Positions 1 through 64,000 of a stretch of 64,000 bases of DNA are shown piece after piece (the stretch's first letter is position 1; every line of letters starts with the position of its first letter). Under the pieces are notes generated by a model. The model was not told the origin of the DNA, made no database searches, and saw nothing but the letters and a program-made list of their open reading frames with translations. The stretch covers positions 141,131-205,130 of the forward strand of contig CACOYM010000002.1 of the NCBI GenBank assembly GCA_902631395.1, read 5' to 3'. Both the position numbers and the translations under genes were made by a program. This DNA comes from Halieaceae bacterium. Lineage in GTDB: Bacteria > Pseudomonadota > Gammaproteobacteria > Pseudomonadales > Halieaceae.

Positions 1-435
1 CTTACGGCCCACGCAAAGGAAAATCCAGACCCTGGCCATCTGACCGCTTTGGTGCGACCCAAGCTAGGACGTCTGATCTGTCAGCCCTTGGTTGACGACA
101 CAGGGACGCTGACGGTGGTGACCTTGGCACCGGACCTCGAAAAACTCCTTGAGAGCAGCCGGGCAGGCGCTGAAACTGAGCACATCACACTTGATCCGAC
201 ATTGGCTAACTCAATGATCGAGAGCCTTCGGAGTGAAGCAGAGAAAATACAAGAGAATGGCGTTGCAGCCACTTTGGTAGTGTCGCCCACTCTCCGGAGT
301 TGGATGGCACGCTTTGTCAAAGTCCGAGTACCTGATCTGACAGTGCTGTCCTATACAGAGATCCCGGACGATCAGCGCATCCAAGTTCAATCCAGCATCG
401 GTGGCGAGGCAGCCATAGAGAGCGATACGGAGTAA
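1..435 (+). CDS. flhA: Flagellar export gate protein FlhA, C-terminal part (5' end outside window)
   Basis: FlhA is the nonameric export-gate protein of the flagellar type III secretion system. Its cytoplasmic C-terminal domain docks chaperone-substrate complexes. Only about the last 144 residues are visible. The frame is open from base 1, so the TTG at 49 in the ORF track is not the start. The segment with VRPKLGRLI, then a CQPL..D..G.L.VVTL..DLE strand region and a closing VLSYTEIP, fits the end of the FlhA cytoplasmic domain. The stop lies 6 bases before the next flagellar gene, so the two are probably co-transcribed. Assignment is by recognition of the domain and by its place ahead of flhF-fleN-fliA. 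Confidence 0.9.
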   Translation, partial: LTAHAKENPDPGHLTALVRPKLGRLICQPLVDDTGTLTVVTLAPDLEKLLESSRAGAETEHITLDPTLANSMIESLRSEAEKIQENGVAATLVVSPTLRSWMARFVKVRVPDLTVLSYTEIPDDQRIQVQSSIGGEAAIESDTE

Positions 436-441
436 TACAGT

Positions 442-1209
442 ATGAGACTTGTCGTAGAGGAAGCTCAGGATCACAGCGCCTGCATGGAAAAGCTAAGAAG
501 CTTGTATGGGGCGGACTGTGTTGTTGTGCATAGCTTTCGGATAGACGATCGATACCGGGTGGTGATTGCATTGGAGACAGATATTCGAACGCCCGCCAGT
601 TGTCAGGGGAGCGCTGTAAAAAATGTTGTGTCTCACCCCTATATTCGCTGGGATACGCTAATCGATGGTGCGGAGTCGGTAAATACACCGTTGCCAACTA
701 GTGTTGTCTCAGCAGCACATATGGAGACTAAGGCGTTGCAGCACGGCCCAAATGAGATCAGTTCCAGGCTGATCGAACTCGCGGCCAGGATCAAGGCGCT
801 TGACGCGTTGGAACCACTGTCGGCTCTCGAGCCGGAGTCGCAAGACTTCAGACAGGCAGTGTTCTCGGAAGTCCTCGCCGAGGCCACAGCTGCCAGCGAC
901 AAACCGCATAATATCCAGCAACACGGCACCGACCAGGTAGCGCCCTCAATCCCAGAAATTTTTTCGACACTAACAGATGCGCCGGCTGCCAAATTTCCCG
1001 CACCGGTCGATGCGCTCCTCAAGACACGTGAATCCCTCATCGCCGACACTTTGAACACCAGCACCCCTCTCGAGGAGACTCCCATTCCCAGAGTCTGCAC
1101 GTCTGACAGCGCGGAAAACTTCGCCAATCTGCTCTTAAGTTGTGTTGCCGATTCCCAGAAAAGCTTGCCCCTTTATGAGCAGACTCGGCTTAGAATGGTA
1201 GCTAGCTAA
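442..1209 (+). CDS. FlhF-like protein lacking the SRP-type GTPase domain
   Basis: This gene occupies the flhF position between flhA and fleN. The first 50 residues resemble the FlhF N-terminal domain: a helix ending in EKLRSLYGADCVVVHSFR, then a basic beta-hairpin and VVIALE. Normal FlhF proteins exceed 400 residues and continue into an SRP54-type N and G domain with a P-loop and DT(A)G-type motifs. This protein is only 255 residues. Residues 60-255 are low-complexity, rich in Ala, Ser, Thr and Pro, and show no Walker A or other GTPase motif. The stop is followed 59 bases later by fleN, so the G domain has not simply shifted frame nearby. It may be a reduced FlhF, a domain-loss derivative, or a decaying gene; the frame is intact. 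The FlhF relationship is an inference from a short match and from synteny. Confidence 0.65.
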   Translation: MRLVVEEAQDHSACMEKLRSLYGADCVVVHSFRIDDRYRVVIALETDIRTPASCQGSAVKNVVSHPYIRWDTLIDGAESVNTPLPTSVVSAAHMETKALQHGPNEISSRLIELAARIKALDALEPLSALEPESQDFRQAVFSEVLAEATAASDKPHNIQQHGTDQVAPSIPEIFSTLTDAPAAKFPAPVDALLKTRESLIADTLNTSTPLEETPIPRVCTSDSAENFANLLLSCVADSQKSLPLYEQTRLRMVAS

Positions 1210-1268
1210 GACATCTTACTGGCTGGCCGCAACATTTAGCGGCACTCACTGAGACATGAGGCATCACT

Positions 1269-2060
1269 ATGCGTGTAATTGGTGTGACAAGCGGAAAGGG
1301 TGGCGTCGGTAAAACCACAGTTTCGGTTAATCTTGCTGTTGAGCTTGCCAAGCGAGGCAAAAAAGTCGTTTTACTTGATGGTGACCTAGGGTTAAGTAAT
1401 GCCCAGATACTGCTCAACGCCCGAGTCGAATACAGCTATGGGCATGTGCTCTCTGGGCAAAAGACCCTTGAAGAGATCATGGTGCAGTCAGAGCACGGCG
1501 TCACGTTGGTTCCGGGTTCAAGCGGCTCTTCTGCTCTGGCACGCCTCACGCGCCTACAGTTATTAGGTCTCATACACACACTCTCGACGCTAGATGACTG
1601 TGACTATCTGGTTGTTGATACGGCGGCAGGCATTAGCGATAACGTGACGGTGCTATTCGGTGCCTGCGATATTAAATTGCTACTGATTCAAAATGAGCCG
1701 TCCTCGATTGCTGATGCGTACGCCACAGTTAAGGTCTTGCAGCAGGAATTCAATCTCTCCGACATCATGCTAACGCCGGTTCAAGTAACAAATGAGCGCG
1801 AATCGGAAAATATTCACAAACGTATCAACAAAGTTACCGCGCAATTCCTGGGGATCTCCCTTGGATACTCGACCGGAATCCGAAAAGACCCGGTCGTGCT
1901 CAACTCTGCTAGGCTAGGACAACCAGCGATTCTTCACGCCCCAGAGAGCGATATCGCAAAAGACATTCGACGTCTCGTCGACGTCATCACCGAATCGACG
2001 GGCGAGCCCACCACCGCCAGCGATATCAAAATATCGGTGGGCGCTGGCGCAAAGAACTGA
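1269..2060 (+). CDS. fleN: Flagellar number regulator FleN/FlhG, MinD-family ATPase
   Basis: FleN (FlhG) is a MinD/ParA-type ATPase that limits flagellar number, in pseudomonads by antagonising FleQ. The deviant Walker A motif GKGGVGKTT is at residues 9-17, the switch I-like DGDLGLSN near 37-44 and the Walker B strand [12 protein letters not shown] near 113-124. The length of 263 residues is slightly short for the family. The ATG at 1269 starts directly at the first beta strand. An in-frame TGA at 1257-1259 rules out an N-terminal extension, so the DQAxxLR helix that some FlhG proteins use to stimulate FlhF GTPase cannot be present. That matches the absence of the GTPase domain in the gene upstream. 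The fliA start follows 3 bases after this stop. Confidence 0.93.
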
Positions 2061-2063
2061 TCT

Positions 2064-2783
2064 ATGTCCAAAGGCTACCAAGCATATGCTGACGCACTGA
2101 CGAACTCTGAGCCCAGTGCTGAGAATTCTGCGGTGCTGCAGCATATCGGCCTCGTACATAAAACAGCTCTTCATATCAAGGCCCGACTGCCAGACTACGT
2201 TGAACTCGAAGAGTTGGTGCAAATCGGGATGGTCGGGTTGCTCGAGGCTGCAAAGTCCTACGATTCAACACAAGGTGCCGACCTGGGCACATTCGCCAGC
2301 AAGCGCATACGAGGCGCTATTTTGGATGAGGTGCGCAAGAGATCTCCCCTGTCGAGGACCGACAGTTCGCACATCAAGGCAGAAGAGCAGGTGGTGGAGC
2401 AATTTCTTGCAAAACATGGCAGACCACCGACGGCGAGCGAGATAGCACAAGAACTCGGCACGCCACTTGATGAGTACCAAAAGCAACGAGGCAGATCGCA
2501 GAAATTTCGCACGACGTCTCTGGAAGATCTGGAGGAAAGTGGTCAAATCCCCGTCTCCGAGAGCGATGGTCCTGAGGACGAATTAGACGCTATCGAAGCC
2601 AGCGAGTGGCTTGCTGCGGAAATCGCAGAATTACCTGAGCGTGAACAAATCGTGATTTCTTTATACTATAACGATGAAATGAATTTGAAAGAGATAGGAG
2701 CGATCATTGGCGTCAGCGAATCCCGAGTCAGCCAAATTCTCACCAAAGTGGTGGGGAAACTTCGCGACCGGGTCGCGTTTTAA
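2064..2783 (+). CDS. fliA: Flagellar sigma factor FliA (sigma-28)
   Basis: FliA directs RNA polymerase to late flagellar and chemotaxis promoters and is normally held by FlgM until the hook is complete. The 239-residue protein has sigma region 2 near residues 30-100 (LEELVQIGMVGLLEAAKSYD, then FASKRIRGAILDEVRK). Region 3 follows near 110-140. A region 4 helix-turn-helix lies near 205-230 (NLKEIGAIIGVSESRVSQI). The length is normal. The start ATG comes 3 bases after fleN, so translation is probably coupled. In many gammaproteobacteria cheY-cheZ-cheA follow here; instead two unknown genes follow, so chemotaxis genes must be elsewhere if present. Confidence 0.95.
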   Translation: MSKGYQAYADALTNSEPSAENSAVLQHIGLVHKTALHIKARLPDYVELEELVQIGMVGLLEAAKSYDSTQGADLGTFASKRIRGAILDEVRKRSPLSRTDSSHIKAEEQVVEQFLAKHGRPPTASEIAQELGTPLDEYQKQRGRSQKFRTTSLEDLEESGQIPVSESDGPEDELDAIEASEWLAAEIAELPEREQIVISLYYNDEMNLKEIGAIIGVSESRVSQILTKVVGKLRDRVAF

Positions 2784-2798
2784 GGCATAGAGCACGGC

Positions 2799-3284
2799 AT
2801 GTTTGGAAAAAAATCAAAACTAGAGCGCGTAAAAGCAGACGCAAAAGCAGACTACTTAAAGTGTAGTGCCTTGGACCCTGAGGATCGCCTTCACAGGGTT
2901 TTCGCAGCGCGAATCGCCCAACGAGCGAGACTGAATCTCGACAAGATTTTTGTGCAGGGCGCCAAAGCAGAAGAAAAACGCCAGCACGAGATGGCAGAGG
3001 CAATTAAAGCCGGTAGTGGCATTCCACCGAGAATCGTGCATGAGGGCTACAACCAGCTACAAGGGATATCAGGGTCCGTTGTGTCCTGGGTCCCGGAGGA
3101 ACTTGCCAACAAGATGTTTAACTTGGGTGCTGACTATCAAATTACTGAAGTCAGTGCCCATGAAGCGTTGCAGCAGGCTGAAAAGGTTGCTGAGACTATT
3201 ATTGAGGACCTGCAAACCACGCAATCTATACAATTACTCGGTTTGTTGCGCGAGGACGATGGAGACGATGAGTCCGAGGATTAG
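2799..3284 (+). CDS. Unknown cytoplasmic protein downstream of fliA
   Basis: I do not recognise this 161-residue protein. It starts 15 bases after fliA and is probably in the same transcript. The first third is very basic and helical (MFGKKSKLERVKADAKADY) and the middle is charged and probably helical. The C-terminus is very acidic (EDDGDDESED). No signal peptide or membrane segment is visible. The position would suit CheY or CheZ in related genomes, but I see neither a CheY Asp-pocket pattern nor the CheZ C-terminal CheY-binding peptide. A role in flagellar regulation or chemotaxis is possible from position alone. The frame, spacing and codon use look like a real gene. Confidence 0.8.
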   Translation: MFGKKSKLERVKADAKADYLKCSALDPEDRLHRVFAARIAQRARLNLDKIFVQGAKAEEKRQHEMAEAIKAGSGIPPRIVHEGYNQLQGISGSVVSWVPEELANKMFNLGADYQITEVSAHEALQQAEKVAETIIEDLQTTQSIQLLGLLREDDGDDESED

Positions 3285-3323
3285 GCTCACCGAGATTAGG
3301 TCTGCAGGCCAGAAAATACACCC

Positions 3324-3959
3324 ATGTCACTAGAAAATATTGTCATCGCGGTATCGCTGCTCTTGGGCATTGTGTTACTCATCCTGATCATTTATCTGAT
3401 CAGTAGAGTTAACGACCTTGAGGCAAAGGCTTTTTCCTTTCAAAGCGCTACGTCGTCGGAAAAAAAAACCGAAACAGATTCGCAGAAGGTCTTTGGGGGG
3501 CTAAATGGACGCCAATTATGGGACGAATGGGTGGCGATGGCCAACGGCGGGGAAGATCGATTTGGCATCAGGGGGGACCGGGATCGCTTCCTCGCTCTAC
3601 TTGAGTTACACATTCGCTCACTTATTAAGACCGGCATCGAACACGGCTCCAACGGGATAAACGAGCCACCCTCTAACCCGTTGAAAATCAAAATGCTGCG
3701 CGGTGAGTTCGAAAGCTATCTTCCATCGTCTCAGGCTGGTCGCCTCTACGAAATCGGGTGTGATTTAGGCTTCAGCGACGATCCACAGCAGCAAGCAGCG
3801 CTGGTCGCGGCGCTCACCGAGACCGTTGACGCCATTTCAATGGGTATTGACGCAGGTTCAACTTTCGTTGAAAACGCGATGCGCGACGTCAGCACTGAGC
3901 CTCAAGACCGAGAGCTCGGGCAGGAACTCGTGCCGGCTGACCAATCCAGCGTTGATTGA
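3324..3959 (+). CDS. Unknown single-pass membrane protein at end of the flhA-fliA operon
   Basis: This 211-residue protein is not recognised. Residues 6-28 form one hydrophobic helix (VIAVSLLLGIVLLILIIYLI). It is followed by a short coiled segment, a polar Ser/Lys/Glu linker and a soluble domain of roughly 140 residues with RDRFLALLELHIRSLI and LYEIGCDLGF. The layout suggests an N-anchored protein with a cytoplasmic or periplasmic domain; orientation cannot be fixed by eye. It starts 39 bases after the previous gene. Its stop is 1 base from the stop of the convergent minus-strand gene, so the two operons end face to face with no room for a separate terminator. Confidence 0.8.
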   Translation: MSLENIVIAVSLLLGIVLLILIIYLISRVNDLEAKAFSFQSATSSEKKTETDSQKVFGGLNGRQLWDEWVAMANGGEDRFGIRGDRDRFLALLELHIRSLIKTGIEHGSNGINEPPSNPLKIKMLRGEFESYLPSSQAGRLYEIGCDLGFSDDPQQQAALVAALTETVDAISMGIDAGSTFVENAMRDVSTEPQDRELGQELVPADQSSVD

Positions 3960-3960
3960 A

Positions 3961-4779
3961 TTATTGTTGCTGGTCTGGAGCAGGAAACACGACACTTCCC
4001 TCGGGATAAATCTTTTCAGGCACCAAGACATCGTCCTCCGTAGGGCCATTGCTGAGCTGAGCTCGCTCAAGGGCCAATTGCGCAGCAAAGAGCTCTGCCA
4101 GATTTTCGCGCTCAATCTCAATAAGAGTTGAAATCTCCCGCTTGAGGGCTTCAACATCGTTAAGGCCAGACTCTAACTTTGTGACTTTCCGCGACAACTC
4201 GGCGAACTGCTCCGACTGCTTTTGCAACTGCGCGACCATCGCTCTGTTAGACTCGACACCACTCCGGGTAATTTCGCTGGTGTCTGTGACAATGGATTGA
4301 ACACCAGTAATCGACATAGCCATCTGCTCGGCCAGCGTCTTGCCATCCCGCTCTACTTGGCCAATGGCCTCCGCGAGCTGAGCCTGACCTTCATCGAGCA
4401 TGCTCAGCTTTTGATCTAGCACAACCATGCGGTCAAGCGCAGAATTCATGTTCACGACGCGCTTTGTGATCGACAGAGTCGCAGCCTGCAATGCGTCCAC
4501 CTGCCCAGACAACCTGCCGCCCGCTACCATGAGCAGGACTGCACACAAAAAAACTACGACGGCGGCGCCACCGGCCAAACGCTTGGCATAGAATTCCATC
4601 TTGCGATTGGCCTGGCTTGCCGAGTCCAATGCCCGGTCAAGTCGGCTATGAGTATCAGCGTTCAACTGCGCGACGGCGTCAACAGCAGGACTTGACGGCA
4701 CTGAGCCACCATTATTGGTGCTCTTTTGGGCCGGCAAAGCCAAGTCGCCCTCTAAGCCTGGATTTTCGTCATCAACCAT
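3961..4779 (-). CDS. Unknown membrane-anchored coiled-coil protein at end of the fli operon
   Basis: This 272-residue protein is not recognised. About 65 polar residues are followed by a transmembrane helix near residues 68-90 (AAVVVFLCAVLLMVAGG). Then comes a long helical region with heptad-like repeats (LDRMVVLDQKLSMLDEGQAQL, SRKVTKLESGLNDVEALKRE) to about residue 240, and a Pro-rich tail. The layout resembles coiled-coil envelope proteins or the signalling-helix part of chemoreceptors, but there is no MCP hairpin motif and no HAMP pattern that I can see. A good ribosome site (GGGAG, 9 bases before the ATG) supports the start. It is the last gene of the minus-strand flagellar run, 49 bases after the previous one. 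Confidence 0.8.
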   Translation of the reverse strand: MVDDENPGLEGDLALPAQKSTNNGGSVPSSPAVDAVAQLNADTHSRLDRALDSASQANRKMEFYAKRLAGGAAVVVFLCAVLLMVAGGRLSGQVDALQAATLSITKRVVNMNSALDRMVVLDQKLSMLDEGQAQLAEAIGQVERDGKTLAEQMAMSITGVQSIVTDTSEITRSGVESNRAMVAQLQKQSEQFAELSRKVTKLESGLNDVEALKREISTLIEIERENLAELFAAQLALERAQLSNGPTEDDVLVPEKIYPEGSVVFPAPDQQQ

Positions 4780-4828
4780 ATGAAATCTCTCCCTATGGAG
4801 GGAAATATCGGCCTATTCACTTTTTTGT

Positions 4829-5794
4829 TTAGTGCGGGAGACGCTGAAACAGCGGCTCAAGGCTGTCCATAATCTCTTCTATCCAAGGCTTTACCAGCGA
4901 CTGTGTTAGTTCCCAAACCGGTGGGTGCAGGGCACCCGCAACCGCCAAAATCACTGCACTGGCAGACAAAATAATGATGCCCACCGCAATCAGAGACCCA
5001 ATTCTTGGGAGCAGGGCTCTCCAATTAATCCATCGCGATGGCGCTTTTTGGTCAGTCGCCTCAGCAAAAGCCCCACCTAATTGTTCAGCGGCCTGACCAC
5101 CCGCATAGTCAGTGTGTGGAGAGATAGACTTAGATTCATCGTAATCAGAAACACTTTGTTTAAGCGCGTCGCTAACGTCCAGGCCCAGTATCTCCATGGC
5201 AAGTCCGTACCAGGGCGACTGCTGAAGAGACGGTAGCAAATCGGCCAGCGCTCCTCTCTGATGACACTCTGAAAAGTACCGCTTTATGGCAGGATGATCC
5301 ATCTCAGTGAGGCGTATCAGATTATTACGCGACTTAAGCGAGAGTTGCTGTAAGGCTGCCGCATCGTGATTGCTCTCCGTTGAAAATGCTAGCATCCCTA
5401 CATTGGCACCCGGGAACGTGTTGACCAAAGACTCGCACGCCAACCACTCCTTGCCAGCGTTAGGACCAAAATCGGGCATCACAATGATATGGCGCTCTTG
5501 AGCCTGCTGGTTGCGTGCTTCTTCAATTGAGAGATCAGCCAATACAGTGTTGAATAGCTCGACGATGTCATCCACTTTTGGAGACATCATGCGATGCAAA
5601 TGAAGCCCAGGCTGCAGCTTTAGTTGTTGGTATAAAGCGAGAAAACAGGCATCAACATGGAACTCTTCCTCACCCACTATGAACACATTCGACATGCCCT
5701 CCAGCAATGCTTCGCGCGCTGCCTCAAGAATTCTCTCATCGTCTGGGTGAGGGAGTGACCGGAGCAGCACGTCATCTGTGAGTTCAATTTTCAT
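4829..5794 (-). CDS. Unknown protein downstream of flhB with one C-terminal membrane helix
   Basis: This protein of about 321 residues is not recognised with confidence. The first 200 residues look like a degenerate ExeA/MshM/DamX-type ATPase fold: a strand-like VFIVGEEEFHVDA where a P-loop would be, then HIIVMPDFGPN in a Walker B-like position. No GxxGxGKT motif is present, so ATP binding is doubtful. A transmembrane helix follows near residues 255-285 (LIAVGIIILSASAVILAVAGAL), then an amphipathic tail. ExeA/DamX proteins often have peptidoglycan-binding or SPOR domains, and neither is seen here. I chose the ATG giving MKIELTDD over the upstream GTG in the track. It lies 36 bases after flhB and is probably in the flagellar transcript. 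Confidence 0.75.
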   Translation of the reverse strand: MKIELTDDVLLRSLPHPDDERILEAAREALLEGMSNVFIVGEEEFHVDACFLALYQQLKLQPGLHLHRMMSPKVDDIVELFNTVLADLSIEEARNQQAQERHIIVMPDFGPNAGKEWLACESLVNTFPGANVGMLAFSTESNHDAAALQQLSLKSRNNLIRLTEMDHPAIKRYFSECHQRGALADLLPSLQQSPWYGLAMEILGLDVSDALKQSVSDYDESKSISPHTDYAGGQAAEQLGGAFAEATDQKAPSRWINWRALLPRIGSLIAVGIIILSASAVILAVAGALHPPVWELTQSLVKPWIEEIMDSLEPLFQRLPH

Positions 5795-5830
5795 CGGCCG
5801 ATACACCGTCGCTGCAAGGCCATATCATTC

Positions 5831-6991
5831 TCAATCATAGACATCTGACTGTCGACCTTCTGAATCGAAAACCATTTCGTCAGGCACACGCGGCACGGGC
5901 TTAGCGTGAGAAACGCTAGATTGGTTGATGCTGTTGATATTGAAGATATAAGCGATTACTTGGGCAACTGCCTCAAAGAGAGGCTCAGGAATAAATCCCT
6001 CGAGTTCAGTAGTGAAAAATAGGGCTCTCGCAAGCACCGGTGATTGGAAAAGCGGAACACCCTCTTGGCCGGCTCGCTCTCGAATTCTCTCGGCGATCAC
6101 ATCAGTGCCTTTTGCCACCACTTTAGGTGGATCCTCGGAAGAGGGGTCATAAGACAACGCGACGGCAAAGTGCTCCGGGTTAGTAATAACAACGTCGGCC
6201 TCCGATATTGCCTCCAACATTCGTGCCGCCGAGACCTCACGCTGCTTCTGCCGGATACGTTGTTTAACCTCAGGTGAACCCTCAGTGTCTTTGCGCTCAT
6301 CCTTAACCTCTTTCAGCGTCATCTTCATTTTTTGATTGTGCTGATAAACCTGATAAGGAGCGTCAATCAAGGCAATGATGATCAGAGTACTAGACGCGAC
6401 CAAGAACGCCGTGGTCAGGATAGAGGCAGAGGCTGTGAGACCCGGCTCAAGGGCCATAAGCGATATTTCAGCAAATTCGGTAATTGACGCGTTAATCAGA
6501 AAGTAGGTTACGCCACCAACCAAGAAAAACTTCGCGATAGATTTGGCGAGGTTAACTAGAGCCTGAAGGCCAAACATGCGCTTGAACCCCGAAAGAGGAT
6601 TAAATTTTGATGCTTTGGGTTGCAAAGACTTCCAGCTGAAGTTGTACCCACCTATCAGTCCGGAACACGCCAGAACCACAACTCCGGTCAGAATCAGGAT
6701 AGGCAGAATACTAAACAATGCCTCTGTCATGGCGTCACCCAACCTGCCTGCTGCGACCCGTGGCTCCAGTACAGCCAAAGAATCAAAGACCAACCCCTGA
6801 GCGAATATGTTGGCTACGTTGCCGAGCAAAGAGCTACCAAATAAATAAAGGTAAACAGCCACGCTGATTACGGAGGCGGCGATGGTGATTTCTGTGGAGC
6901 GTGCAATCTGGCCCTCTTCTCGGGCTTTACTAAGCCTTCTCGCAGTAGGCTCCTCTGTTTTTTCCTGGCCTTCGTCCTGTTGATCCGCCAT
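5831..6991 (-). CDS. flhB: Flagellar export switch protein FlhB with an NPEH cleavage motif
   Basis: FlhB sits in the export gate and switches secretion from rod/hook to filament substrates after cutting itself between Asn and Pro of a conserved NPTH loop. The start is set to MADQQDEGQEKTEEPT, the usual FlhB opening; its ATG shares one base with the fliR stop (TGATG). Four hydrophobic helices occupy roughly residues 35-215. A linker and the cytoplasmic FlhB-C domain follow, with VITNPEHFAVAL at about 268-279. The usual Thr is Glu (N271-P272-E273-H274), while the cleavage pair Asn-Pro and the His are kept. Length is normal at 387 residues. It is the last recognisable structural gene of the operon. 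Confidence 0.95.
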   Translation of the reverse strand: MADQQDEGQEKTEEPTARRLSKAREEGQIARSTEITIAASVISVAVYLYLFGSSLLGNVANIFAQGLVFDSLAVLEPRVAAGRLGDAMTEALFSILPILILTGVVVLACSGLIGGYNFSWKSLQPKASKFNPLSGFKRMFGLQALVNLAKSIAKFFLVGGVTYFLINASITEFAEISLMALEPGLTASASILTTAFLVASSTLIIIALIDAPYQVYQHNQKMKMTLKEVKDERKDTEGSPEVKQRIRQKQREVSAARMLEAISEADVVITNPEHFAVALSYDPSSEDPPKVVAKGTDVIAERIRERAGQEGVPLFQSPVLARALFFTTELEGFIPEPLFEAVAQVIAYIFNINSINQSSVSHAKPVPRVPDEMVFDSEGRQSDVYD

Positions 6992-7761
6992 CAGGTCATA
7001 ACCCAAATGTTTTGGGCTCGAGAAAAGGCTTCAAGCCATAGCCATTCTATTCTATAGCCAATGTTCACTAGGTACACGACGAACAATACGAGACCAGCCA
7101 ACAACATTGCCGGGAAACCAACAGCAAAAATATTCAGCGCCGGCGCGGCGCGGGTCACGATCCCGATGCAGACATTAACGAGCATCATCGTGAGCATAAT
7201 CGGCAGCGCAATCAGCACAGCGCCGAGAAATACCATTGCAGTCCACTTAGTGAAATTAGCGACTGTCTCAATGAAGTTGATATTGCTTCCAATAGGCATG
7301 AACTCAAAGCTCATCAGGACTAACTCAATCAGGATCAGGTGACCACCAATAGACAGAAAAATCAGTGTAGACATGACGACAAGAAAAGAAGCCAGCACCG
7401 GCACCCGACCAATATTGGGGTCCACTGTCTGTGCCATACCTAACCCCATGCTCATTGACAGTGTCTGGCCCGCAACCACTAAGGCAGCATTTACCACCTG
7501 AAGCACGACCGCGAAGAGCAATCCGATAAGCAGCTCTCGGGTAATCAGCATGAGCCCCGGGGCACTGACCGGATCGATAGCGGGCAAATCGAGCGTGGGG
7601 TAGATAAAAACCGTGAGCACCAACGCTACAACAACGCGGATGCGAACGGACACCACTCTTAAAGAAACCAGCGGCGCAGCTAATAGCAGTGCTGAAATGC
7701 GAAGAAACGGAATTAATCCAGTCGCGAGAATTTGGACGACATCATCAAGAATCAGATTCAT
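6991..7761 (-). CDS. fliR: Flagellar export gate protein FliR
   Basis: FliR is a membrane component of the flagellar type III export gate and assembles with FliP and FliQ into the helical pore. The 256 residues contain about six hydrophobic stretches from residue 9 to 240. Typical features are IPFLRISALLLAAPL near the start, a GQTLSMSMGLGMAQTVDP loop near 100-117 and an APALNIFAVGFPAMLL segment near 200. Length matches the family. The start overlaps the fliQ stop by 4 bases (ATGA) and the stop overlaps the flhB start, so all three genes are translationally coupled. Confidence 0.95.
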   Translation of the reverse strand: MNLILDDVVQILATGLIPFLRISALLLAAPLVSLRVVSVRIRVVVALVLTVFIYPTLDLPAIDPVSAPGLMLITRELLIGLLFAVVLQVVNAALVVAGQTLSMSMGLGMAQTVDPNIGRVPVLASFLVVMSTLIFLSIGGHLILIELVLMSFEFMPIGSNINFIETVANFTKWTAMVFLGAVLIALPIMLTMMLVNVCIGIVTRAAPALNIFAVGFPAMLLAGLVLFVVYLVNIGYRIEWLWLEAFSRAQNIWVMT

Positions 7762-8030
7762 CGGCTGAATATTTGAGGAATCATGTCGAATATGGTGATG
7801 AACATCTCGGAAAGAATCATCAGTTGCCAGTCTCCGAATATGAGCAGTGCCGCCACGAGTGCAGCAAGCTTAGGTATGAAGCTCAGCGTCATTTCCTGAA
7901 TCGAAGTTGCAGCCTGAAATACGCCGATTATAAGACCCACCGAGAGCGCGATTATTAGCACGGGACCCGCGACATAAATCACAGTCCATATCGCTTCTCT
8001 GCCAATTCCTATGACTTCAGTCGTTTCCAT
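7758..8030 (-). CDS. fliQ: Flagellar export gate protein FliQ
   Basis: FliQ is the small two-helix component of the FliPQR export pore. I set the start at METTEVIGIGREAIW, giving 90 residues, the normal FliQ size. The longer ORF-track start (108 residues) would run into fliP and adds no FliQ-like sequence. The two helices (about residues 14-38 and 53-76) flank the conserved loop FQAATSIQEMTLSFIPK. The gene begins 11 bases after fliP and its stop overlaps the fliR start. Confidence 0.95.
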   Translation of the reverse strand: METTEVIGIGREAIWTVIYVAGPVLIIALSVGLIIGVFQAATSIQEMTLSFIPKLAALVAALLIFGDWQLMILSEMFITIFDMIPQIFSR

Positions 8031-8041
8031 ATCGTCAGCCT

Positions 8042-8776
8042 CTATACATAGCTGCCCGTCAGCGACGTCATGAGGAGCATCCAACCATCTACCATGACAA
8101 ACAGAAGCAGTTTGAAAGGCAACGAGATAATCATTGGTGAGAGCATCATCATGCCCATCGACATCAGTACGCTGGCAACCACCATGTCTATGATGATGAA
8201 CGGTATGTACAGCATAAAGCCTATAGTGAATGCACTCTTAAGTTCCGATGTAATAAAAGCGGGCACCAGCACAGTCAAAGGCGTTTCCATTGGCTGATTG
8301 ATATCAGGGTTATCTGAGATGCTGACGAAGGTCCGCAAGTCCTTTTCACGCGTTTGCCGCAACATGAAATCCTTGATGGGAATCTGTGCAGCTTCAATGG
8401 CGGTCTCCAACTCCATTTCATCATTGCTATACGGCGCAATCGCGTCGTCATAGACCTGCGTAAAAACTGGCGCCATAATAAATATCGTAAGAAATAGCGC
8501 GATACCCAGAAGAATCTGGTTTGGCGGCGTTTGAGCAGTCCCCAGTGCTTGTCTCAGAAGAGACAGCACAATGATGATGCGGGTAAAGCTGGTCATCATG
8601 AGGAGAATCGACGGCAACAATGTCAATACCGTCATCAAGCCAAGTAGCTGTAAAGTTACCGAATACTCGGTTTCGCCAGCCTGACCCTGCACCGCACTTA
8701 AAATCGGAATCGCAGCTTGTGCTGCGGCGTCATTCGCCACAAAGCCCATCAATACCAATGAGAGATATCTGGACAT
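8042..8776 (-). CDS. fliP: Flagellar export gate protein FliP
   Basis: FliP forms the core ring of the flagellar export pore. The start is set to MSRYLSLVLMGFVANDAAAQA, a cleavable signal peptide as is usual in FliP, with a G-rich ribosome site just upstream. The GTG 42 bases further up in the track has none. Mature features include TSFTRIIIVLSLLRQALGTAQTPPNQ near residues 65-90, a periplasmic domain near 110-170, and the C-terminal helices with MGMMMLSPMIISLPFKLLLF. Length of 244 residues is normal. It lies between fliO and fliQ on the same strand. Confidence 0.95.
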   Translation of the reverse strand: MSRYLSLVLMGFVANDAAAQAAIPILSAVQGQAGETEYSVTLQLLGLMTVLTLLPSILLMMTSFTRIIIVLSLLRQALGTAQTPPNQILLGIALFLTIFIMAPVFTQVYDDAIAPYSNDEMELETAIEAAQIPIKDFMLRQTREKDLRTFVSISDNPDINQPMETPLTVLVPAFITSELKSAFTIGFMLYIPFIIIDMVVASVLMSMGMMMLSPMIISLPFKLLLFVMVDGWMLLMTSLTGSYV

Positions 8777-8839
8777 TAGCCCCCCACAGCGCGGGCAGGT
8801 GTCTGTGTCCGCCCCCACGGCGGGACCAGTCAGCTTGAC

Positions 8840-9145
8840 CTACCCGGCACCACTATCAGCCGATTGCTGCGCAGGACTCACCGATGCCCCGGCTTCATCA
8901 ACTGACCATTTAGCGATAGTGTTGATATTAGCTGGTGTTGCGCCAATTAAGAACCGCTCATTATCGACCTCCACCAAAACCAACTCAGCAGAACGATTAA
9001 GGCGAATCCGACCAGTTATACGAATGGGAAGCCAGATATGGCTGGAGCCTCTCAAGCGGCGCAAAGCCCAGAAACATAGCACCATAGTGCTAGCGACCAC
9101 AAAAAGCGCAGTCACCCAACGGACCCAGCTCAGCTCTTCGGCCAT
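8840..9145 (-). CDS. fliO: Flagellar assembly protein FliO
   Basis: FliO is a small membrane protein that helps FliP assemble. I chose the start MAEELSWVRWVTALF (101 residues). The 134-residue track ORF would begin inside fliN and adds no FliO-like sequence. One transmembrane helix spans about residues 8-27, followed by a beta-rich domain (GRIRLNRSAELVLVEVDNERFLIGAT) typical of FliO. Sequence conservation in this family is low, so the call rests on layout plus position between fliN and fliP. Confidence 0.88.
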   Translation of the reverse strand: MAEELSWVRWVTALFVVASTMVLCFWALRRLRGSSHIWLPIRITGRIRLNRSAELVLVEVDNERFLIGATPANINTIAKWSVDEAGASVSPAQQSADSGAG

Positions 9146-9161
9146 AGATGCGTTTCGAGAC

Positions 9162-9497
9162 TTAGAGCTTTTCGACTCTGTCTTCTGAGGGCAGGATGCG
9201 AGTGAGTCTGACGCCATACCGATCATTGACCAGCACAACCTCACCCTGGGCTACAACAGTGTTATTGACCAAAAGGTCAAGCGGTTCTCCCGCATTGCGC
9301 TCAAGTTCGATAACACTGCCTTGCTTAAGGCGGAGCAGATCCCTAATTTTTAGTCGGGTTCTGCCTACCTCGACGGATAATGTGACAGGAACACTTTGAA
9401 GTACGTCAGCACTGACCATAGCGTCGAAGCCCTGGCCTTCTGCAGCATCTTCGGTGAGTTGGTCTAACGACACATCCGCTGTTTCTTCATCACTCAT
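9162..9497 (-). CDS. fliN: Flagellar motor switch protein FliN
   Basis: FliN forms the lower C-ring of the flagellar motor and binds FliH. After an acidic N-terminal 25 residues the SpoA domain fills the rest: VPVTLSVEVGRTRLKIRDLLRLKQGSVIEL, then AGEPLDLLVNNTVVAQGEVV and the closing YGVRLTRIL. The length of 111 residues is in the short-FliN range. It starts 34 bases after fliM and is followed by fliO. Confidence 0.95.
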   Translation of the reverse strand: MSDEETADVSLDQLTEDAAEGQGFDAMVSADVLQSVPVTLSVEVGRTRLKIRDLLRLKQGSVIELERNAGEPLDLLVNNTVVAQGEVVLVNDRYGVRLTRILPSEDRVEKL

Positions 9498-9531
9498 GAG
9501 TAGCTCCTAACACTTTGCTAGCGAGTCAGTG

Positions 9532-10536
9532 TTAACTCTCTGCTAGCTCCACCGCCTGCATCAGCCTTGCAGCAGTGTATCCATTTGCGGTGCCAACTTC
9601 CGCATCGAACAACGGGATGTCGTCCACCAGCACCCGGGCATAATCATATTTCTTCAAATCCAGCACATCACCGACCTGAAGCTTTTTGAAATCTCCAAGT
9701 GTTAGCTCAATCTCGCCCAACGTGACACTATGCTCCAACTCTGCGTCGGACGCGGCGCTGGCCAACTCCCTAGCCCACACATCGTGATCGACAGAGGGAT
9801 CTTCTGAGTCCTGAACTCTACCTCTCAACACATCTCTTATCGGCTTTAATGTTGCAAAAGGGTACACAACATCGATCGCACCGCGCTCTTTGCCTAATAA
9901 TTCCACCTCGAGGTGACAAACAATCACCAAATCATTCTCGTCCACAATCTGGACAAATGCCGGATTAATCTCAGAGCCAATGTGCTCGCAATTGATCTCC
10001 ATAATGGGAGACCAAGCCTCCTGAATCGAAGCAAAAATCACTTCCAACATTATATTAATAATGCGCGTCTCTGTTGGCGTAAACATTCTCCCTGGCGGGA
10101 GACCGTCAATGCCTCGACCAAAGCCACCAAAAAAATTATCGAGCGACGCAAAGACAACGTTCGGATCAATCACAACCATCGAAGTCCCGCGAAGACCTGA
10201 CAGGCGCACGGTGTTCACTGATAGAGGTGCCTGCAAATCCCTCAGGTACTCGGAAAACGGCAACGTTTTTACTCGGTCTGCGGTTATCCGGGGGCTGGTT
10301 CGGAGCACCTCCAGCAAACCCAGTCTCAAATGCCTCGTAAAGCGCTCAGTAATCATATCCACCGCGGCCAAGTTGATACCAATGGTGGTGTCTTCTGTGA
10401 CAAGATTGTGAGGACGAACGGACGCGCTCGATACGTGCTCAGGGTCTATCAGAGAGGCTGAGTCCTCATCAAAACCCTCGTCGGAGGCCAATGCATTGAG
10501 TTCCTCTTCGGAAAGTCTGCTGCTGTCTTCAGCCAT
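9532..10536 (-). CDS. fliM: Flagellar motor switch protein FliM
   Basis: FliM forms the middle of the C-ring and binds phosphorylated CheY through an N-terminal peptide. The peptide here, LSEEELNALAS at residues 8-18, is a recognisable but variant form of the usual LSQ(D/E)EIDALL. The middle CheC-like domain follows (ERFTRHLRLGLLEVLR, then a GGFGRG motif as expected for FliG contact near residues 135-140) and a C-terminal SpoA domain near 260-330. Length of 334 residues is normal. The CheY peptide suggests this cell does use chemotactic switching even though no che genes are in the window. Confidence 0.95.
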   Translation of the reverse strand: MAEDSSRLSEEELNALASDEGFDEDSASLIDPEHVSSASVRPHNLVTEDTTIGINLAAVDMITERFTRHLRLGLLEVLRTSPRITADRVKTLPFSEYLRDLQAPLSVNTVRLSGLRGTSMVVIDPNVVFASLDNFFGGFGRGIDGLPPGRMFTPTETRIINIMLEVIFASIQEAWSPIMEINCEHIGSEINPAFVQIVDENDLVIVCHLEVELLGKERGAIDVVYPFATLKPIRDVLRGRVQDSEDPSVDHDVWARELASAASDAELEHSVTLGEIELTLGDFKKLQVGDVLDLKKYDYARVLVDDIPLFDAEVGTANGYTAARLMQAVELAES

Positions 10537-10562
10537 AACGTTCTCTCAACCTAGTATCTGGC

Positions 10563-11150
10563 TCACTGAACCACAAATTCAGTAAACATGACCTCTTCTA
10601 CGCCGCCAAAGTCCTCGTACTTTTCAAGCACGGAGTTCACAGCAAGCTTCAATTGCTCGGCAAGATCGGTGCGGAAATTAGGCTCCGAAAGCCGCGAATC
10701 GTCAATCTTGCGCATCACATCTAGCATCTCAGAGCGGATTGCAAACTCATGTTTTTCCATGTTTGCCACAACACGGTCGTCATAGTGCGTCATGATGGCC
10801 ACTTTAATCTGCATAACCTTTCTGGAATTCACGATGTTCGCCACTAGCGGGCGCTCAATTTCCATATAAGTGTTTTCAAAGCGCGTCAGCTCTGGTGAGT
10901 CAAGGGTCTCCTTGTCTGGACCCTTGGCCAGGTCCTCAGCACGCTGACGTGCCTCGTCTGCATCCATCTCCAGTTGCTGAACCGTAGCTTCAATTCGTTC
11001 CGCAGAGTCCGGATCGAAAAATCCGACGAAATACATTGTCGCCAAAATGGTAATAGCAAGCGTGACGACCAAGCCAACCCCGATCAGGATGTACGTCATA
11101 ACCGGGTTTTTTTTTGCACCTTCGCCTGCTTCGATTTCTTCGTCAGCCAT
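10563..11150 (-). CDS. fliL: Flagellar basal body protein FliL
   Basis: FliL is a single-pass inner-membrane protein that forms a ring around the stators and increases torque. The 195 residues have a short acidic cytoplasmic tail and a transmembrane helix near 18-42 (TYILIGVGLVVTLAITILATMYFVG). A periplasmic coiled linker (ATVQQLEMDADEARQRAE) is followed by the FliL domain (FENTYMEIERPLVANIVNSRKVMQIKVAIM), ending in VEEVMFTEFVVQ. It is slightly longer than the E. coli protein because of the linker. It lies between fliK and fliM. Confidence 0.93.
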   Translation of the reverse strand: MADEEIEAGEGAKKNPVMTYILIGVGLVVTLAITILATMYFVGFFDPDSAERIEATVQQLEMDADEARQRAEDLAKGPDKETLDSPELTRFENTYMEIERPLVANIVNSRKVMQIKVAIMTHYDDRVVANMEKHEFAIRSEMLDVMRKIDDSRLSEPNFRTDLAEQLKLAVNSVLEKYEDFGGVEEVMFTEFVVQ

Positions 11151-11185
11151 GATGATTATCCATCCTTATACGGGGCACGAACGCA

Positions 11186-13270
11186 TTATGCCCAAAAATC
11201 AACTGAATCCAGATCCAGTCCGAGTTCGAGATCTTCTGATACCAGATCGTCCGACATTTCAGCTAGCCTAGTTTCTTCTTGGCCCTGATCAGCGGATTGC
11301 TCATCGCTCGCCCGTCGGCCTTGAGCATTCCCCTGCTGGGATTCTGACCCAACCTGCAATTGCGCCAGATTGATGCCGCTTTGTTGAAGTGCATCGCGAA
11401 GTCGAGGCAGGGAGTCACCCAACAAGTCCCGAGTTACCGCATTGCTTGCGTTGATTTGCGCATCTAGCCGGCCATCTCTCATCTCCATTACCACGTCAAT
11501 CGCACCCAGCTCACGAGGGTTTACATTGAATGTCAGTCGATAATGGCCCGCCGCAATGTTAGCAGCAAGCCGCTGACCTAGAGCTTCAGATAGATGCCGG
11601 GATGCCAAGTCCCTTGCGGCTAAGCTTTGATTCAGCGTGAACTGATTGAGCCGCCCGGCATCATTAATTAAAGCGCGGTCGGCACTAGCCAGACTCTGTC
11701 TCAAAGAAAGCTCGCTAGGTCCAGCAGGTCTTGCTGCCGCGGCGTCGACCACGTCCCCCTGAGTCATGCCAGCAAAGGGGGTTTGTTGTTCGCGAGCAGC
11801 AACTAAAGGCTTTTCACCGGATGAGGCCAATCTGGCTAGCTCAAAACTGCGTGCCGATATCAACTCGCGCAAAGCAGCAACAGAATCGACTTTGCCAGCC
11901 TTTAATCCATCAGTGTTCAGATTACTAATGGCTTTGGTCATGTCATCAACCCCATCAGAACGCAGACCCACCCCGCGAAGCGCGAATCGGTCGAGCGTTG
12001 CAGCGGGTTGAGTCAGAACCAATGCTTCAGTCGCGGGGCGACTTGCGGGCGCGATGACTTGAGCCAAGGCGTTTGCCAAGCTTTGCTGGGTGGCACGCCC
12101 GGAATCTACTTCGGAGTCCACGACCGTCAGGGTAATCGGTTGTGGTCGAGACAAGACGGTATCGCGGACTGCTCTCAGTTGTGTTTCTGAAACGCCCTCT
12201 AAACCGACCGATGCTATACTTGACACCTGACCAGTTAACGATGAACTCGCCGCAGTTGCCTCACCCAGTGCGGGCAAAGCCTGTGTCATTTGCGGCGCAA
12301 TATTTGCGCCCAATTGGTCCGCCTGGCGCCCAGAGACAGCACCCGTCGCAATCCACTCGGCCGGAGATGCTTTTAAATCAGCTGTGGTGAATGACGATGC
12401 AGACAGCACTTCTAAAGTAATGGTCCGCACTATCTTTTGGGCCAAGGCATCAATCGATACATCAGCGCGCTTTGATTCACCGCTTTGACTATCGAGCCAG
12501 AGCGCTATCGAGGGCTTAACAACATCGACGATTGATTCACTTAACTGGCTCACTGACGCGCTGGACCTATCAACTTGCCTGGAGCTCGCAACAAGCCAGT
12601 CCTGAAGCACTGGCTCAATATCATCCGCTAATTGTTCAACCAGATTGGTTGGAGAGGCTTCAACAGGTTTAGAAAAGATTTCAAATTCCGGAATAATTAA
12701 TTTATTTAGGGCATTGCCCTCCACATGCGCTAACTTCTCATCATGCTGTAAACTTTCATCTGTAACCAAGCCATTACCTTGTTTTTGCTGGGTATCGATC
12801 CATTGTGCGATCGCTCCCGCAATAGCTTCCGCTAGTTCATTGCCTTCAAACTGAAGTAGTGCCGATTCGCCCCCTGCACTCGCAAAGAGCTGCGCAAGCG
12901 CGTCCTCCGATAGAATAGTCTCCTCAGCAAGCTTCATCACGGCGATCCGCTCGACTGGGGCACCCACCACATGAAGGTCAAATTCAGGCAGAACCGTTGT
13001 AGCAATGGGTTCGGTACTAGCTTTGCGGTGGGCGGTAGCCGCTGCTTCGGAGGCGCCTGCCGGTGCTGGAAGTACGGCTTGCTCTGACTCCGATGCCGCC
13101 GGCAACCCATTGCCGCCTTTTTGGATTGTCTGCGCCTGTACAGACGCCGCTAGAGTGCGCTTAAAGGCCATTCCAGCTTCGCTGTCAGAGGCAGAGGGAG
13201 CACCATAAGCCTCTGTTTTTCCACTGCTTCCTAGTAGCTTAGCTATGTCTGATCCGATCTGGGAGTCCAC
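11186..13270 (-). CDS. fliK: Flagellar hook-length control protein FliK (large)
   Basis: FliK acts as a molecular ruler and triggers the FlhB substrate switch when the hook is full length. The C-terminal Flg_hook domain is clear at about residues 565-650: LTFNVNPRELGAIDVVMEM, then GRLDAQINASNAVTRDLL and LPRLRDALQQSGINLAQ. The N-terminal 550 residues are low-complexity, rich in Ala, Ser, Gln and Glu, as expected for a ruler region. The protein is long at 694 residues (Salmonella FliK is 405), though pseudomonad-type FliK proteins vary widely. Its partner FlhB carries an altered cleavage motif. Confidence 0.9.
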   Translation of the reverse strand: MDSQIGSDIAKLLGSSGKTEAYGAPSASDSEAGMAFKRTLAASVQAQTIQKGGNGLPAASESEQAVLPAPAGASEAAATAHRKASTEPIATTVLPEFDLHVVGAPVERIAVMKLAEETILSEDALAQLFASAGGESALLQFEGNELAEAIAGAIAQWIDTQQKQGNGLVTDESLQHDEKLAHVEGNALNKLIIPEFEIFSKPVEASPTNLVEQLADDIEPVLQDWLVASSRQVDRSSASVSQLSESIVDVVKPSIALWLDSQSGESKRADVSIDALAQKIVRTITLEVLSASSFTTADLKASPAEWIATGAVSGRQADQLGANIAPQMTQALPALGEATAASSSLTGQVSSIASVGLEGVSETQLRAVRDTVLSRPQPITLTVVDSEVDSGRATQQSLANALAQVIAPASRPATEALVLTQPAATLDRFALRGVGLRSDGVDDMTKAISNLNTDGLKAGKVDSVAALRELISARSFELARLASSGEKPLVAAREQQTPFAGMTQGDVVDAAAARPAGPSELSLRQSLASADRALINDAGRLNQFTLNQSLAARDLASRHLSEALGQRLAANIAAGHYRLTFNVNPRELGAIDVVMEMRDGRLDAQINASNAVTRDLLGDSLPRLRDALQQSGINLAQLQVGSESQQGNAQGRRASDEQSADQGQEETRLAEMSDDLVSEDLELGLDLDSVDFWA

Positions 13271-13306
13271 AGTTCAATCACTTGTCAGGTTGTTCACTGA
13301 TGGTAA

Positions 13307-13753
13307 TTAATGCAAGTCTCGTGCCAATTCTGATCTGGCATAGCTTTGAACTGCCCATTCGTCGATAGCGTCAACCTCAAGGCGCTCTCTTTGGGCTCGA
13401 CGGGTATCCAATACCTGTTGCTGTAAATGCTCATATTTTTGCAGCAGCTGCCCTGTTCGCCGGTTTTGCTGCTGAGCACGGCTCAATAATTCTCGAATTT
13501 CGATTAGTTGCCCTTCACAGTTATTGCGCAGAGCATCCAAATCAGACAAGAAAGACTTCATAACGCGCCAGTCATCGACCTCTCGCAAGGTGTTAGCGTG
13601 AAGCTGCTTTCGGAAATACTGCTGCCGCTCGGCAACTTTGTTCCGGTTAGCTTCAGTCTCCTTAAGATGCTGCCGTAACTCGGCAAGTCTGCCAAGCTCT
13701 TGCTGGTTGCGCCGATGGTACTTCAAAACCAATGGATCCCATTTAGTGGCCAT
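13307..13753 (-). CDS. fliJ: Flagellar export protein FliJ
   Basis: FliJ is a small coiled-coil stalk protein of the flagellar export ATPase, like the gamma subunit of F-ATPase. I set the start at MATKWDPLVLKYHRRN (148 residues); the longer track ORF begins inside fliI. Nearly the whole sequence is charged helix with Gln/Arg/Leu heptads (LRQHLKETEANRNKVAERQ, LLSRAQQQNRRTGQLL). The start overlaps the fliI stop by 11 bases. Identity rests on size, coiled-coil nature and position; sequence conservation is low in this family. Confidence 0.9.
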   Translation of the reverse strand: MATKWDPLVLKYHRRNQQELGRLAELRQHLKETEANRNKVAERQQYFRKQLHANTLREVDDWRVMKSFLSDLDALRNNCEGQLIEIRELLSRAQQQNRRTGQLLQKYEHLQQQVLDTRRAQRERLEVDAIDEWAVQSYARSELARDLH

Positions 13754-15098
13754 GTTGGCCTCGGGCGACGATTTGCGCCATCGCTGCTGCCGCCTGCTCA
13801 ATCGTACAGGCTTCGGCGGCGCCTTGACGGAGAAACTCCAGCATCATTGGCCTGATAGCAATAGCCCTATCCAGTTCTGGGTCAGTGCCCTGCTCATAGG
13901 CCCCCACCATGATGAGATCCCGGTTTGATTCATAAAGTGACCACAAACGCCGGAAGTCTGTGGCCATTTTGACCTCGTGGGCACTTAACACCTTTGACGC
14001 CAATCTCGAGATCGATCCGCGCAGGTTAATGGCCGGATAGACACCTGTATCCGCGAGCTCCCGTGACAACATAATTTGCCCATCAAGAGAGGCACGAGCC
14101 ACTTCGACGATAGGATCCATGCCCTCTTCATGTTCAGAAAGTACGGTATACACACTGGTAATCGTACCCTGATCGTCACCGGGCCCACCTCTTTCAATCA
14201 GCTTTGGTAAATCACTAAAGACAGAAGGCGGATAGCCCTTGTTAGTAGGCGGCTCACCAGTGGCAAGACCTATTTCACGCTGAGCGTGCGCAATACGCGT
14301 CAGACTGTCACAGAGCAGCAGTACATCTTTGCCTAGATCGCGGAAATACTCTGCGACTAGATGCGCTACCTCGGCGGCTTGCCGCCGCATGACCGATGCG
14401 CAGTCAGAGGTCGCCAAAATGACTACCGCCTTGCTTCGACCCTCTGGGCCAAGACTTTCTGCCAAAAACTCTCCCGCCTCACGACCTCGCTCACCGATCA
14501 TCGCAAGGACAACCACATCGGCAACGGTATGGCGGGTCATCATGCCTAATAGTGTGCTTTTGCCGACACCCGATCCCGCAATCAAGCCGACACGCTGCCC
14601 CTTGGCTAGGGTGAGAACCCCGTTAATCGCCCTCACACCCACGTCCAATGGCGTCGACACAGGCTGGCGGTTCAGAGCCGGGATACTGCGCCCAAAGAAG
14701 TTAGCAACAAACCGAGGATGTGTCAGCGGTTTTCCATCAAGCGGATTACCCAATGGGTCGATGACGCGTCCGAGGAGGTGGGGACCAACCGGCAGACCAA
14801 GTCGGCGATTCACGAGGCGTATACGACTCTCCCGCGATACCCCGACCGTGTCTGAGAACGGGATGAGCTTTAGGGTCTGATCAGAGAAGGCCACGACCTC
14901 AGCCGGCACATTAGGCCCATCCGGATCATCCGTTTCAATCTCACACATGGCACCCAACGGCGCCTGCAGCCCATCGCATTCCACAACGTGCCCTGCAACA
15001 TGACGAATCTTGGCCCACAACCACGCACCAGGTGCTGACATCTGTGGCCAATTTCTGTCAGGTTTTGGCAGCTGTTCGGCTGCTGAGATCGGATTCAT
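13743..15098 (-). CDS. fliI: Flagellum-specific export ATPase FliI
   Basis: FliI is the F1-beta-like ATPase that unfolds and delivers export substrates. The Walker A motif GLIAGSGVGKSTLLG lies near residues 165-180. The Walker B/LLLCDSLTRIAHAQREIGLATGEPP segment is near 250-270, with the catalytic GERGREAGEF upstream near 198-207. Length of 451 residues is normal. The gene overlaps fliH by 4 bases and fliJ by 11, indicating coupling. Confidence 0.96.
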   Translation of the reverse strand: MNPISAAEQLPKPDRNWPQMSAPGAWLWAKIRHVAGHVVECDGLQAPLGAMCEIETDDPDGPNVPAEVVAFSDQTLKLIPFSDTVGVSRESRIRLVNRRLGLPVGPHLLGRVIDPLGNPLDGKPLTHPRFVANFFGRSIPALNRQPVSTPLDVGVRAINGVLTLAKGQRVGLIAGSGVGKSTLLGMMTRHTVADVVVLAMIGERGREAGEFLAESLGPEGRSKAVVILATSDCASVMRRQAAEVAHLVAEYFRDLGKDVLLLCDSLTRIAHAQREIGLATGEPPTNKGYPPSVFSDLPKLIERGGPGDDQGTITSVYTVLSEHEEGMDPIVEVARASLDGQIMLSRELADTGVYPAINLRGSISRLASKVLSAHEVKMATDFRRLWSLYESNRDLIMVGAYEQGTDPELDRAIAIRPMMLEFLRQGAAEACTIEQAAAAMAQIVARGQHGH

Positions 15099-15877
15099 GA
15101 CTCTGATAATTGGTCCGGAAATTGCGCAACAAGCTGTTCTCTTAACTGTGCGAATTCGCGTTCCAACAAGCGATCTATGGCTACCTGTTCGTATTGAATG
15201 GTGATGTCTCCGTCAGATAAATCGGGACTGATCACCATCGAAACTGGCTGATCCGCCAACAATGCCTCAAGCTCATCGAGAGACGCCAACTCTGCCATGG
15301 CTGGCGATACCCTAATCTCCACAGGTACATCTTCCGGAAGCTCCACCTCACGAAGCGCCTTGTTGATATATTGACGAAAAACATTCTCATTGAGCCGCAG
15401 CGACTGAAGGCAAACAGTTTTCGCAATATCCAGAGACAGGTCAGTGACAACTGGCCAAACGCGAGGCAAGGCCGCCATTTCGCTCCGGATAGACTCAAGA
15501 AATTTCTCGGCCAAAGCCTCCCGCTGCTGACTATCGAGGTTCGATTGGCGGATGCCTTCAGCAACCCCCTCTTGGTATCTTGAATCCAAAAGCTGATCAA
15601 CATCGATGACCTCTTCAACTTCGGCGTCATCCTCACGCGCCTCTGCCTCAAGCTCAATCTCCCTATTCGCAGACTCCTCAGCTTCTGTGAGAACTTCTTC
15701 TGGGTCAGGGTTGCTATGAGCCGCCTGCCAATGCATCTCCTCAAAGCCCCCGGAGCGCTTTACATACTCACCGCCAACCGAGGCTTCGCTAAAAGCTTTC
15801 GCACGACGATCAGCAGCCAGGAGTTCATTTAACTCCCACACCACCGTTTTATCGGCCTCAGACAAAATCATCTCCAC
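15095..15877 (-). CDS. fliH: Flagellar assembly protein FliH
   Basis: FliH is the peripheral-stalk-like regulator that dimerises, binds FliI and tethers it to FliN in the C-ring. The 260 residues have a polar, acidic N-terminal half. The FliH/V-ATPase E-subunit-like C-terminal domain (VVTDLSLDIAKTVCLQSLRLNENV and later LLEREFAQLREQLVAQF) fills the rest. The start lies inside the end of fliG (20-base overlap); a second ATG two codons later is also possible. Conservation is low but context is decisive. Confidence 0.92.
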   Translation of the reverse strand: MEMILSEADKTVVWELNELLAADRRAKAFSEASVGGEYVKRSGGFEEMHWQAAHSNPDPEEVLTEAEESANREIELEAEAREDDAEVEEVIDVDQLLDSRYQEGVAEGIRQSNLDSQQREALAEKFLESIRSEMAALPRVWPVVTDLSLDIAKTVCLQSLRLNENVFRQYINKALREVELPEDVPVEIRVSPAMAELASLDELEALLADQPVSMVISPDLSDGDITIQYEQVAIDRLLEREFAQLREQLVAQFPDQLSES

Positions 15878-16928
15878 GGCCGGCTAGCACCAGTTCACCT
15901 GCATCAGACAGTTTTCGTGCAATACGCATGATGTTCTTCTGAGCATCCTCGACGTCCGATATGCGCATCGGACCCTTCGACTCCATATCATCGATGAACA
16001 TCGCTTTTGCACGCTGCGACATGTTGTCAAAGAACTTGTCACGCGTTTCCTCACTGGCTCCCTTCAGAGCCACCATCAGCAGATCCGATTCGATATTTCT
16101 CATCATCACCTGAATTGCACGGTTATCAACCATGGAGAGGTTCTCAAAGGTAAACATGTTGTCTTGTATCTGGAGCGTCAGGTCCTCGTCCAGTGAAGTG
16201 AGTGACTGCATTACGGAAGTTTCGAGATCAACCTTCACAAAGTTCATAATCTTTGCTGCAGTTTTCACGCCACCAAAACTCGATGATTGGGCTGAAGAGT
16301 TACTTGAAAATTGCTCCGACATAATTCGCTCAAGCTCTTCCATCGCCGATGGCTGGACCGTTTCAAGCTTTGCAACCCGCTGCATTACTTCGGCGCGATT
16401 ATCAGGAGGCAAAAAGCTCAGCACATCTGCAGCCACATCATACTCAAGGACCGAAAGGATGATCGCAATCACCTGAGGGTGCTCATTGATAATCATGTCC
16501 GAGATTGCGCGTGCATCCATCCAGCGAAGAATCTCTAGGCCCTTGGTGGACCCACCTGGAAGTATGCGGCTGAGTACCGTACTGGCCTTATCGTCACCGA
16601 GAGCTCGCTTCAACACAGATTCAACGTAATCGGTAGTGCCCAGACCAAGATTGGTTTGCTGCTTGATCGTCCCCACAAAGTCGTCTAATACAGCGCTCAC
16701 GGTTTCCTGAGACAAATCCACCACACCCACCATGGCTGACCCCAGCGCCTGCACCTCACGGGGGTTCATATACCGGATAATATCCGAGGCCTGCGTCTCA
16801 CCCATAAGAAGCATGATGACCGCGGCGCGCTCGGTGGTCGTCATCGTCTCCAGCTCTTCACGCACGAAGTCAGGAAGATCTTGATCGCCGTCACTCGAAG
16901 TTATATTTTTTGCTGCCTCCGCCATCAC
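15858..16928 (-). CDS. fliG: Flagellar motor switch protein FliG
   Basis: FliG is the upper C-ring protein that contacts the stator and generates torque. Residues 30-120 hold the N-terminal domain that binds FliF (ERAAVIMLLMGETQASDIIRY). The middle domain holds the EHPQVIAIILS motif near 155-165. The C-terminal torque domain has DLETSVMQSLTSLDEDLTLQIQ and MRISDVEDAQKNIMRIARKL, with the expected charged residues. Length of 356 residues is slightly above the usual 330-340 because of an N-terminal extension. Confidence 0.96.
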   Translation of the reverse strand: MMAEAAKNITSSDGDQDLPDFVREELETMTTTERAAVIMLLMGETQASDIIRYMNPREVQALGSAMVGVVDLSQETVSAVLDDFVGTIKQQTNLGLGTTDYVESVLKRALGDDKASTVLSRILPGGSTKGLEILRWMDARAISDMIINEHPQVIAIILSVLEYDVAADVLSFLPPDNRAEVMQRVAKLETVQPSAMEELERIMSEQFSSNSSAQSSSFGGVKTAAKIMNFVKVDLETSVMQSLTSLDEDLTLQIQDNMFTFENLSMVDNRAIQVMMRNIESDLLMVALKGASEETRDKFFDNMSQRAKAMFIDDMESKGPMRISDVEDAQKNIMRIARKLSDAGELVLAGRGDDFV

Positions 16929-16937
16929 TCATCTCCC

Positions 16938-18866
16938 TCAAACGGGTTTGATCATTTTTTTCAATACGTTGGCGACACGGCCCGCATCCTCGGCCACCAG
17001 CAACCTGACAACCGCAACCTTGTCATCGTAACTATTGGCGGTATCAAGCATATCTGCCGAGATCGCTGATTTCTTGGGTTTAAGCTTGGCCTTGATCTCA
17101 TCAAGTGACTCGCCCTCTTCCAGCGCTTTCCTATCGGCAAGACTCAACTCACCGTCAATAAGTTGCCCGTCCAGAAGTGCTTCATTCTCCTCAATCTTCG
17201 GCATATATACCCTGAGTACGGGTGCGATGACCAATAGGAAAAATGCGATCAAGCCGATGGAGGTCATACCGTGACGCCCCCACTCAATGATGGCAGGGTC
17301 CTTGTGCCATGGTAGCTGGTAATCCTGAGGAGCGTCAGTGAAAAACGGCGCTGAAGTCATCGTCAAGGTATCGCCCCGAGCAGCGTCGTAGGGCAGGGCT
17401 GTAATCACTAGTGAACGAAAGCGCTCTATTTCCTCAGCCATGAACCGCTGCAAATCAGCACTAGGAATCGGTGCCATTGACGCCGCCGAACCAGCGATAG
17501 CGCCATCGTTACCTTCGGCTGCACCCTCCTCAAGCAGATCAGGCGTAACAGTGGACTGCTCATCGAGAGACGCGTAATACCTCCGCTTGGCTAAATCACG
17601 GAGCGCCTCATCATTGATAATGACTCCCGCTGTCATCGACGTGACACGGCCCGCCTGCTCTTTTACGAACAGGATCTCTTTATCTAACTCGTAGTTGCGT
17701 GTGGTCTGCTCGCGCTCGGTGGTCGCCGTCTCTGTATTGACGGGGTTTTCTGCGACCTCACCCTCAGGCACTACCTCGGGCTGATCCGGCGGAATATTGG
17801 TCGTCCCCCCCGGGATACCTGAAGCCGCAATACCAGTTTGCGTATCCGAGGTGATTACCTCCGAGCGGATCTCCGGGCCGCCACCCTCGACATCAAGGTA
17901 CTGCTCTCGAGTGGTCTCGCGCTGCGTGAAGTCCATCTCCAAGTTCACGACCGTTCGCACATTACCGCCACCCAGAGCGGGAATCAGTAACTCGCGGATG
18001 CGCTCGGCCAACTCGGCCTCACGCTCAGCTTCGAAGCGCGCATTATTGAGTGCGGGTGTACCATCCTTATCGGCATTGCTGCCTGTCAGTAAGTTCCCGT
18101 AATGATCCACCACGGTGACATCCTGAGTAGCGAGATAAGGCACGCTGGCGCTGACGAGGTGAACAATAGAGAGAACTTGGGCAGGATCTACCACGCGCCC
18201 ACGATAGGGCTTAACGATAACCGATGCTTTTGCAGGCTGCCGATCCCGGACAAACACGCTCTGCTTGGGTGCAGCCAGGTGGACTCTTGCTGTCTCGATA
18301 GTACTGATCTCAGCAATGGTTCTAGCCAGTTCGACTTCAATGGCGTTGTTATACTTGACCTGCTCCATAAACTGACTGGTAGTCATGGAGCTACCCTCGG
18401 CGAGAGAGCCCATACCTCCTTCAGCAGCGGCGCGGGGTATTCCTTGTGAGGCCAAAAAGATCCTAGCAGCCTGAAAATCGTTTTCTGGAACCTCGAGCCG
18501 GCCTGTTGATTTATTGATTCGAACGTCGTAATTGGCTGACTTCAGCGCCTCAAAGGCCAGCTGCACATCCGCAGACTCCATGCCGTCAGACACGCTTCTG
18601 TAAGGCGTCGAAGTCATAATTGACCAGAAAATAAGCACTACTAAAAGTGACAGCAGGCCGATAATGGCGGGCATAGCGCGCTTTACCGCGGGCTGCGCCA
18701 TGACATCTCTAACGGCAGGCATTGCCGAAGCCTGGTCGTTCGAACCGGCATTGGCCTGCTCAGCAGGCAATGCGGCCTTGCCCGTCTCAACTGGCGTATT
18801 ATTGCCTGAGCTGACTTCGGTGGCCGAACCCTCTATCACTGCACGATCTTCGAGTGCTGCTTCCAT
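16938..18866 (-). CDS. fliF: Flagellar MS-ring protein FliF
   Basis: FliF builds the MS-ring, the base on which the rotor and export gate assemble. Two transmembrane helices flank the periplasmic ring-building motifs: one near residues 64-84 (MPAIIGLLSLLVVLIFWSIM), the other near 535-557 (GMTSIGLIAFFLLVIAPVLRV). The YscJ/FliF core includes FMEQVKYNNAIEVELARTIA and ARVHLAAPKQSVF. The C-terminal FliG-binding tail is present (VAVVRLLVAEDAGRVANVLKKMI). At 642 residues it is long: about 55 polar residues precede the first helix and the loop before the second helix is expanded. It is followed 9 bases later by fliG. Confidence 0.95.
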   Translation of the reverse strand: MEAALEDRAVIEGSATEVSSGNNTPVETGKAALPAEQANAGSNDQASAMPAVRDVMAQPAVKRAMPAIIGLLSLLVVLIFWSIMTSTPYRSVSDGMESADVQLAFEALKSANYDVRINKSTGRLEVPENDFQAARIFLASQGIPRAAAEGGMGSLAEGSSMTTSQFMEQVKYNNAIEVELARTIAEISTIETARVHLAAPKQSVFVRDRQPAKASVIVKPYRGRVVDPAQVLSIVHLVSASVPYLATQDVTVVDHYGNLLTGSNADKDGTPALNNARFEAEREAELAERIRELLIPALGGGNVRTVVNLEMDFTQRETTREQYLDVEGGGPEIRSEVITSDTQTGIAASGIPGGTTNIPPDQPEVVPEGEVAENPVNTETATTEREQTTRNYELDKEILFVKEQAGRVTSMTAGVIINDEALRDLAKRRYYASLDEQSTVTPDLLEEGAAEGNDGAIAGSAASMAPIPSADLQRFMAEEIERFRSLVITALPYDAARGDTLTMTSAPFFTDAPQDYQLPWHKDPAIIEWGRHGMTSIGLIAFFLLVIAPVLRVYMPKIEENEALLDGQLIDGELSLADRKALEEGESLDEIKAKLKPKKSAISADMLDTANSYDDKVAVVRLLVAEDAGRVANVLKKMIKPV

Positions 18867-18896
18867 ATTCGATTACCCCTCACCGCTGCCTATGAG

Positions 18897-19226
18897 TTAA
18901 ACAGGCATACTCATAACGTCTTGATACGCTTTCAACACCTTGTTGCGGACCTGCAACGTTGCCTCAAAAGCGACGGACGCTCGTTGTGAATCAATCAACA
19001 CATCGGTAACACTGACGTCTCCCGATGCTTCGAAATTGGTCTTAGTCTCGGCAGATTGCATTTGAGTCGCATTCACCGAGCGAATCGCCGCCAACAAATC
19101 TGAGGCAAACCGCGATTGCTGTTGTTCATTACTAATCCCCAGTGAAACATCAGCGGCACGACTATTTGCGAGCTCTGCCTGTCTAATGACGTTCATCACA
19201 CCTTGCATATTGGTCTTATCAATCAT
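18897..19226 (-). CDS. fliE: Flagellar hook-basal body protein FliE
   Basis: FliE joins the MS-ring to the proximal rod. The 109-residue protein has the typical C-terminal block: VTDVLIDSQRASVAFEATLQVRNKVLKAYQDVMSMPV. Its start overlaps the stop of the upstream sigma-54 activator gene by 4 bases (ATGA). fliE is therefore not the first gene of its transcript here; it is coupled to the regulator. Confidence 0.95.
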   Translation of the reverse strand: MIDKTNMQGVMNVIRQAELANSRAADVSLGISNEQQQSRFASDLLAAIRSVNATQMQSAETKTNFEASGDVSVTDVLIDSQRASVAFEATLQVRNKVLKAYQDVMSMPV

Positions 19227-20686
19227 GGTGCACCTATCGATTGCATGCCGTCGGGCTCAGCCGTTTTAAGCTTCTGTAACTTGTGCCTTAGCGTCCTGGG
19301 GCTAATCCCCAGCCGCTCTGCCGCTTCTTTCTTCGAGTCCGTCTCCTGAAGCGCCGCTTGTATCAACTGCCACTCGGCTTGCTCTTTAGCGGAGACAAGG
19401 TCCTGATCAGATTGGATTACGGTATGCTGAATGTCGGGGATATCCTTTTCTGGGCTAAGAACTGCTGGCGATTGAGGGGGCAGAGAGGATGGAGAAAACT
19501 CCAGCGCATCAAAATAAATATGGTCCGCTTGAATAACATTGTGAACAGCCAAGACTTTCGCACGGCAAATGACGTTGTCCAACTCCCTCACATTGCCTGG
19601 CCAAGGATGCGCAAGCAGTTGTTCGATGGCTGGTTCTTCAATTTGCATACTGATACCGGCAATTTGCTCAGATGCGGCAAATGTAATCGCCAGCTGTCGA
19701 ATGTCCTCGGGTCTCTCGCACAGCGGCGGAATGGCAATATGAAAGGCGTTCAAGCGATAAAGAAGATCTTCTCTAAATTCACCCCGCTTGACTAAATTCA
19801 CAAGATCGCGGTTCGTCGCTGCAACCAAGCGCACATCGAAATCTATTTCGCGAGTACTGCCGATCCTCGCAGCTTTCCGCTCCTGAATAACACGCAATAA
19901 CTTGGGTTGGATGTGCAGCGGCAGTTCACCAACCTCATCCAGAAAAAGCGTGCCTTGATGTGCCTCTTCGAAGATTCCAGGTTGATCTTTTACGGCACCG
20001 GTGAACGAACCCTTAATGTGGCCGAATAAGATGCTCTCGACTAAGTGTTCTGGCATTGCTGAGCAGTTAAGCGCAATAAACGGGCCAGCTGCTCTGGACG
20101 ATGCGTTATGTAAGATTTGGGCTACCACCTCCTTACCAACACCCGAGGGTCCCGAGAGCAACGCTGTCACATCAACTTGAGCGACACGCTGCACGAGGGC
20201 GAGCATCGCTTTGCTGACTGGGTCACCGAAGACCACCTGTTTTCGCTGACCGCGAGAAGGGATAGAAGGTCTCGGGCGAGACGCGGACTGCTCAGTAGAT
20301 TGCGATATCAGTTGATGCAGTGTGCTAACCATCAAAGTAATCAGGTCTTCCCAATCCGATTGCTCAGTGTAGGTCTCGAAGACGGCTAAGCCGTGAGCGC
20401 CCACAAAGTGAGCCAGTTTCAAATCACCTTCTGGAATTAACACGCCCGTAGTTTCTCGCGCTTGTTGCAGTACCTGCGTAAGGTAAGTGTCTTCCGACTC
20501 CCACGCCGGACCAACAGCAATGCAAGACGTTGCACCTGACGCGGCACGCTCAGCAAAGGTGTCGTTGGCTTGAGTAATAGAAACGAGGTATTCCACAGCG
20601 TCAGCTCTCAGGCGTTCCTCGGGGAAGCCGGTCCCTCGCACTGCCAAAACGTTGAGGCGCTGATCTGTCGAAATGTTTGCGGTCAC
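19223..20686 (-). CDS. Sigma-54-dependent flagellar activator (FleR/FlrC-like) with degenerate receiver
   Basis: This is an enhancer-binding activator of sigma-54 RNA polymerase. The AAA+ domain has Walker A GPSGVGKE, the sigma-54 contact loop GSFTGA (usual GAFTGA), Walker B GTLFLDEVGE and the arginine-finger segment FREDLLYRLN. A Fis-type helix-turn-helix ends the protein (KKEAAERLGISPRTLRHKL). The first 140 or so residues look like a receiver-type fold, but I see no clear phospho-acceptor Asp pattern, and no FleS/FlrB kinase gene is adjacent. The track start (ATG at 20707) would lie one base from the start point of the sigma-54 promoter predicted at 20720-20734. I prefer the GTG at 20686, which has GGGGA 9 bases upstream (488 residues). 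Its 3' end overlaps fliE. It is probably the FleR/FlrC equivalent controlling the fli operon and other class III genes. Confidence 0.88.
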   Translation of the reverse strand: MTANISTDQRLNVLAVRGTGFPEERLRADAVEYLVSITQANDTFAERAASGATSCIAVGPAWESEDTYLTQVLQQARETTGVLIPEGDLKLAHFVGAHGLAVFETYTEQSDWEDLITLMVSTLHQLISQSTEQSASRPRPSIPSRGQRKQVVFGDPVSKAMLALVQRVAQVDVTALLSGPSGVGKEVVAQILHNASSRAAGPFIALNCSAMPEHLVESILFGHIKGSFTGAVKDQPGIFEEAHQGTLFLDEVGELPLHIQPKLLRVIQERKAARIGSTREIDFDVRLVAATNRDLVNLVKRGEFREDLLYRLNAFHIAIPPLCERPEDIRQLAITFAASEQIAGISMQIEEPAIEQLLAHPWPGNVRELDNVICRAKVLAVHNVIQADHIYFDALEFSPSSLPPQSPAVLSPEKDIPDIQHTVIQSDQDLVSAKEQAEWQLIQAALQETDSKKEAAERLGISPRTLRHKLQKLKTAEPDGMQSIGAP

Positions 20687-20719
20687 TGCTTTGCATCCCC
20701 ATTGCATGCACTTGTAGCA

Positions 20720-20734
20720 GCAAGGGAAAGGCCA
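20720..20734 (-). promoter_or_regulatory. Sigma-54 (-24/-12) promoter for the activator-fliE-flhB operon
   Basis: The minus strand reads TGGCCTTTCCCTTGC. This has TGGC, exactly 7 bases, then TTGC, the strict spacing of sigma-54 promoters (consensus TGGCAC-N5-TTGCW). The -24 GG and -12 GC pairs are intact. The start point would be near 20708, which argues that translation begins at the GTG at 20686. A FleQ-box-like palindrome lies about 100 bp upstream. Prediction by eye, supported by spacing and context. Confidence 0.7.
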
Positions 20735-20796
20735 TCATAAGAAAAATCAATATAAACAGTAAGTTAAAATTTTTTTGGCCTACATAAGTCTGTGTA

Positions 20797-20823
20797 TTTG
20801 ACACATTTGTCAAATTTTTGACA
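20797..20823. promoter_or_regulatory. FleQ-box-like enhancer: three TTTGACA/TGTCAAA half-sites
   Basis: TTTGACA-CATT-TGTCAAA (20797-20814) is a perfect inverted repeat. It is followed at once by a third half-site, giving TGTCAAA-TT-TTTGACA (20808-20823). The latter contains GTCA-N6-TGAC, the spacing of the published Pseudomonas FleQ box as I recall it (GTCAATAAATTGAC). It lies roughly 90-115 bases upstream of the predicted sigma-54 start point, a usual distance for enhancer-binding activators, and directly after the fleQ-like gene. Confidence 0.6.
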
Positions 20824-20831
20824 GCCTTACG

Positions 20832-21932
20832 TCAGCTTTTAGCGATATTCAGCCTGCCCATCTTTTCAATCAAGGTCGTGCGCTTGACGCCCAATAACCG
20901 CGCAGCCTCGGAAATATTGCTATTCGCGTCAGCCAGCGCTTTTTCGATAAGCTGTTTTTCAAAATCCGTCACGCGATCCTTTAAAGACCCCTCAGTGAGC
21001 TGATCGGACGCGGGCGATTCGGCCGCTGTAATCCCCAGCACACGCGCCAGACCATCTTCATCCCCATCATCGCTCATATCAGCTAGCAGCACCGCGTGCA
21101 CATTGGACTCATTCGAAACCTGGACCTCACTGGCGCCATGCGGGTCAGCGCCCATGAGTTTCACCATTTGTGGCGGAAGAAAGTCAGAGGGTAACGTGTA
21201 GAGGTTGACCGTCTCACCCGGATAAAGAGCCGACAAACGGCGACAAAAATTTTCCAGCTCTCTGACATTGCCGGGCCAATGGTATGCCTGTAACAAACTG
21301 ACTGACCGCGCACTGAGCTTGATCGCCTCACCCTGAAAGGCGTAGACCACTCTGAAGTGGTCGAACAACTCAACAATTTCCTCGGGGCGCTCTCTAAGCG
21401 GCGCTACTGTAATAGGTATCACATTCAGACGGAAAAAAAGATCTTCCCGAAACTGTCCAGTTTCAATCAAGGATTCCAGCGATTTATGTGTGGCAGAAAT
21501 GATCCTCACATCAACGGCCACCTCCTTGCCCGAGCCAACCGGTGTCACCACTCCTTCTTGCACCACTCGTAACAGCTTCACCTGCAAATCTGCAGGCATA
21601 TCGCCAATCTCATCAAGCAACAGCGAACCGCCATCCGCTAACCGCATCCTGCCTTGGTAACTACTGACGGCACCTGAAAAAGCGCCTTTCTCGTGGCCAA
21701 ACAACTCGCTCTCCAGAAGCTCGTTTGGGATTGCACTGCAGTTCACTGCAATAAAGTCACCGGAAGAGTCACGGCCCGAGAGACGATGAATCTCTCGCGC
21801 AACCAGCTCTTTTCCCACTCCAGTCGCGCCACGCACTAATACCGGTGCATCGGTAACGGCCACTCGCTCGAGGTGCTCGAGTAATTCACGCGTAACAGCG
21901 CTGCTACCGATCAAACTGCGATGCATTGGCAT
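20832..21932 (-). CDS. fleQ: FleQ-like sigma-54 activator without N-terminal regulatory domain
   Basis: FleQ is the master flagellar activator of pseudomonads (FlrA in Vibrio). The C-terminal half matches FleQ closely: LKDRVTDFEKQLIEKALADA and the Fis-type helix-turn-helix ISEAARLLGVKRTTLIEKM. The AAA+ domain has Walker A GATGVGKE, a GAFSGA loop (usual GAFTGA), Walker B GSLLLDEIGD and FREDLFFRLN. The AAA+ domain starts almost at residue 8, so the roughly 130-residue FleQ N-terminal domain is missing; the protein is 366 residues against about 490. A small unrelated gene ends 18 bases upstream. No strong ribosome site precedes the ATG. It is probably the FleQ ortholog in PspF-like form. A second, full-length FleQ elsewhere cannot be excluded. 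Confidence 0.82.
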   Translation of the reverse strand: MPMHRSLIGSSAVTRELLEHLERVAVTDAPVLVRGATGVGKELVAREIHRLSGRDSSGDFIAVNCSAIPNELLESELFGHEKGAFSGAVSSYQGRMRLADGGSLLLDEIGDMPADLQVKLLRVVQEGVVTPVGSGKEVAVDVRIISATHKSLESLIETGQFREDLFFRLNVIPITVAPLRERPEEIVELFDHFRVVYAFQGEAIKLSARSVSLLQAYHWPGNVRELENFCRRLSALYPGETVNLYTLPSDFLPPQMVKLMGADPHGASEVQVSNESNVHAVLLADMSDDGDEDGLARVLGITAAESPASDQLTEGSLKDRVTDFEKQLIEKALADANSNISEAARLLGVKRTTLIEKMGRLNIAKS

Positions 21933-21950
21933 GGGGAGATTTGGAAGGCT

Positions 21951-22289
21951 TTATTCACACGCATTGACAGCAGTATTGGCTGAGGCGGGCTTGTCATCGG
22001 GGGAATTAGTTTGAGTTGAAATTTGAGTCACATTGGCGCCAACGATAATGTTGGAGCTCGCGAGTGGACTGTTCCCTCGAAGCGAATGGCTGCTCCCAGC
22101 ATAAAGGACGACCACGTTCGCTGGGATCTCCCCAATCTCTCCGCCCGATTGAGTGCGACTAGCGACGCCCTCTTGCTCCATTTTTTTGCACACACTTTTG
22201 TAGGAGGCACCAGCGATCGTCTCTGAAAAAGCGCCGTGAGGGAACACCGCCAGTAAGATCGCCATTGAAGCTGTAAAATTCAGTTGCAT
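21951..22289 (-). CDS. Small secreted protein of unknown function upstream of fleQ
   Basis: This 112-residue protein is not recognised. The first 23 residues form a signal peptide (MQLNFTASMAILLAVFPHGAFS, cut likely after FS or SET). The mature part is polar, with Cys residues near positions 34 and 111 that could pair. It contains GEIGEIPANVVVLYAGSSHSL, a strand-like segment. It is probably co-transcribed with the fleQ-like gene 18 bases downstream. A periplasmic signal input to flagellar control is conceivable from position only; no motif supports it. Confidence 0.6.
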   Translation of the reverse strand: MQLNFTASMAILLAVFPHGAFSETIAGASYKSVCKKMEQEGVASRTQSGGEIGEIPANVVVLYAGSSHSLRGNSPLASSNIIVGANVTQISTQTNSPDDKPASANTAVNACE

Positions 22290-22490
22290 GCAGGTTTAAT
22301 CTCCACGATGGTCTCGTATGGCAAACACCAGTGCGATCATCAACGGCTTATTGGCCGCTTTTCCTACGATTTCTGGACTAGCAGGTCGCTTTTTGCACTT
22401 ACGTTAAGCGGACCTTGCTGGCAACATACTCTAAGCAAAAAAAAGCGGCAACCGCGCTCAAAAACCGCCATAAGCGAAAAGGACTGAGAT

Positions 22491-23411
22491 TTGACTACCC
22501 GGCGTTACATCGGCTCCTTGTTTGAAAGATCTTCACAACACAAAAAGGCAGCCCGAAGAGTCAATACCTTCTTGTTTCTTCTGATCTCGCTCAACCTCGT
22601 CGCGATTACATTGGAATCCGTGGCTTCTATCAGAGCCTCCTGGGCTTTCGAGCTGCAGGTATTTGAATTCATTTCGGTGGTTTTTTTCTCGATTGAGTAT
22701 GTACTCCGGATCTGGACAGCGCCCGACAACGAGGACCTAAAGGGCCAGTCGCCGCTGAAAAAACGTCTCAGCTACATCTTCAGCTTCACCGGGCTAATCG
22801 ATCTAATCGCCATTTTGCCTACACTATTACAATTCATTTGGGTCGGCGCAGACCTGCGACTCCTTCGTGTGATGCGCTTAGCACGGCTATTGAAGCTCAG
22901 CCACTACACCACGGCGCTCGAAGATCTGGTTTCTGCTATCTACTCAGAGCGGCAAGCGTTTGGGGCAGCGCTATATCTGATGGTTGTCGCTCTGTTCCTT
23001 TCCAGCTCGCTGATATATGTGGCTGAGCACGACGCTCAGCCCAGTGCCTTTCCGTCAATCCCCGAGACCATGTGGTGGTCTATCGTCACTCTAACCACGG
23101 TGGGATACGGTGATGTGTCTCCCATAACCGCCGGAGGGAAGCTGATAGGGGCGTTCACCGCCATCATGGGCGTCTGTACCGTGGCGCTCCTGACCGGCAT
23201 TGTAGGCGCAGGCTTCTCTAAGCAGATGTCAAAGCAATACGCGGAATTTGAGCACAAACTTCGGGAAGCACTGGAAGATGGCATCATCTCGAACGAGGAG
23301 GCGGCAGAAATAGAAGAGCTGCGAGAACGGATGGGGTTGTCAAAAACCCAGGCTGAGGAGCTTGCCCACCACCTGATAGAAACAAAAAAAGCCAACAATG
23401 AGGATAGCTGA
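22491..23411 (+). CDS. Voltage-gated potassium channel, six-transmembrane Kv type
   Basis: This is a 306-residue six-helix potassium channel. Hydrophobic helices S1-S6 span about residues 24-235. S4 carries the voltage-sensor arginines (LRLLRVMRLARLLKL). The pore loop has the selectivity filter TTVGYGDV near 196-203, followed by S6. The C-terminal 60 residues are a charged helical region with an acidic loop (ALEDGIISNEEAAEIEELRERMG), possibly a tetramerisation or short regulatory domain. The start is a TTG; no ATG lies upstream of the conserved helices. It is transcribed away from the flagellar block and stands alone. Confidence 0.92.
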   Translation: MTTRRYIGSLFERSSQHKKAARRVNTFLFLLISLNLVAITLESVASIRASWAFELQVFEFISVVFFSIEYVLRIWTAPDNEDLKGQSPLKKRLSYIFSFTGLIDLIAILPTLLQFIWVGADLRLLRVMRLARLLKLSHYTTALEDLVSAIYSERQAFGAALYLMVVALFLSSSLIYVAEHDAQPSAFPSIPETMWWSIVTLTTVGYGDVSPITAGGKLIGAFTAIMGVCTVALLTGIVGAGFSKQMSKQYAEFEHKLREALEDGIISNEEAAEIEELRERMGLSKTQAEELAHHLIETKKANNEDS

Positions 23412-23450
23412 CGTCAACCAGCTAACTCGAGAATGCAGTCGATAAATAGA

Positions 23451-23759
23451 CTACCCGTGATCTCTAAAGCGGAACATGACCGGCATTAGCTGATAATCCG
23501 GCTCATCTTCAAGGTACTTCTGTTCCATTTCTGTCCATCGTGTGGTGCCAATTCGCCACCTTAAATGGTCATCGAAGCCTGCCTCGGATTGCCAATAGGA
23601 CATAGCAACGACGGTGTCCTCCTCCAAATCCTCTGCGACATAAATCCAGTCGCAGGCGGGAGCGGCCATGGTTGCCTGTGCAACAACGGAGAAATCCGCG
23701 AGAAATGACGCTTTTTGCGTCTCTCGGACCCGATAAGTTGTTTTTACGATCAAAGCCAT
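23451..23759 (-). CDS. Small protein of probable antibiotic-biosynthesis-monooxygenase (ABM) fold
   Basis: The 102-residue protein has the size and strand-helix pattern of a ferredoxin-like dimeric ABM/EthD-type domain: VKTTYRVRETQKASFLADF, then CDWIYVAEDLEEDTVVAMSYWQSEAGFDDHLR. The YWQSEAGFDDH stretch is typical of ABM-type proteins, where a Trp follows a strand. No catalytic role can be assigned. It has no close partner; the next minus-strand gene upstream starts 179 bases away. Family call is tentative. Confidence 0.6.
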   Translation of the reverse strand: MALIVKTTYRVRETQKASFLADFSVVAQATMAAPACDWIYVAEDLEEDTVVAMSYWQSEAGFDDHLRWRIGTTRWTEMEQKYLEDEPDYQLMPVMFRFRDHG

Positions 23760-23937
23760 TGGTCACATATCCCGCTCAAACTATTGCAAAAGTGTAGCCG
23801 TGGTTTCCCCGTGTCTCAAGCATAGGCTAAATCTTAGTTGAGTTCTGCAGCGGAATCTGACGGGCCTTATAGTGCGCTCTTGCTGTAAAAAACGAGCGGA
23901 TGCGCATCATCGACGCACAACGCTTAAAGCGAGACCG

Positions 23938-24348
23938 TCATGGCGCAGACGCTTGACTCTGGATCATCTTTAACATACTCATCATGCGCTCGTGGACTTT
24001 ATTAACAGCTCTGAGCGGACGCACCATAACCTTGAATTCAACGATGAGATTATTTTTGACCTGAATCAGGTCGATTCCGTTGACGTGAACGCCGTCAATT
24101 TTGCACTCGAACTCCAGCACAACGTTATCTTTATCGCGCACTTCTCGGACATAATGGAAGTCAGAGTCGAAAACCTGACCTGCAGCTTTCAAATACAGAA
24201 AGGTGATATCACGGCCCTTCTGCGGTGTATGGACAACTGGTGACCAGAATACGCAGTCGAGGTGAAGCAGGTCATAAAGCCCATCGGTGGTGCCCCGGGC
24301 CATCATATCTTGCCAGCGATCAATTGCATGCAGCATTTCAGTGGTCAT
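23938..24348 (-). CDS. SnoaL/NTF2-like fold protein
   Basis: The 136-residue protein fits the cone-shaped NTF2/SnoaL-like fold: an N-terminal helix (MLHAIDRWQDMMARGTTDGL), then DLLHLDCVFWSPVVHTPQKG, a pattern seen in ketosteroid-isomerase-like proteins. Strands VVLEFECKIDGVHVNGIDLIQVKN follow. Such proteins may be enzymes or binding domains, and no active site is evident. The ATG shares one base with the stop of the upstream HTH-like gene (TAATG), so the two are translationally coupled. Confidence 0.75.
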   Translation of the reverse strand: MTTEMLHAIDRWQDMMARGTTDGLYDLLHLDCVFWSPVVHTPQKGRDITFLYLKAAGQVFDSDFHYVREVRDKDNVVLEFECKIDGVHVNGIDLIQVKNNLIVEFKVMVRPLRAVNKVHERMMSMLKMIQSQASAP

Positions 24349-24737
24349 TAGTGTCTTCCATGGGGCGTCTCAAGCTGTTTGTCGTCCGGTGACTTTCGCG
24401 GATCAGTATACTGCTCTGTGTGAAGATCTCGCTGGGCAGCTAGCCGCACTTCGTAGGCTTCTTGGCCACGCAGCCGGTTCGCTTTGCTCACCTGCATATG
24501 ATATTTCCTTCGCTTGTGCGCAGCGATCAGTCGCTGGAACCACTCGCTGTCCTGCTCTCCCGAAAGCCAGGCTTCAACCTGTGCAATGTCGATACCCAGG
24601 CGATAGGCGATACGCGACGGACGAATTCTGTAGACATGGAACTCTGCCACAAGATCAATTTGCTGCTCTGTCGTGAGCGAACACTCGCAGGCATAGCCTA
24701 TCGGCGGGTTGGGGCTTCTATTGTTAGCAACTTCCAT
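24348..24737 (-). CDS. Unknown small protein with an HTH-like segment
   Basis: This protein is not recognised. I set the start at MEVANNRS (129 residues) because GGAAG lies 5 bases upstream; the GTG 132 bases further up in the track has no ribosome site and would leave no room for a pyk promoter. A central segment, EFHVYRIRPSRIAYRLGIDIAQVEAWLSGEQD, looks like a helix-turn-helix of the Xre/transposase-helix kind. It is followed by a very basic helix (HKRRKYHMQVSKANRLRG). A CxC pair lies just before it (YACECSL). DNA or RNA binding is plausible. It is coupled to the NTF2-like gene and divergent from pyk. Confidence 0.65.
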   Translation of the reverse strand: MEVANNRSPNPPIGYACECSLTTEQQIDLVAEFHVYRIRPSRIAYRLGIDIAQVEAWLSGEQDSEWFQRLIAAHKRRKYHMQVSKANRLRGQEAYEVRLAAQRDLHTEQYTDPRKSPDDKQLETPHGRH

Positions 24738-24933
24738 CGTTTCTTCCGGTGGCCAGTTGGGCGGCCTTTGCACACACTCATTCACTGCACTATCGGTATT
24801 GTGACATAGCGCTTGCCACCATGATCCTGAGATACTTTGGATATCTGTCGATAGGATCTTTAAAAGCACTTTGCCTTGAACGAAATAGCTTTTTGCAATG
24901 GGCCCCTATGTTAGCAAAGGAAGACTCACTCCC

Positions 24934-26400
24934 GTGACCCAACAACGGCCTCATTACGCTCACTCTATTCGCAGAACCAAAATCGTCGCGACGATTGGTC
25001 CTGCCAGTCAGAGTCAGGACATGATCGGGCACCTGCTGAGGGCGGGCGTGGATGTGTTCAGGCTGAATTTCAGCCATGGCGCGCAAGCCAATCACGCACA
25101 GGTGGCTTACCATATTCGGCGCCAGGCAGGACACCATGGGCGCTACGTTGGCATTCTGGTTGACCTGCAAGGCCCCAAGATTCGTATCGGTGGCTTCTCT
25201 GAAGACGCTGTGGTGCTGCAAGCCGGTGATCCTTTCCAGCTCAGCCTTAGCATTGCGCCCGATGCCGGTGATCAACGCGGAGTGTCGGTTGAGTACGAGG
25301 CGCTCCCCGCCAGCGTTGCGCAAGACGATGTGTTGCTCCTCGATGACGGGAAATTGCGACTACGCGTCGATGATATCAATGAAACAGAGATTGACTGCAC
25401 CGTCATCGTCGGGGGCAAGCTCAGTTCTCGCAAAGGCGTGAACAAGCTCGGTGGTGGTCTCGCTGCACCCGCACTCACCGAGAAAGATCTCGATGATATT
25501 AGGTCGATGCCCAGCATTCAGCCCGACTTTGTGGCGGTATCCTTTGTGTCTAGCGCGGACGACATTACCTACGCGCGACAGCTTTTAGCTGACCAGGGGT
25601 TACACCCCGCTATTATCGCAAAAATCGAACGCGCAGAAGTGGTAGCCGATACTGAACTGTTAAACAGCATCATCGATGCCAGTAATGGCGTGATGGTGGC
25701 TCGTGGTGATCTCGGTGTTGAGGTGGGCGATGCGCAGCTGATCGGTATTCAGAAGAATCTGATCTCAAATACCCGTAAGCGCGATCGTATGGTGATCACC
25801 GCCACGCAGATGATGGAATCAATGATCAACAACTCCATGCCGACGCGCGCAGAGGTTTTCGATGTTGCGAACGCTGTACTGGACGGCACGGATGCGGTCA
25901 TGCTGTCGGCAGAAACTGCGGTCGGAGAATTTCCGGTAGAGGTGGTGACGGCAATGGCGGATGCCGCACTGGGAGCTGAGCAGCACCCTGTGGCCCGAAC
26001 GTCGAAGTATCGACTCGATCGCGAATTTTCGTCAGCACAAGAAACCATAGCACTATCAGCGATGTATGGCGCGAATCACTTCCCGAACATCCGCGGCATC
26101 GCCTGCTTAACAGAACGCGGCACCACACCCACCATGATGTCTCGCTTGAGCTCGGGACTGCCAATTTTTGCATTGAGCCGCCGAGCTGACACGCTGCAAC
26201 GGCTCGCTCTGTGCCGGGGTGTTATCCCCCTGTTCTTTGACTTCGCAGCCTTTGCCTCAGAAGATCTTGAGGCCCGAACGCTGGAATTCCTCATTGATGG
26301 CGGCTTCCTATCTCGGGGTGATTATCTGTTGCTGACCATGGGTAGCGCTCAAGGACAAACAGGTAAGACGGATATGCTTAAGATCCTGCCTGTGGACTGA
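24934..26400 (+). CDS. pyk: Pyruvate kinase
   Basis: Pyruvate kinase converts phosphoenolpyruvate and ADP to pyruvate and ATP. The N-terminal barrel strand RRTKIVATIGPAS, the substrate segment DVFRLNFSHG, the metal/PEP site AIIAKIERAEVV and the signature GVMVARGDLGVEVG are all present, then ITATQMMESM and DGTDAVMLSAETAVGEFPVE. I prefer the GTG at 24934 (MTQQRPHYAH, 489 residues), with AAGGAAG 10 bases upstream, over the track ATG at 24898, which has no ribosome site. It resembles PykA-type enzymes. It belongs to the same central pathway as the tkt-epd-pgk-fba operon at 46-51 kb but is not linked to it. Confidence 0.95.
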   Translation: MTQQRPHYAHSIRRTKIVATIGPASQSQDMIGHLLRAGVDVFRLNFSHGAQANHAQVAYHIRRQAGHHGRYVGILVDLQGPKIRIGGFSEDAVVLQAGDPFQLSLSIAPDAGDQRGVSVEYEALPASVAQDDVLLLDDGKLRLRVDDINETEIDCTVIVGGKLSSRKGVNKLGGGLAAPALTEKDLDDIRSMPSIQPDFVAVSFVSSADDITYARQLLADQGLHPAIIAKIERAEVVADTELLNSIIDASNGVMVARGDLGVEVGDAQLIGIQKNLISNTRKRDRMVITATQMMESMINNSMPTRAEVFDVANAVLDGTDAVMLSAETAVGEFPVEVVTAMADAALGAEQHPVARTSKYRLDREFSSAQETIALSAMYGANHFPNIRGIACLTERGTTPTMMSRLSSGLPIFALSRRADTLQRLALCRGVIPLFFDFAAFASEDLEARTLEFLIDGGFLSRGDYLLLTMGSAQGQTGKTDMLKILPVD

Positions 26401-26479
26401 CAATCGAGTCTATTTATTGGCTAGCAGACGACACAAAAAATTCATCAGCACAACGTCTCTAGAGTGCTACACTTGCGTA

Positions 26480-26500
26480 GCCGGGTTTACCGGCACGCTT
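26480..26500 (+). terminator. Weak hairpin after pyk
   Basis: GCCGG-GTTTA-CCGGC forms a 5-bp G+C stem, followed by ACGCTTTTG, a short T-run after a 3-base gap. It lies 80 bases after the pyk stop and 100 before the cold-shock gene. It could be the pyk terminator or part of the cold-shock mRNA leader. Weak evidence. Confidence 0.35.
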
Positions 26501-26599
26501 TTGAAGAGCCACTGTAGTCTAAAGTCTGCGGTCTTGTTCCCATTAAGCGCAGCTGCCCGATAGGGCATAAAAATTTTGTAAATACAGGTAGTAAAAAAC

Positions 26600-26806
26600 A
26601 TGTCAACAGTAACGGGCACCGTGAAGTGGTTTAATGAAACCAAAGGGTACGGCTTTATCGCGCAAGAAGATGGGCCGGACGTCTTTGTCCACTTCAGCGC
26701 AATTCAAGGTGATGGCTTCAAAACCTTGACCGACGGCCAAAAGGTCGAATTTACGGTCACGGACGGCCAAAAAGGTCCTCAGGCCGAAAACGTCGTCCCT
26801 CAGTAA
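26600..26806 (+). CDS. Cold-shock protein, CspA family
   Basis: The 68-residue protein is a single cold-shock domain: [21 protein letters not shown] contains RNP1 (KGYGFI) and DVFVHFSAI is RNP2. It binds single-stranded RNA and DNA, acting as an RNA chaperone or antiterminator. The 5' leader of unknown length (pyk ends 199 bases upstream) could allow the post-transcriptional control usual for csp genes. Whether it is cold-induced or constitutive, like CspC/CspE/CspD, cannot be told. Confidence 0.95.
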
Positions 26807-27164
26807 GCTTTTCCTGCCGGGGTCCAAGCGGACCCTGGACTCAACCTGCTTACTCCTCGATACTCTGGCATCTGCCAGGAGGCGGATGTTTGCGCGTATC
26901 TCTCTAATATCGCGCCAAGCGTGAGGTAATCACCACCTAGTCTGCGTGACCTTCACTCACAGAGATGCCCGCCAGTTGACAGAACTCATATTGAAACCTT
27001 AGGCGGCTAACCCTTAACGGCATCTCGCGCGCCCAAGCTATTTAAGATATAGGTATCAGTCAGCGGTCACTATTGCGCCGTGACAGAGATGTCCCTCACG
27101 TGGTATTGGATCCGTCTAAAAGCAGGCGCTGCGATAAGTGTCTCGAAAAAAGGGACAACAAACA
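26807..27164. other. Intergenic stretch with no gene seen
   Basis: About 360 bases between the cold-shock gene and the TonB-operon terminator. At 26820-26835 is a 6-bp stem with a 4-base loop (GGGTCC-AAGC-GGACCC) just after csp, without a T-run; it may cap the csp mRNA. The 60-residue ORF at 27073 runs across the downstream terminator and has no family features. I see no tRNA fold and no known small RNA. Confidence 0.5.
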
Positions 27165-27185
27165 GGGCCATCACACTGGCCCTTT
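27165..27185 (-). terminator. Intrinsic terminator of the TonB2 operon
   Basis: GGGCCA-TCACAC-TGGCCC is a perfect 6-bp stem with a 6-base loop. On the minus strand it is followed by TGTTTGTTG, and it lies 20 bases after the stop of the TPR gene. The plus strand has TTTC after the stem, so it may act weakly both ways. Confidence 0.75.
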
Positions 27186-27205
27186 CAAAAAAACTCGCCT
27201 AACCG

Positions 27206-28564
27206 CTAAAACAAATCCTTCTCCAGCTCCCGCTGACGCTCTTCTTCGCTCGTGACGTAAGCGATCCACTGTTTTGCGTATTTTGCGGAGCGCTTATCCT
27301 TACCTGCATCGCGGAAGGCTTTGCGTGCCCTGTTATATTCACCGAGGTTAAAATACGCCATTCCCAGCACGAGCCGAGCCTGATCAGGCCGCTTGACGCC
27401 ACCCTTTTTCAATCCCTTACTTACCGAGTCGGCGGCTTTGGTGAATTGGTCGCCATCTAGATAGACATTTCCCAACCGGACGTACAACTCACCCTCGTCT
27501 GACTTGGCAGCTGCCTTCTCCATCATCGGAATCGATTTTTGGACCTCTCGCGCCTGAGCCCAGGCACTACCGCCCAATTCGTAGTTCTTGGACTTACCCT
27601 CTATTAGCTCGTCTTCAAAGCCCTTTTCAATAACAGATCCTGCGTAGTAAGGCACTTCTGCATTGAGATACAGGTAAGCCATCGAGACCAACTCGCTGGA
27701 GCGATCAAGGAAGCCCTGCTCATAGGCTGCTTCCATCAACGCCAACTGCTTTTCCTCTTCCTTTTTTTCACCGTAAAGATGAGAAGCCTGCACCCAGTAT
27801 TGCTTCTTCGGGTAGTAAATAATGAGTGTGTTCAAGACGTCGAGTGCGGAGTCAAGGTCCTCTTTATCAAAGTAAAGGAAGCGTGCCAGATTGTACCATT
27901 GCTCCTTGGGGAGCTTACCCTCGCCTTCATACATAGAGATCGCGGTCTCGACGTTATCCAGTGCGAGGTCGTAACGCTTAACCTGATAGTACCCCTGCGC
28001 CAACAAAACGTAAGCGCCAGCATTGGGCTTTTCATTCAAGTCAAACCAGATAAGCATGGCGTCAATGCCCTGCTGCCACTGCTCCTGAACGAAGTGGAGC
28101 TGCGCAATCGTGAAGCGAGTGTTGATTTCCATCGCCAGCGGAATGTCAGGCTGAGAGATCACCTGCTGGTAATAACGGAGAGATTGCGGGTAATCATCTG
28201 TCGCATACGCAAGAAAAGCGAACAGGTTATAAACATTGGCCAGCTCGTAACTGTTCAGTGCGCGCTTACCATCCTCAGCAATCATGTCATCGAGAATGAC
28301 GGCAGCGCCAGCATAGTCTTTCGCCTCGGCAAGTGTTTGTGCCTCCGCAAGCCGCTCATACACCTTATTGCGCAACGCAGGTGTTCGACGTGTCTCACGC
28401 TTGTCTTTCTTGGGCTTGTCATCCTGCGCTACTGCGCCAAAGACCAACTCGCCGGGAATAATGGGATCAAGCGCGACGAAGCCACAAAGCAGTAGGACAG
28501 AGACTGCTGACGTGCGACATATTTGACCCCAGAGGCTGATCATCCTAGTCACTGCCGGTCGCAT
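27206..28564 (-). CDS. Periplasmic TPR protein of the TonB2-type system
   Basis: This 453-residue protein closes the TonB operon, in the place of the TPR protein that follows tonB2 in Vibrio and Shewanella-type clusters. The start is set at MRPAVTRMISLWG, whose ATG begins one base after the tonB stop; the track start lies inside tonB. A signal-anchor region (SAVSVLLLCGFVAL) is followed by KDKRETRRTPALRNKVYERL and several TPR-like helix pairs, such as RYDLALDNVETAISMYEGEG, DLDSALDVLNTLIIYYPKK and GEYNRARKAFRDAGK. It is thought to assist outer-membrane receptor energisation, but its exact role is not established. Confidence 0.85.
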   Translation of the reverse strand: MRPAVTRMISLWGQICRTSAVSVLLLCGFVALDPIIPGELVFGAVAQDDKPKKDKRETRRTPALRNKVYERLAEAQTLAEAKDYAGAAVILDDMIAEDGKRALNSYELANVYNLFAFLAYATDDYPQSLRYYQQVISQPDIPLAMEINTRFTIAQLHFVQEQWQQGIDAMLIWFDLNEKPNAGAYVLLAQGYYQVKRYDLALDNVETAISMYEGEGKLPKEQWYNLARFLYFDKEDLDSALDVLNTLIIYYPKKQYWVQASHLYGEKKEEEKQLALMEAAYEQGFLDRSSELVSMAYLYLNAEVPYYAGSVIEKGFEDELIEGKSKNYELGGSAWAQAREVQKSIPMMEKAAAKSDEGELYVRLGNVYLDGDQFTKAADSVSKGLKKGGVKRPDQARLVLGMAYFNLGEYNRARKAFRDAGKDKRSAKYAKQWIAYVTSEEERQRELEKDLF

Positions 28565-28565
28565 C

Positions 28566-29168
28566 TCAGTTCTCCAGTTCATAAGTAAACTTATTCTGAA
28601 CGCCCGCAACCTCGATAGGCTCACCATCAACAACCCGCGGCTTGTACTTGAACTTCTCGGATGCCTTCAGCGAGGCGCGCTCAAAAATACCTTTTGGCTG
28701 ACAATCTACGGCGAAAGGATCACGAATAGACCCGGTCTTGGTCACTGTGTACTCAACAATGCAGTACCCGGAAATCCCGCGGGTCTGTGCGCGACGCGGA
28801 TAAATCGGGGCAACCTTCACAATAGGCAGATACTCACCATCGCCGGAAGACATGCCGGTAGCGTTGAGGTTTAAATTAATACCGGTCGTCGGTGCAGTAT
28901 TCGCGACATTCATGTCGAGCTGGGTGTCAAACTGAATAGGCTCCAACTCGGGTGGTGGCTCTTCAGGATCCTCTGGCTTTTCCGGCTTGACTTCATTCAA
29001 GTTGGTTTCGATGGTCTTGTCAGGCACCACAATGTCAGCAATTTTTCGCGCCTTGACGTCTTCTTGCTCGAAGTCCCGGCTGATCAGGCTATACATAACG
29101 AAAAACAATGCGATTGCGACGGGCACCGCAAGGACGGCACTGATAGCAACTCGAGCCGAACTACCCAT
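28566..29168 (-). CDS. tonB: Energy transducer TonB, TonB2 type
   Basis: TonB couples the inner-membrane proton gradient, captured by ExbB/ExbD, to outer-membrane receptors. An N-terminal transmembrane helix spans about residues 8-29 (ISAVLAVPVAIALFFVMYSL). A short Pro/Glu/Lys-rich periplasmic linker (VKPEKPEDPEEPPPELEP) follows. The C-terminal TonB domain occupies about 110-200 (YPRRAQTRGISGYCIVEYTV, then FKYKPRVVDGEPIEVAGVQNKFTYEL). The short linker and 200-residue length are typical of TonB2 rather than TonB1. The TonB-dependent receptor at 52 kb is a possible client. Confidence 0.93.
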   Translation of the reverse strand: MGSSARVAISAVLAVPVAIALFFVMYSLISRDFEQEDVKARKIADIVVPDKTIETNLNEVKPEKPEDPEEPPPELEPIQFDTQLDMNVANTAPTTGINLNLNATGMSSGDGEYLPIVKVAPIYPRRAQTRGISGYCIVEYTVTKTGSIRDPFAVDCQPKGIFERASLKASEKFKYKPRVVDGEPIEVAGVQNKFTYELEN

Positions 29169-29173
29169 AACCT

Positions 29174-29590
29174 CTAAGCCTCTTCATCCGTGGATATGCA
29201 AGGTGGCGACGTCAAAATCGGTCGCACGACATCAATCAAATCCTCGACGACATAAGCCGGCGTCTCGCGATCCACCTGCACCACGATGTTCGCCTGTGGC
29301 GCTTCTTTCTTAGCCGCCTCAGCAGTGCGCAATGCACGGTCCAGGGGCAGCTTATTCTTGTTATAAAAAATATCGCCGTTTGCATCGACCGCGAAAATAA
29401 TAGTGCCGCGCTCACAAGCTTCTTGGGTCTTGGCCTGGGGCTTCAGAAGCTCCACGCCAGGCTCCTTTACAAAAGAAGAGGTAACAATGAAGAAGATCAA
29501 CATGATGAAGACAACGTCGAGCATTGGCGTCAAATCGATCTGACTTCCTTCCTCTGCTGTGGCTGATCTGGCCTGATCGCGCATACTCAT
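29174..29590 (-). CDS. exbD: ExbD-family biopolymer transport protein (second copy)
   Basis: ExbD works with ExbB as the proton-driven motor of TonB. The start is set at MSMRDQARS (GAGG 7 bases upstream), giving 139 residues; the track start lies inside the other exbD. The single helix contains the essential Asp in SQIDLTPMLDVVFIMLIFFIV. The periplasmic domain follows (IIFAVDANGDIFYNKNKLPL, IVVQVDRETPAYVVEDLIDVV). It is the second of two adjacent exbD genes, 11 bases after the first; they share the helix but differ strongly in the periplasmic part. Confidence 0.9.
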   Translation of the reverse strand: MSMRDQARSATAEEGSQIDLTPMLDVVFIMLIFFIVTSSFVKEPGVELLKPQAKTQEACERGTIIFAVDANGDIFYNKNKLPLDRALRTAEAAKKEAPQANIVVQVDRETPAYVVEDLIDVVRPILTSPPCISTDEEA

Positions 29591-29601
29591 ATCTCTACCT
29601 C

Positions 29602-30006
29602 TTACCGGTCCGAGGCCCAATTCACAGCGGCCACACCTGATTCGCGCGCAGCGTCAGCAACATCGACCACGATGCCGGCTTCGGCACCCTTCTCAACCTT
29701 TATAGTGACAGGGGCCTCCGGATCCTCAGCCAACAACCGCTGAATATTGGCACGTACCGCCCGAATATCGACACGACGGTTTTCCATCCAAATTTGATTG
29801 TCAGATGCAACCTCAACCAGAATGCTGGTGGCATCTTCAGGATCATCGGGCTGATTATCGTCCGGGCGATTTACCTCGACACCCGCTTCTTTAATAAACG
29901 ACGCCACAACGATAAAAAAGATCAGCATAATGAACACGACGTCCAGCATTGGGGTCAGGTCAATTTCTGCGCCGTCTTGGCCCTGTTGTTTTGCTATTTT
30001 TCGCAT
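29602..30006 (-). CDS. exbD: ExbD-family biopolymer transport protein (first copy)
   Basis: The 134-residue protein has a single N-terminal helix with the proton-path Asp in EIDLTPMLDVVFIMLIFFIVV. An acidic loop (NRPDDNQPDDPEDAT) and a periplasmic ExbD domain follow (ILVEVASDNQIWMENRRVDI, VTIKVEKGAEAGIVVDVADAA). It follows exbB by 24 bases. In Vibrio and Shewanella TonB2-type clusters one exbD is usual; a tandem pair with different periplasmic parts suggests a heteromeric ExbD or a division of tasks. Confidence 0.92.
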   Translation of the reverse strand: MRKIAKQQGQDGAEIDLTPMLDVVFIMLIFFIVVASFIKEAGVEVNRPDDNQPDDPEDATSILVEVASDNQIWMENRRVDIRAVRANIQRLLAEDPEAPVTIKVEKGAEAGIVVDVADAARESGVAAVNWASDR

Positions 30007-30030
30007 GGCGTCCTCAACCCACAGGCAGGA

Positions 30031-30546
30031 TCAATAATCCGAGTTCAACTGATCTGCAAGGAGCTGCTGCTCCCGGTTGGTAATTCTCTGCAGGTACGTA
30101 TTGGCAAACAGTCCAGAAAGCGCCGCCACCATGCCCGCCATTGTAGGGATGGTAGAGCGCTCGACGCCGCCCGCCATCGACTTTGCGTCGCCGCCGCCCG
30201 TTACCGCCATGACGTTAAATACCTCGATCATGCCAGTCACAGTGCCAAGCAATCCGAGCAGCGGACATAGCGCTACACAGGTCGCGATGACATTCATGTT
30301 GTCGTTGATAAGCTCGCGGCTTTCGGAAAGAAGCCGCTCACGGATCTTTTTGGCATTCCAAGACTTACGCTCGCTACGTCCTGCCCAGGAGCTCACGACT
30401 GCGGCACGATCTGCTTTCCATGCCGATCTGAAATACCACACCCGCTCAAAAATTAACGTCCACATAAAGAACACGAGTGCGGCAATCAACCACAGTACGT
30501 TCCCACCCTTTTCCATAAAGGCGAGAATGACCTCGAAAATACCCAT
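30031..30546 (-). CDS. exbB: ExbB-family proton channel protein (ExbB2 type)
   Basis: This 171-residue protein is a short ExbB of the TonB2 kind. Three helices are visible: residues 13-33 (GGNVLWLIAALVFFMWTLIFE), about 85-110 (VIATCVALCPLLGLLGTVTGMIEVF) and about 128-150. The MotA/TolQ/ExbB signature LLGLLGTVTGMIEVF and the GGGDAKSMAGGVERS loop are intact. It follows the large ExbB-like gene by 22 bases and precedes exbD. Confidence 0.93.
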   Translation of the reverse strand: MGIFEVILAFMEKGGNVLWLIAALVFFMWTLIFERVWYFRSAWKADRAAVVSSWAGRSERKSWNAKKIRERLLSESRELINDNMNVIATCVALCPLLGLLGTVTGMIEVFNVMAVTGGGDAKSMAGGVERSTIPTMAGMVAALSGLFANTYLQRITNREQQLLADQLNSDY

Positions 30547-30568
30547 CGACGGCTAGCCTCCCGGGCAA

Positions 30569-31990
30569 TTAGTTGTGGGCGCGCTCAGAGTGCTCCGCCA
30601 CGATACCCGTCGCTTGCTCGTTCAACACATGAATGATGCGCTGCGAGCGTCCGTTCACAACGGTGTGGAGCAGCACAGTCGGAATCGCTACCAAAAGACC
30701 CAGTACCGTGGTAACCAGTGCCGAAGAAATACCGCCCGCCATCGCCTTGGGATCACCCGCGCCGAAAATCGTGATCGCCTGGAAAGTGATGATCATACCC
30801 GTCACCGTTCCCAGCAGACCCATCAGCGGCGCCACCGCTGCGATAATTTTCAGCAACGTCAGTCCCTGTTCCAACTTCGGCGTTTCACTCAGAACGGCCT
30901 CAGCCATTTTAAGCTCCAACGTTTCCGTATCTATGTTTGGATTGCCTTCGTGCACCATCAACACTCGGCCCAATGGGTTGTCGTCACGGGCAGAACCAGA
31001 CTTAAGTTGAGACGAAACCTTGCCACCAACTGCAGTTAGAACGATTAACCGGTATATTGCTAGCAAGAAAGCGAACGCACCAACCGCTGTGATGGCATAG
31101 CCAACATAACCGCCCTGATGCCAGCGCTCAGAGATCGTCGGGCTGTCAATAATCGCCGCAAGAAACGAGCCGCCAGTGGGCCCAGTAGGGTCAATGCCGA
31201 ACTGGGTCAGACCTGCCTGAGAGCTGGCCAGCGTTTGAGCTTGTGAGTTAAAGCCGCCACCAGGCTGACGCGGAAGCTCGGCAAGCTTATCGACGTTGAA
31301 CGACAAATAATTACCGTCAGTATCCACAATATTAAAAGCCCCGACCCGCACAACATCACGCTGGCTCAGTTCACCCGAGGGCGTGGCAACCTGAGCAGTG
31401 AATCGGCTGATTTCGCCTTGCTCTCGGATTTCTCGCAACAACTCAAACCAAACACGTTCAATTTCTGCGATGCTGGGCAGCTGGTCAGATCCAGACATCT
31501 TCGCGATCAGACCCTTAAGAAAGGTTTCACGACCGGGGTACTCGGAGCTGACAAGAGATACCTCTACGTTTGACGCTAAATCACCTGAAGCAGCTGTCAA
31601 GTGACCAAAGAGCTCTGACAACGTACCAAGGCGCTCACGAAGCTGTTCTTGCTTCGCAGCAATCAATAACTCGTTATTCTCAAACTGCTTTTCGAGGCGC
31701 GCGGAGCGGCGCTCCTCACGAGTGCGTTCATCTTCAGCACGCTTGAGGGCGGCTGCTTGATTCGCCTTGTCATTGGCAAAGCGATTCTCTCGCGCCCTGT
31801 TCTCAGCAGACGCGCGGGCTTGACCCTGCTTCACCAGCTCCAAGAGCTGATCAAGATTTTCCGCGGCAATCTCTTGAGGAGTCGGGGGCGGGGGCACCTC
31901 CAACTCAACTTCATCTTGAGCGAGCGTCAGCGGCGCAACCAGCAAACTCGCAAGTGCAAAGGCGGATAGTTTCAGCAATCGACAACGCAT
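30569..31990 (-). CDS. Large MotA/TolQ/ExbB-family protein, TtpC-like
   Basis: This 473-residue protein has a signal peptide (LSAFALASLLVAPLTLAQ) and a long periplasmic coiled coil (about residues 40-130, RAEDERTREERRSARLEKQ). A globular periplasmic region follows. The C-terminal ExbB core has three helices near 290-310, 385-410 and 430-455, with the signature MGLLGTVTGMIITFQAI. That layout is the TtpC protein, needed for TonB2 function in Vibrio. It precedes exbB and follows a DUF3450 gene, the usual order. Confidence 0.9.
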   Translation of the reverse strand: MRCRLLKLSAFALASLLVAPLTLAQDEVELEVPPPPTPQEIAAENLDQLLELVKQGQARASAENRARENRFANDKANQAAALKRAEDERTREERRSARLEKQFENNELLIAAKQEQLRERLGTLSELFGHLTAASGDLASNVEVSLVSSEYPGRETFLKGLIAKMSGSDQLPSIAEIERVWFELLREIREQGEISRFTAQVATPSGELSQRDVVRVGAFNIVDTDGNYLSFNVDKLAELPRQPGGGFNSQAQTLASSQAGLTQFGIDPTGPTGGSFLAAIIDSPTISERWHQGGYVGYAITAVGAFAFLLAIYRLIVLTAVGGKVSSQLKSGSARDDNPLGRVLMVHEGNPNIDTETLELKMAEAVLSETPKLEQGLTLLKIIAAVAPLMGLLGTVTGMIITFQAITIFGAGDPKAMAGGISSALVTTVLGLLVAIPTVLLHTVVNGRSQRIIHVLNEQATGIVAEHSERAHN

Positions 31991-31991
31991 T

Positions 31992-32762
31992 TCAGTTCGC
32001 CTCCGGCGCGGATACAGGCATATTCAACAGCTCAATAGTCGCTTGCTTCTTAGCAATTCGTACTCCTTTACGAACTGCAGCAGCGTAGTCGCCGGCGGAT
32101 AGCTCTTCCCAGCTCTGACTATCTTTGTTCCAAGCGCCGGTCTCTGCGCCATCTGTGCTCTGATAAACCAGCGCAACGCGGCCAATCCGCAATATATCAA
32201 CTTCGCGCTCGGCACCCGCCAACTCGATAGTGTCAGTGTAGGCTTCGATTCCGCGGCCATATTGAAGTTCAATTGAGTAGAGCTCAAGTACTTGGCGGAA
32301 GGCTTCCGCTGAAGTCACGTCGGAACGATCCATATTAGCGCGGACCGCTTCTATGTTACCGAGCCGGGTATCCAGATCGAACGGCATATCGAGATTGATG
32401 AACTGCTCGATGCCGTCGAGCATGCGAGTAACCAACGGCGGGATCTGACGCTGGATAATGGCGGCTTCCGCAATGGAGCGATCGATGTCGCGGATGCGTC
32501 GTTCTTGATTTGCGATTTGGCGCTCTAAACGAGCATTGTAGACCTTCAAGCCATCGACCTGCTTCATCACTGTCTTGTAGTCAGACAGAAGGCTGGCAGT
32601 CTCGTCGGCAAGCCGATCGATCTTGGCTTGTGAGACCTTAGCTGCCTCAGTGCGTTGCTTGCCTACCTCAACGATTGGATCGATGGACTGGGCGCCCGTG
32701 ATGGACGCACTACCGCCGATGCAAATCGCCACCAGCAGAGTTCTAAGTCTAGTCGTGGTCAT
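31992..32762 (-). CDS. DUF3450 periplasmic coiled-coil protein of the TonB2 operon
   Basis: The first gene of the TonB2-type operon. The start is set to MTTTRLRTLLVAICIGGSASITGAQS, a signal peptide; the track start is 7 codons earlier. The mature part begins with a long coiled coil (QAKIDRLADETASLLSDYKTV, ARLERQIANQERRIRDIDRSI), then a compact domain with VALVYQSTDGAETGAWN. This is the DUF3450 family, regularly found ahead of ttpC-exbB-exbD-tonB in marine gammaproteobacteria. Its function is unknown; a scaffold role for the TtpC coiled coil is plausible. Only 1 base separates it from the next gene. Confidence 0.88.
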   Translation of the reverse strand: MTTTRLRTLLVAICIGGSASITGAQSIDPIVEVGKQRTEAAKVSQAKIDRLADETASLLSDYKTVMKQVDGLKVYNARLERQIANQERRIRDIDRSIAEAAIIQRQIPPLVTRMLDGIEQFINLDMPFDLDTRLGNIEAVRANMDRSDVTSAEAFRQVLELYSIELQYGRGIEAYTDTIELAGAEREVDILRIGRVALVYQSTDGAETGAWNKDSQSWEELSAGDYAAAVRKGVRIAKKQATIELLNMPVSAPEAN

Positions 32763-32806
32763 GGGATCGATACTTCCTCTCAAAAGCGAATCAGGATAAG
32801 GGTGTC

Positions 32807-32820
32807 GGTCAAACCTGACC
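32807..32820. promoter_or_regulatory. Inverted repeat in the TonB2-operon leader
   Basis: GGTCA-AACC-TGACC is a perfect 5-bp inverted repeat 45 bases upstream of the DUF3450 start. A -10-like CATAAT with a weak -35-like TGTCAG lies further upstream on the minus strand. The repeat could be an operator or an mRNA hairpin. No matching regulator is recognised; it is not a Fur box. Confidence 0.3.
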
Positions 32821-32948
32821 CCTTCCTATATCTCGGGCCAGCACGGCTATTATGCGGTTATTGAGCCGCCGTCTGACATCAGGGTCCCGGAATTTAACGT
32901 GTACGTAACAGCAACGCAAATGGTTTCAATGTCCTTGGGCCCCTGCAA

Positions 32949-33488
32949 TCACTCATTTTTAGGCGGCTCCAACTCTACTATTGTAAAAGCATGGCTATTG
33001 CGCTCATCGGCGTCGTAGTAGGCAATGACGCGCTCTTGCCATCCCGCCATTGAAGTAAGGTCAAGCGTCACATCTCCCTGCACACTGCCTTGCACTCGGG
33101 TCAACAATATCTTGTCAGCGCGAGGCAGTGCTAGCTTATAGATTTCGGCGCCACCCACCACCATTGCAGCGTCCGCACCATCAATTAATGCCTGCTCAAA
33201 AGCTCGCTCTAAAGCCTCGTCCAGCGTGTGGCAAACCAAGACCCCATCGTACTCCCACCCAGCGTCTCGAGTAATCACAATGTTGCACCGCCCGGGCAAT
33301 GGAAAGCCCACGCTTTCAAATGTCTTGCGGCCCATAATGATAGGGCGGCCCATCGTTGTGCGCTTGAAGTGCTGCAGATCATCCGGCAGTTCCCACGGCA
33401 GGGCATTACCACGGCCGATAACCCCATTCTCTGCAGCAGCCAACACCAACACGACCGGCAACTCGTTTTGGAATCTGTTTTTAGTCAT
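32949..33488 (-). CDS. folA: Dihydrofolate reductase
   Basis: FolA reduces dihydrofolate to tetrahydrofolate with NADPH. The 179-residue protein shows [23 protein letters not shown] with the catalytic acid in the PDD segment. The cofactor segment [15 protein letters not shown] follows, then [21 protein letters not shown]. Length is slightly above the E. coli enzyme (159) because of N- and C-terminal extensions. The start overlaps the thyA stop by 4 bases, tying production of tetrahydrofolate to thymidylate synthesis, which consumes it. Confidence 0.96.
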
Positions 33489-34318
33489 ATTGCGACCGGA
33501 GCAGAAATGCTGGGAGCAGGGTCGTAACCGTTGAGTTGAAAGTCTTCAAAACGGTACTCATAAATGGAATTGGGCTTTCTCAGTATCTCTAGTGTTGGCA
33601 GGGGCATTGGAGAGCGCTCGAGTTGTGTGCTGACCTGCTCACTGTGATTGCGGTAAAGGTGCGCGTCTCCCAACGTGATAACCACCTCGGCGGGGACCAG
33701 TGCGGCCTGTTGCGCGAGCATATGAACCAGCAGCGACACTGAGGCAATGTTGAAGGGGAGACCCAGGAACACGTCACTGGACCGGATATATAGCTGCGCC
33801 GACAGCGCACCTTCGCCAACATAAAACTGGTAAAGCAGATGGCAGGGCGGTAGCGCCATGCGGCCAGCACGCACGTTGTCTTGAGGGCTGACGGTCTCGT
33901 CAGGCAGGTACTCCACGTTCCAGGCGTGAAAAAGTATGCGCCGGCTCTCGGGGCAGTTTTTCAGACAATCTACGACGTAGTCGATCTGATTAATGCTGCC
34001 GCCGTCCCGTGTGGGCCACGCGTGCCACTGCGCACCGTAGAGCGGGCCCAAATCACCGTCCTCGGTCGCCCACTCATCCCAGATGCTGACGCCATTTTCC
34101 CGCAACCACTTGGTGTTGGTATCGCCACTCAAAAACCAAATCAGTTCATTGACGACACTTTTAAAATGAATGCGCTTGGTCGTGAGAATAGGAAATCCCT
34201 GCCGCAAATTAAACCTAAGCTGTCGACCGAACACCGATCGGGTGCCAGTACCCGTCCGGTCACTGCGATCAATGCCGGCTTCACGAATATCGGTCAGTAG
34301 CTCTAGATACGACTGCAT
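33485..34318 (-). CDS. thyA: Thymidylate synthase
   Basis: ThyA methylates dUMP to dTMP using methylene-tetrahydrofolate. Visible features are [19 protein letters not shown] near residues 21-39, the catalytic Cys in [14 protein letters not shown], the dUMP-binding [19 protein letters not shown] and the GDAHLYRNH segment. At 277 residues it is normal. The gene lies 7 bases after lgt and overlaps folA, the common gammaproteobacterial order lgt-thyA-folA. Confidence 0.97.
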
Positions 34319-34325
34319 GTCATCC

Positions 34326-35114
34326 TCATCGCTTAGCGGGCCGGTAGGCCACGTAAAGTAACGCTAGTCCTGCCACCAACATAGGCATGCACAATAGTTG
34401 CCCGCGCGTGATCCAACCCAAGGCGTCAAAACCTATGTGAGCATCCGGCTCGCGGAAAAGCTCCGCCGCTGAACGCAATATTCCGTAGCCGAGCAGAAAC
34501 AACCCTGAAACCGCCCAGGTCGGCCTAGGTTCGCGACTGAACCAAAGAAGCACCACAAACAACAAACACCCCTCGAGCGCAAACTGGTAAAGTTGCGAGG
34601 GGTGCCGGGCCAGCCCAAGTGAGTCGCCAGGAAACACCATCGCCCAGGGCACATTTGCCGCACGGCCCCAAAGTTCCTGTCCAATGAAATTACCCAACCT
34701 ACCAAATGCCAAACCCAAAGGTGTCAAGGGGGCAACGAAATCCATCAGCCGACCCCAATGGATATTTCGCTGCCAAGCGAACACTGCCATCGCCATCAGC
34801 ACGCCCAGAAGTCCACCGTGGAATGCCATACCGCCTTCCCAGACGCGGAATAGCCAGAGTGGATCTAAGATCAACCGCTCAAAACCATAGAAGAAAGCGT
34901 AGCCAAGTCGCCCACCCAGCACGATACCTATAGCGGCATAGAAAATGAGGTCGTCAACCTGATCTCTATGTATTGGTGTAGAAGGCTGTGCTGCGCGGTG
35001 GCGCGCCAACCACCAGGCGTAGGTCAGGCCAGCAATATAGGTTAGCCCATACCAATGGATCTTGATGGGCCCAAAGGCGAGCGCGACAGGATTAATGTCA
35101 GGATAAGGAATCAT
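34326..35114 (-). CDS. lgt: Prolipoprotein diacylglyceryl transferase
   Basis: Lgt moves diacylglycerol from phosphatidylglycerol to the lipobox Cys of prolipoproteins, in the inner membrane. The 262-residue protein has about seven hydrophobic helices and the signature [17 protein letters not shown] near residues 135-151. [16 protein letters not shown] follows, with Arg and Glu residues known to be needed, and also the early [11 protein letters not shown]. It sits 0-1 bases from ptsP and 7 from thyA on the same strand. Confidence 0.96.
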
Positions 35115-37391
35115 TCAAGCAGTCGCCGCGCGCCGCAGGAAACGATCGAGCCCGCGCTCCGCTAGGGCCAGATCGAGCGCCGCCACCACTTCAGGTGCCG
35201 ATCTCATCGGGCGCAATTTTGAAACCAACACAGATAACTCGCTGCGCGTAAAAGCACTGAGGACGCGTTTGATCACTGACAGACTCCCTGCATTCATGGA
35301 GAGTTGGTCGAAACCCATGGCAACCAGTAGAGGAGCCGCACGGGGGTCGCCAGCCAACTCACCGCAAATGCTAACTGACTTGGCGCTTTGATGCGCTGCT
35401 TCAATGATATGTTCCAGCGCCGCTAAAACAGCAGGGTGAAACGCCTGATACAGCCCCGCAACGCGCGCATTACCGCGATCCACAGCCAACAGGTATTGCG
35501 TGAGGTCATTCGAGCCCACCGACAAAAAGTCGGCTTCCTCGGCTAAAGGCCTTGCGAGATATACGGCTGCCGGAACCTCGATCATGACGCCAAGCGGTGG
35601 TAATGGCGCCGAACATCCTTCGCTAAGCACTTCCCGATGACACCTCAGTATCAAATCACGCGCGACGCGTAATTCGTCGATAGCGGTCACCATCGGCAAC
35701 AATATTCTTAGATTAGTCAAACCCTCATTCGCTCTGAGCATTGCCCGAACCTGAGTCAGAAAAATCTCTGGGTGATCCAGCGTGACACGGATACCCCGCC
35801 ATCCCAGGAAAGGGTTGGACTCTTCAATCGGAAAATAAGGAAGTGCCTTATCGCCGCCAATGTCCAGCGTTCTCATCGTCACGGGAGCAGGATGGAAAGC
35901 CTCCAGCTGCTCTCGGTAGAGCTGCCGCTGCTCCTCTTCACTAGGAAACCGATCCCGCAACAAAAAACTGACCTCAGTGCGATAGAGGCCGACGCCCTCG
36001 GCACCAAATTCGCGCGCTCGCTGCACATCAGCCGCGACACCCGTGTTAACCCAAAGCGGTATCAAGGCGCCATCCGCGGTCAAGGCGGATCTTTCTGCCA
36101 GTGGCGCCAACTCCTCAAAAAGCGCCTCGTCTTCTGCTAACAACCCCTCAAAGCGAGCCAGCAGATCGGCGTGGGGATTAACATAGATGCGTCCGTTGTA
36201 ACCATCTACAACGAGTCGCTGATCAGGCAGCCGTTTCAGGGGCAAATCCTCAACACCGACCACCGCCGGGATACCCATGGCGCGGGCCAGAATGACCGTG
36301 TGGCTGTTGGCACTGCCGCGCATGGACACAATGCCAACGAGCTTGTCGCGGGGAATCTCTCCCAACGTCGAAGCCGTCAGCTCCTCGGCAACCAACACCG
36401 TGGCGTCGGGGTAATCGACTTGTTGGCGATTGGCGTCCTGCAAATAACCCAGCACACGTGTGCCAAGATCTCGCACATCCACCGCTCGCTCCCGTAAATA
36501 AGAATGCTCCATACGCTCAAAATGTCTGATGTGGCGGAGCATAACCTGGCTTAGCGCGCCCTGTGCCCACTCACCTGCTTTGATCAACGCGGCGACCTCA
36601 CCACCGAGCGTGGAGTCATCAAGAATATTCAGATAAACGCCAAACAGCGCCCGATCTTCAGGGCCCAGCTCATCCTCCAGATTTTCGGCCACCTGTTGAA
36701 TGTCTGTTCGAACACTGGCGAGAGCCTCGCGAAAAGCTTTTAGTTCGACACGCCGATCTGCGGCCTGTCGCGAGGGCACCGTTTGTAAGTCAGCGTGAGG
36801 AGACACCCATGCAGCAGTTCCAATTCCAATGCCCGAGCACGCGGCGATCCCAGATAATCGCGCCGCACTCTCTGTGTCGTGCTTCGAGAAAGGACTTTGA
36901 CTGATCGCACCCGCGAGTTCTGCATGGGCGATCAGACCGGCCAATTGTGCAGAAACAGTTATTAAAAACGCTTCCTCATCCTCCGAGAATCGGCGATGGT
37001 CCTCTTGCTGCACAACTACTACGCCCAGCAAATCTCGCTGATGCACAATTGGCGCTCCAAGAAAAGCGTTGAAGGGTTCCTCACCGAGGCCCTCGACCCA
37101 CTGGAATTGAGGATGGGCACTCGCATCATCGAGATTAAGCGGCTCTTCCCGCGTCGCGACCCAACCCACCAGACCCTCGTCAAACGACAGTCCGAACTGG
37201 CCGACTTTGTCTTTGTTCAAGCCCTCGGTCGCCCGAAAAATCAATTTCTCGGAGGGCTTGTCATGAAGATAGATGGTGCACACATCGGTTTGCATCGCGG
37301 CTCGGACCTGCGCCACGATCAATAACAGCGCATCCTCCAAAGAATCGGCTGCGTTTACGTCCTGGATTAAACGCCGAAGCACCTCAAGCAT
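35115..37391 (-). CDS. ptsP: PEP-protein phosphotransferase PtsP (EI-Ntr) with GAF domain
   Basis: PtsP is enzyme I of the nitrogen-related phosphotransferase system; it passes phosphate from PEP to NPr. Residues 1-165 form a GAF domain (TDVCTIYLHDKPSEKLIFRAT, FDEGLVGWVATREEPLN), as in EI-Ntr. The phospho-histidine motif is GSANSHTVILARAMGIPAVVG near 353-373. The PEP-binding barrel shows GVGLYRTEVSFLLRDR, FLGWRGIRVTLDHPEIF and the catalytic Cys segment SVSICGELAGDP. Length of 758 residues is normal. It follows rppH directly, an arrangement shared with pseudomonads and enterics. Confidence 0.96.
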   Translation of the reverse strand: MLEVLRRLIQDVNAADSLEDALLLIVAQVRAAMQTDVCTIYLHDKPSEKLIFRATEGLNKDKVGQFGLSFDEGLVGWVATREEPLNLDDASAHPQFQWVEGLGEEPFNAFLGAPIVHQRDLLGVVVVQQEDHRRFSEDEEAFLITVSAQLAGLIAHAELAGAISQSPFSKHDTESAARLSGIAACSGIGIGTAAWVSPHADLQTVPSRQAADRRVELKAFREALASVRTDIQQVAENLEDELGPEDRALFGVYLNILDDSTLGGEVAALIKAGEWAQGALSQVMLRHIRHFERMEHSYLRERAVDVRDLGTRVLGYLQDANRQQVDYPDATVLVAEELTASTLGEIPRDKLVGIVSMRGSANSHTVILARAMGIPAVVGVEDLPLKRLPDQRLVVDGYNGRIYVNPHADLLARFEGLLAEDEALFEELAPLAERSALTADGALIPLWVNTGVAADVQRAREFGAEGVGLYRTEVSFLLRDRFPSEEEQRQLYREQLEAFHPAPVTMRTLDIGGDKALPYFPIEESNPFLGWRGIRVTLDHPEIFLTQVRAMLRANEGLTNLRILLPMVTAIDELRVARDLILRCHREVLSEGCSAPLPPLGVMIEVPAAVYLARPLAEEADFLSVGSNDLTQYLLAVDRGNARVAGLYQAFHPAVLAALEHIIEAAHQSAKSVSICGELAGDPRAAPLLVAMGFDQLSMNAGSLSVIKRVLSAFTRSELSVLVSKLRPMRSAPEVVAALDLALAERGLDRFLRRAATA

Positions 37392-37903
37392 TACCGGCTT
37401 CTCCTGCGTCGGCCACGCTTCCGTGGTTTAGGCGCCAGCAAGCCGATCAATTGTGTTAGCGCTTGCCGGTAGACTGCCTGCTTGAAGTCGACTATAGCGT
37501 GAACCGGATACCAGTAGCTCACCCAACGCCAATGATCAAACTCGGGATCATCATGCGCATCCAGTCTGATGTCACTCTCGGCGCCGGTGAGTCGCAACAG
37601 AAACCAAATCTGCTTCTGGCCAACACAGACCGGATTTTCTGACTGCCGAATGAACCGTTTTGGCAGGCGGTAATGCAACCAGCTTTGGGTTCGGCCCAGT
37701 ATCTGCACTGACTCGGGAAGGAGCCCAACTTCCTCCTCAAGCTCGCGATACATCGCTTGTTCGGGAGTCTCGTCGAGGTGCATGCCGCCCTGGGGGAACT
37801 GCCATGAGTCCCGACCGTTTAATCGTCTACCCCAGAGCACCTGATCTGCGCCATTGCAAATCACAATGCCCACGTTGGGCCTGAAACCATCCTGGTCGAT
37901 CAC
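37391..37903 (-). CDS. rppH: RNA 5'-pyrophosphohydrolase RppH (Nudix)
   Basis: RppH removes pyrophosphate from mRNA 5' ends and starts RNase E-dependent decay. The Nudix box [23 protein letters not shown] is complete. I set the start at the GTG of [13 protein letters not shown] because the family begins with MID.DGFR; the track ORF adds 15 residues with no family counterpart. The length is then 170 residues, close to the 159-176 usual. The C-terminal tail is basic ([13 protein letters not shown]). The stop overlaps the ptsP start. Confidence 0.93.
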
Positions 37904-38080
37904 GCGTTCGTTGTATTGTGATGGCTCCAAGTTGGGTACCCGGGTCACGATAAAAAGAAAGGCTCCGCATTGTCGCGCAGACCCACTCTCCGTATTCTTC
38001 CATACATCCCTCGTCTACGGCACTCTTGATCTGAAACGGCGAGGCAATTCTTAGTAACGCACTTGTAACGAGTCGACAGA

Positions 38081-38743
38081 ATGGCGCTGGCAATCTTTGA
38101 TCTCGACAACACTTTACTGGCAGGCGACTCTGATCACCGCTGGGGCGAGTTTCTGCGTGAGAGAGGACTAGTAAATACAGAAAACTTCCAAGAAAAAAAT
38201 GACCAGTTCTACGCCGATTACCAAGCGGGCTGTCTGGACATGCGCGCATATCTTGATTTTGTCCTGGCACCGCTGGAGGGCAAAACGCGGACCAACGTGC
38301 GAACGCTTCAGCGCCAGTTCGTTTCAGACTGTATCGAGCCTATGCTGCTCAACAAAGCCTTCGATCTGCTGAACGAGCACCGAGTGGCAGGCGATATCCT
38401 ACTGATGATGACGGCGACGCACGCCGTGGTAGCGGAACCGGTGGCCGCGCGGCTTGGCTTTCAGTATTGGCTCGGGAGTGGCGTGGAGTTATGCGGGGAT
38501 TGCTATACCGGTAATGCTGAGGGCGTGCCCTGTTTCCAGGAGGGCAAGCTGCTCCATCTAGAACAGTGGCGATCACAGCACCCGGGAGCCGCGCCGCCGG
38601 AGCAGACCTGGTTTTATTCAGACTCGCACAATGATTTACCGTTACTGTCGAACGTGGGGCATCCCGTCGCAGTGGATCCGGACCCGACGTTGCGTACGCA
38701 CGCCGAGAAAGCAGGCTGGCCTATCATGTCCCTGCGCGACTGA
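38081..38743 (+). CDS. HAD-superfamily phosphatase, HAD-IB (SerB/CicA-like)
   Basis: This 220-residue phosphatase has all HAD motifs: motif I FDLDNTLLAGDSDHRW at residues 5-20, motif II MMTATHAVVAEPVA near 108-121 and motif III/IV WFYSDSHNDLPLLSNVGHP near 178-196. It belongs to the HAD-IB group that includes phosphoserine phosphatase and the CicA-like enzymes often found beside rppH-ptsP. The substrate cannot be named. It is divergent from rppH, with about 180 bases of shared promoter region. Confidence 0.88.
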   Translation: MALAIFDLDNTLLAGDSDHRWGEFLRERGLVNTENFQEKNDQFYADYQAGCLDMRAYLDFVLAPLEGKTRTNVRTLQRQFVSDCIEPMLLNKAFDLLNEHRVAGDILLMMTATHAVVAEPVAARLGFQYWLGSGVELCGDCYTGNAEGVPCFQEGKLLHLEQWRSQHPGAAPPEQTWFYSDSHNDLPLLSNVGHPVAVDPDPTLRTHAEKAGWPIMSLRD

Positions 38744-38774
38744 AACCCCTGCGTACCGCTGGTCAGCAAGGCGC

Positions 38775-39983
38775 CTAACTGAGCGCCTGCTCCATAAACC
38801 AACGCTTCATCCACGACTGTTGATCGACTACGTTGAACCCAACGTTGCGCGCCAGCACGGCGAGAGGATTCTGGCTACCAAAGCAGCGCTTGAACGCTTC
38901 CATGGCGGCCATCATCGCTAAATTTTCGGCTTTGCGCTGACGCTGGTAGCGCTTCAAAAGGACCGGGTCCGAAACTAAGAGGCCGTGCGCCTTACCAGAC
39001 GCCAGCTCACTGGCCAGCACGCGAACATCTGAAAGACCCAAATTTATGCCCTGTCCGGCAAGCGGGTGAATACTGTGAGCAGCATCTGCAACGAGTACCA
39101 GCCCTTGATCGATGTAGTCCACGGCATGTACCTGTTGCAGAGGGAAGCTCGCGCGTGGCCCTATCCCGGCTACAACGGGGGCGTCCTGGCCCAGTGCGCG
39201 ATTCAAGGCATGAAGAAACGCGTGGTCAGGAAGGGCGGCAATGTGGTCATGCTCAGCTTCATCCAATGACCAGACAATGGCCACTTTTTCCGGGTCTGCC
39301 AAAGGCAGTAGCGCGAGCGGTCCCGAATCCAAAAACACTTGCCAGCAGGTATTCAGATGTCCCGATTGCAGGGCGACTGTGCCCACAATGGCATTCTGGT
39401 GATAGCTCCACTGCCGTGTCGGCATAGCTATCAACTCTCTCACGCGGGACCGAGCGCCATCCGCACCTACTGTTAGCGGCGCGCAATACCGCTGCCCAGA
39501 ACTGCACTCTATTTTCCAGCCAGCATTGGTGTGGATCATCGATTCCAGCCCCTGCCCCCACATCACCTCAACGCCAGAGCAATGATCTACACAATCAAGC
39601 AGCGCCTGAAGAGTCAGACGGTTCTCTACGATGTGTCCAAGAAAGGGCGCCTGTATCTCTTCGGCATCGAAACCAATAGATCCCGTTCCCTGCGCATCCC
39701 ATACCTGCATGCGATGATAACGGCCAGTCCGATTAGCTGGAATGTTCTGCCACGCGCCTAGCTTTGTGAGAAAGCTTATAGATGCTGGCGTCAGCGCACT
39801 CACCCTGAGATCCCAATCAGCCATATTTCTGGCCTCGGAGGGGCGCTCTGGGCGGGGGGCACCGTCAATGACCACAATCTTGAAACCCTCGCGCCCTAAT
39901 GCTGTGGCGAGCGATAGTCCAGCCACGCCGGCGCCCACAATCAGCACATCAAGGTTTGACTGCACCTCAGAAGCCGAAATCAC
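38775..39983 (-). CDS. ubiI: Ubiquinone biosynthesis FAD-dependent hydroxylase UbiI (VisC type)
   Basis: A UbiH/Coq6-family flavin monooxygenase in the last position of ygfB-pepP-ubiH-ubiI, where UbiI (C5 hydroxylase of the ubiquinone ring, older name VisC) normally lies. The Rossmann motif DVLIVGAGVAGLSLATAL is near the N-terminus. The DG motif LTVGADGARSRVRELI lies near residue 180, and the second FAD motif LVLVADAAHSIHPLAGQGINLGLSD near 290-314. I prefer the internal GTG at 39983 (403 residues), as the track start lies deeper in ubiH. UbiI and UbiH are told apart here by gene order as well as sequence. Confidence 0.88.
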   Translation of the reverse strand: MISASEVQSNLDVLIVGAGVAGLSLATALGREGFKIVVIDGAPRPERPSEARNMADWDLRVSALTPASISFLTKLGAWQNIPANRTGRYHRMQVWDAQGTGSIGFDAEEIQAPFLGHIVENRLTLQALLDCVDHCSGVEVMWGQGLESMIHTNAGWKIECSSGQRYCAPLTVGADGARSRVRELIAMPTRQWSYHQNAIVGTVALQSGHLNTCWQVFLDSGPLALLPLADPEKVAIVWSLDEAEHDHIAALPDHAFLHALNRALGQDAPVVAGIGPRASFPLQQVHAVDYIDQGLVLVADAAHSIHPLAGQGINLGLSDVRVLASELASGKAHGLLVSDPVLLKRYQRQRKAENLAMMAAMEAFKRCFGSQNPLAVLARNVGFNVVDQQSWMKRWFMEQALS

Positions 39984-41172
39984 GACGACCCGTCCCAATG
40001 CCCGCGACTTTGGCACGCGCAGCTGGGATCAGATCTAACATGGCTAGCGAGAGATTCCGAGGCGCATCAATTAAAGGCCCACGTGGGTCGAATAGTGTCG
40101 ACAGCAAGTCCGTGCTGGCGGTAACGAAGCGTTGCTCGGTTGTTGCCTCTGCCAGGTATGGCCGCAAACTACTCAAATGGCCTATGGCTTGTTCTCGGGC
40201 CTGCGCAGCCGATACAGTCCTTGCGAGAACGTCAGCTTCTCGCACCGACAGATTCAAACCTTGACCTGCAACCGGATGCAGAGTGTGCGCTGCATTGCCC
40301 ACTAAAAGGTAACTTGCACGGAACTGCTCCGTCGCCACCAGCCTGACCAGCGGCCACTGACTCCGCTTTCCAACGTTCGTAGCTGGTCCCAACCGCCACC
40401 CGAAGGCGGCCTGGAACGCATCTGTAAAATCAGCGTCATCTAAGTCAGCCAACCTAAATGTCTCGCTATCGGATACGGACCATACAACGTTGTAACGCCG
40501 CTCCGAGCGAGCCGAGGAAGGCAGGGGCAAAACAGCGAGTGGACCCCCCGCGGTGAATCGCTCGAAGGCGCGCCCTAGCTGCCGCCCTGGGAACGTCACA
40601 TTGAACGCAAAAGCCTGGTTTTTTGTCGCACGTTTATCAACGGTGATGCCGAGATCATCAAACCAAGCTGACGCCACACCCGCTGCGAGCAACACGAGGT
40701 CAGCGGACAGCAATTCACCCTCCTCGGTTTCCACAGCCGGCAGTTCGTGGTCACGACGTAGGCGCGCACATCGCAGCGGCGCTCTTACGCCCACGCCCAA
40801 TTGCTGGGCACGCGATAATAGAACTCGCCCCAGCTCATGATTTTCCACCACGTAACCAAGCGCCTCGACGTTCAGATCCGAAGCGGACATCAGGGTGCTG
40901 CCAAAATGTCCGCGGTGCGAGACATGAATATCGTGAATCGGCGCTAAGTGGGTTTGCAATAACGACCAAACACCCCAGTGTTCTAGGCGATCAACAGAGT
41001 GTAAATTCAACGCGGACGCGCGCGTATCAAGCGGGTTTGGCGTGCCCAAGCGTAACGCGTGCGCCTCAATCACAGTGACATCAAGGTCCGGCGCTTCTGT
41101 CTTCAGCGCAATAGCGAAGGATAGACCCGCCAGACCCCCGCCCAGTATTAGCACGCGCGTGGAGTCAGTCAT
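39967..41172 (-). CDS. ubiH: Ubiquinone biosynthesis FAD-dependent hydroxylase UbiH
   Basis: UbiH hydroxylates C1 of the ubiquinone precursor ring. The 401 residues hold the Rossmann motif VLILGGGLAGLSFAIAL near 8-24, the DTRASALNLHSVDRLEHWG segment typical of UbiH, and the FAD motif LLVGNAAHTLHPVAGQGLNLSVREAD near 290-315. The start overlaps the pepP stop (ATGA) and its end overlaps ubiI, so pepP-ubiH-ubiI are coupled. Confidence 0.92.
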   Translation of the reverse strand: MTDSTRVLILGGGLAGLSFAIALKTEAPDLDVTVIEAHALRLGTPNPLDTRASALNLHSVDRLEHWGVWSLLQTHLAPIHDIHVSHRGHFGSTLMSASDLNVEALGYVVENHELGRVLLSRAQQLGVGVRAPLRCARLRRDHELPAVETEEGELLSADLVLLAAGVASAWFDDLGITVDKRATKNQAFAFNVTFPGRQLGRAFERFTAGGPLAVLPLPSSARSERRYNVVWSVSDSETFRLADLDDADFTDAFQAAFGWRLGPATNVGKRSQWPLVRLVATEQFRASYLLVGNAAHTLHPVAGQGLNLSVREADVLARTVSAAQAREQAIGHLSSLRPYLAEATTEQRFVTASTDLLSTLFDPRGPLIDAPRNLSLAMLDLIPAARAKVAGIGTGRRDFGF

Positions 41173-42488
41173 GAAGCTCGCTGCATGAGCGCCTCAATCT
41201 CTTCAGCACGCTTAGGCACATCCTCAGTGAGCACATCACAGCCCTTTTCAGTGACCACAACATCGTCCTCGATGCGGACACCGATACCGCGCCAACGCTT
41301 GGGCACTTTGGTGTTGCCTGCGGCGACATAAATGCCGGGTTCGATGGTCAGCACCATTCCAGGCTCCAATTGACGCCAGCGGCCATCGACCCGATACTCA
41401 CCTACATCATGTACATCAAGGCCAAGCCAGTGGCCGGCACGGTGCATATAAAAATCTCTGTAGGCCTCGGCTTTGATCAGGTCGCGCTCTGCACCCTTGA
41501 GCAATCCTAATTTGATTAGGCCGCGCGTGATCACCCTAACGGTCACATCGTGGGGCTGATTCCAGGTGTTACCTGGACGCACTTTGGAGATAGCGGCGCG
41601 CTGCGCCTCCAATACTAGATCGTAGATCGAGCGTTGTTCGGGGGAGAACTCGCCACTTACCGGGAACGTTCGCGTAATGTCGGCCGCGTAACCCTGATAC
41701 TCGCAGCCGGCATCAATCAACACGAGGTCGCCTGCGCGCATTTTGGAGGCATTCTCGGTGTAATGCAGCACACAGGCGTTGGCGCCCGAGCCCACAATCG
41801 AACTGTAGGCCGGGAAGCGCGCGCCGTGTTCAGCAAACGTATGCTGTATAGATGCCTCCAGTTGGTACTCGTAACGGCCAGGCTGACATTCCTGCATGGC
41901 GCGAACGTGCGCTGCTGCACTGATTTCTCCCGCTTTGCGCATTACACGCACTTCGGCAGCAGACTTGATCAGACGCTGTTCGTGTAGCAAAAACGCAAGG
42001 TCAGTGAAGTCTGTGGGGGGCGCCGCACCGGTGCGCACTAGCCGCCGGATCTGATTTACCCAACCCATGACGCGCTGATCAAAGACATCATCATGGCCCA
42101 TGGAATAATAGATCCGGTGTGTTCCCTCAATCAGGCCGGGCAGGATTTCGTCCAGATCGTCAACCGGAAAGGCGTCGTCCACTCCGAGGCACGCCACCGC
42201 TCCTTCAGGCCCAAGCCGGTATCCATTCCAGAGCTCCATCTCCGGGTTCCGCTCCCGGCAAAACAGCATAATTTGGCCCTGCCGCCGACCGGGCACCAAC
42301 ACTAATAGCGCATCAGGCTCCTCAAAGCCCGTCAGATAAAAAAGATCGCTGTTCTGCCGGAAGGGGTACTCCGTATCGCGACTGCGAGTGACTTCACGCG
42401 CGCCCGGAATGATGGCGATGCTTTGCTTGTCCATCATAGACATCAGATTTTTTCGCCGACGGGCGAATTCAGCTTTCGAGATCTTCAC
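41169..42488 (-). CDS. pepP: Xaa-Pro aminopeptidase PepP
   Basis: PepP removes N-terminal residues that precede proline; it is a di-manganese enzyme of the pita-bread fold. I set the start at the GTG of VKISKAEFARRRKNLM, matching the family, which gives 440 residues; the track ORF adds 22 residues inside ygfB. The metal ligands are visible in order: LVLIDAGCEYQGYAADITRTFPV, HRAGHWLGLDVHDVG, GMVLTIEPGIYV and GIGVRIEDDVVVTE. It overlaps ygfB by 20 bases. Its place before ubiH-ubiI is widely conserved. Confidence 0.95.
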   Translation of the reverse strand: MKISKAEFARRRKNLMSMMDKQSIAIIPGAREVTRSRDTEYPFRQNSDLFYLTGFEEPDALLVLVPGRRQGQIMLFCRERNPEMELWNGYRLGPEGAVACLGVDDAFPVDDLDEILPGLIEGTHRIYYSMGHDDVFDQRVMGWVNQIRRLVRTGAAPPTDFTDLAFLLHEQRLIKSAAEVRVMRKAGEISAAAHVRAMQECQPGRYEYQLEASIQHTFAEHGARFPAYSSIVGSGANACVLHYTENASKMRAGDLVLIDAGCEYQGYAADITRTFPVSGEFSPEQRSIYDLVLEAQRAAISKVRPGNTWNQPHDVTVRVITRGLIKLGLLKGAERDLIKAEAYRDFYMHRAGHWLGLDVHDVGEYRVDGRWRQLEPGMVLTIEPGIYVAAGNTKVPKRWRGIGVRIEDDVVVTEKGCDVLTEDVPKRAEEIEALMQRAS

Positions 42489-43071
42489 TGGCAGTTTCCC
42501 GTAATGATTGCGCTTCGTTAACGATATTGATGGCGGCAAAGCGGATGTACTCAATCACGTCATCCAGCTGACGCTCGGCTTCCTCTGAGTCGGTCTCCTC
42601 GCAGTCGACCTGCACAATCGCAGCCATATCTTTCAGCGCCTCTGCGGTCATACATGGAATCGGCTCACCGGCGGCCTCACGCTGGGTAATGCCCTGAGTA
42701 AATCCTGATAAAAAGCCTCGGCTCCACTCGGAGACCGATATGAGACGCTCTTCCAATGAGCTGTCGTCTGAGGGGAGCAGCGGCTGGAACGTATAGTCGG
42801 CGTCCTGTATCGCTGACAACGTCGCCAGACTCATCCGAGAGACAAAATCGAACATGTCACCGGTCAGATCAATCGCCAGGGCCTTCTCAAGCGCTGCGAC
42901 CGTCGCCGCGAAATGCCGCTCGGTGTGAGGACTGAAACCGGCTCCTAACAAACCGGCCATAGCCCCATGGAGCGCGGACGGGTTCAACGTCTGACCAGCG
43001 TTGAACAGACTGTTGGCTGCATCGTCCCAAGATGGCATATCCTCAAATGCACCTAATGCATCAAGTAACAC
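42469..43071 (-). CDS. ygfB: YgfB/YecA-type UPF0149 family protein
   Basis: A 200-residue helical protein of the UPF0149 family, first gene of ygfB-pepP-ubiH-ubiI. The N-terminal region PSALHGAMAGLLGAGF and the later FTQGITQREA followed by an acidic linker fit the family. The GTG start has GAGG 9 bases upstream. In Pseudomonas aeruginosa YgfB affects expression of the ampDh3 amidase; in general its function is unclear. It is divergent from the ZapB-like gene. Confidence 0.9.
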   Translation of the reverse strand: MLLDALGAFEDMPSWDDAANSLFNAGQTLNPSALHGAMAGLLGAGFSPHTERHFAATVAALEKALAIDLTGDMFDFVSRMSLATLSAIQDADYTFQPLLPSDDSSLEERLISVSEWSRGFLSGFTQGITQREAAGEPIPCMTAEALKDMAAIVQVDCEETDSEEAERQLDDVIEYIRFAAINIVNEAQSLRETASEDLES

Positions 43072-43253
43072 TGCTCGGATCCTCTATCGACATACGTTGA
43101 CCACGCTGGTGCCGCACGCTGCGATCTCATCGCTGTTGCTCTGGCGAGCCCTTTACACCGGTGTCTTATTACTTCGCTCAGCCAGTCACACATTGACCCG
43201 CCAAAAGCTCGGGCATTATAGTGCTGGCTCTCAAGTAACACAGTGTAACCCTC

Positions 43254-43463
43254 GTGGCTGACAACCTCATCCAGGCACTCGAAAAAAAAGTGACCGATCT
43301 GATCACTCTCAGTCGAGAGCTCAATCGCGAGAATCGCGCGCTTAAACTGCGTGCAGCCGAGTTGCAACGAGAACGGCGGGAGTTGCTGGAAAGGCAGCGT
43401 CAGGCCAGCCAGCATGTAGAAAACTCTATTGCGCGCCTCCGCTCATTGGACGGCAGCGCATGA
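43254..43463 (+). CDS. ZapB-like coiled-coil protein (TIGR02449 type)
   Basis: A 69-residue, fully helical, charged protein: IQALEKKVTDLITLSRELNREN and then AELQRERRELLERQRQ. This size and heptad pattern fit the small TIGR02449 family, found immediately before zapA in many gammaproteobacteria and related in layout to the division protein ZapB. The start is a GTG. Its stop overlaps the zapA start by 4 bases. A role at the Z-ring with ZapA is likely from position and family. Confidence 0.85.
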   Translation: MADNLIQALEKKVTDLITLSRELNRENRALKLRAAELQRERRELLERQRQASQHVENSIARLRSLDGSA

Positions 43464-43777
43464 GCCGCCCCAATACCGTCAGCGTCGACATTCTAGACAA
43501 GGAATATCAGGTCGCCTGCCCTGCAGATGAAGAACTCGCCCTGACGCAGGCGGCACGCTATCTGGACCAGCATATGCGGGACATCCGCGCGACGGGGAAA
43601 GTGATTGGGCTTGAGCGCGTCGCCATTATGGCGGCACTCAACATCAGCCATGAATTGCTGGCCCTGAAAAGCGGCGAAAGTCCCATCGATACGAATGAAG
43701 AGCAAGAGCGACTATCGGCACTTAACAGCCAGCTTGACGAGGTGCTCTACCAACTGCGGCAACTCGAAATCAACTGA
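43460..43777 (+). CDS. zapA: Cell division protein ZapA
   Basis: ZapA bundles FtsZ filaments and stabilises the Z-ring. The 105-residue protein has the N-terminal globular part VSVDILDKEYQVACPADEELALTQAARYLDQHM and a C-terminal coiled coil (LSALNSQLDEVLYQLRQLEIN) used for tetramer formation. Length is normal. Between it and the cyclo-ligase gene lies 6S RNA, the classic zapA-ssrS-ygfA order. Confidence 0.95.
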   Translation: MSRPNTVSVDILDKEYQVACPADEELALTQAARYLDQHMRDIRATGKVIGLERVAIMAALNISHELLALKSGESPIDTNEEQERLSALNSQLDEVLYQLRQLEIN

Positions 43778-43802
43778 TCCTAATTTCGGCTATAATGCAG
43801 TT

Positions 43803-43977
43803 GGCCTGAAGTATTCGCCAGACGATTTGTCCTCGAGCCGATAATGCAGTACCCGGAGTCCACTTCCGTGAGTGTTGTGCAAGCCTGGCCAGAACCGGGA
43901 AGCCTTAAGCCATGCAGTGGACACCACCTTGAGCCGCTGGGTTCAAGGGCTTATTCGTCAGCGGTACTGCGGGTCAT
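43803..43977 (+). ncRNA. ssrS: 6S RNA
   Basis: 6S RNA mimics an open promoter and holds sigma-70 RNA polymerase in stationary phase. It lies between zapA and the 5-formyl-THF cyclo-ligase gene, its usual place. TATAAT at 43791-43796 sets the start near 43803. Conserved blocks are GAGCCGATA near 43835, GAAGCCTTAAG near 43900, and the CACCTTGAGCC...GGGTTCAAGGGC hairpin near 43925-43950. The ends pair: GGCCTGAAGTA (43803-43813) with TACTGCGGGTC (43965-43975). The length of about 175 bases fits. Ends are approximate. Confidence 0.9.
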
Positions 43978-44085
43978 TTTCTCAAGCAGTCACATCTTAT
44001 CGAGTGCTCATCTCAACTGTCGGCGCCTTGCTATTAACCCCCTTACTTGTGTGTACAGTACAGCATTGACACCGAGATATAACCG

Positions 44086-44658
44086 ATGACGGGCGGCGTA
44101 TCCGACATAAAGCACGTATTGCGACGCCAGTTGCGCTTTGAACGTGATGCCTTAGAAAACGAACATCGCGTGGCCTGCGCAGAGCGCGCCAGCCGGTTCA
44201 TAATCGACCATACCCTATGGGAGTCCGCTCACGTCGTGGCAAGCTACTTACCACACGAATCAGAATTTGACCCAACCGTTATAGCGCGCTCTGCCATCGC
44301 CAAAAGCAAAAAACTGGTGTTCCCTAGGGTCGTTGGCAAGCACCTAGAATTCCACAGTTGGCGTGAAGGGGACGCGGTGGAAGCCACTGTGGGTGGGGTT
44401 TTGCAACCGCTGGCATCAGCAGCACCCTTTGCAACAGATGAAATCGAACTTTTTCTCACCCCCCTACTGGGTTGCGGCATCAGCGGGATTCGGCTGGGCT
44501 ATGGTGGAGGGTTTTACGACCGGGTGTTCGCCAACGCTCCCGGGTTTCGCCTAGGCCTTGGTTTCGATATGCAGCGCGTGAAGGATTGGCCGGTCGAAGC
44601 ACACGACCAGCGCCTCAACGGCTACCTCAGTGAATCAGGCTTGGTGCTCTTTGATTAG
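44086..44658 (+). CDS. ygfA: 5-formyltetrahydrofolate cyclo-ligase
   Basis: This enzyme converts 5-formyl-THF to 5,10-methenyl-THF with ATP. The 190-residue protein starts with a helical, basic segment (VLRRQLRFERDALENEHRV), then VVASYLPHESEFDP. It carries the family signature GCGISGIRLGYGGGFYDRVF near residues 132-150. It may be co-transcribed with 6S RNA, as in E. coli. It adds to the one-carbon genes of this window (folA, thyA, metK, ahcY). Confidence 0.95.
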   Translation: MTGGVSDIKHVLRRQLRFERDALENEHRVACAERASRFIIDHTLWESAHVVASYLPHESEFDPTVIARSAIAKSKKLVFPRVVGKHLEFHSWREGDAVEATVGGVLQPLASAAPFATDEIELFLTPLLGCGISGIRLGYGGGFYDRVFANAPGFRLGLGFDMQRVKDWPVEAHDQRLNGYLSESGLVLFD

Positions 44659-44679
44659 GCACTAACCGCGCCAGATTGT

Positions 44680-46203
44680 CTAAGCTCGACCAAGATACTC
44701 AAGGTAAGCCGGGTTAGTCGTTTCTTCCCAAAACCGATATCCAAGACTGACCAGCCTTTTTTTCAGATCTGCGCGCTTGCCCGCAGGGACTTCCATTCCC
44801 ACCAGAATGCGACCATAGGCTGCGCCGTGATTACGATAGTGGAACAGAGAAATACTGTATTCATTACCCAGCTCGCTCAGAAATTGAAGCAAGCTCCCGG
44901 GACGCTCGGGAAACTCCACCCGGAACACCATTTCATCAGTAATATTGCTAGACAAACGGCCGCCTATCATGTGTCGCAGATGGAGCTTGGCGGTCTCGTT
45001 GTCGGTCAGATCGAGCACGTGATAACCCTGCGTTGACAGAGTAGCCTGCAGGTCAGCAACGCTCTCATCTCCGGGAGCGATGGTCAGTCCTACAAAGACG
45101 CGTGCCGCTGCGTCGCTTTCATACCGATAGTTGAATTCAGTGACGTTACGCTTGCCGATCGCGTTGCAAAACGCCTTAAAAGCACCGGGTCGTTCCGGGA
45201 TGGTGACACTGAGCACCGCTTCACGCCGCTCACCAATTTCTGTTCGCTCCGAGATGTAGCGCAAGCGATCAAAATTGATATTGGCACCGCTGACCGTCGC
45301 TGCCATGGTTTGGCCGGACAGGTTGTGCGCCGCCGCATATTTCTTCATGCCCGCCACCGCTAGCGCGCCAGCAGGTTCGGCAATCGCGCGAGTATCTTCG
45401 AAAATATCTTTTACCGCGGCACAAATCTCATCGGTGGTAACGGTGATAACCTCATCAACATACCTGCAAATTATCCGGAACGTCTCTTTGCCGGCCTGCG
45501 CAACGGCGCAACCGTCGGCGAACAACCCAACTTCGCGCAGCGTCACCCGACGGCCTTTTAGCAACGCCGCTTGCACGCACGCCGCGTCCTCGGGCTCCAC
45601 TCCAATAATGCGAGTCTCTGGCCAGACATGACGAAGATAAACTGCCATACCCGCCAGCAAGCCACCACCACCACAGCAAATGAAAACCGCATCGAGAGGC
45701 TTGGACGCCTGTCTGACCAACTCAACCGCGACGGTGCCTTGACCGGCAATCACATCAGGATCGTCGAACGGGTGAATGAAAGTACGGCCTTCTTTTTTAA
45801 CCAGAGCTTGCGCGTGAACCGCCGCCTCATCAAATGAGTCCCCGCTCAAAACCACCTCGACACCCAATGCTCGCACTGCATCGACCTTGATAGCAGGGGT
45901 TGTGACCGGCATTACGATCTTGGCCTGTGTGCCCAACTTGGCGGCAGCCAAGGCGACGCCCTGCGCATGGTTCCCGGCGGATGCCGCGACAACGCCCGCA
46001 TCTCTTGCCTCTCTACTCAAGCGCACCATCTTGTTGTACGCACCCCGGCACTTAAAAGAGAAAATGGGTTGAAGATCCTCACGCTTGAAAAACGCCCGAT
46101 TACCTATTCGGTTCGACAGGAGCGGCGCGGCATGCAAAGGCGTCTCCCGCGCTACATCATAGACCTGCGCGTTGAGTATTCGCTTGATGTAGGACTGCTC
46201 CAT
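44680..46203 (-). CDS. ilvA: Threonine dehydratase, biosynthetic
   Basis: IlvA deaminates threonine to 2-oxobutanoate, the first step of isoleucine synthesis. The start is set to MEQSYIKRILNAQVYDVARETPL (508 residues); the track adds 19 residues without family features. The PLP lysine lies in FSFKCRGAYNKM near residues 50-61. The Gly-rich phosphate loop is FICCGGGGLLAGM near 180. Two ACT-like regulatory repeats follow, each opening with a PERPGAF or PERPGSL motif, as expected for isoleucine feedback. It is 105 bases downstream of fba on the same strand and convergent with ygfA. Confidence 0.96.
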   Translation of the reverse strand: MEQSYIKRILNAQVYDVARETPLHAAPLLSNRIGNRAFFKREDLQPIFSFKCRGAYNKMVRLSREARDAGVVAASAGNHAQGVALAAAKLGTQAKIVMPVTTPAIKVDAVRALGVEVVLSGDSFDEAAVHAQALVKKEGRTFIHPFDDPDVIAGQGTVAVELVRQASKPLDAVFICCGGGGLLAGMAVYLRHVWPETRIIGVEPEDAACVQAALLKGRRVTLREVGLFADGCAVAQAGKETFRIICRYVDEVITVTTDEICAAVKDIFEDTRAIAEPAGALAVAGMKKYAAAHNLSGQTMAATVSGANINFDRLRYISERTEIGERREAVLSVTIPERPGAFKAFCNAIGKRNVTEFNYRYESDAAARVFVGLTIAPGDESVADLQATLSTQGYHVLDLTDNETAKLHLRHMIGGRLSSNITDEMVFRVEFPERPGSLLQFLSELGNEYSISLFHYRNHGAAYGRILVGMEVPAGKRADLKKRLVSLGYRFWEETTNPAYLEYLGRA

Positions 46204-46307
46204 GAAGAGTGAATGCCGTCGCAAAGCGCATAGCATACGGACTACAGAGGGCCAAGACACGGGCCTTGCTTGGCAAAATGTCCGCTCTGATTGAGCGAAG
46301 TGTGTCG

Positions 46308-47348
46308 CTAGGCGGCGTAACGTATTTGCATGTCAGCCAACGACAGCGGCGTAATTTTCGACGCATTGCCGGCCGTTCCGAAAGCTTCATAGCGATCGAT
46401 ACAAATTTCTTTCATCGCCTCTAAACTAACCGCGAAGTATTTTCGCGGATCAAATTCAGCGGGATGCTTAGCAAGAAAGCGGCGAATCGAGCCGGTAGAG
46501 GCTAATCGCAGGTCAGTATCAATGTTGACCTTGCGAACGCCGTGCTTGATACCTTCCACGACCTGGTCCACTGGCACGCCATAGGTCTCGGGAATGTCGC
46601 CACCAAATTCGTTGATCACCGCCAACCAGTCTTGCGGCACCGCGGAGGAGCCATGCATTACCAAATGCGTGTCAGGGATCCGGCTATGGATAGCTTTAAT
46701 GCGATCCATAGCCAAAATATCGCCAGTCGGTGGCCGGGTAAATTTATAGGCACCGTGGCTGGTACCGCAGGCAATTGCTAGTGCATCCACGCCCGTATCG
46801 GCAACGAATTGAGCAGCCTCTTCCGGATCAGTAAGCAGTTGGTCATGGCTCAATTTGCCTGCGGCGCCAATACCATCCTCTTCACCCGCCTCGCCAGTTT
46901 CTAACGATCCGAGGCATCCTATTTCGCCCTCGACAGAGACGCCACAAGCGTGGGCCAGATTCACCACCTGTCTTGTCACCCCTGCGTTGTAGTCGTAATC
47001 CATCGGAGTTTTGCCATCCTCGCCGAGCGAGCCGTCCATCATTACGGAACTGAACCCAAGCTGAATAGAGCGCTGGCACACCGCCGGCGAAGTGCCGTGG
47101 TCCTGATGAACCACAACCGGCACATGGGGAAACTCGGTCATAGCTGCCTCCATCAATGCTCGCAAAAAGGGCGCACCAGCGTACTTCCGCGCACCGGCGC
47201 TGGCTTGCATGATGACCGGCGAATCCGTTTGATCCGCTGCTTCCATAATAGCTCGGGTCTGCTCAAGATTGTTCACGTTAAACGCGGGCACGCCATATTC
47301 ATGCTCCGCCGCGTGGTCCAATAGCTGGCGCAGGCTGATCAGTGCCAT
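46308..47348 (-). CDS. fba: Fructose-bisphosphate aldolase, class II
   Basis: Class II aldolase interconverts fructose-1,6-bisphosphate with two triose phosphates using zinc. The zinc and active-site segments are in order: [11 protein letters not shown] near residues 77-87, [15 protein letters not shown] near 140-154, [11 protein letters not shown] near 194-204 and [10 protein letters not shown]. The closing [19 protein letters not shown] marks the CbbA-type class IIA. Length of 346 residues is normal. It is the last gene of tkt-epd-pgk-fba, 44 bases after pgk. Confidence 0.96.
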
Positions 47349-47392
47349 CAGCGGTCTCCTTGTCTAATGTTTACTATGGTGTCGTAACCAAT

Positions 47393-48547
47393 CTAGTCGT
47401 CAGCGCGGGCATTAAGCGCCGCAACGGCAGGTAATAGTTTTCCCTCCACGTACTCCAGAAAAGCGCCGCCTCCTGTCGAGATATAGGATATACCCTCAGA
47501 AACCCCAAATTGATCAATGGCAGCCAGCGTGTCACCACCGCCTGCCAGCGAAAATCCGGGGCTCTTAGCAATCGCCTCTGCCAACACCCTTGTGCCACCA
47601 GCAAATGTCTCCTCTTCAAACACACCCAGCGGACCGTTCCACAAAATCGTCGCAGCCTTACCGATACGCTCTGCAATACTGGCCGCCGTCTCTGGACCAA
47701 CATCGAGGATCATATCGTCGCCCCTCACCTCTGCGGCGAACTTAGTCTTTGCCTGATCCCCGGCGTCGATCCCGGGAGCAACCACCACATCGATCGGCAA
47801 GGGGATATCAACCTTGTCCATTAACTCGCGCGCCTTATCGATCAGATCCCGTTCACGAAGCGATCGACCCACTGGATAACCCGCGGCGGCAAGGAAAGTG
47901 TTGGCGATGCCACCACCCACCACGAGGCTGTCACAACAATCGGCTAACGCATCCAATACCTCTAGTTTCGTAGAGACTTTTGATCCACCGACCACTGCCA
48001 ACATCGGTTGCTCCGCCTCATTCAATGCACGCTCTAGGGCAGTGAGCTCCGCGAACAACAACGGGCCCGCACACGCCATAGGCGCAACGTGCGCCACCCC
48101 ATGCGTAGAAGCATGCGCGCGATGCGCAGTACCGAAGGCGTCCATCACAAATACATCGCAGAGCGCCGCGTAATCGGCAGCCAAATCCGCAGCATCCTCG
48201 GCCTCACCACGATTGAAGCGCACATTTTCAAGCAGCACCAGGTCCCCGGGTAAAGGCGCAGCCTTACGCCACTCCTTAGCCAGCAGCACCTCGCGATCGA
48301 GCAGTTCAGATAACCGTCTCGCGATCGGTGTCAGCGAAGCGCGTTCGCACCACGCTCCCTCGACCGGACGACCGAGGTGCGACATCACCATCACTGCAGC
48401 CCCATGGTCCAATGCAGTTCTTAAAGTTGGCGCGGCCGCACGTATGCGCGCATCGTTAGTAATCGCACCGCCCCTGATCGGCACGTTGAGATCCTCGCGA
48501 ATCAAGACGCGCTTCCCGGATAGGTCTAAATCACTCATCAACTTCAT
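47393..48547 (-). CDS. pgk: Phosphoglycerate kinase
   Basis: Pgk transfers phosphate between 1,3-bisphosphoglycerate and ADP. Seen are the N-terminal [23 protein letters not shown], the substrate arginine segments SHLGRPVEG and ENVRFNRGE, and the nucleotide loop [18 protein letters not shown]. The C-terminal [22 protein letters not shown] and [16 protein letters not shown] follow. Length of 384 residues is normal. The start overlaps the epd stop by one base. Confidence 0.97.
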
Positions 48548-49596
48548 TATGTCTGCTCTCTAGCGGGCGCTATCGACTGACTTATCTGCTGCCCCCACGC
48601 GAGGGCAACATCGATCATGCGGCTGGCATAAGCCCACTCGTTATCAAACCAAATCAGTATTTTGATCAGTTTGCCTGCGGCCACCTGTGTCTGCTTGACG
48701 TCAACGATGGCAGAGGCGGACTCGCCTACGAAGTCGCAAGAGGCCAGTGGCTCCAGTGAGTAGTCCAACACGCCAGCCAGCTTGCCCTCTGCTGCCTCTT
48801 TGAGTGCTGCATTGATCTGTTCGCTGTTACAGGTTTTCTCGGTGGCGACTGTCAGTTCAATAGCCGACACTTTCGTGGTGGGCACACGCAGGGCATGCGC
48901 TGACAACTTGCCTGCAAGAGTCGGCAAAATGCGCTCAATGCCCACTGCCAAAGCGGTGTCGACCGGTATGATCGACTGTGAAGATGCGCGGGTTTTGCGT
49001 AAATCCGTATGGTGGTAAGCATCAAGTACCGGCTGATCATTCATCAGAGAGTGAATGGTGGTGATAGTTGCCGCCTCGATGCCGAATGCTCGAGACAAGG
49101 TGTCCAGCACCGGCACGACGGCATTGGTGGTACACGACGCCGCGGACACAACATGCATGTCGCCGCATAACGCGTCATCATTAATGCCAAAAATAATCGT
49201 GGCGTCGACATCTGACTCGGCGGGATGAGAGAACAGTACCCGGCTTGCGCCTGCGTGGAGATGTTGCTCAGCGGTGGCACGGTCCGTGAAGGCGCCGGTA
49301 CACTCGAAAACAAAATCAATACCGAGCGATTCCCACGACAACGCCGCCACATCTGCCTCGTGACTGAGACTCACTGATAGCTGATCAATGGCTAGCAAAT
49401 CACCGGAGCGCGAAATACGTCCTGGATAACGCCCATAATTGGAGTCATAGCGCGCCAAATGAACCACCGTGTCGGCGTCGGCGATTTCATTAATGGCGGC
49501 AAGCTCCATTTTTGCCCGTGCGTCTGGCCTGCTGTGGTAGACCCTCAACAATGTGCGGCCAACCCTCCCGAATCCATTTATTGCAAAGCGCATCAT
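48547..49596 (-). CDS. epd: Erythrose-4-phosphate dehydrogenase (Epd/GapB-type GAPDH family)
   Basis: The NAD-binding opening [17 protein letters not shown] and the active site [15 protein letters not shown] with its His in [11 protein letters not shown] place this in the GAPDH family. Epd features are [23 protein letters not shown] and [13 protein letters not shown]. Gene order tkt-epd-pgk-fba also points to Epd, which makes 4-phosphoerythronate for pyridoxal phosphate. GAPDH proper is closely related, and I see no other gap gene in this window, so a glycolytic or dual role is possible. The stop overlaps pgk and the start is 3 bases after tkt. An MM start leaves two choices one codon apart. 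Confidence 0.85.
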
Positions 49597-49599
49597 GGG

Positions 49600-51600
49600 T
49601 CAGTCTAAAATGACATCTTCAATAGCAGCCGCCACGTTGTCAGTGGTCAAGCCAAAGTGCTGGAAGAGGGCAGCGGCGGGCGCAGACTCACCGAAGCTAG
49701 TCATGCCAACCACGCGGCCATCAAGGCCGACGTACTTAAACCAGAAGTCTACGTGACCAGCTTCGACCGCCACGCGCGCCAGCACGTCGCTAGGCAACAC
49801 CGTCTCTTTGTAACCGGCTTCCTGAGAATCAAACAGCTCAGCGCAGGGCATCGAGACGACACGAACGCCGCGGCCAGCCGCGCTGAGCCGCTCTGCTGCC
49901 TCTACCGCAAGCGCCACCTCAGAACCCGTCGCAATTACAATCGCGTCTAGATCGCCTTGCTCTTTGACGAGCACGTAGCCGCCCTTGTGCGCCCTTTCGA
50001 CCTGGTCCGCATCGCTGACTTGAGCAGGAAGTGTTTGGCGAGAGAAAATCATCGCCGTTGGACCGTTTTCACGCTTGATGGCGTGCTTCCATGCGATAGC
50101 TGATTCGACGCCATCACACGGTCGCCAGGTATAAAGGTTAGGCGTGGCGCGCAAAGCTGTTAACTGCTCAACAGGCTGATGGGTCGGGCCATCCTCCCCC
50201 AGACCGATCGAATCATGCGTGAAGACGTACAGCACACGCTGCCCCATTAGCGCTGACATGCGGACTGCATTGCGTGCATACTCCATAAAAATCAGAAAGG
50301 TGGCACCGTACGGTATAAACCCACCGTGAAGCGCCATGCCATTCATGATCGCCGCCATAGCGAATTCCCGAACGCCGTAATACACATAGTTCCCCGAGGC
50401 ATCCTCCTTGGAAACGCCGCGGGCGCCGTTCCACAGGGTAAGATTGGAGCCAGCCAGATCCGCGGAACCCCCCATCAGTTCGGGTAAAATCGGGCCCAAT
50501 GCATTCAGTGCCTGTTGCGACGCTTTACGCGACGCGATATCGGCACTGGCTGACACGCACCCGGCAATATACGCGTCGATCTGCTCATCAAATTGAGCCG
50601 GGAGTTCGCCCCTGAGGCGCCTCAGGAATTCATCGGCTAGATCGGGGAAGGCCTCCCGGTAGGCATCAAAACCCGCTTGCCATTTGACCTCATGCTGGGC
50701 GCCCGTGCCGCGCTGATCCCAACTGGCGCGGATATCTTCAGGAATGTCGAACGGTGCATGAGACCAACCGAGCGCCTCGCGGGTCAAGGCAATTTCGTCT
50801 TCACCCAGAGCCGCGCCATGACAACTCTCAGTGCCCTGTTTATTCGGGCTGCCCTTGCCAATCACGGTTTTGCAGCACACCAGCGTGGGTTTGCTGGTCT
50901 CCGCTTTCGCAGCCAGCAGTGCCGCTTCAACGGCGGCGGGATCATGGCCGTCCACGCCAGGAATGACATGCCAACCGTAGGATTCAAAACGCTTTGGCGT
51001 GTCGTCGGTGAACCATCCCTCCACCCCGCCGTCGATGGAAATACCGTTGTCATCGTAGACGGCAATCAGTTTGCCTAGTCCAAGCGTGCCCGCCAGTGAG
51101 CACGCCTCGTGGGAGATGCCCTCCATCAAGCAGCCATCGCCTAGAAACACCCAAGTGTGGTGGTCCACAATAGTGTGTCCGTCACGATTAAATTGTGCGG
51201 CCAGCGCCTTCTCTGAGAGCGCCATGCCGACGGCGTTAGCAACCCCCTGCCCCAAAGGGCCAGTAGTCGTCTCGACCCCGGGGGCATATCCGTACTCCGG
51301 GTGTCCCGGTGTTTTGCTATGAAGTTGCCGGAATTGCTTGAGGTCGTCGAGCGATAAGTCGTAACCCGTCAGAAACAACAGTGCATAAATCAGCATCGAC
51401 CCATGGCCATTTGAAAGCACAAATCGATCACGGTTCGGCCAGTCGGGGTTGGCAGGGTTATGGCGCATTAGGCCATTCCAGAGCACTTCAGCAATATCGG
51501 CCAATCCCATAGGAGCTCCCGGGTGGCCGCTGCTAGCGGCTTGGACAGCGTCCATAGCAAGGGCACGAATGGCATTGGCCAGTTCAGTCTGAGAGGGCAT
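49600..51600 (-). CDS. tkt: Transketolase
   Basis: Transketolase moves two-carbon units between sugar phosphates with thiamine diphosphate. Features are [19 protein letters not shown] near residues 22-40, [18 protein letters not shown], the ThDP motif [18 protein letters not shown]...DDNGISIDG near 153-190, and the pyrimidine-half [22 protein letters not shown] near 468-490. Length of 666 residues is normal. It is the first gene of the tkt-epd-pgk-fba operon; CGGAG lies 5 bases before the ATG. Confidence 0.97.
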
Positions 51601-51968
51601 AAAAGCTCCGGAAGAGTATTGGCAATTGGGCGTCCGCTATTGTCCGCCAAGCAGGGCTGATCAGCAAATTTTGAACGTTTATCAGCGAATCATTTGTATG
51701 AATCTCAGTTGTTCCACTGCTTCGTGGGTCTCTGAGAGGCAGACGCAGGATATACAAGGCTTGAGCACTCGGTTTGCTAGTTACGTATCGAGGGCAAAAC
51801 CAAAGCAATGGTCTGTTGGTAGGCGCCTCAAATCGCGCACAAACACTAAAACGGCAACCTAAAAAATTAACAGATTTCACAACTGCGAAGGTTTTATGAC
51901 GGATATTCTTGGGTTATGCTCTCCGACGTCGTGGCGCCTAATTTCCCGTTTTCTCGGAAGCGTTACGG
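51601..51968. other. Divergent promoter region between tkt and the TonB-dependent receptor
   Basis: No gene is seen here; the ORFs listed are not family-like. On the minus strand, a weak tkt promoter is possible: TTGCTG, 18 bases, ACAATA at about 51635-51665. The -35-like TTGCTG overlaps a perfect 10-bp palindrome, GCTGATCAGC (51656-51665). Nothing else could be assigned. Confidence 0.4.
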
Positions 51969-51982
51969 TCTATACGTATAGA
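51969..51982. promoter_or_regulatory. Perfect 14-bp palindrome upstream of the TonB-dependent receptor
   Basis: TCTATACGTATAGA is fully self-complementary and lies 87 bases before the receptor ATG and 31 before a G+C hairpin with a T-run. It may be an operator for a dimeric repressor or activator. No regulator gene is adjacent and I do not recognise the motif. Confidence 0.4.
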
Positions 51983-52012
51983 AACGAAGCAGTAACAGAC
52001 GCGGAGTGAGCG

Positions 52013-52040
52013 CGGGGTTGGTTTGGCCCCCCGTTTTATT
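52013..52040 (+). promoter_or_regulatory. Terminator-like hairpin in the receptor mRNA leader
   Basis: CGGGG (52013-52017) pairs with CCCCG (52029-52033) and is followed by TTTTATT, 28 bases before the receptor ATG. If the transcript starts near the palindrome upstream, this would be an attenuator-like element. A second small inverted repeat, GTGTC-T-GACAC, lies at 52041-52051, just before the ribosome site. Confidence 0.4.
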
Positions 52041-52068
52041 GTGTCTGACACACTTGAGGAGAAACTCA

Positions 52069-54708
52069 ATGACTAAGAAAAACGTCATGCACAATGCGGT
52101 TCGTTACGCGCTCTTTGCGTCGACCGGTGCACTGGCCCTCAACATGGGGGTTGTTTCAGCGCAGGAGGACAATGCGGAAGCCGACGTAGAAGAAATTCTG
52201 GTTACCGGCTCGCGCATTTCACGTAATACGCTTAACACGATTTCGCAGGAGACAATTGTTATCTCTGCGGAAGACATGAAAATTCAAGGTGATATTTCAG
52301 TTGCGGATGCTCTGCGAACCTCGAATCTGAACTCGCTAGGCTCGTTCCGTGAGTCATCTGGAAACAGCGCGCAGTCCAACGCAACGATTGACTTGCGTGG
52401 CGTCGGCGCTGGCCGTACGCTGGTCATGATCAACGGCCGCCGTGTTGCGGGCTCGCCTTCATTGGGTGGTGGTGGCACCGTCAACCTGAACATGATTCCT
52501 TTCTCTGCGGTAGACCGTATCGAGATCGTTGCTGACGGTGCTTCAGCGATCTACGGTTCTGACGCGGTTGCGGGCGTTGTGAACATCATCCTGAAGCGCA
52601 ACTACGATGGCTTTAAGGTTTCTGGCCGCTTCGGCGATCGCGATCGTGATGACGGTGAAGAACAGTCCCTATCAATGCTGTTCGGTGCTACGTCTGACAA
52701 GGGTAGCGTCACATTCGGTATCGAATACGACATGCGTGATCCGATTTTCGATGCGGACCGCGAATTCACCAAGGCAAAGTACTCAGACCTTGACGGCGAT
52801 GGTGACATCCTCGGTTACGGGGAAACAGTGGGCGTCTCTTTCTATGGATACACGGTTATCAACCCGCAGTATAATGGGCAACCCTTTAACCGGGATGACC
52901 CTAACACATGGCTGGTCTACCCCGGTGCCAACTGCCAAGACGACCCACAAGGCACTGGCTTCGTAGGTAAGATGCGCTCTGACTTAGTCTTTGGCCCTGA
53001 CACCGGCTACTACTGTGGATACGCGTATGCGCTGGTATCAGCAAACCGAGCGAGCCTCGAGCGCCTGAACACTTGGGTCTCTGCTGAATACGAAATCAAC
53101 GACAGCCTTGAAGTCTATATGGACGCAATCATTTCAGATAATGAGTCTTTCGGTCGTTACGCGCCTCCCGCGGCGCCTGGCCCAACCATCCCAGGCGACC
53201 CCCGAAACGATGTTGGCGCGACTAGCGGTTGGTTCCGATGGGTTGACATCGGTACGCGTGACAACTTCGTCAACGATACCATGGTCGACATCAACACTGG
53301 GCTGAAGTGGGAAGTGACCGACAACATCAAAGTCGACATGAACTACTCGCACTCGGAGTACCGTTCATCATCGGTAGGTATGTACTACTTAAGCTACGGC
53401 GGCCTTGAGTACAACATCGCTTACGGCATTGACGACTTCGACACGTTCGTCTCGAACATTAAGCACACTACGCACAATGACGACCGGCTGACGCTGACGC
53501 GATGGTCCGGTGGTGTGCAGTGGGATATGTTTGACATGGCTGGCGGCACTGCTGCCGTCTATCTGGGCGCTGAGTACTACGAGATCCAGTACTCAGCATT
53601 GGTTGATGCTCAGTCCGAGGCCGGGCTCGTCGGTGGTTCAGCGGGTAACTCAGCTGAAGGCTATCGCGACGTGACAGCTTACATGGCTGAAGCAGTGTTC
53701 CCGGTCTTTGATTGGATGGAAATATCGGCCGCTATTCGCGCGGACGACTATTCGGACTTCGGTAGCGCCAGTTCACCTCGTTTGGGTGTTGCCGTCGCGG
53801 TGCCGGGTTACGAGCAACTTCGCTTCCGTGCTTCTTGGGGCGAAGGCTTCCGCGCCGCGGACCTTTCTGACCTATACGGAGCGACTTCCTTCTCAGCGTC
53901 TGGGGGAACGGATTTCTGGGCCTGTGAGCAAACCGGTCAGGACCCCTGTCCTTCTCGTCAGTTCGATACCTACATCGGATCAAATCCGAACCTCGACGCA
54001 GAAGAGTCTGAGTCGATGTCTTTCGGGGTCGACTGGGACTTCTGGGAGAGTGACATGATGAGCTGGAAAGCCAGCGCAACATGGATTAGCTTGGAGCTCG
54101 ACAACACCATCGACTACGTAAGTGCCCAGGACCTCCTTAACCAAGACTATTCGTCGCGCACCTCCGGTGGACCCGGAAGTCAGTATGTGCAGCGGAGTGC
54201 CACTGGCGCGGTTGTGAGGATCGACGCAGGCTTCGTCAACGGCGCCATCGCGCAGAAGCGTGAAGCGCTCGATCTGGGTCTTGCCGGAACTATCGACACT
54301 GCCTTTGGCGTCTTCAGCCTGCGATACACGGGTACCAAATACCTAAAGTATGAGACTGAAGAGGTTTATGGTAACGGCGTTCTGCTCGACATCGTCGGAA
54401 CTCTTGGTTTCCCTGAGTGGAGATCAAATGTTCAAGCAACCTGGGCTTGGAATAACTTCTTTGCTAATGCGGGTTGGGACTTCATCGGCGAGTCCGAGTC
54501 TCGTGCAGGCGACGAGAAGTACGACTCCTGGGATCAGCTGAACGCTTCCGTCGGCTACAACTTTGGCGAATGGGGCCAGATCACTATCGGTGCCAACAAC
54601 ATCACCGATGAGGACCCGCTGCTCAACGACTTCGGCACGGAAGTTGCGGAGTACCAGTACCCCAAAGTCGGTCGCGTTGTCTACGCGGAGTACACCATCG
54701 AGTTTTGA
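52069..54708 (+). CDS. TonB-dependent outer-membrane receptor
   Basis: A ligand-gated porin that takes up a substrate using TonB energy. The start is MTKKNVMHNAVRYA, with GAGGAG 8 bases upstream (879 residues); the track start is 21 codons earlier. A signal peptide ends near VSAQ (residue 32). The TonB box is EEILVTGSRISR near 41-52. The plug domain shows DLRGVGAGRTLVMINGRRV near 107-125 and a DRIEIVADGASAIYGSDAVAGVVNIIL segment. A 22-strand-type barrel follows and ends in a typical EYTIEF with terminal Phe. The MVING/VTGSRI plug class is shared by many receptors of marine gammaproteobacteria for carbohydrates, peptides or unknown ligands; the ligand is not predictable here. Confidence 0.93.
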   Translation: MTKKNVMHNAVRYALFASTGALALNMGVVSAQEDNAEADVEEILVTGSRISRNTLNTISQETIVISAEDMKIQGDISVADALRTSNLNSLGSFRESSGNSAQSNATIDLRGVGAGRTLVMINGRRVAGSPSLGGGGTVNLNMIPFSAVDRIEIVADGASAIYGSDAVAGVVNIILKRNYDGFKVSGRFGDRDRDDGEEQSLSMLFGATSDKGSVTFGIEYDMRDPIFDADREFTKAKYSDLDGDGDILGYGETVGVSFYGYTVINPQYNGQPFNRDDPNTWLVYPGANCQDDPQGTGFVGKMRSDLVFGPDTGYYCGYAYALVSANRASLERLNTWVSAEYEINDSLEVYMDAIISDNESFGRYAPPAAPGPTIPGDPRNDVGATSGWFRWVDIGTRDNFVNDTMVDINTGLKWEVTDNIKVDMNYSHSEYRSSSVGMYYLSYGGLEYNIAYGIDDFDTFVSNIKHTTHNDDRLTLTRWSGGVQWDMFDMAGGTAAVYLGAEYYEIQYSALVDAQSEAGLVGGSAGNSAEGYRDVTAYMAEAVFPVFDWMEISAAIRADDYSDFGSASSPRLGVAVAVPGYEQLRFRASWGEGFRAADLSDLYGATSFSASGGTDFWACEQTGQDPCPSRQFDTYIGSNPNLDAEESESMSFGVDWDFWESDMMSWKASATWISLELDNTIDYVSAQDLLNQDYSSRTSGGPGSQYVQRSATGAVVRIDAGFVNGAIAQKREALDLGLAGTIDTAFGVFSLRYTGTKYLKYETEEVYGNGVLLDIVGTLGFPEWRSNVQATWAWNNFFANAGWDFIGESESRAGDEKYDSWDQLNASVGYNFGEWGQITIGANNITDEDPLLNDFGTEVAEYQYPKVGRVVYAEYTIEF

Positions 54709-54733
54709 TGGTAAATCGGCCAATAGAACGAGA

Positions 54734-54762
54734 AAGGCCCGCTTACGTGGGCCTTTTTTTTA
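54734..54762 (+). terminator. Intrinsic terminator after the TonB-dependent receptor
   Basis: AAGGCCC-GCTTACGT-GGGCCTT forms a 7-bp stem and is followed by a run of T, 26 bases after the receptor stop. This is a strong rho-independent terminator, so the downstream methyltransferase gene likely has its own promoter. Confidence 0.9.
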
Positions 54763-54829
54763 GATTACCTGTATCACCAAACAGCGTTATGGCTTAATCG
54801 GCGCGACGTCTGACAAAGCAGAGAACTCA

Positions 54830-55777
54830 ATGGAAGAATGGAGCCGATTTTGGCGCCAAGGACACACCACCACCTTTGGTGATTACTTTAGTAATGGCTA
54901 TGCCGGGCCAGTCAAAGACTGGCTCGATAGCATTTCAGAGCCCATGCTGCACGATCGCGAATCACTGAATGTAGTCGAGCTATGCTGCGGCAATGGTTCG
55001 CTTCTGCCCTTTCTACTGTCACTGGATGTCCCCTTCAAGTACTCGGGCTTTGATGCCGCTGATGTCGAACTGCCCGACATATTGCGGGATCCTGTCAGTC
55101 GCGCGAGAGGCGGTATTGCTCTGGTTGGCAACACTCCCGTAGAAAACCTTCCTGACAACGTCCAAGATATTTCTACGTGCCTCTCCATCTACGGTATGGA
55201 GTACAGCGACTTAAACAGAACCCTCGCGGGCGTGTTACAGCGCATGACCCGAGCAGGTCAGTTATTTGCGTTGCTGCACCATCATGACTCTGTGGTAGCG
55301 CAAATGTCCGCGCGGGCAGTGAGTGAATATGATGAAAAAGATATTGCGGCGATCCGGAATGCACTTACAACCATCAATGACACGTTTTTAAAGCTCAGTG
55401 ATGTTGAAGCACTTAAGTTAGACGCCGATGCTGAGGCGGCGCGCAAGCTGATAAATGGCATGGGTAACAAATATGTCCGAGGCGCAACATTGGAGACCGG
55501 TAACGCTTTCATGGCAGATCACGTTTTGGCCGCTTTGCGATTTTTCAAGTTGCTTGGTCAGACACATGAGATGCGGACGCATTTCATTGCTGAGCTTGAG
55601 AGTGAAGCCAGCGCAGCGAAAATCCGACATCAGCAGATGCTTTCAGTGGCCAGCACGAGCGCCGAGATGGAAGACTTAGTTACCCAAATGCGTAAAATGG
55701 GCTGGCGTGATCTTCAACATACAGAATTGCAGCACAAGGGAGACATTATCGGATGGACACTCACCGCCTCTGCCTAG
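54830..55777 (+). CDS. SAM-dependent methyltransferase-like protein of unknown substrate
   Basis: The N-terminal half has a class I methyltransferase motif I, LNVVELCCGNGSLLPFLLSL, near residues 46-65. A second strand, YSGFDAADVELPD, and a post-I region DISTCLSIYGMEYSDL follow, in the place of motif II. The C-terminal 150 residues are mostly helical and not recognised. The opening MEEWSRFWRQGHTTTFGDYFSNGY looks like a substrate-cap helix. The 3' end overlaps the next gene by 25 bases. Target unknown; methylation of a small molecule or lipid is as possible as of a protein. Confidence 0.75.
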   Translation: MEEWSRFWRQGHTTTFGDYFSNGYAGPVKDWLDSISEPMLHDRESLNVVELCCGNGSLLPFLLSLDVPFKYSGFDAADVELPDILRDPVSRARGGIALVGNTPVENLPDNVQDISTCLSIYGMEYSDLNRTLAGVLQRMTRAGQLFALLHHHDSVVAQMSARAVSEYDEKDIAAIRNALTTINDTFLKLSDVEALKLDADAEAARKLINGMGNKYVRGATLETGNAFMADHVLAALRFFKLLGQTHEMRTHFIAELESEASAAKIRHQQMLSVASTSAEMEDLVTQMRKMGWRDLQHTELQHKGDIIGWTLTASA

Positions 55778-56229
55778 CACTGCTAACTTTTGCTCTGTTG
55801 ACACAAACCGCTCGCGCGCAGTCGTTTATGGAATGCGCCGTTATTGAAGCCGATTCAGATCGGCTCGATTGCTACGACGCAGCGGCGGTAGCTATGCGTA
55901 AGTCTCTGGAAAAACCGCAGATTGGCTCCAGCGAGCAGCGTCAGGAGCAGCGCAATGCGGAGGTGGCCGCAATCGTTTTCGGTGAAGAGGCTGCACCAGA
56001 AATAGTCGAAGAAGTGCCCGAGCAGATCACGTTTGTGATAAGGGATGTGCTGTACACCCAGCGTCGTGAAACCATCTATGTCGCCGAGGATGGACGCTTA
56101 TTTAAAAAGACCTCTGACACTCAGATCAAGATTAGACCGGGCGAACGGGTTGCCATTGAGGATGGATTTTTCGGCTCGATTTTTCTCGTTACCGAGAAAG
56201 GGGTTAGAATCAAGGTAAAGGAGCGATAG
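55753..56229 (+). CDS. Small periplasmic protein of unknown function
   Basis: The 158-residue protein has a signal peptide (MDTHRLCLALLTFALLTQTARAQ). Its motif MECAVIEADSDRLDCYDAAA contains two Cys that may pair; CxxxxxDxxRLxCYD motifs occur in several small secreted families, but I cannot name this one. The C-terminal half is a beta-rich domain (ITFVIRDVLYTQRRETIYVAEDGRLFKK, IFLVTEKGVRIKVKER). It starts inside the methyltransferase gene and converges with the sulfotransferase gene, with stops 1 base apart. Confidence 0.75.
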   Translation: MDTHRLCLALLTFALLTQTARAQSFMECAVIEADSDRLDCYDAAAVAMRKSLEKPQIGSSEQRQEQRNAEVAAIVFGEEAAPEIVEEVPEQITFVIRDVLYTQRRETIYVAEDGRLFKKTSDTQIKIRPGERVAIEDGFFGSIFLVTEKGVRIKVKER

Positions 56230-57495
56230 TCATCCTTTACCAAAGAGGCTTACGCTAGCCTCCTTTAGCTTACCTATTTCTCTCAACCAGTCTTTTAAGC
56301 CGCCACCATAAACCAGACCACTACCAATCCCAGAAGCGTTGATGGGTTGCCGCACTTGTGCAGCACTCGGGGTCAACACCGGCCGCTCGTTTTCGTGGGG
56401 GGAAAAACACCTAGAGGAAGGTGCCAGTCCACAAAATTTAAGCAATGACGTGATTTCGCGCTCTGCATTGCCCACCAATGACGCGTAATGCAAATGGTAG
56501 ATTTGGTTTGGGAAGAGCCTTGACCAGTGTCGCATCAACATGAGGTACCCCTGCCAATAGAATACAAGCCCCCCGATTCTGTTGCTGTATTCCCGGGAGT
56601 CAGGGAAAAAGTGCCGGTACTGTGAAACGATATTATCGAGAGGATCGCGAATGACATGCACAAATCGTGCATTCGGCAGCACTTTAAGAATCAGCGCGAT
56701 ATGCAGGAAGTTCTCGGGGGTTTTGTCAAGAAAACAGGCGCCACCTTTATTTCGATAAGGCGCCACAATATCCAAATATTGCTGCTGATAGGTCGCCCAG
56801 CGATCTTCACCCGAGGATTTGAGAGTTGCCGCATAGCCACCCTCACGTTGCAGATCGGCGCCGCGGTGCCCCATAAAGGACAGCTCATCCGTCGCATCGA
56901 CTTCGGGATGGGACGCCAGAATCTGCTCTACCAAAGTCGTGCCTGATCTAGGCTGCCCTATGATGAAAATTGGCTGCAGTGTCTGATCACCCTGCACATC
57001 AGGGGTAAAGAGCTCAATGGTCAGCAACTCGTCGACTAAGGCGCGGAAGGCCTCTCCGTTAAAAGGCTTTGCTTCAGCGATCAGATCATTACCGGCCTTC
57101 AGGTGGTCAAAAGCCATATCGGGTACACCCGCCTGATGCCAGAGTTCGGCGCGCGCCATGTGGAGCAAGCCAAGATACCCGTCCTGCTCGTCACCATTTA
57201 TTAAGCTGTCCAAACGCGCAGCATCCGCCGCGGAAAATTGCGCTGTTTTGAGACCAGCCAGACTCCACCAACCTGTTGCACTGTGACGTCTGTCAGGATT
57301 CTCAGCCAGCGCTCTGTATGCAGCCTCAGCTAATGCATGCTGGCCTAGCGCTTTATATGCGTGGCCTGCCAGCAGACTCGCACGCGGGTTAACATTCAAG
57401 TCGACACTATCCAAGGCCTCAAGCGCAGCTTTAGGCTGGCCAGCTGACAAGGCCCTGAAGCCGTCAGCAACAGCTTGCTCAGCGTCGATCTGCAT
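56230..57495 (-). CDS. TPR-containing sulfotransferase
   Basis: The N-terminal 150 residues form TPR-like helix pairs (QAVADGFRALSAGQPKAALEAL, KALGQHALAEAAYRALAENP). The C-terminal part is a PAPS-dependent sulfotransferase domain. It has the 5'-phosphosulfate loop FIIGQPRSGTTLVEQILASHPEVDATDEL near residues 178-206 and a 3'-phosphate-binding segment VHVIRDPLDNIVSQYRHFFPDS. Bacterial TPR-sulfotransferases of this type are common in marine gammaproteobacteria; substrates are mostly unknown (tyrosine-like or glycan). The start overlaps the S9 peptidase stop by one base, so the two are co-transcribed. Confidence 0.9.
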   Translation of the reverse strand: MQIDAEQAVADGFRALSAGQPKAALEALDSVDLNVNPRASLLAGHAYKALGQHALAEAAYRALAENPDRRHSATGWWSLAGLKTAQFSAADAARLDSLINGDEQDGYLGLLHMARAELWHQAGVPDMAFDHLKAGNDLIAEAKPFNGEAFRALVDELLTIELFTPDVQGDQTLQPIFIIGQPRSGTTLVEQILASHPEVDATDELSFMGHRGADLQREGGYAATLKSSGEDRWATYQQQYLDIVAPYRNKGGACFLDKTPENFLHIALILKVLPNARFVHVIRDPLDNIVSQYRHFFPDSREYSNRIGGLVFYWQGYLMLMRHWSRLFPNQIYHLHYASLVGNAEREITSLLKFCGLAPSSRCFSPHENERPVLTPSAAQVRQPINASGIGSGLVYGGGLKDWLREIGKLKEASVSLFGKG

Positions 57496-59474
57496 TATTC
57501 GAGGGGCCAGTCCTCAGCCACGGTCGCACCCAAGTGCTGGGCAAAAAACTGCTCGACGCGCTCGAAAAGCTCAACGGTATTCTCGGGCGTATAGAAACCG
57601 TGCTCCTCACCATCTTTGACCAGCCATTCGTAGGATTTACCGGCCTCATCTAGCGCGTCGCGCATGACCTCGGCGTGCTCGAAAGCGGCCCGAAAATCAT
57701 CTTTTCCGTGCACGATAAATAGCGGCAGGTTCAACTCATCAGCTCTCCTTGCAGGGCTCTGCGCCTCACGCTCCTTGGGGTCGCTGGGCAATGTTGTGTC
57801 CAGATAGGCGTCACCCCAGCGCGTCCTAGTGATGTCACCAGAGTTGTAAAGTAGATCGAGGTCATAGACGCCCACGTAGCCAATGGCCGCGCGGAATAAG
57901 CCGGGCGCCACTAGCGGCGCCTGAAAAGCCGAATAACCACCGAAGCTAGCACCATAGATGCCGATCCTCGCTGGATCCGCAACACCGTCAGCAATCGCCC
58001 AACGCGTGCCATCGACAATATCCTGCTGCGTAACGCGGCCCCATTCCCCATAACCCGCCTCCATGAAGGCATCACCGAAGCCAGTCGAACCGCGAAAGTT
58101 CACCTGCAGCACCGCATAACCGCGGGTAGCAAGGGATTGCACGTAGTAATCATAACCCCAACCATCACGCGCGTGTGGGCCTCCATGGGGCATCACTATT
58201 AATGGAAAAGGTGCCTCACCTAAGGGCGGTGTAGTGATATAGCCATGAATAATTTGTCCGTCACGGGCTGGGAAGCTGATGCCATCGGTTTGGGCGAGCA
58301 GCGTGCCCTCTACCTCGGGATACACATGCATCAGGAAGCGCAACGATCCGGTGCCAACATTAAACAGGTAAAAACTTGGTGGGTCATCAGGAGCCGACAA
58401 GGAAATAACAAACTGTTGGTTGTCGTCGGTCTTTGAGACCAATGACAAATTGTGGCTCGGGAAGTTACTTTGCAACGCCAACTTAATTTTTGTTAGCGGA
58501 TGATCCCTGTTCAGCGGCACAAACTCGCGGTAATGGCGGTTGATTTGCACACCGTAAACTTCCTCTTCATCGTCGGTGTAGGCCCACTCGACGTCCGTAT
58601 CGGGAGCGGCATAGACCTGCTCTACCTTGCCGGAGTTCGGATCAAAGCGGTAAAGACCTTTGATGCGTTTATCTCCCGTATGCGAGCCGATCACACGGAG
58701 GACATCGCTGTCGGGTTCGAATCCCAAGACCTGTGCTCGATCGCCAAAAGGCATCTGTAAATCTTGCCAGTCCCTTGAACCACGGGGACGGTAAGAGAAC
58801 ACCTGCTGGTTATCGTCATCGACACCCTGCACGAAGCGTGCCGCCATGTTTTCGTCGTGAACGAAGGAGGCCCCCCGCAGGCGGGATCTCGCTTCGCGAC
58901 TGATTCGGCCACTGTAAATGTTGATCTTCAGCGCTTCTGGGATACCGTCTTTCACACCATATGGGTAACTCTGAATCAAAATGTGCCGATCATCAATTTT
59001 GCCTAGCACATCGCCATAGGCGATAGCCGGTTCATCAGCGTTGATACCATACAGATACTTGGGCGCACTTCCGTCGGCATTCACGGCATAGATCTCACCG
59101 AATGAGCCGGGCGCCTCGCGACCATAACGCTTTCGAACAATCGTGAGTACCAGGCGATCGCTGTTTATCCAACCAAAACGGCCCACCTCAGCGTCATAAA
59201 AACCCGAAACTTTGATAACTTCGAGGTTCTCTGTTTTAAGTACTGCCAAGGCGCGTCGCCCCTCGTGGACCACATCAACAGCGAGATACGTGCCGTCTGG
59301 AGAAATCTCAGCTTGACGAAATTCCGCCTGAGCGGCCAGCTGCTCGTAGGACGGTATGGCGGGGTTATCCTCTGCCAAGACGGTCGGCGGCAAAAAGGAT
59401 AAACAGAAAACCGAGAAGCTAGCGGCTTTTGAAACCAATGAACGGGCGTTGAGGAAGTCGAACGGCTTAAACAC
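57495..59474 (-). CDS. S9-family prolyl oligopeptidase-like serine peptidase, secreted
   Basis: A 660-residue secreted peptidase of family S9. The start is set to the GTG at 59474 (AAGGAG 6 bases upstream), which opens a signal peptide ending near PTVLAED; the track start adds 21 residues. The N-terminal two-thirds is a beta-propeller with repeated strand-turn segments. The C-terminal alpha/beta-hydrolase domain has the Ser in GIYGASFGGYSAF, the Asp in IVHGKDDFRAAFEHAEVM and the His in DGEEHGFYTPEN. It is coupled to the downstream sulfotransferase. Peptide degradation beside a TonB-dependent receptor suggests a nutrient-uptake role. Confidence 0.92.
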   Translation of the reverse strand: MFKPFDFLNARSLVSKAASFSVFCLSFLPPTVLAEDNPAIPSYEQLAAQAEFRQAEISPDGTYLAVDVVHEGRRALAVLKTENLEVIKVSGFYDAEVGRFGWINSDRLVLTIVRKRYGREAPGSFGEIYAVNADGSAPKYLYGINADEPAIAYGDVLGKIDDRHILIQSYPYGVKDGIPEALKINIYSGRISREARSRLRGASFVHDENMAARFVQGVDDDNQQVFSYRPRGSRDWQDLQMPFGDRAQVLGFEPDSDVLRVIGSHTGDKRIKGLYRFDPNSGKVEQVYAAPDTDVEWAYTDDEEEVYGVQINRHYREFVPLNRDHPLTKIKLALQSNFPSHNLSLVSKTDDNQQFVISLSAPDDPPSFYLFNVGTGSLRFLMHVYPEVEGTLLAQTDGISFPARDGQIIHGYITTPPLGEAPFPLIVMPHGGPHARDGWGYDYYVQSLATRGYAVLQVNFRGSTGFGDAFMEAGYGEWGRVTQQDIVDGTRWAIADGVADPARIGIYGASFGGYSAFQAPLVAPGLFRAAIGYVGVYDLDLLYNSGDITRTRWGDAYLDTTLPSDPKEREAQSPARRADELNLPLFIVHGKDDFRAAFEHAEVMRDALDEAGKSYEWLVKDGEEHGFYTPENTVELFERVEQFFAQHLGATVAEDWPLE

Positions 59475-59715
59475 AGGAGTCTCCTTCAGGGCGTGAGACC
59501 CATACCCACACCCAAATGATTCATCAGAATGAACCATGCGGAATCTTGTTCACCTTTTCAAGGCGTCACCGGCTCTGCGACGGATCCAGAGCGCGTCCCA
59601 CCATAAACCTGATGCACCTTGAGCCACTCGGCAATTGATCTCGCAATAGCGCTGGCATCTCCGTGCTGACCACCGTAATCTCTGTTCAGCTCAATCTCAA
59701 CTAAAGGCAGGCCCC

Positions 59716-60387
59716 GTGGACCAAGACCGTCTGAAGCAACAAGTGGCGGAAGCCGCAATTGAGCGAGTAGCGAGCTGCCTTGACGAGCAACTCGTGCTAG
59801 GCATCGGAACTGGAAGTACCACGGAGTGGTTCATCAAAGGACTGGAGAGTGTCCGTCACCGGATCGATGTTACGGTGTCCAGCTCGGAGCGCTCCGCAAC
59901 TTTACTGCGTGATATGGGTTTCACAGTCAGCGACCTCAACGCTGTGCCGCGCGTCGACCTATACATCGACGGAGCGGATGAGGCGAATGGGCAATTGCAC
60001 TTAATCAAAGGCGGCGGCGGCGCACTGACCCGCGAAAAAATTATCGCGGCCGTTGCCGAGCAATTTATTTGCATCGCGGACGAAAGCAAAAAGGTTGCGG
60101 TCCTCGGCGCGTTCCCGCTCCCCGTAGAGGTCATTCCCATGGCGCGTAGCCACGTTGCACGAGAACTGGCAAAACTAGGTGGTCAACCTGTCTGGCGCGA
60201 AGACGTCATCACAGACAACGGCAACGTAATCCTTGACGTCCACGGCCTGGAAATTCATAACACCCTCGAAACAGAGCGCCAAATCAACGATATGACTGGC
60301 GTAGTCTGCAACGGCCTTTTTGCAATGCGACCTGCGGACCTACTGCTACTAGGCACGCCAAATGGGGTGCTTGACCTAACCGTCTAA
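59716..60387 (+). CDS. rpiA: Ribose-5-phosphate isomerase A
   Basis: RpiA interconverts ribose-5-phosphate and ribulose-5-phosphate. The family opening [18 protein letters not shown] (GTG start) leads to the substrate loop [14 protein letters not shown] near residues 29-42. The active-site [25 protein letters not shown] lies near 88-112 and [17 protein letters not shown] follows. Length of 223 residues is normal. In Pseudomonas rpiA lies next to ilvA; here they are about 13.5 kb apart. Confidence 0.97.
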
Positions 60388-60390
60388 TCC

Positions 60391-60406
60391 ATCGAATTAT
60401 TTTGAT
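60391..60406. promoter_or_regulatory. Putative operator before the methionine-cycle operon
   Basis: ATCGAATT/ATTTTGAT is a 16-base imperfect palindrome (6 of 8 pairs match; arms ATCRAA). It lies just after rpiA and 33 bases before the regulator ATG, next to a -10-like GATATAA. Its position suits autorepression by the ArsR-type regulator encoded next. The link to a SahR motif is from memory and needs checking. Confidence 0.4.
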
Positions 60407-60438
60407 ATAAGCCCTGTGCGCTGGTAGGCTTCGCGCCC

Positions 60439-61416
60439 ATGGCTAAAACTGCCCAAATCTTTGACCTTTCTCCACCGGAGACCGGAACGCCGCTGGCAAC
60501 CCTTTTAAAGGCTGCCAGCGACGAACTCCGTCTACATATTTTGCGCGTGATGGCTCAGGACTCGTTCAGTGTCTCGGAGCTCTGCACCATTTTTGATCTC
60601 CGTCAGAGCGCACTAAGTCACCATCTCAAGATACTGATCGATGCCGGGCTGCTGTGCCGTCGAAAAGAAGGCACCGCCATTTTTTATCGCCGTGCGTTGG
60701 CTGAGGGCTCGTTGCATCAGCTGCAGAAGCAGATTCTCCAACACATCGATGAAGCGCCCATCACCAGCAAAGACAGCCTCGGAATTGAGCGGGTGCAACG
60801 GCAACGCGAAAACAACTCGATCGACTTTTTTAAAGGCAATGCGGACCGGCTCAGAGAGCAGCAGGAATTGATTGTCCCATGGGCAGATTACAGTGAGATA
60901 ACGTTGCAGCTCCTCGATCGACTCGAGACTAAAAAATTTGACTTAATCATCGAAGTTGGTGTCGGTGAGGGACGGTTACTGCCCTGTCTTGGAGACCGTG
61001 CGCACAGGGTCACAGCGTTGGATTTATCTAAGGATATGCTGCGCTTGGCACAACAACATGCGCAGCACCTGTCAAATGTATCGTTTGTTCATGGCAGTAC
61101 TGATGCCCTGAAAAAGCACAGCCATGAGGTCGACGTGATCGTCGCAAATATGGTGCTTCACCATACGCCCGAGCCCGAAAAAGTCCTCGCAGAGGCAGCT
61201 AGCCTGCTGATGCCGGGAGGCCACTTGATCGTCAGCGAATTGTGCGCCCACGATCAGGCCTGGGCACGCGAGCACTGCGGTGACGTGTGGCTGGGCTTCA
61301 CACCAGAACAACTCGCAGGCTGGGCAGAGGGTGCAGACCTCAGATTAAGCGCCAGCGTTTTCCTGGCGCAACGCAATGGCTTTCAAATACAAGTGCAACA
61401 CTTTCAGCGCTGCTAA
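60439..61416 (+). CDS. ArsR-type regulator fused to a SAM-methyltransferase domain (SahR-like)
   Basis: Residues 15-85 are an ArsR winged helix (LRLHILRVMAQDSFSVSELCTIFDLRQSALSHHLKILIDAGLL). Residues 140-320 are a class I methyltransferase-like domain with motif I IEVGVGEGRLLPCL, then VTALDLSKDMLRLAQ and VDVIVANMVLHHTPEPEKV. No arsenic-type Cys pair is seen in the recognition helix. The fusion directly before metK is found in pseudomonads. Comparative genomics has described a SahR regulator that responds to S-adenosylhomocysteine; the C-terminal domain could be the SAM/SAH sensor. It is 21 bases before metK and probably regulates the operon. Confidence 0.88.
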   Translation: MAKTAQIFDLSPPETGTPLATLLKAASDELRLHILRVMAQDSFSVSELCTIFDLRQSALSHHLKILIDAGLLCRRKEGTAIFYRRALAEGSLHQLQKQILQHIDEAPITSKDSLGIERVQRQRENNSIDFFKGNADRLREQQELIVPWADYSEITLQLLDRLETKKFDLIIEVGVGEGRLLPCLGDRAHRVTALDLSKDMLRLAQQHAQHLSNVSFVHGSTDALKKHSHEVDVIVANMVLHHTPEPEKVLAEAASLLMPGGHLIVSELCAHDQAWAREHCGDVWLGFTPEQLAGWAEGADLRLSASVFLAQRNGFQIQVQHFQRC

Positions 61417-61437
61417 TCGGATTCAGGAATCCTTACC

Positions 61438-62610
<1,173 letters not shown>

Positions 62611-62637
62611 CCCATCGACCTCAAGAGAGATGACACT

Positions 62638-64000
62638 ATGAACACTGCCGTTGAGCAAAGCGTTTTCGCCGACTATAAAGTCGCTGATATTCACCTGGCT
62701 GACTGGGGCCGGAAAGAGCTGGAAATCGCCGAGAGCGAGATGCCTGCACTGATTGCGTTGCGCGAGCATTATAGCGACACGCAACCCCTTAAAGGCGCCA
62801 AGATTTTGGGCTGCATCCACATGACGATTCAAACCGGCGTGCTCATCGAGACGCTGGTCGCGCTGGGCGCCGAAGTCAGGTGGTCCTCGTGCAATATCTT
62901 CTCGACACAAGATCATGCCGCTGCCGCTATTGCCGCCGCGGGCATCCCAGTTTTTGCGTGGAAAGGTGAAACCGAAGAAGAATACGAGTGGTGTATCGAG
63001 CAAACTATCTTGGAAAACGGTAAACCTTGGGACGCGAATATGGTGCTCGACGATGGCGGTGATTTGACTGCGATGCTGCATGAAAATTATCCAGAGATGC
63101 TTGAGCGCATCAACGGCATTACGGAAGAGACGACTACAGGCGTGCACAGACTTTACGAGATGCTGGCCAATGGCGAGCTCAAGGTCCCCGCGATCAATGT
63201 CAACGACGCTGTGACAAAATCCAAAAATGACAACAAATATGGTTGCCGCCACAGTCTAAACGACGCGATCAAGCGTGGCCTCGACCACCTGTTAGCCGGC
63301 AAACGCGCACTGGTCATTGGTTATGGCGACGTCGGCAAAGGCTCAGCACAGTCGCTACGCCAAGAGGGCATGATTGTGCGCGTTACCGAGTGTGACCCTA
63401 TTTGCGCCATGCAAGCATGTATGGATGGCTTCGAGGTGGTTTCAACCTTCACAGATGGAATTGACGATGGCTCTGATGGCTGCATCAATACCGACCTGCT
63501 CGGTACCACCGATATTCTGGTGACGGCAACCGGTAACTATAACGTCTGCACCGCTGCCATGCTGCGAGCCCTGAAATCAGGAGCAGTAGTCTGTAATATC
63601 GGCCACTTCGATAACGAAATTGACACCGCCTACATGCGGGACGCGTGGCATTGGGAAGAAATTAAACCCCAGGTTCACAAGATCGTCCGCAACACCGACG
63701 ACAACGACCATCTGCTGCTCCTATCGGAAGGCCGTTTGGTCAATTTAGGCAACGCGACAGGCCACCCTTCACGCATTATGGACGGATCCTTTGCCAATCA
63801 GGTACTCGCACAGATCCATTTGTACGAAAAACAATTCTCAACGCTTTCAGGCGAGGCGCGGCAAGCCGCCATCACCGTAGAAGTACTGCCCAAAAAACTT
63901 GATGAACAGGTGGCAGGCTACATGGTGAAAGGCTTCGGTGGGGTAGTGACCAAGCTGACCACGAAGCAAGCTAATTATATTGGCGTAGGCGTTGAAGGCC
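62638..64000 (+). CDS. ahcY: S-adenosylhomocysteinase (3' end outside window)
   Basis: AhcY splits S-adenosylhomocysteine into adenosine and homocysteine, relieving product inhibition of methyltransferases. The gene is not in the ORF track because its stop lies outside the window. It opens [25 protein letters not shown]. The active-site [18 protein letters not shown], the NAD Rossmann loop [18 protein letters not shown] and [14 protein letters not shown] are present. 454 codons are visible, ending in YIGVGVEG; about ten residues of the usual PFKPEHYRY end are missing. The start is 27 bases after metK, too little for a SAH riboswitch. Confidence 0.97.

Follow-up and report, generated by a model that had tools for sequence, protein, structure and literature searches.

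The window analysed here is a stretch of 64,000 nucleotides (positions 141131-205130 of contig C2) from a Luminiphilus genome (Halieaceae; 2.30 Mb, 89% complete). It begins with the 3' end of flhA (1..435, plus strand), a 708-codon FlhA frame that crosses the window edge and has its start upstream on contig C2. This is followed on the same strand by a short flhF (442..1209), fleN (1269..2060) and the sigma-28 gene fliA (2064..2783; NF005413, 226.6 bits, above its cut-off), thus giving the order flhA-flhF-fleN-fliA expected for an flhF gene. Next on the plus strand are genes for two uncharacterised proteins with homologues only in this flagellar lineage, one of 161 aa with no Pfam match (2799..3284) and one of 211 aa whose N-terminal stretch is hydrophobic and TM-like (3324..3959). 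Further on, the opposite strand carries flhB, fliR, fliQ, fliP, fliO, fliN, fliM, fliL, fliK, fliJ, fliI, fliH, fliG, fliF and fliE, several of these names having been given by eye from sequence and order. Two uncharacterised proteins beside flhB (3961-4779 and 4829-5806, minus strand) have no Pfam match above cut-off and are conserved within the clade and weakly in relatives. The product of fliG (15858..16928, minus strand) has all of its N, M and C domains (Pfam FliG_N/M/C), and a sigma-54 activator resembling FlrA/FleQ is encoded at 19223..20707 on the minus strand (Pfam Sigma54_activat). The flagellar genes neighbouring the short flhF are intact, and the contig upstream of the window holds further ones (hook, rod, flagellin and stator; read by eye), among them about 5.5 kb with five flagellin-like genes, also named by eye (L080:12145-17659 of G000:C2).

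FlhF normally uses a GTP switch that decides where flagella are built. A sequence-only reading of the locus had proposed that the gene in the flhF slot encodes only the N-terminal, FlhF-like part of the protein, and a variety of approaches lead to the same view. As a single sequence, residues 1-48 of the 255-aa product (ATG start) match the FlhF family TIGR03499 with an E-value of 5.8e-4 and 18.3 bits, far short of the curated cut-off of 174.15 bits, and such a marginal match leaves room for the suggestion that the protein is unrelated to FlhF and merely occupies its slot. That suggestion is extremely improbable given that hhalign aligned nine of the short proteins with the N-termini of ten canonical FlhFs at an E-value of 4.8e-10 (probability 96.6%), that the structural model matches a known FlhF domain, that the same slot is used in all the species and that intermediate FlhFs form a gradation among the relatives. 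AlphaFold2 predicted residues 1-45 with high confidence (pLDDT about 92, with 10-residue blocks at 90-94 as far as residue 40) in the order strand-helix-strand-strand, which agrees with the composition of the FlhF 1-44 crystal of Dornes et al., three antiparallel strands and one helix (PMC11236974). In a Foldseek search eight chains of 9EN1, the FliG-interaction domain (FID) of Shewanella putrefaciens FlhF, ranked first, with target-normalised TM scores of 0.79-0.83 for the top three; the E-values were weak (best 8e-3), as is expected for a 45-residue domain within a mostly disordered query. An FID-only profile found 9EN1 in the PDB by sequence (E 2.5e-17), a result that is not independent evidence since the profile contains canonical as well as short rows, and a PDB sequence search with a whole-protein profile of the short FlhF gave no match. 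The FID of the window (residues 1-47, 442..582, plus strand; beta-alpha-beta-beta) shares no more than 21-27% identity with the canonical and relative FIDs of the alignment, a divergence that weighs against the FliG-adaptor explanation favoured below. It is confirmed that 442-1209 encodes the N-terminal FID of FlhF and no NG/GTPase domain. Ten separate genomes of the genus share this short gene and its position, and only around 60 bp lie between the flhF stop and fleN, which rules out chance occurrence, assembly error or a frameshift in flhF.

The absence of the GTPase is complete. The 255-aa protein has neither a P-loop, as had been noted from the letters alone, nor any Pfam domain, and a search of the locus with PF00448 found no match, so that the SRP-type NG domain with its P-loop and G motifs is lacking. 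A second, full-length flhF elsewhere in the genome, or a lack of FlhF homology in the 255-residue protein, had been named as observations that would overturn the proposed loss of the GTPase, and neither was borne out; over the source genome only FtsY and Ffh score above the PF00448 cut-off, both matching their family normally, and none of the ten short-FlhF genomes contains a third SRP GTPase. The closed genome G445, very probably Aequoribacter fuscus IMCC3088, likewise has exactly two (Ffh and FtsY), and two relatives with intact FlhF (G456 and G487) have three each, with FlhF at 104-131 bits. It was therefore shown that the NG domain was deleted without relic and that these genomes hold no replacement SRP GTPase. 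No published GTPase-less FlhF was found in the literature.

The remainder of the protein had been described as a low-complexity tail, a description that did not hold up. Its composition is ordinary (entropy 3.96 bits, compared with 3.95 for FleN) and, while it is mostly predicted to be disordered, helical islands are kept where the linkers drift. One of these, at residues 104-150 (751..891, plus strand; ..LIELAARIKALE..LEPE..FRxxVFSxVL..), contains model helices at 108-123 and 134-152 of moderate confidence, and a second, at residues 215-255 (1084..1206, plus strand; IPRVxTSxxAExFxxLLxxC...), contains a model helix at 222-240 with pLDDT 74-78. A short F..[VIL]L-like motif recurs in G445, G449 and G447. 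Pooled Nei-Gojobori estimates of dN/dS among close species, of which those from two close trios are the safer because the eight-species pool is near synonymous saturation, were 0.04-0.11 for the FID, 0.06-0.16 for motif 104-150, 0.26-0.49 for the linkers and 0.20-0.48 for the C-terminus, and 0.04-0.06 for FliA and about 0.02 for FleN, the most constrained protein of the set. The short flhF is consequently not a decaying gene; its FID and mid motif are under purifying selection, and the earlier expectation of selection on both the FlhF N-terminal part and FleN was correct. One might still ask whether the short flhF is a relic on its way to being lost in organisms where flagellar placement has stopped mattering, as might be suggested by its evolving faster (whole-gene dN/dS about 0.25) than FleN or FliA and by the many Luminiphilus genomes with no FlhF match at all (see below). 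Such a reading is largely refuted by the codon analysis and appears quite improbable; the frame is open in ten species, the FID and mid motif are strongly constrained, the adjacent flagellar genes are intact, and the ancestry shared with A. fuscus implies long retention.

FleN, a MinD-type ATPase with an intact GKGGVGKT, is encoded by a stop-to-stop frame of only 266 codons, a TGA lying at 1257-1259 on the plus strand in frame with its ATG, and both this stop and the limits of the two open reading frames are as originally reported. There is no N-terminal DQAxxLR enhancer helix, and this absence had been linked to the reduction of FlhF. It is uninformative, as Halieaceae with a full, P-loop-bearing FlhF have a FleN likewise devoid of DQAxxLR and the same is true of Pseudomonas FleN (PMC12713375), so loss of the helix has been rejected as a correlated change. 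Reduction of the system is better indicated by the other end of the protein (1998..2057, plus strand), where an FFVERL-type C-terminal segment is gone in 10 of 10 clade members and the model is disordered from residue 244 onward; G445 keeps the segment, as do nearly all the other relatives apart from G022 and G032. We infer from its position and character that FFVERL is the membrane-targeting sequence, which FlhG carries at this position (PMC12826062). Thus the notion of a reduced placement and number system is still an interpretation, with the helix removed from its support and the loss of the membrane-targeting-like tail in the same clade providing independent support.

The distribution of the short gene is patchy. 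Within Luminiphilus, 10 of 57 genomes have a FleN of the window type, each accompanied by a short FlhF of 216-290 aa, 18 have a full-length FlhF that belongs to another lineage, and 29 have a match to neither form. Across the family an FID was detectable in 62 of 140 genomes, 12 of them in frames of <300 codons, namely the ten Luminiphilus together with G445 (256 aa) and G449 (184 aa), both of which have a FlhF without the GTPase; G446 is near-identical to G445 at FleN, but a contig end removes the start of its flhF. An FID was found in 191 of 369 genomes of a class-wide sample, and the form seen in the window was the sole demonstrated GTPase-less FlhF among the matches listed. Four other short FID frames were rejected as GTPase-less, those of G308 and G426 belonging to frame-broken genes whose G domain lies downstream and those of G419 and G382 being contig ends with a P-loop, and that of G290 is truncated where its contig stops. 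FlhF frames of 716-818 codons with an intact P-loop occur in G480, G521 and G501 (L212, L213 and L214), the G480 protein having a long additional region C-terminal to its GTPase domain.

In a maximum likelihood tree of FlhA, FleN and FliA the window belongs to a flagellar lineage (bootstrap 100) that takes in Comamonadaceae assemblies, G050 from elsewhere in the order, genus g294, G447/G449 and G445/G446, and that is distinct from the lineage of other Halieaceae and of the remaining Luminiphilus. This separation suggests horizontal movement of the flagellar cluster. The flagellar genes of the Comamonadaceae assemblies (L063-L065) and of G050 (L132) group with the window, apart from those of most other Halieaceae. 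Within the lineage FlhF shows a stepwise degradation: the P-loop and G4 are both present in G050 and the Comamonadaceae, G450/G451 and G447 keep the P-loop with G2 and G4 altered, G449 is without the GTPase domain that its sister G447 keeps, and in the clade of G445 and Luminiphilus (bootstrap 100) the domain is wholly gone. By parsimony this would represent two independent deletions. The other Luminiphilus lineage (L138-L155) provides a further case, as eight of its 18 full-length FlhFs, two of them from closed genomes, have GSGK replaced by GADR, GTDR or GSCR and altered G3 and G4 motifs at retained full length. With the P-loop lysine lost and G3/G4 altered these proteins should not bind GTP, and their P-loops are predicted to be dead; this change has been counted as one further loss, since those of G006, G030 and G035, which the tree includes, group together. 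On balance we favour the view that Halieaceae repeatedly discarded the FlhF GTP switch, through two NG deletions and one P-loop destruction, and kept the FID, with GTP-free flagellar assembly or placement and, in one clade, a FleN that is not membrane-associated.

The partners through which FlhF acts have been studied in other bacteria. In Shewanella the FID binds FliG and the NG domain binds HubP (PMC11236974), and in Pseudomonas aeruginosa a FlhF-BN form without the G domain gave flagella in about 65% of cells, mislocalised, with the protein diffuse (PMC12713375). For the short FlhF, FliG binding and the flagellation phenotype are predictions. The explanation that we consider probable is a short FlhF that serves as an adaptor for FliG independently of GTP, accompanied by a FleN reduced to cytosolic control of assembly and transcription. 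In this scheme the short FlhF would bind FliG, its predicted partner in the window, through the FID and, with no GTP switch involved, would promote the early steps of MS-ring/C-ring assembly. Since it is ordinarily the NG domain that holds FlhF to HubP, placement may be relaxed, or passed to the new tail helices or to a membrane partner. With no GTPase to stimulate and its membrane-targeting-like tail gone, FleN would work chiefly as a cytosolic link between the delivery of FliM and the sigma-54 flagellar regulator, its predicted partner.

Whether placement has been relaxed or handed over is where the evidence on polarity factors becomes relevant. The C-terminal domains of HubP/FimV are retained, so HubP loss was rejected and placement could still be polar, though FimV has other roles. 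DUF2802, the domain of FipA, was found in none of the Halieaceae genomes tested, even where FlhF is intact, and FipA loss was rejected as a correlated change. The protein at 3324-3959 has a layout and gene position like those described for FipA (PMC11620751) and is conserved across the lineage, but no homology was detected; it has no DUF2802 match, the genome has no PF10975, and its identification as FipA is unsupported. A possible, if tentative, alternative to a simple adaptor is that the FID docks FliG and that the helices at 104-150 and 215-255, or the TM-like 3324-3959 protein, replace the NG-HubP tether, keeping the flagellum polar without GTP. Conservation of the mid and C-terminal motifs and not of the linkers, the sharing of the F..[VIL]L-like motif with G449 and G447, the FipA-like layout and position of the 3324 gene and the retention of HubP all fit such a re-anchoring. 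Against it, the 3324-3959 protein has no known anchor domain and its gene is present also beside FlhFs that keep the G domain; it thus predates the GTPase loss and did not arise as a replacement. It has also to be considered whether the nucleotide switch has been transferred, so that FleN, or FtsY/Ffh in trans, acts on the FID-FliG complex. The intact deviant Walker A of FleN and its rank as the most constrained protein of the set would suit this idea, which is nonetheless unlikely; the tail of FleN has been lost, FtsY and Ffh show nothing out of the ordinary in their family matches, and we know of no contact between an FID and an ATPase.

FlhF is generally regarded as a GTP switch, with assembly, polarity and number as candidate roles of its GTPase. 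A stripped FlhF that is conserved across species and not decaying indicates that the GTP switch appears dispensable in Luminiphilus and its relatives, and one family offers a natural series that begins with the full GTPase, continues with degenerate and P-loop-dead forms (the latter including G030, inferred to be the cultured 'Ca. Paraluminiphilus aquimaris' JH123) and ends with the FID alone (as in G445, whose presumed strain is also cultured); this series separates assembly from switching.

Compared with known systems, the short FlhF resembles the SRP-type GTPase FlhF (TIGR03499) in its N-terminal FID fold, its slot between flhA and fleN and its presumed contact with FliG, but it is without the N and G domains and the P-loop and is predicted to be incapable of binding GTP, of forming the NG homodimer or of binding HubP via NG. 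The P. aeruginosa FlhF-BN form (PMC12713375), which still supports flagellar assembly, and the S. putrefaciens FlhF-B/FID constructs (PMC11236974), in which the FID still binds FliG, also lack the GTPase domain. However, these are laboratory truncations, whereas the short FlhF is natural and conserved, is also devoid of the N domain and has new conserved helices. The FleN of the window is like other FleN/FlhG ATPases of the MinD type in its GKGGVGKT, gene order and FliA neighbour, shares the lack of DQAxxLR with Pseudomonas FleN and is unusual in having no FFVERL-type segment. The P-loop-less FlhFs of other Luminiphilus come from the same genus and are likewise predicted to be unable to bind GTP, but they keep a degenerate, full-length G domain and belong to a different lineage of flagellar genes.
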